DNA of 14,335 nt from an uncultured Gemmatimonadota bacterium (lineage in GTDB: Bacteria; Gemmatimonadota; Gemmatimonadetes; Gemmatimonadales; Gemmatimonadaceae). This document shows positions 1 through 14,335 of this stretch, in pieces. Position numbers and translations under genes: made by a program. How positions within the stretch are numbered: position 1 is the first letter of the stretch; the number at the start of each line of letters is the position of its first letter. The DNA lies in assembly GCA_946478895.1 (NCBI GenBank), contig CAMLDY010000060.1, forward strand, positions 1 through 14,335, read 5' to 3'. A model generated the notes under the pieces. The model was given only the letters and a program-made list of their open reading frames with translations. It had not been told where the DNA came from and ran no database searches.

Positions 1-827
1 CGCTGTACTCCGCGCTGTCGAAGATCAACAACATCGACGTCAACATCATGACGGCGGAGGACCCGGTCGAATACAACCTCTTCGGCATCAATCAGGTGCT
101 GGTGAGGAACGAGATCGGAATGACCTTCGCCGCCGCACTGAAAGCGTTCCTTCGGCAGGACCCCAACATCATCATGTTGGGAGAAATTCGAGATCTTGAG
201 ACTGGTGGCATCGCCATCAAGGCTGCACTCACCGGTCACCTGGTGCTCTCGACCTTGCACACCAACTCGGCGCCGGAGACGGTCACCCGTTTGATGGACA
301 TGGGCATCGAGCCCTTCAACGTCGCCTCCGCGCTCAACCTCGTTCTGGCCCAGCGCCTCGTCCGCCGTGTCTGCAGCAAGTGCGCGGAAGCCTACAAGAT
401 GGATCCCGCCGAAGTCGCGGCCGCCAAGATCGACGGCGGAGTGACGCTCCGCGACATGCATTTCACCGACATGGCGCTCAGCGACGCGAAGGCCAGGGCG
501 ACCGAGGCCGCCAAGCCCTTCATGGACCAGATCACCCTCGATACGAAGATGGAAGACATCCCCGTTTTTCGCGGCAAGGGCTGCGAACAATGTGACGGAT
601 CGGGGCTCCGTGGTCGTCAGGGTCTGTACGAGGTCCTGAACATGACTCCCCGATTGAGGAAGCTGATCATGCAGAGCGCCGGCGCCGCCGAGATCCAGAA
701 GGTCGCGATCGAGGAAGGAATGTTGACGCTGCGCATGGATGGCTGGCTCAAGGTTCTGAAGGGAATCACCCCGCTCGAACAGGTCGTCCGCGAGACCGCG
801 GCCGATGCTCACCCCACGCATCACTAA
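1..827 (+). CDS. pilB: Type IV pilus extension ATPase PilB, 3' part (5' end outside window)
   Basis: This is the C-terminal part of the hexameric ATPase that powers pilus assembly at the inner membrane. The reading frame is already open at base 3, so the visible ATG at 48 is internal and the true start and Walker A loop lie upstream. Counting from that ATG, the Asp box TAEDPVEY is at 2-9, Walker B IIMLGEIRD at 41-49 and the His box GHLVLSTLHTNSA at 63-75. A zinc-binding tetracysteine follows, C109/C112 and C179/C182, then the GRQGLYEVL-type motif. Retention of the CxxC pairs and the downstream PilT distinguish it from a retraction ATPase. The two CxxC pairs are 66 residues apart, with an Ala/Lys/Asp-rich insert between them. 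GspE of type II secretion is the close alternative, but the pilT and pilC neighbours favour PilB. Confidence 0.95.
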   Translation, partial: LYSALSKINNIDVNIMTAEDPVEYNLFGINQVLVRNEIGMTFAAALKAFLRQDPNIIMLGEIRDLETGGIAIKAALTGHLVLSTLHTNSAPETVTRLMDMGIEPFNVASALNLVLAQRLVRRVCSKCAEAYKMDPAEVAAAKIDGGVTLRDMHFTDMALSDAKARATEAAKPFMDQITLDTKMEDIPVFRGKGCEQCDGSGLRGRQGLYEVLNMTPRLRKLIMQSAGAAEIQKVAIEEGMLTLRMDGWLKVLKGITPLEQVVRETAADAHPTHH

Positions 828-830
828 TCG

Positions 831-2033
831 ATGACTTTACCGTTCATAGACACGTCTTCACCAGCCGGGCCGCCGAAGCCAGCCGGTACCAATCTCCGCG
901 CGCTCCTCGAGGAGATGGTGTCCCGCAACGCCTCCGACCTTCACATCGTCGCCGGCGAGCGTCCCAAGCTGCGCGTGGATGGTGACATCACCAACTCGTC
1001 GTCCGATTTCGAGCTCACGCCGAAGGACACCCTTCAGCTCGCCTACTCGGTTCTGACCGAGCAGCAGAAGAAGCGCTTCGAGCTCGAGGACGAGCTCGAT
1101 TTCTCGTTCGGCATCCAGAATCTCGCCCGTTTCCGCGGTAACGTCTTCAAGCAGCGCGGCTGCGTGTCGATGGTCGTGCGTCAGATCCCATTCGCGATCA
1201 AGACCTTCGACCAGCTCGGACTGCCGGGCTCCATCGCGAAAATGGCGGAGAAGCCGCGCGGGCTCGTTCTGGTCACCGGCCCGACGGGCTCTGGTAAATC
1301 GACGACTCTCGCCGCGATGATCGACAAGATCAACCGCGAGCGCAAAGGACATATCATCACGGTCGAAGACCCGATCGAATTCATCCACAAGCACCAGAGC
1401 TGCATCATCAACCAGCGCGAAGTCGGCAGCGACACCAAGTCATTCGCGAACGCACTCAAGTACGCGCTGCGTGAAGATCCAGACACCATTCTGATCGGCG
1501 AAATGCGCGACCTCGAGACCATTCAGGCCGCGCTCACCATTGCGGAAACCGGTCACCTTGCGTTCGCCACGCTGCACACCAACTCTGCCGCCGAGGCGAT
1601 CAACCGCATCATCGACGTATTCCCTTCGCACCAGCAGTCACAGGTGAGGGCGCAACTGGCGTTCGTGCTCGAGGGAATCATCACCCAGACCCTTCTTCCG
1701 AAAGCGCAGGGCCGTGGCCGCGTGATGGCCGCCGAGATCCTGGTCGTGACACCGGCAATTCGCGCCCTGATTCGTGACGACAAGGTCCACCAGATCTACT
1801 CGTCGATGCAGGCCGGGAAGAAGTTCGGCATGCAGACCCTGAATGATGCGCTGTACCAGTTGTACATGGCTCGCGAAGTCTCTGTCGACGAATGCCTGCG
1901 TGTCAGCGGCGACCCGACAGAGTTCCAGCGCATGATCGGCCAGCTGCCGTCAGACGATGATGGAAGTGGCAAGCCCGCAGCCGGCAAACCGGCGACGGGA
2001 CGCCCGGTAGCAGGCTCCCCTGTGAGACGCTAA
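831..2033 (+). CDS. pilT: Type IV pilus retraction ATPase PilT
   Basis: PilT is the hexameric motor that disassembles the pilus and produces twitching motility. The 400-residue product has Walker A GPTGSGKST at 150-158, Asp box TVEDPIEF at 177-184, Walker B ILIGEMRD at 220-227 and His box GHLAFATLHTNSA at 241-253. The PilT-diagnostic AIRALIR motif (usually AIRNLIRE) is at 309-315. It has no tetracysteine zinc motif, which separates it from PilB. It is longer than the usual roughly 345-370 residues because of a low-complexity Gly/Lys/Pro/Ala tail over the last 25 or so residues. It starts three bases after the pilB stop with no clear Shine-Dalgarno sequence, so translation is probably coupled to pilB. 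Confidence 0.96.
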   Translation: MTLPFIDTSSPAGPPKPAGTNLRALLEEMVSRNASDLHIVAGERPKLRVDGDITNSSSDFELTPKDTLQLAYSVLTEQQKKRFELEDELDFSFGIQNLARFRGNVFKQRGCVSMVVRQIPFAIKTFDQLGLPGSIAKMAEKPRGLVLVTGPTGSGKSTTLAAMIDKINRERKGHIITVEDPIEFIHKHQSCIINQREVGSDTKSFANALKYALREDPDTILIGEMRDLETIQAALTIAETGHLAFATLHTNSAAEAINRIIDVFPSHQQSQVRAQLAFVLEGIITQTLLPKAQGRGRVMAAEILVVTPAIRALIRDDKVHQIYSSMQAGKKFGMQTLNDALYQLYMAREVSVDECLRVSGDPTEFQRMIGQLPSDDDGSGKPAAGKPATGRPVAGSPVRR

Positions 2034-2047
2034 GAGAGGTTTAGTCA

Positions 2048-3241
2048 ATGGCTACGTTTACCTACACGGCGAGAGCGTTCAACGGCGATCTGCGCACCGC
2101 TACAATCGACGCCGCTTCCCGTGATGATGTCATCGCACAGCTCAGAAAACAGCGGCTCAGCGTCGTCAAGATCGATCAGGACGCGACCAAGAAGATCGGT
2201 CGTGGCGCGATCAAGACCCGCGACGTCGTCATCTTCACCCGTCAGTTCTCGACGATGATCAACTCGGGTCTGCCCCTCGTGCAGGCCCTCACGATTCTCG
2301 CCGAGCAAACCGACAACAAAGCGCTCGCCGAAGTCACCAAGAAAGTGGTGTTCGACGTCGAATCCGGTAACACCGTCGCCGACGCGTTGTCCAAGCACCC
2401 GCGCGCGTTCACCAATCTGTACGTGAACATGGTCGCCGCCGGTGAAGCCGGCGGTATTCTGGACACCATTCTCCTGCGTCTGGCGACCTTCCTGGAAAAG
2501 AACGACGCCCTCGTCAGAAAGGTGAAGGGCGCGATGATTTATCCGGCGGTCATCATGAGCGTCGCGGCGATCGCCGTCGTGACCCTGCTCATCTTCGTCA
2601 TCCCGGTGTTCGAGAACATGTTTGGCTCGGTCGGATTGGCGCTCCCGCTCCCGACGCGTATCGTCATCGGCGCTTCCCGGTTCCTCAAGGGTTATTGGTG
2701 GGTCATGGGCGCGGTGATCATTGTCGGCGCGTACATGTTCCGGAAGTACTACGCGTCGCCCAACGGCAAGCTCGTCATCGACCGGCTGATGCTGAGAATG
2801 CCGGTCCTGGGAGACGTGCTGCGCAAGTCGGCGGTGTCGCGCTTTACCCGTACGCTCGGTACGCTCATCAGCTCGGGCGTCAGCATTCTCGAGGGCCTCG
2901 AGATCACCGCCAAGACCGCGGGCAACCGCGTCATCCAGGACGCGATCATGCAGTCGCGCTCCTCGATCGCCGGCGGTGACACGATCGCCCAGCCGCTGCA
3001 GAAGTCGAAGGTCTTCCCGCCCATGGTCATCTCGATGATCGCGGTCGGCGAGCAGACCGGTGGTCTGGACGAGATGCTGTCCAAGATCGCCGACTTCTAC
3101 GACGAAGAGGTCGATGCCGCGGTGAGCAACCTGCTCTCGCTGCTCGAGCCGATCATGATCGTGTTCCTCGGCGTCATCGTCGGCGGCATGGTCGTGGCGA
3201 TGTACCTGCCGATATTCGACATGATCAACGCCGTACAGTAA
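2048..3241 (+). CDS. pilC: Type IV pilus inner-membrane platform protein PilC
   Basis: PilC is the integral inner-membrane platform on which the PilB and PilT motors act. The 397-residue protein has the two tandem type II secretion F domains of the family, at about 62-185 and 265-388. The first contains F-x-RQFSTMINSGLPLVQAL and the second RTLGTLISSGVSILEGLE, each followed by a G-E-x-(A/T)-GG-L-D motif (132-139 and 334-341). Hydrophobic membrane segments lie near 164-187, 216-231 and 363-390. A purine-rich site (gagagg, 2034-2039) sits eight bases before the ATG. The gene follows pilT by 14 bases and ends just before a strong terminator, so pilB-pilT-pilC is read as one transcript ending here. 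The sequence shows no pilS, pilR or pilA downstream. Confidence 0.96.
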   Translation: MATFTYTARAFNGDLRTATIDAASRDDVIAQLRKQRLSVVKIDQDATKKIGRGAIKTRDVVIFTRQFSTMINSGLPLVQALTILAEQTDNKALAEVTKKVVFDVESGNTVADALSKHPRAFTNLYVNMVAAGEAGGILDTILLRLATFLEKNDALVRKVKGAMIYPAVIMSVAAIAVVTLLIFVIPVFENMFGSVGLALPLPTRIVIGASRFLKGYWWVMGAVIIVGAYMFRKYYASPNGKLVIDRLMLRMPVLGDVLRKSAVSRFTRTLGTLISSGVSILEGLEITAKTAGNRVIQDAIMQSRSSIAGGDTIAQPLQKSKVFPPMVISMIAVGEQTGGLDEMLSKIADFYDEEVDAAVSNLLSLLEPIMIVFLGVIVGGMVVAMYLPIFDMINAVQ

Positions 3242-3260
3242 CGCGTAGGACCAGAACACA

Positions 3261-3297
3261 AAAAAGGCCAGCCGATGTTTCGGCTGGCCTTTTTTTT
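3261..3297. terminator. Rho-independent bidirectional terminator between pilC and the convergent beta-barrel gene
   Basis: The arms at 3261-3274 and 3281-3294 are perfect 14-base complements (core GGCCAGCCG / CGGCTGGCC) around the six-base loop atgttt. A run of T follows on the plus strand to 3297, and a matching run of A precedes the stem, giving a T run on the minus-strand transcript too. It lies 20 bases past the pilC stop and 18 bases past the end of the convergent gene, so it can serve both. Confidence 0.95.
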
Positions 3298-3314
3298 ATT
3301 CGCGCGATCCCTGC

Positions 3315-3851
3315 CTAGAACATCACTCCAACCGTGACCGGCACGAAGCTGAGCGTCCCGTTATTGACGCTGACGCTGTTGTACCGCGCTTCGATGAAGG
3401 TCTGGAAGCTCGAGCTGAGCGGCACCTTGATCCCACCGCCCACGTTCCAGCCAAAGTGGTTCTCGGCCTGACCGGTCGTCCCACCTATATCTGCGCTCGG
3501 CCGATAAAGTCCGGCACCGCCGATCACGTAAGGTGTGAATGACATCCCGAGCGGCAGCGCGTACTCGACGTTGCCCGTGAACGCGGGGATGTTGATGCTG
3601 CCATCAGTGCCTTCGAGACCGAACTGGTTGTAGGCTGCTTCACCACGAACGGCGAGCCCCGAATACTGCGGGCGATAGCCTACGGCAAGGGCGATGTTGT
3701 AGCCCGTGTTTGCGCCGTTGCTCAGATCTCCGGTCGGGAACGCGATACCGCCTGAGGCACCGATCTCGAACGGGTTGTAGCCCTGCGCCTGTGCCGCCGG
3801 CGCCGCCGCAAGCCCCGCAGCGGCAATCATGGAAAGGATAGTGTATTTCAC
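3315..3851 (-). CDS. Small outer-membrane beta-barrel protein
   Basis: This is a 178-residue secreted protein, probably an eight-stranded OmpA/OmpX-like barrel. It starts at GTG, preceded by GGAG at 3857-3860 on the complement, five bases upstream. A Sec signal peptide with a cut after the AQA at 20-22 leads into alternating hydrophobic/polar strands rich in Gly, Asn and aromatic residues. Examples are NPFEIGASGGIAF, VEYALPLGMSF and TFIEARYNSVSV. The chain ends VTVGVMF, with the terminal Phe typical of BAM-assembled outer-membrane proteins. The function is unknown, and such barrels range from structural to adhesin or immune-evasion roles. It is convergent with pilC across a shared terminator. 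It lies 97 bases after the aldo/keto reductase gene, so it may have its own promoter. Confidence 0.85.
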   Translation of the reverse strand: MKYTILSMIAAAGLAAAPAAQAQGYNPFEIGASGGIAFPTGDLSNGANTGYNIALAVGYRPQYSGLAVRGEAAYNQFGLEGTDGSINIPAFTGNVEYALPLGMSFTPYVIGGAGLYRPSADIGGTTGQAENHFGWNVGGGIKVPLSSSFQTFIEARYNSVSVNNGTLSFVPVTVGVMF

Positions 3852-3948
3852 GATTTCTCCGATTCTGTGTATTTAGGGTTTACCACGCCCGTTCCTACAC
3901 CCGCCGGGAGGCTGGGTTTCTGTCTTTCAGCGAACGGATGTGCGGAAT

Positions 3949-4893
3949 TTAGTCGGTGGCCGCCGGTTCCTGCCTCAACAGTGCGTCGATTTCGCGCAGC
4001 TCTGCGGGACCAAGCCGCCAATTCGCCGCTCCGGCGTTGGCGCGGACCTGGGCCGCCGACGAAGCGCCGGCAATAACCGACGCTACGGGATGGTGCGCGA
4101 GCAGCCACGAGAACGCGAGCTCCAGAATCGTGTGCCCGCGGGTCTCCGCGTACTCGATGAGCGCCTCGATCTTATCGAGGCTCTCTTCCGTCAGCAGCTT
4201 GCCATATCGCTCGTTCTTCGCGACACGCGTGTTCGGCGGAACCGGCTGGCCTTTCCGATACTTCCCGGTGAGCAGCCCCGCCTTCAACGGGAAGAACGGC
4301 AGAAACGCCATCCCCAGCTGCTCACACTCCTCGAGCACTCCCTGCTCCGGCTCGCGATGCAGCAGGCTGTACTCATTCTGCACGCTCACGAACGATGCCG
4401 ATCCCGGTCGCCGCAGTGACGCTGCATGTGCTTCCCGCAATTGTTCGGTGCCGAAGTTCGAGCAGCCGATTTGCCTGACCTTCCCCGCCTTCACCAGCAC
4501 GTCGAGCGCTCCGAGCGTTTCCGCGATTGGCACGTCAGGATCCGGCAGATGCAGCTGGTACAGGTCGATATAGTCGGTGCGCAAACGCTTCAGGCTGGCG
4601 TCGCATGCCTCGCGTACGTATTCGGGCCGCGCCCCACGGCCCTGACCCGGCATCACCTGCCCGAACTTCGTTGCGATGATGACGCTCTGACGCCTCTTTC
4701 CCAGGATCCGGCCAAGAAACTCTTCGCTGGTGCCGTTCCCATACATGTCCGCCGTATCGAAGAAGTTGATCCCGCAGTCGATCGCAGCGTCGATGACTTC
4801 TTTCGTTTGCGCCTCGTCGAGTCGCGGCCCGAAATTGTTGCAACCGATTCCAACCACCGAAACATCGATTGGACCGATTTTCCGTTTGTCCAT
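3949..4893 (-). CDS. Aldo/keto reductase family oxidoreductase
   Basis: This is a cytosolic NADPH-dependent reductase of carbonyl compounds with a TIM-barrel fold. The 314-residue length fits the family. The catalytic tetrad is visible as D46 and Y51 (in FFDTADMYG), K76 (in IATKFG) and H115 (in LYQLHLPD). The substrate/cofactor segments GCSNFG and SVQNEYSLLHRE are present, and the C-terminal VASVIAGAS region matches the nucleotide-phosphate-binding segment. A strong purine site (ggggaa, complement of 4898-4903) precedes the ATG. It follows the FMN reductase gene by nine bases, so the two are almost certainly co-transcribed. The natural substrate cannot be read from sequence; quinones, methylglyoxal and aldehydes are all possible. 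Confidence 0.93.
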   Translation of the reverse strand: MDKRKIGPIDVSVVGIGCNNFGPRLDEAQTKEVIDAAIDCGINFFDTADMYGNGTSEEFLGRILGKRRQSVIIATKFGQVMPGQGRGARPEYVREACDASLKRLRTDYIDLYQLHLPDPDVPIAETLGALDVLVKAGKVRQIGCSNFGTEQLREAHAASLRRPGSASFVSVQNEYSLLHREPEQGVLEECEQLGMAFLPFFPLKAGLLTGKYRKGQPVPPNTRVAKNERYGKLLTEESLDKIEALIEYAETRGHTILELAFSWLLAHHPVASVIAGASSAAQVRANAGAANWRLGPAELREIDALLRQEPAATD

Positions 4894-4902
4894 CGCGTTC
4901 CC

Positions 4903-5577
4903 CTAGACGGCTGCCGTGGTCTCGCCCATCTCGACGCGGGTCGTTGCAGCCTCCGGACGTTCGCCGAGAAACTCGACCCACTGCTTCTTGAGGTTCGGGT
5001 AATGCTTCGATGCTTCGACCTGATCTATGAAACACTCGATCGTCGTCTCGAACCAGTTTTGCAGCTTGGGGTCGGCGATGCGCCCCGAGTCGTCAAACGC
5101 GTGGTGGGCCTGCGCGAGCGCGAACATGTCCGGATAAACGCGCGCTCCCAGGTGCTCCAGCGGCTGGCGGAGTGCCCAAAGTCCGATCTTTCCACCCGTC
5201 ATGGACGGCGATGCGGCCATCACGAAACCCTGCTTGCCGTTGAACGGTTGGGGCCTGAATCGCGATGTCCAGTCGATCGCGTTCTTGAGAACACCAGGCA
5301 TGGAGGCGTTGTACTCAGGCGACGCTATCATGAAGCCGTCGGTTGCTATCAACCGCTCTCGCAGCTTCTGCGCGCCGCTCGGAATTCCACCCGAGAGCTC
5401 GTCGTCCATGTCGTACGACGGACATTCGAAGTCCGTCATCGTCGCCCGTTCGACCGTCGCCCCCTTCTGCTCGGCGATCTGTGCCGCGAGCGATGCGAGT
5501 CTGTCGTTGAGTGAGCCTTCCCGAAGAGATGCGCCGAACACCAGAAGCTTTACCGAACAACGCTTTTCGTTCGCCAT
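4903..5577 (-). CDS. NAD(P)H-dependent FMN reductase (flavodoxin-like fold)
   Basis: This is a soluble flavoprotein that passes electrons from NAD(P)H to FMN or small acceptors such as quinones. In the 224-residue chain the FMN phosphate loop is GASLREGS at 15-22. The family signature SPEYNASMPGVLKNAIDW is at 86-103, followed by a beta strand and the S-P-x-x-x-GG segment near 123-129. The tail beyond about residue 190 is a short extension ending in a Thr/Ala-rich stretch. The ATG is preceded by GGAGA on the complement near 5586-5590. It sits 60 bases after the LLM monooxygenase gene and 9 before the aldo/keto reductase gene. An FMN reductase next to a flavin-dependent monooxygenase suggests a two-component pair, with this enzyme supplying reduced flavin. 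It could equally be a quinone or azo reductase. Confidence 0.92.
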   Translation of the reverse strand: MANEKRCSVKLLVFGASLREGSLNDRLASLAAQIAEQKGATVERATMTDFECPSYDMDDELSGGIPSGAQKLRERLIATDGFMIASPEYNASMPGVLKNAIDWTSRFRPQPFNGKQGFVMAASPSMTGGKIGLWALRQPLEHLGARVYPDMFALAQAHHAFDDSGRIADPKLQNWFETTIECFIDQVEASKHYPNLKKQWVEFLGERPEAATTRVEMGETTAAV

Positions 5578-5637
5578 TTACGTTCTCCGCTAGAATCAAC
5601 CTGCGCATCCAGTGCGAACGCGCTGACGGCGGACCAG

Positions 5638-6693
5638 TCAGGCAATTCGCGCACCCTGACCCGCATCTGTCGCCTTTGCCGGCGGTGAAGTGGGAGTCGC
5701 CACCTCGAATGCTTCGGCAATCAGCTCGTAGCTGTGCCTCCTCACTTCGTGACTGTGAGTGATCGTTACGATCATCAGCTCCTCGGCGCCGTACTCGCGC
5801 ACGATCGACTCGAGCCCGTCGCGCACCACCTCCGGCGTGCCGAGGGTTACCCGTCGCCGGCGCGCGATCGGTAGCCCCGCTGCCTCCTGCTTCAGAAAGT
5901 GCAGCGCTTTCTCCACCGTCGGGACCGGGATCGTTTTTCCGGTCGTGCGCAGAAGTGAGAACGCCATCCGGCTGCTGCTCGCCAGTGTCTCCGCCTCTTC
6001 GTTCGAGTCAGCGCACAGCGCCCACGTTGCCACCATCAGCCGCGGCTCGCGCAGCCGCGCCGAAGGTGTGAATCGCTCCCGATACAATTCGGCGATCCGC
6101 GCACCGTCCGGGTTGATGAAATCCGCGAACACGTACGGCAATCCCAGCTCACCCGCCCAGATCGCGCTCTGAGGCGACGAACCTAACAGCCAGACATCGG
6201 GCGCCTCCGGCCGGCCGGGAAGCTGTGCGACATGCGCGAACGGGTGGTCCGGCGGAAGATCGTTCTCGAGGTAGCCGAGCATTTCACCGAGCTGTTCCGG
6301 AAAATCATCGGGCGCCGCTTGCCTGCGATCGCGCTGCAACGCGAACATCGCCAGCTGGTCCGTGCCCGGGGCGCGTCCAATCCCGAGATCGATCCGCCCG
6401 GGAAACAATCCGGCGAACATGCTGAAAGTCTCCGCGACTTTCAGAGGGCTGTAATGGGGCAGCATCACCCCACCCGAGCCGACCCGAATTCGCGACGTGA
6501 GTGCGGCGATTGGCCCGATCAGCGCTTCCGGGCTCGGACTCGCCAGCATCGGCGTCGCGTGATGCTCGGCGATCCAATACCGGTTGTAGCCGAGTGCTTC
6601 GGTGAATTGTGCGAGATCGATGCTGTTGCGCAACGCGTCGCCGCCGGTCGATCCCTCGGAGATCGGCGATTGATCGAGCACGCTGAGAATCAT
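5638..6693 (-). CDS. LLM-class (luciferase-like) flavin-dependent monooxygenase
   Basis: This is a TIM-barrel bacterial-luciferase-like oxidoreductase that uses FMNH2 or F420H2. I take the start at 6693, giving 351 residues beginning MILSVLDQSP, which is where members of this group normally begin. The open frame extends 42 codons further, but that stretch overlaps the upstream gene and is Arg/Pro-rich. Family signatures are YWIAEHHATP at 39-48, VGSGGVMLPHYSPLKVAE at 71-88 and RIDLGIGRAPGTD at 100-112. It starts ten bases after the stop of the upstream cysteine-pair gene. The neighbouring FMN reductase makes FMNH2 the more likely cofactor. The substrate is unknown. Confidence 0.92.
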   Translation of the reverse strand: MILSVLDQSPISEGSTGGDALRNSIDLAQFTEALGYNRYWIAEHHATPMLASPSPEALIGPIAALTSRIRVGSGGVMLPHYSPLKVAETFSMFAGLFPGRIDLGIGRAPGTDQLAMFALQRDRRQAAPDDFPEQLGEMLGYLENDLPPDHPFAHVAQLPGRPEAPDVWLLGSSPQSAIWAGELGLPYVFADFINPDGARIAELYRERFTPSARLREPRLMVATWALCADSNEEAETLASSSRMAFSLLRTTGKTIPVPTVEKALHFLKQEAAGLPIARRRRVTLGTPEVVRDGLESIVREYGAEELMIVTITHSHEVRRHSYELIAEAFEVATPTSPPAKATDAGQGARIA

Positions 6694-6703
6694 CGGCGCG
6701 GAA

Positions 6704-8014
6704 TCAAGGTCGGTTAGCCGCGCTCGTGGCCGCGCCCGTGCCTGCACCTTCCAGACACGCGGCAACGTCGGCGGCGACGTCGGAGTGACAGGCTTTCTTA
6801 CGTGATTCGATATCGGCAAAAAAGCCGCTCACCTGCAACCCAATGCCGTCCCAGCACCGAGCGCGTGTCTCGCCTTCAGGCAATGACCGACAAAAGGAAA
6901 TGCCGCGCGGGAGCTCACTCGGCGCGTACGCGAGATGGCGCACCGCGCCCTGATAGCAGAACGGCTTGCCATATGCGGATGCCAGATCGCAGCGCCTGCG
7001 GATCCCCTCGAACTGGAACGCCGCCGCGCCCGACGCATTCCTGCCCAGCCCGGAGTAGCACTGGGCGACGAGGATCGGTGTGCCGGCACCATCGCAGACA
7101 GCCCCCGCTTTGCGATAATCCTCCTTCACCGCCGGCAGGATGAGGTCGGCTTGCAGCTCGTAGCACTCCAGCCTGTACCGCTGGGGCGTAGCATCGCAGG
7201 GATAATGAAGATCGTCAGGCTTGAATAGCACGACGTTGGACGCCGGCATCGAGTGCCGGTGCATTCCGAAAGTCCCAGGGTCGCCGAACACCTGCATTCG
7301 GGCACCCATGTTGTGTTCCATGAACACACCACCGTAGCAGCTGCGCTGGTCCCACGGCGTGCGCAGCCGATCGCAGTCGCTGAGGGAAGCATTCACGTCG
7401 TAGCGGTGATACATCATGAGACCGTGGCCGGTGCCGTGGAGGCAGTCGAAGATCCGGAACTGCTCACTCGTTCCACGCAGTCCATCACACGGCGCGAGCA
7501 GGAAATCCTCCGCCAGCGGCATGTCGATCCGCGCATCGAAGTAACGCTGCAGAATTCCGTGGTAGCAGCCCGACTGGTATCGGTCGTCGCACTCGCTGAG
7601 CAGGGCGGTTGCCGTCTTTGGCGTCGAGCGCACCGCGTAGCCGAGCGCGTGAGCGAGTGGGTGTCCGAGCAGAACGAGCGACGGGTCGTTGTGGATTACG
7701 CGATCCAGCGTGCCCATCGCGAGCGCGATGTTGCCGGCCGACGAAAGCGCGGCAAGCCCGTCCCCGATGCACGTCGCATACATGTCGATGGAATGAGCGA
7801 CGTGCGGCTTGCAAAGCCGGAGCAGGGAATCGGCGACGATCGCGGAGTCCGCTACCGATCGCGTCGGTGTCGCCGGGGCGGAGGCAAGAGTGTCGGCGGA
7901 CATGCCCGGCATGGACATGTGCCCATCGTGCTGAGCGCGGAGCGGGCAGGGCATCGCAACCAGCACGGCACCGGCGACGGCTACCGCTGCAGCGATTCGA
8001 GTTGTGCGGATCAT
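6704..8014 (-). CDS. Secreted protein of nine cysteine-pair repeats with His/Met-rich N-terminus, unknown function
   Basis: I do not recognise a named family. The 436-residue product has a Sec signal peptide (cut near residue 27, at LRAQ) and is likely periplasmic. The mature chain holds exactly 18 Cys in nine close pairs: 68/82, 142/150, 176/191, 214/226, 273/284, 307/319, 342/353, 375/387 and 409/420. The second Cys of each is usually followed by an aromatic or Leu residue and then Gly (GCYHG, DCLHG, SCYGG, QCYSG, FCYQG, RCWDG). This looks like helical hairpins each stapled by a disulfide. His/Met clusters HDGHMSMPGM (29-38) and GMHRHSMP (250-257), and CLHGTGHGLM (191-200), suggest metal or heme binding, possibly copper; that is inference. 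C23 is preceded by Pro and is not a lipobox. It heads the LLM/FMN reductase/aldo-keto reductase group. Confidence 0.8.
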   Translation of the reverse strand: MIRTTRIAAAVAVAGAVLVAMPCPLRAQHDGHMSMPGMSADTLASAPATPTRSVADSAIVADSLLRLCKPHVAHSIDMYATCIGDGLAALSSAGNIALAMGTLDRVIHNDPSLVLLGHPLAHALGYAVRSTPKTATALLSECDDRYQSGCYHGILQRYFDARIDMPLAEDFLLAPCDGLRGTSEQFRIFDCLHGTGHGLMMYHRYDVNASLSDCDRLRTPWDQRSCYGGVFMEHNMGARMQVFGDPGTFGMHRHSMPASNVVLFKPDDLHYPCDATPQRYRLECYELQADLILPAVKEDYRKAGAVCDGAGTPILVAQCYSGLGRNASGAAAFQFEGIRRRCDLASAYGKPFCYQGAVRHLAYAPSELPRGISFCRSLPEGETRARCWDGIGLQVSGFFADIESRKKACHSDVAADVAACLEGAGTGAATSAANRP

Positions 8015-8081
8015 GTTGCAGTATCACCGGCCGGGCGGGGCGATTCAACTCCTCCGCGGGGCCAAGTCGAGGCGTGCGGCT

Positions 8082-8408
8082 CTACTTCGCCTCGAGGCTC
8101 AGGCTTCTATTGAGAGCGGTAGCGACATATACCATGTCGATGCTCTTCAGGAACTCGTGCCACGGCGGCGGCGCACGGAACGCCATTTTCCCGCTGGCGT
8201 CCTCCCAGACCGGCACGACAACTCCGGGTATGTCAGAGGCGGCGGCACTGCGCTGGAAGGCTTCCTGGATCCGGGACTGCTCGGCGGGTGATCGCTTGCC
8301 GAATGACCCGTCCACCGGCACGATGATCACATCCTGACCATTCCGCCGTAGATACGCCACCTGAAAGGTGGGCATCGCAGCCACGCGCTTCGCCGCCGGT
8401 TCTCCCAT
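8082..8408 (-). CDS. Hypothetical protein of 108 residues downstream of repeat array A
   Basis: I do not recognise a domain. The chain is a compact mixed alpha/beta protein without a signal peptide or membrane segment. The core from residue 12 reads MPTFQVAYLRRNGQDVII and continues through GVVVPVWED and KMAFRAPPPWHEFLKSID. Two starts are possible. The ATG at 8408 has AAGGA three bases upstream, which is short spacing. The in-frame ATG at 8375 (97 residues) begins at the natural-looking MPTF core, and a TTGACT box next to array A would put its mRNA start just upstream. The 8446-8484 operator-like repeats face this gene. It is followed after 67 bases by the cysteine-pair gene and may be co-transcribed with it. 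Confidence 0.65.
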   Translation of the reverse strand: MGEPAAKRVAAMPTFQVAYLRRNGQDVIIVPVDGSFGKRSPAEQSRIQEAFQRSAAASDIPGVVVPVWEDASGKMAFRAPPPWHEFLKSIDMVYVATALNRSLSLEAK

Positions 8409-8445
8409 GTGTCCTTGAGCTTTGCACCGTGGCGCAAGGGAGTCA

Positions 8446-8484
8446 ATGTCATTTCCTTATCAGAAGATGTCACTTTCATATCAC
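8446..8484 (-). promoter_or_regulatory. Operator-like direct repeat array A (two copies, 21-bp step)
   Basis: Read on the minus strand, the two 18-base units are GTGATATGAAAGTGACAT (8467-8484) and CTGATAAGGAAATGACAT (8446-8463). They match at 14 of 18 positions and start 21 bases apart, that is, two helical turns on the same face. The array lies between the divergent 108-residue gene (start 8408) and the solute-binding protein gene (start 8538). Its inner end abuts a TTGACT hexamer on the minus strand (8441-8446) that could be a -35 box. The orientation and distance toward the minus-strand gene (37 bases to the 8408 ATG) resemble array B and its gene. Confidence 0.7.
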
Positions 8485-8537
8485 CCAGGGTTTTTTCGGG
8501 GAACGCGGATTTTGCGGGGACAACTAGCTTGGTGTCG

Positions 8538-10184
8538 ATGAAATACCTCGCAATCGTGGCCCTGCTGGCGATGGGTGGCTGCAGCGACCGGCAAGGCCAT
8601 GCGCGTGCCGAAAATGGGGGCACACTCGTGATCGTCACCACCGCCGATCCCGGAAGCCTGTTCCCGCCACTCATCATTACGTCCGAGGCGAAGCAGATCG
8701 GCGAGCAGATTTACGACTACCTCGCCGACGTCGGTCCCGACCTCGACATCCGAGACGAGAAAAAATTCCGTCCCGGACTCGCGGATCGCTGGACGTGGAT
8801 GAACGACTCGCTGATGCTTTCGTTCCATATCAACCCGGCAGCGAAGTGGCACGATGGGCGGGACGTAACCGCGCGCGACATCGCGTTCACCTTTGCGCTG
8901 AACAAGAATCCCGTGATGGCCAGCCGGATCGAGTCGGACATCGCCAACATTGACTCGGTCACCGTCACGGATTCGCTGACCGCGGTGTTCTGGTTCCACC
9001 AGCGATCCCCAACTCAGTTTCTCGACGCTGCTGCGCAGATGCTGATTCTTCCGGCGCACCAGCTGGAGAACTTGCGAGTCGACGCGTTGCGGGAGAATCC
9101 ACCGCCGCCGATCGGAACCGGCAGGTTCCGGCTCAGAAAGTGGGACAAGGGTGCTTCCGTGGAGCTCGTTGCGGACACCGCCAACTTTCGCGGCAGGGCC
9201 AGACTCGACCGCGTGATCTGGTCGGTGGCGCCCGAGCTTCAAACCGCGGTAGCGAGATTCCTGGGCGGTGAAGCGGATTTGTTCGCCTCACTGCGACCCG
9301 AAAATCTTGCCGACGTCAGGCGGAAGCGAGATTTGCGGGTGATCGTCCAGCCCGGGATGGACTACGCGTTTCTGCGATTCAACCTGCGCGATCCGAAATC
9401 TCCGCAGCGTCCACATCCATTGTTCGGCGAGCGCGAGCTGCGACGCGCGATCGGCATGTCGCTCGATCGCGCCTCAATGGTGCGCAACGTCTTCGACACC
9501 TTCGCACTCGTCCCAGCGGGTCCGAACGTGCGCGCGTTCGCAAGCACCGACCCAACGCTGCGTCAGCTGCCATTCGATTCGTCGCGGGCGGCCCGGGTGC
9601 TGGACTCCCTCGGGTGGAGGAGGGCGGGCTCCGATGGAATTCGCAGCAAGGCAGGCAGAGACCTTTCGTTCAATTTGATCGTGCCCACCACCAGCCTCGG
9701 CAGAATGAGGATGGCGCCGCTAATTCAGGAGCAGCTGCGGCGCATGGGCGTGCGGGTGCAGATAGAGCCGCTCGAATCGGGCACGGAGCTCGATCGAGAG
9801 ATGAGGGGAGCATTCGACGCAGCGCTCGGCGCGTGGGTGATGCCGTCGAGCCCCGATGCGATTCGGGCGGCGTGGACAACGAGCGGGATAGGAAAGAGCG
9901 GCACCAATTTCGGCTCGTACAGCAATCCGCAATTCGACACGTTGCTCGACAGCGCACTGTGGGCACCACCTGTTTCCGAGCGAGCCGCGTTTGCCCGAGC
10001 CTTCCGGGTAATCAACGAGGATGCACCGGCTATCTGGCTCTACGAAGCGCGCCATCTCCTGGGTGTTAGCCGCCGCATCCGAACCGCCGTCTTGAGGCCC
10101 GATGCCTGGTGGTTCGATCTGGCGGATTGGTACGTTCCGGCGGGGGAGCGGATTTCCCGCGACCGAATGCCTTTTGGGCGTTAA
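8538..10184 (+). CDS. ABC transporter solute-binding lipoprotein, family 5 (oligopeptide/nickel type)
   Basis: This is a binding lipoprotein of DppA/OppA type, anchored at the outer face of the inner membrane or in the periplasm. I choose the ATG at 8538 (548 residues) because it gives a short lipoprotein signal, MKYLAIVALLAMGGC, with C15 as the lipidation site. The frame stays open upstream to a GTG at 8409, but that stretch runs through repeat array A. Family hallmarks are GTLVIVTTADPGSLFPP near 28-44, AKWHDGRDVTARDIAFTF at 102-119 and GTGRFRLRKWDKG at 193-205. The C-terminal region carries the usual substrate-domain FGSYSNPQFDTLLDSA motif. No permease or ATPase genes are adjacent, so it is an orphan component in this window. 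The ligand is unknown. Confidence 0.9.
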   Translation: MKYLAIVALLAMGGCSDRQGHARAENGGTLVIVTTADPGSLFPPLIITSEAKQIGEQIYDYLADVGPDLDIRDEKKFRPGLADRWTWMNDSLMLSFHINPAAKWHDGRDVTARDIAFTFALNKNPVMASRIESDIANIDSVTVTDSLTAVFWFHQRSPTQFLDAAAQMLILPAHQLENLRVDALRENPPPPIGTGRFRLRKWDKGASVELVADTANFRGRARLDRVIWSVAPELQTAVARFLGGEADLFASLRPENLADVRRKRDLRVIVQPGMDYAFLRFNLRDPKSPQRPHPLFGERELRRAIGMSLDRASMVRNVFDTFALVPAGPNVRAFASTDPTLRQLPFDSSRAARVLDSLGWRRAGSDGIRSKAGRDLSFNLIVPTTSLGRMRMAPLIQEQLRRMGVRVQIEPLESGTELDREMRGAFDAALGAWVMPSSPDAIRAAWTTSGIGKSGTNFGSYSNPQFDTLLDSALWAPPVSERAAFARAFRVINEDAPAIWLYEARHLLGVSRRIRTAVLRPDAWWFDLADWYVPAGERISRDRMPFGR

Positions 10185-10214
10185 GTGCCCCCTAGAGGGT
10201 TTAACCGTTCGGGG

Positions 10215-10279
10215 GTGATATGAAAATGCCCCTTCGGTGATACGAAACTGGCATTTCGGAATGCGGGGAAAAGTGACAT
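10215..10279 (+). promoter_or_regulatory. Operator-like direct repeat array B upstream of the TPR-like gene
   Basis: The plus-strand units are GTGATATGAAAATGCCCC (10215-10232) and GTGATACGAAACTGGCAT (10237-10254), 22 bases apart. A degenerate third unit, TGCGGGGAAAAGTGACAT (10262-10279), keeps the 3' half only. The last unit ends 35 bases before the TPR-like gene ATG at 10315, close to the 37 bases seen for array A. The open reading frame of the next gene runs back through this array, but repeat conservation with two other non-coding sites argues that it is not translated. There is no other gene in 10185-10314. Confidence 0.68.
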
Positions 10280-10314
10280 TTTTGAGGCACAAAATTCCGC
10301 CAAAAAAGGCCCAA

Positions 10315-11541
10315 ATGATCCGGCATCAGGTCTATTTCGACACCCTTGGCTCCATCAAGGAGGACAGCGCTACGTGGCGCTCCGCCTTCGCCGGACTTTC
10401 GGTCCTGCGGCTGGTGGATTCCTACGCGGATGCCGGCGGAGTCGCGGATCCTGGCGGCTGGGCCCAGATCCACAACGTTCGCGCTGCTATCGAAGCCGTG
10501 AGCGAAGGTGATCCAATCCGTGGCGTGTTGACGACCGTACTCGAGGAGCTGACGCGGGGCGCGGGCATCGATGAGACCGTTTGCACCGCACTCCTCGCGT
10601 ACGGTCGTGCGCTGGACTACGAGGCGAACTGGGGCCTCGCGACCGATGTTTTCACCACCGTCACCAAACTGTCGCGTCCGGAAAAGAATCCCAAGCTGGC
10701 CATCGAGGCGCAGATCGCCCTCGGCGGTGCCGCCCGTCGCAACGGCGATTGGGAAGTTTCGGCCCGCGCGTACTCGCAGGCCGCGTATGTCGCGGACGCG
10801 ATTGGTGACTGTCAGGGGGTTCTGACGGTGCAGGTGGGTATCGCGAACACCTACCTGGCGAAGGGCAATCTGCCGCAGGCTCAGACGATTCTGGACGACG
10901 TAATCGTGCAGTCGCGCGACATGGCGCTGCCGGAAGTCGAGGGGATGGCGCTGCATAGTCGCTCTTCACTCGCTCAACAGAAGGGTGAGAAAGCGGAAAC
11001 CGTCAAGTACGCTCATGAGGCGCTTGAGCTGACGAAACGGCCCAGTGAGCGAGATAGAATCCTCGCAGACTTGGCTGTGGGATTTTCGCTAATCGGGTTG
11101 AGAGACGCTGCGCGCGATGCACAGCTCATACTCGCGGCAACGGCGCAAACGAAATGGGTCCGCTGGCAAGCAACGGTCAACTTGATGGAAATCGCTGCCG
11201 AGGACGGAATGGGCGACGCTTTTGATGCGTACGCCGCGGAATTGAGAAAAGCTCCGCTTGGGCCGTGGTTGAAATCCCACTTCCTGTTATTCCTTGGTGA
11301 GGGGCTTGAGCAGTTCGGCCGATATGAAGCTGCTGAGCAGGTGCTTTGCGAAGCGATTGACTACTCTAACGCGAACCAAATCTTCTCGGTGAATTTTCGC
11401 GCTGAAGAATCCCTCAACCTCGTTCGGTCACGAAGCCGCCGGCAACTTCCGGAACCGACGTTTGCCCAAGTGCCCCAGGAAGTCCTTGCGGCAGCTCACG
11501 CTGTTTCTGAGCTGCGCAAGGCCGCCTTGGTTTCCGCGTGA
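10315..11541 (+). CDS. TPR-like helical repeat protein, unknown function
   Basis: This is a cytosolic all-helical protein of 408 residues from the ATG at 10315, which has AAAGG (10305-10309) just upstream. GTG 10237 and ATG 10261 are in frame but lie inside repeat array B. After an N-terminal helical bundle (to about 90), TPR-type helix pairs with the usual small and aromatic residues are visible near 128-163 (IALGGAARRNGDWEVSARAY) and 168-203 (GIANTYLAKGNLPQAQTILD). A weaker copy runs to about 243, with more helices to 360. There is no signal peptide and no DNA-binding domain that I can see. Size and architecture recall Rap/RRNPP-type peptide sensors, but that is only an analogy. The last third (from about 11,040) is visibly richer in A/T. 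Its stop is one base from the stop of the convergent small lipoprotein gene. Confidence 0.8.
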   Translation: MIRHQVYFDTLGSIKEDSATWRSAFAGLSVLRLVDSYADAGGVADPGGWAQIHNVRAAIEAVSEGDPIRGVLTTVLEELTRGAGIDETVCTALLAYGRALDYEANWGLATDVFTTVTKLSRPEKNPKLAIEAQIALGGAARRNGDWEVSARAYSQAAYVADAIGDCQGVLTVQVGIANTYLAKGNLPQAQTILDDVIVQSRDMALPEVEGMALHSRSSLAQQKGEKAETVKYAHEALELTKRPSERDRILADLAVGFSLIGLRDAARDAQLILAATAQTKWVRWQATVNLMEIAAEDGMGDAFDAYAAELRKAPLGPWLKSHFLLFLGEGLEQFGRYEAAEQVLCEAIDYSNANQIFSVNFRAEESLNLVRSRSRRQLPEPTFAQVPQEVLAAAHAVSELRKAALVSA

Positions 11542-11542
11542 T

Positions 11543-11680
11543 CTAGTGCGCCACGCAGGTTGATGAGCCGCTGGTGACAGGGCACGGAGCGTCATTCTTC
11601 GGAGCGGTCATATCCGAGCACGCAGCAAGAACGACGGACGCGATGACGCTGGTGACGATGAGAAGGCGACGGCGGATCAT
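11543..11680 (-). CDS. Small 45-residue lipoprotein / secreted peptide precursor
   Basis: This short gene is easily missed. The chain starts MIRRRLLIVTSV, has a hydrophobic core and a perfect lipobox VLAAC with C21 as the lipidation site. It leaves a 25-residue mature peptide starting CSDMTAPKNDAPCPVTSG and ending SSTCVAH. C33 and C42 could form a disulfide. An ideal ribosome site AGGAGA (complement of 11688-11693) lies seven bases before the ATG. The C-S-D-x-T-A-P opening after the lipobox is a style I associate with Gemmatimonadota lipoproteins. It is convergent with the TPR-like gene (one-base gap) and divergent from the AraC-type regulator gene. Repeat array C faces it. The function is unknown; it could be a small envelope lipoprotein, a signal peptide precursor or a regulated target. 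Confidence 0.8.
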   Translation of the reverse strand: MIRRRLLIVTSVIASVVLAACSDMTAPKNDAPCPVTSGSSTCVAH

Positions 11681-11687
11681 TGGGGTA

Positions 11688-11693
11688 TCTCCT
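11688..11693 (-). promoter_or_regulatory. Ribosome binding site of the small lipoprotein gene
   Basis: AGGAGA on the minus strand, seven bases before the ATG at 11680, is the best Shine-Dalgarno match in the window and is a main argument that this short frame is a gene. Confidence 0.85.
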
Positions 11694-11714
11694 GACAATT
11701 TGGGGTGGGTGTTA

Positions 11715-11759
11715 AATGGCCGTACGGTTTACCGCTGCAACGTACGGCCTTCGGCCATT
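11715..11759. repeat. Nested inverted repeats in the leader of the small lipoprotein gene
   Basis: GGCCGTACG (11718-11726) and CGTACGGCC (11741-11749) are perfect complements around a 14-base loop. An outer pair, AATGGCC (11715-11721) and GGCCATT (11753-11759), shares part of the left arm, so the two hairpins would exclude each other. There is no T run, so it does not look like a simple terminator. It sits between array C and the lipoprotein start, in the likely 5' leader or promoter, and could be a palindromic operator or an RNA structure. Confidence 0.55.
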
Positions 11760-11765
11760 CCCGAA

Positions 11766-11825
11766 ATGTCGTTTTCTTATCAGAAAATGTCTGTTTTATA
11801 TCACGAACAGCACTTTTCTTATCAC
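11766..11825 (-). promoter_or_regulatory. Operator-like direct repeat array C (three copies, exact 21-bp step)
   Basis: On the minus strand the units are GTGATAAGAAAAGTGCTG (11808-11825), GTGATATAAAACAGACAT (11787-11804) and CTGATAAGAAAACGACAT (11766-11783), at exact 21-base intervals. They share T2, G3, A10, A11 and C16 with all copies in arrays A and B. The array lies between the divergent small lipoprotein gene and the AraC-type regulator gene, with the conserved orientation toward the lipoprotein. It ends 85 bases from the lipoprotein ATG and about 58 bases from the regulator's GTG, so it could also mediate autoregulation. Confidence 0.75.
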
Positions 11826-11883
11826 AACCCCTCCCGCTGACGAGGTTTTCACCCCACTTTCTTAGGATGCGCCCGGTCGCCCC

Positions 11884-12747
11884 GTGAGTGTCGCGGCGTT
11901 CCTGCCACCGAAACTGGTCGCCCACCTCCGGCACGTTCTGACGGACGAGGCTGAGCTGTTGATCGCCTCTTCCTGGCAGGAGCTGGAGACCCTCATCCGC
12001 CGCAAACCGGTCAACGTCGTCATCGTCGACCCTGCCGCCGACGGCATTATGAACGTCAGCGCCGTCGCCGACCTCCTGAAGCGTTATCCGTCGCTCCCCC
12101 TCATCGCGTACGTCACTCTCCATCCACCCCAGTTCAGCGCCGTCGCCCAGCTGGGACGGCTTGGGCTCAAGGAGGTCGTACTTCATCGCTTCGACGACGA
12201 GCCGGAGGGCTTCAGGGAGAGGGTCGAGCGCCTCGAGGGGAACTCACTCACCCACGACGTTCTGGAGACTCTGCGCGGCCGGCTCGGGCTGGTCCCACGC
12301 CAGCTTTCGGTGGCGATCGAGGACCTTTTCGCCTCACCGCACCGCTACATGAGCGCGCTCGACCTGGCCATGGAGGCCGGGCTCGCGATCGTGAGACTTT
12401 ACAGAAATCTCGACGCGGCCCAGATCGGATCGCCCAAGCGCCTCGTCATCGCCGCCAAAGTCCTGCGCGGTTTCGGCTACCTTCGTGACCCGGGCTACTC
12501 GGTTCTCGATGTGTCGGTAAAGCTTGGCTACAAGACGTCGCGAATCTTTTCGCAGCACTGGGAGATGGTGTTCGGCCACACTCCCGCGCGGTTGCGGACG
12601 CGTCTCACCGACGACGCGGCAATAGAGGCAGTGATGCGGTGGCTCAAGGCGGGCGACGACGACTCGTCGCTGGGCGGGGATTCAGGCCACCCGCCGGGCC
12701 ATAATGGCAACCGCCGGCGGCGTCGCCGGCGGCCAGAGCCGAGCTAG
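11884..12747 (+). CDS. Regulator with degenerate receiver-like domain and AraC-type DNA-binding domain
   Basis: This is a cytosolic transcription factor of 287 residues. Residues 1-120 look like a response-regulator fold: NVVIVDP at 44-50 puts D49 at the phospho-acceptor strand. The acidic pair expected after strand 1 is absent, so it is probably a pseudo-receiver. Residues about 155-240 fit a full AraC/XylS domain: a first helix-turn-helix ALDLAMEAGLAIVRLYRNL (158-176), the linker helix near 185-200, and a second one, SVKLGYKTSRIFSQHWEMVF (211-230), ending GHTPARLR (231-238). An odd tail follows, Asp/Gly/His-rich and then seven consecutive Arg. The start is GTG at 11884; the only AGGA is some 18 bases upstream, so initiation is weak or the start is uncertain. 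It is divergent from the small lipoprotein gene across array C and is the natural candidate to bind these repeats. Confidence 0.85.
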   Translation: MSVAAFLPPKLVAHLRHVLTDEAELLIASSWQELETLIRRKPVNVVIVDPAADGIMNVSAVADLLKRYPSLPLIAYVTLHPPQFSAVAQLGRLGLKEVVLHRFDDEPEGFRERVERLEGNSLTHDVLETLRGRLGLVPRQLSVAIEDLFASPHRYMSALDLAMEAGLAIVRLYRNLDAAQIGSPKRLVIAAKVLRGFGYLRDPGYSVLDVSVKLGYKTSRIFSQHWEMVFGHTPARLRTRLTDDAAIEAVMRWLKAGDDDSSLGGDSGHPPGHNGNRRRRRRRPEPS

Positions 12748-12748
12748 G

Positions 12749-12988
12749 CTACTCCCACTGGAGGATGCCCTTCATGTCGTCTAGCAAGGGCACTCCTCCG
12801 CGGGAGCGCGAGTCTTTCGGCTTGTCCTGATCGTCCAGCACGTCCCCGCCACGCACGAAATCGCTCCACGAGTCACCCAGCCGGACATTGAGCGGCGCCG
12901 CCCCCAACCCGTCGCCAAGCTCGGCGACGGTTGGATGCTGCCGTTCTATGTCAGCAATCAGCGGAGAGCGTTCCTTGCGCTTTTTCAT
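12749..12988 (-). CDS. Hypothetical protein of 79 residues, translationally coupled to the NlpC/P60 fusion gene
   Basis: I do not recognise this protein. It is short, hydrophilic and soluble, beginning MKKRKERSPLIADIERQHP, with an acidic and Asp/Lys-rich second half and ending DDMKGILQWE. It has no signal peptide, membrane segment or Cys. It is supported as a gene by its ATG overlapping the stop of the upstream peptidase gene in an ATGA tetranucleotide (12985-12988), a common sign of translational coupling. It also stops one base from the end of the convergent regulator gene. There is no independent ribosome site. Confidence 0.6.
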   Translation of the reverse strand: MKKRKERSPLIADIERQHPTVAELGDGLGAAPLNVRLGDSWSDFVRGGDVLDDQDKPKDSRSRGGVPLLDDMKGILQWE

Positions 12989-14136
12989 CTCGTCGGGGGA
13001 GGGGCGCTGTCGGGGGGGTCAAAACGATCGAAGGCAATTGCAGCGGTGCCCGCGAACGTATTTACCAATATGTGACCGCCGCCCATTACTCGTCTAGCGG
13101 CAACCAGATGATTAGCAAACCACTTGCCACGCTCGGTGCCCAGATCGTCGTATCGAACGCCGTGTCCGCTCGACGAGGAATGGATGAAGCGGCCATTTCC
13201 GGCGTAGATCGCCACATGACTGACCGTTCCACCCTGAGCGAACAGCATCAGATCGCCGGCGGCGAGCGCGCGCGCCGTGGGTTCCACCGCAATACCGGCT
13301 CCCGCCATTTGTCGAGATGTGCGCGGCAGATCTATTCCCTGAGCGGCGTAAACGTATTGCACGAATCCCGAGCAATCGAAGCCTGTCCGGGGCGACGTAC
13401 CACCATACCTGTAAGGGACGCCGATGTACTGTTCCGCCGTCGATAGCAGCCTGCGAGCAGATGCGCTCGAAACCGTCGTGCTCACGGGCCACGTTGTTCG
13501 TGTCGAAGTTCTCTTTATGGGTCTGGGCGCGCTCGGCGGATTGTTGGCCCTGCGCCCGAATGCCGGCGAGCGTGAGCGATTCCCACCAAAATGGAATCCG
13601 ATCCCGACGCGGTACTCGAGGCCACGAACGAACTGCGTATCGGCCGGCGTTGCCGGAGCGGCGAGGTGGCGTGATCTGACTTCACCGTTCACCGACAGAA
13701 TGTGGCCAATCGCCAGCTGAAGCCCGCCGCCGTAACTCCAGGTCCGGATCGCGTCGGTGAAGCCGAGTGGCTGGGCCGCGCTCTCGAGCCCGAGTCCCGC
13801 GAAGGTGTAGGGCATGAAACCCTCGCCGAGTCCGGCGTTTACCGGGCCGAGCATGAGGTCGGCGTTGGTGGCCCAGACCAGATCGGACGGTCCGTCGCGG
13901 AGTCCCGAGGCTTCGGGAGTCAGAGACGAAATCCCGAGGCCGCCGCTGCCGCGGATGCCGAGGTAGGGAGTCCCAACGCTGAGGGAAAGCCCGCCGATGG
14001 TGCGGGTGATCGGAGCAGAATTGTCGAGGGCACCGTAGAACTCGACTCCGCCAGCGACCTGCGCGGTGAGAACCGCGGGTACTGCCAAATACGATAGGAC
14101 TCCAGAGAGACCTATCAAGCGTCGCAGTTGGGGCAT
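12985..14136 (-). CDS. Secreted beta-barrel-like domain fused to NlpC/P60 (C40) cell-wall peptidase
   Basis: This is a probable envelope-localised peptidoglycan endopeptidase. I start at the ATG at 14136 (383 residues), which has GGAG (complement of 14143-14146) six bases upstream and begins directly with a signal peptide cut near LTAQ (23-26). The frame is open 27 codons further, but without such support. Residues about 28-185 are Gly-rich alternating strands (VEFYGALD, LGIRGSGGLG, YGGGLQLAIG) ending LEYRVGIGFHF, like an outer-membrane barrel repeat. A Pro/Ser/Thr/Arg linker runs from 186 to 223. The C-terminal NlpC/P60 domain has the catalytic Cys255 in GFDCSGFVQYVYA and His307 in VSHVAIYAGNG, with H319 in RFIHSSSSG nearby. 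Such peptidases cut D-Glu-diaminopimelate bonds in peptide stems. A roughly 30-residue extension follows the domain. Confidence 0.85.
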   Translation of the reverse strand: MPQLRRLIGLSGVLSYLAVPAVLTAQVAGGVEFYGALDNSAPITRTIGGLSLSVGTPYLGIRGSGGLGISSLTPEASGLRDGPSDLVWATNADLMLGPVNAGLGEGFMPYTFAGLGLESAAQPLGFTDAIRTWSYGGGLQLAIGHILSVNGEVRSRHLAAPATPADTQFVRGLEYRVGIGFHFGGNRSRSPAFGRRANNPPSAPRPIKRTSTRTTWPVSTTVSSASARRLLSTAEQYIGVPYRYGGTSPRTGFDCSGFVQYVYAAQGIDLPRTSRQMAGAGIAVEPTARALAAGDLMLFAQGGTVSHVAIYAGNGRFIHSSSSGHGVRYDDLGTERGKWFANHLVAARRVMGGGHILVNTFAGTAAIAFDRFDPPDSAPPPTR

Positions 14137-14335
14137 AAGCGACTCCACTGAAGAGGTTGGGCCCGTATCAGGCATTACGGATACCAGCTGTGCCATTTCC
14201 ATAAGTGCATGGGGCACATAAACTTGCGCGATAGAATTGACAGGGGCCGGTCTGACCTGTCACCATTCTCGGACAGAACCGGAGGTCAGAGGAACGATCT
14301 CGGTTCCCCGGGTATGACGAAACAGCCCCGATTTC
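14137..14335. other. Non-coding upstream region of the NlpC/P60 fusion gene with short inverted repeats
   Basis: No convincing gene is seen in these roughly 200 bases. TGACAGG (14238-14244) and CCTGTCA (14256-14262) are 7-base complements around 11 bases. TCTGACCT (14251-14258) is complementary to AGGTCAGA (14283-14290), so alternative pairings exist. It probably holds the promoter of the minus-strand gene, but no clear -35/-10 pair is identifiable. An ATG at 14314 on the plus strand opens a frame that leaves the window after seven codons. Confidence 0.4.

Follow-up and report, generated by a model that had tools for sequence, protein, structure and literature searches.

Tandem repeats with a 21-bp step as probable operators of an AraC-type regulator in a TPR protein-lipoprotein module of Gemmatimonadaceae

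The tandem 18-bp repeats in three arrays (A, B, and C) of the window, the whole 14,335-nucleotide stretch from an uncultured Gemmatimonadota bacterium analyzed here, are probably the operators of the adjacent AraC-type regulator, which shares a module with a TPR-repeat protein and a small lipoprotein (Table 1). The regulator is proposed as the binder because matches to the repeats track it across class and genus genomes. In the model that we infer, regulator subunits would bind the half-sites side by side on one face of the DNA, two helical turns apart; the proximal half-site would abut the -35 region, and the bound regulator would activate transcription. Array C would serve the lipoprotein gene, array B the TPR gene, and array A the gene for the 108-aa protein and possibly the SBP_bac_5 gene too, with further targets elsewhere in the genome. 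The arrays would form the cis part of the conserved module, in which the lipoprotein may be the signal and the TPR protein the sensor, both upstream of the regulator.

Repeat arrays in the window

The original prediction listed eight copies, seven good and one degenerate, with correct coordinates throughout; seven of them stand, whereas the eighth does not. Six of the eight matched the consensus with three or fewer mismatches against an expected 0.01, and six were reached in none of 200 dinucleotide-preserving shuffles. The distal copy of array C has more than three mismatches to the consensus, yet its score was 19.2 bits when the matrix came from all eight claimed copies, the degenerate one included. 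This upstream position keeps a variant half-site in relatives, and its GTGCTG/GCGCTG endings were found again in close ones. The third copy of array B was dropped as an operator site because its score was at background level and it was absent from nine TPR upstream regions. It scored 9.8 bits although it had been included in building the matrix (chance matches elsewhere in the window, 8.6 to 11.9 bits), and a core was present at its position in 0 of the 9 other TPR upstream regions (TPR identity of at least 59%). The head-to-tail step, predicted as 21 bp and as 22 bp in array B, was borne out. The arrays lie only between genes and face the start of a strand-matched gene, as had been claimed, given starts at 8538 for the SBP_bac_5 gene and 10315 for the TPR gene. 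These starts were taken from our own ORF caller and from homologues, and the intergenic placement of arrays A and B holds if they are right; the longest mechanical ORFs begin further upstream and overlap both arrays. Array A lies between the SBP_bac_5 gene and the 108-aa gene, and arrays A and C are flanked by divergent genes.

Table 1. Features of the window, with positions, strands, and supporting evidence
Feature	Position	Strand	Evidence or remark
108-aa protein, downstream of array A	8082..8408	-	Without Pfam match
Array A, proximal half-site CTGATAAGGAAATGACAT	8446..8463	-	Consensus match, matrix score, kept in relatives
Array A, distal half-site GTGATATGAAAGTGACAT	8467..8484	-	Consensus match, matrix score
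SBP_bac_5 (oligopeptide-binding type) lipoprotein	8538..10184	+	Pfam PF00496, E 7.5e-63, frame read from 8496
Array B, distal half-site GTGATATGAAAATGCCCC	10215..10232	+	22-bp step; kept in relatives
Array B, proximal half-site GTGATACGAAACTGGCAT	10237..10254	+	Consensus match, matrix, relatives
Array B, rejected third copy	10262..10279	+	Background-level score, no conservation
TPR-repeat protein, 408 aa	10315..11541	+	Pfam TPR_12, E 2.7e-7; structure model
Small lipoprotein (45 aa) with the lipobox LAAC and the C-terminal core CPVTSGSSTC	11543..11680	-	Stop codon beside TPR stop codon
Candidate -10 element TACGTT, lipoprotein promoter	11739..11744	-	38 nt from TG of proximal half-site
Array C, promoter-proximal half-site CTGATAAGAAAACGACAT	11766..11783	-	Consensus, matrix, periodicity, module alignment
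Array C, middle half-site GTGATATAAAACAGACAT	11787..11804	-	Consensus, matrix, periodicity
Array C, distal variant half-site GTGATAAGAAAAGTGCTG	11808..11825	-	Matrix score, relatives, periodicity
Putative regulator of the arrays, 287 aa, receiver-like N-terminal fold and AraC-type HTH	11884..12747	+	HTH_18, fold matches, co-occurrence with arrays

Distribution of the arrays and features of the regulator

The reading of the repeats as operators of a regulon, put forward in the original prediction, was supported by genome scans, by the intergenic location of the sites, and by the expected conservation in relatives. Arrays A, B, and C were found at the same places in loci L001 and L002, and array C was also in place in L003, whose contig starts there. 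In L001, L002, L010, L012, L060, and L074, the 108-aa orthologue is likewise preceded by array A. Of 10 upstream regions whose TPR identity is at least 50% (the window counted), 8 have the array B pair, always at 22 bp, and a core pair was found upstream of 5 of 21 more distant TPR genes (below 50% identity). The scan proposed in the original prediction, run in relatives, gave more tandem matches than its reversed-pattern control, which gave none: 10, 3, and 3 matches genome-wide in G001, G002, and G003, respectively, and matches in 14 of the 19 genomes of the genus. Outside the genus, 4 of 240 genomes in the class sample were positive, each with one match at three mismatches. For G033, G253, G254, and G257, the sole match has three mismatches but lies on the same contig as the module. 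The sites were between genes, by our own ORF caller, in 27 of 30 genus loci (exceptions, L014, L068, and L070); 36 loci passed into this check, 32 of them from genus genomes, and 30 of these gave matrix sites. One of the genes that follow an array, in L014, encodes a peptidoglycan-binding domain.

All 14 match-positive genus genomes encode the regulator (best E value of 2.7e-56 or lower), and the 3 genus genomes without it have no tandem match; in G251 and G255, a regulator is present (43 and 42% identical, respectively) and a tandem match is absent. Among 246 class genomes, four (G001, G003, G213, and G033) encode a regulator with an identity of 50% or more, and all four have matches; the other 242 included four positives, each with a single 3-mismatch match. 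This association does not represent many independent events because the genus genomes are related and possibly incomplete.

The AraC-type DNA-binding domain of the regulator was recognized from fold matches and from an HTH_18 match (residues 161 to 240, E value of 1.4e-6) whose 29.0 bits lie under the Pfam cutoff of 33.6. The structure model matched the AraC DNA-binding domains 3mkl, 3w6v, and 3oio with target TM scores of 0.77 to 0.81 (E values, 0.0016 to 0.0032); among the families listed by Foldseek, FixJ alone passed an E value of 0.001, and the AraC-type matches fell at 0.001 to 0.003. The N-terminal part has a receiver fold. A classical two-component response regulator was considered and rejected, the acidic pocket and the strand-5 lysine being mostly missing among 49 sequences dereplicated from 90. 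Position 8 is P in 37 of the 49 module regulators, only 6 have an acidic residue (D or E) at position 9, and position 102 carries R in 30 and one of G, S, H, P, and N in the other 19, whereas D49, P50, and Y76 are invariant in all 49. The acidic pocket and the lysine site (position 102) follow the receiver consensus, placed by eye. The combination of receiver fold and AraC-type DNA-binding domain is also that of AraC-output response regulators such as AraT (PDB 6swi), from which the module regulators differ in mostly lacking the pocket and the lysine, as placed by eye.

The conserved module and its promoter geometry

A TPR protein, a convergent small lipoprotein, and an AraC-type regulator form a conserved module in Gemmatimonadaceae, and several modules coexist in some genomes. 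A small lipoprotein ORF was found between the TPR gene and the regulator in 49 of 51 pairs, compared to 1 on the control strand and 0.5 in shuffles. The three target genes had been called otherwise unrelated; this was wrong for the TPR protein and the small lipoprotein, because both are regular partners of the regulator across the family. In 12 of the 19 genus genomes, 132 to 175 bp separate the SBP_bac_5 gene from the TPR gene, and no oligopeptide-binding neighbor was seen by eye beyond these 12 among the places listed. Such a protein is therefore unsupported as a general part of the module, being seen beside the TPR gene only within the genus.

The TPR protein scored 31.1 bits for TPR_12 against a cutoff of 30.1, and its model is all-helical (pLDDT, 89.3). 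Among the families listed by the fold searches, it matched NprR and Rap, a nonspecific match, and a sequence search of PDB detected no similarity to known structures. By eye, it has no signal sequence. Its 408 residues with TPR repeats fall in the 250- to 500-aa range of RRNPP receptors, the adjoining lipoprotein falls in the 10- to 100-aa range of RRNPP propeptides, and the two genes are adjacent in the window. The lipoprotein has a basic N terminus, a hydrophobic stretch, and a lipobox, a pattern match from which export by Sec as a lipoprotein is predicted. Its homologues form 183 clusters, of which the 120 listed span 41 to 73 aa; some are named Lpp or LolB in source records. The C-terminal core is constrained to C-P/G-V-x-x-G-S-x-x-C and variants, and the tail is duplicated in tandem in one family member. 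Covariation between tail and TPR protein was marginal, as measured on 43 of 49 tails, some trimmed at the front (L067, L114, L125, L129, L132, and L181 omitted), with TPR and regulator matches of sufficient length for 38 of them.

Upstream of the lipoprotein gene, 36 of 47 nonredundant modules have two TG....[AG]AA cores 20 to 22 bp apart (shuffles: mean, 0.05; maximum, 2), and 11 have no core pair; this count is not blind because the core was derived from these same regions. The spacing is exactly 21 bp in 33 of the 36. A TAnnnT sequence follows exactly 38 nt downstream of the last TG in 27 of the 36 and at 39 nt in 2, compared to 3 or fewer at any other offset. In the aligned modules, the proximal half-site directly adjoins the -35 region, and the spacing is, as far as sequence can tell, the geometry of an activator beside a -35 box. 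For arrays A and B, merely weak -10-like hexamers were seen where a -10 element is expected. The 47 modules are what remained of 58 upstream regions once 9 had been set aside for want of a lipoprotein call, 1 (L049) for an erroneous call, and 1 as a near-duplicate; the gene start was placed by hand for L007, L008, and L128. A motif-free periodicity test also peaked at 21 bp, with a mean z of 4.6 in 11 close modules and 2.4 in 36 distant ones, where 21 bp was the best single shift in 7 and 15 modules, respectively. Paralogous modules gave 20 stretches, 15 with a lipoprotein ORF, and a core pair in 5 of the 15, 4 of these already counted among the 47 modules; L182 had been counted there as lacking a core pair. 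Upstream of the ten new paralogous lipoprotein genes, a core pair was found once, and 21 bp was the best period in three (L174, L177, and L186), with L168 giving 42 and then 21 bp.

The operator is more general and has dialects, and the consensus of the window is that of one genus. A search for a dispersed regulon in other genera used tandem copies of TGNCNNRAAANNGC at a 21-bp step, one mismatch being allowed; it found 5 matches in 5 of 179 genomes, no more than the reversed control (5 matches). The pattern is insensitive because most operators of the 47-module count were missed by it. Its match L132 adjoins a TPR homologue (G286:C112), L136 adjoins the G138 regulator, and ~1.7 kb separate L133 from the TPR homologue G288:C221.

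Competing readings and meaning

The araI sites have a 21-bp step and overlap the -35 box. Passages of PMC4760080 describe araI1 and araI2 as two proximal AraC operators. The window resembles this AraC/XylS arrangement at araBAD in its AraC-type DNA-binding fold and in half-sites that follow one another head to tail at about two helical turns, with the -35 box adjoining the proximal one; it differs in the receiver-like fold that replaces the sugar-binding domain, in having two or three copies per array, and in the accompanying TPR protein and lipopeptide. A chance, mobile, or structural DNA repeat without regulatory role is hardly credible, since the degenerate eighth copy is all that favors it, and the shuffle and reversed-pattern controls, the positional conservation, the 21-bp periodicity, and the intergenic sites speak against it. 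It is quite unlikely that the arrays serve another transcription factor, such as a general genus regulator, with the AraC-type gene a mere neighbor. Arrays in G001 do sit near many unrelated genes, the HTH_18 score is under the cutoff, and the link between regulator and DNA comes from sequence comparison, but matches track the regulator across 246 class and 19 genus genomes, and the array between lipoprotein and regulator recurs family-wide although its letters diverge. Repression through the same operator and regulator, with the proximal half-site blocking the -35 region until some cue releases it, seems rather improbable. A half-site abutting that region suits occlusion as well as activation, and divergent genes flank arrays A and C, whereas the exact -10 distance and the multiple head-to-tail sites suit contact of an activator with polymerase. 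AraC-type regulators are mostly activators, according to PMC8151288.

What the module does beyond the proposed activation by the regulator is more tentative. One possibility, which we hold with some reserve, is Rap-Phr-like signaling, in which the C-terminal core of the lipoprotein would be a secreted signal and the TPR protein a cytoplasmic receptor controlling the pseudoreceiver/AraC regulator, with a positive loop on the lipopeptide gene. As in the RRNPP(A)/Rap-Phr systems of Bacillota, a small exported-type peptide gene (export being predicted here) adjoins a 250- to 500-aa TPR protein, the TPR fold matches those of NprR and Rap, there is a partner with a receiver fold, the tail is duplicated in one member, and some genomes have multiple modules. 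The module differs from them in its diderm phylum, its lipoprotein-type signal, its convergent gene order, its separate AraC-type regulator, and the lack of sequence similarity in PDB. Against this reading stand the nonspecific fold match, the marginal covariation, and the confinement of the importer-type neighbor to the genus. Enterococcal sex pheromones are released from lipoprotein signal sequences and reimported with an oligopeptide-binding protein. The lipoprotein precursor and the oligopeptide-binding protein are shared features, in the window as a proposal; the signal there is the signal sequence of longer lipoproteins, compared to the constrained C terminus of a short one here. A role of the lipoprotein as an envelope effector, akin to entericidins or lysis proteins, in an envelope stress or lysis switch is on the doubtful side. 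Its size and lipobox presumably resemble those of small envelope lipoproteins of the entericidin or lysis type, and the Lpp and LolB names and the L014 peptidoglycan-binding domain fit as well, but the constrained core, the tandem tail duplication, and the regular partnership with a TPR protein without signal sequence (by eye) would be left unexplained. Speculatively, Gemmatimonadaceae could have independently assembled a Rap-Phr-like circuit, with a lipoprotein-core pheromone, a TPR receptor, and a pseudoreceiver/AraC regulator that switches on pheromone, receptor, genus-only oligopeptide-binding protein, and a dispersed regulon via 21-bp tandem operators; some genomes would have several insulated channels, each having a tail and an operator dialect of its own.

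A search of open-license papers found no literature on this motif or module. Passages of PMC10075063 and PMC9765709 describe cytoplasmic TPR-receptor peptide signaling for Bacillota. If right, the operator reading alone would provide a binding motif, a regulator, and a regulon for a phylum with little regulatory work. The signaling reading, if right, would mean that TPR-receptor peptide signaling reaches a soil phylum with two membranes and would raise the question of how a lipid-anchored peptide exits and reenters the cell; the motif, the tails, and the multimodule genomes make it testable.

Half-sites in the window and in related genomes

Of the eight half-site copies in the original prediction, seven stand (Table) and one does not. 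Six of the eight lie within three mismatches of the consensus (0.01 expected), a number reached in 0 of 200 shuffles. In array C, the distal half-site is a conserved variant. The eighth copy was rejected because its matrix score, 9.8, was at the level of chance matches elsewhere in the window even though the copy was itself part of the matrix, and because the core is absent at its place in nine further regions upstream of TPR genes (at least 59% identity of the TPR protein).

Table. Arrays and hexamer of the window, and examples of genes found downstream of arrays at other loci
Feature	Position or locus	Strand	Description
Array A	8446-8484	minus	two half-sites
Array B	10215-10254	plus	two half-sites
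Array C	11766-11825	minus	three half-sites
TACGTT hexamer	11744-11739	minus	window's counterpart of TAnnnT, array C
Histidine kinase with HAMP	L056		gene downstream of array
CHASE3 protein	L019		gene downstream of array
Peptidoglycan-binding protein	L014		gene downstream of array
Helicase	L016		gene downstream of array
Lipoproteins without Pfam match	L009, L017		genes downstream of arrays

The original prediction proposed a scan of related genomes for tandem copies and named conservation in relatives as support; in relatives, both tandem copies and conservation were seen. A scan with the adjacent AraC-type regulator yielded three named relatives, all metagenome-assembled. In Gemmatimonadetes isolates palsa_1239 and palsa_1244, arrays A, B, and C are all in the same positions as in the window; Gemmatimonadaceae isolate Chersky.7_28, whose contig starts within the module, has array C. 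The tandem pattern, which demands a 21-bp step so that array B is invisible to it, matched 10, 3, and 3 times in genomes G001, G002, and G003, compared to 0 for the reversed pattern.

In the class sample, 8 of 246 genomes had the pattern: G001 (10 matches), G213 (5), G003 (3), G033 (1, with three mismatches, adjoining the regulator), and G007, G048, G090, and G132 (one three-mismatch match apiece). Of the 246, 64 had a homologue of the regulator with an E value of 1e-15 or lower, and identity reached at least 50% only in G001, G003, G213, and G033. Within the window's genus, 14 of 19 genomes had tandem matches, all among the 16 that have the regulator, a link that is an association rather than a tally of independent events since these genomes are relatives and may be incomplete. 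None of the three genomes without the regulator had a match, and the match was also absent from G251 and G255, where the regulator is distant (43 and 42% identity). Ten of the 14 positive genomes had a match with two mismatches or fewer; in G033, G253, G254, and G257, the sole match had three mismatches and was on the contig carrying the module.

The arrays had also been described as confined to intergenic regions. An ORF caller trained on the window genes was applied to 36 of the loci (32 from genus genomes); sites were found in 30 of the 32 genus loci and were intergenic in 27 of these. Genes that recur as targets are those for the TPR protein and the lipoprotein, along with the 108-amino-acid gene (L010, L012, L060, and L074). 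Downstream of the 108-amino-acid gene of array A, the window encodes (6704-8014, minus strand) a 436-amino-acid cysteine-containing protein with a signal-like N-terminal stretch and no Pfam match. At L009 (~1250-1400), the array on the minus strand of a divergent pair faces a stretch that, as read by eye, resembles a tRNA gene on the opposite strand. Outside the genus, L050 (G048) and L051 (G007) have a common tandem site, TGCTAAAAAACCAGCATC...TGCTAAGAAA; both genomes have distant regulator homologues elsewhere.

The module and its probable operator across the family

Homologues of the TPR gene occur in 75 of 179 family genomes. Across the loci examined, a TPR homologue and a regulator homologue were paired on one strand, less than 1.5 kb apart, in 51 distinct cases, and 49 of these had a small lipoprotein ORF on the opposite strand (one, at L132, is doubtful). 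The same lipoprotein rule gave a single ORF for the control strand and a mean of 0.5 for shuffled regions. In the window, the TPR and lipoprotein genes are convergent and their ends are one base apart (11539-11545). A SBP_bac_5 (oligopeptide-binding type) lipoprotein gene, at 8538-10184 in the window, immediately precedes the TPR gene in 12 of the 19 genomes of the genus, and none was seen at the TPR genes of other genera among those listed.

Upstream regions were analyzed for 47 of 58 regulators, with three gene starts set by hand; nine without a lipoprotein call, L049 (a wrong call), and one near-duplicate were dropped. A periodicity test that used no motif peaked at 21 bp, with a mean z of 4.6 for the 11 close modules and 2.4 for the 36 distant ones. 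The half-site letters vary by lineage, being TGATAnGAAAACGACAT in the window's genus and TGGCACAAAATGC, TGTCCTAAAAGTGCA, or TGTCGCAAAAACGCC elsewhere. Two TG....[AG]AA cores spaced 20 to 22 bp apart were found in 36 of 47 modules (exactly 21 bp in 33) compared to a shuffle mean of 0.05, a match count that is not blind because the core was picked after reading the same regions. Counted from the last TG, TAnnnT occurs at +38 in 27 of the 36 and at +39 in 2. This constant distance means that the proximal half-site sits against the -35 box. Arrays A and B have weaker hexamers at about the same position. The core pair also precedes 8 of 10 close TPR genes and 5 of 21 distant ones. At 10 further lipoprotein genes, it was found in 1, and 21 bp was the best period in 3.

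The repeats, their conservation, the hexamer distance, the module, and the association with the regulator are the basis for reading the arrays, with good probability, as operators of the adjacent AraC-type regulator. AraC-type activators have the same geometry.

Lipoprotein tails and a candidate signaling loop

A TAP, TGP, or similar segment follows the lipid cysteine and precedes the C-terminal tail in 47 of 49 lipoproteins. Among 183 homologous clusters, all tails of the 120 listed contain GS-x(1,2)-C and 98 contain C-x-[IVL]-x(1,2)-GS-x(1,2)-C, although the homologue search requires shared words and so favors tails of this type. Family-wide, G[SN] occurs near the tail end in 34 of 49, with or without cysteines (11 expected from shuffled tails). 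In the L043 lipoprotein (G160), adjoining the regulator, the last eight residues, LETQGSNN, are duplicated exactly and in tandem, and L047 has ETQGSNN in single copy. Such tandem duplications occur in some pheromone precursors. Genomes G172, G178, and G060 (L167 to L178) have four regulator homologues each; tails differ among four lipoproteins each in G172 and G060 and three in G178, and the upstream sequences are mostly different. Over 38 modules, covariation of the tail was marginal with the TPR protein (partial correlation 0.16, P = 0.036), and the value with the regulator was 0.07 (P = 0.16).

The module was compared with the signature of RRNPP systems, in which TPR receptors mediate peptide signaling (e.g., Rap-Phr), as published in PMC10075063. 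A search of openly licensed papers found none on a TPR-lipoprotein-AraC partner set. The regulator would bind the half-sites, touch the polymerase, and activate the lipoprotein and TPR genes, which would create a positive loop. By analogy with the published signature, and given the constrained tail, its duplication, and the folds, we tentatively suggest that the lipoprotein tail might act as a pheromone with the TPR protein as its sensor.
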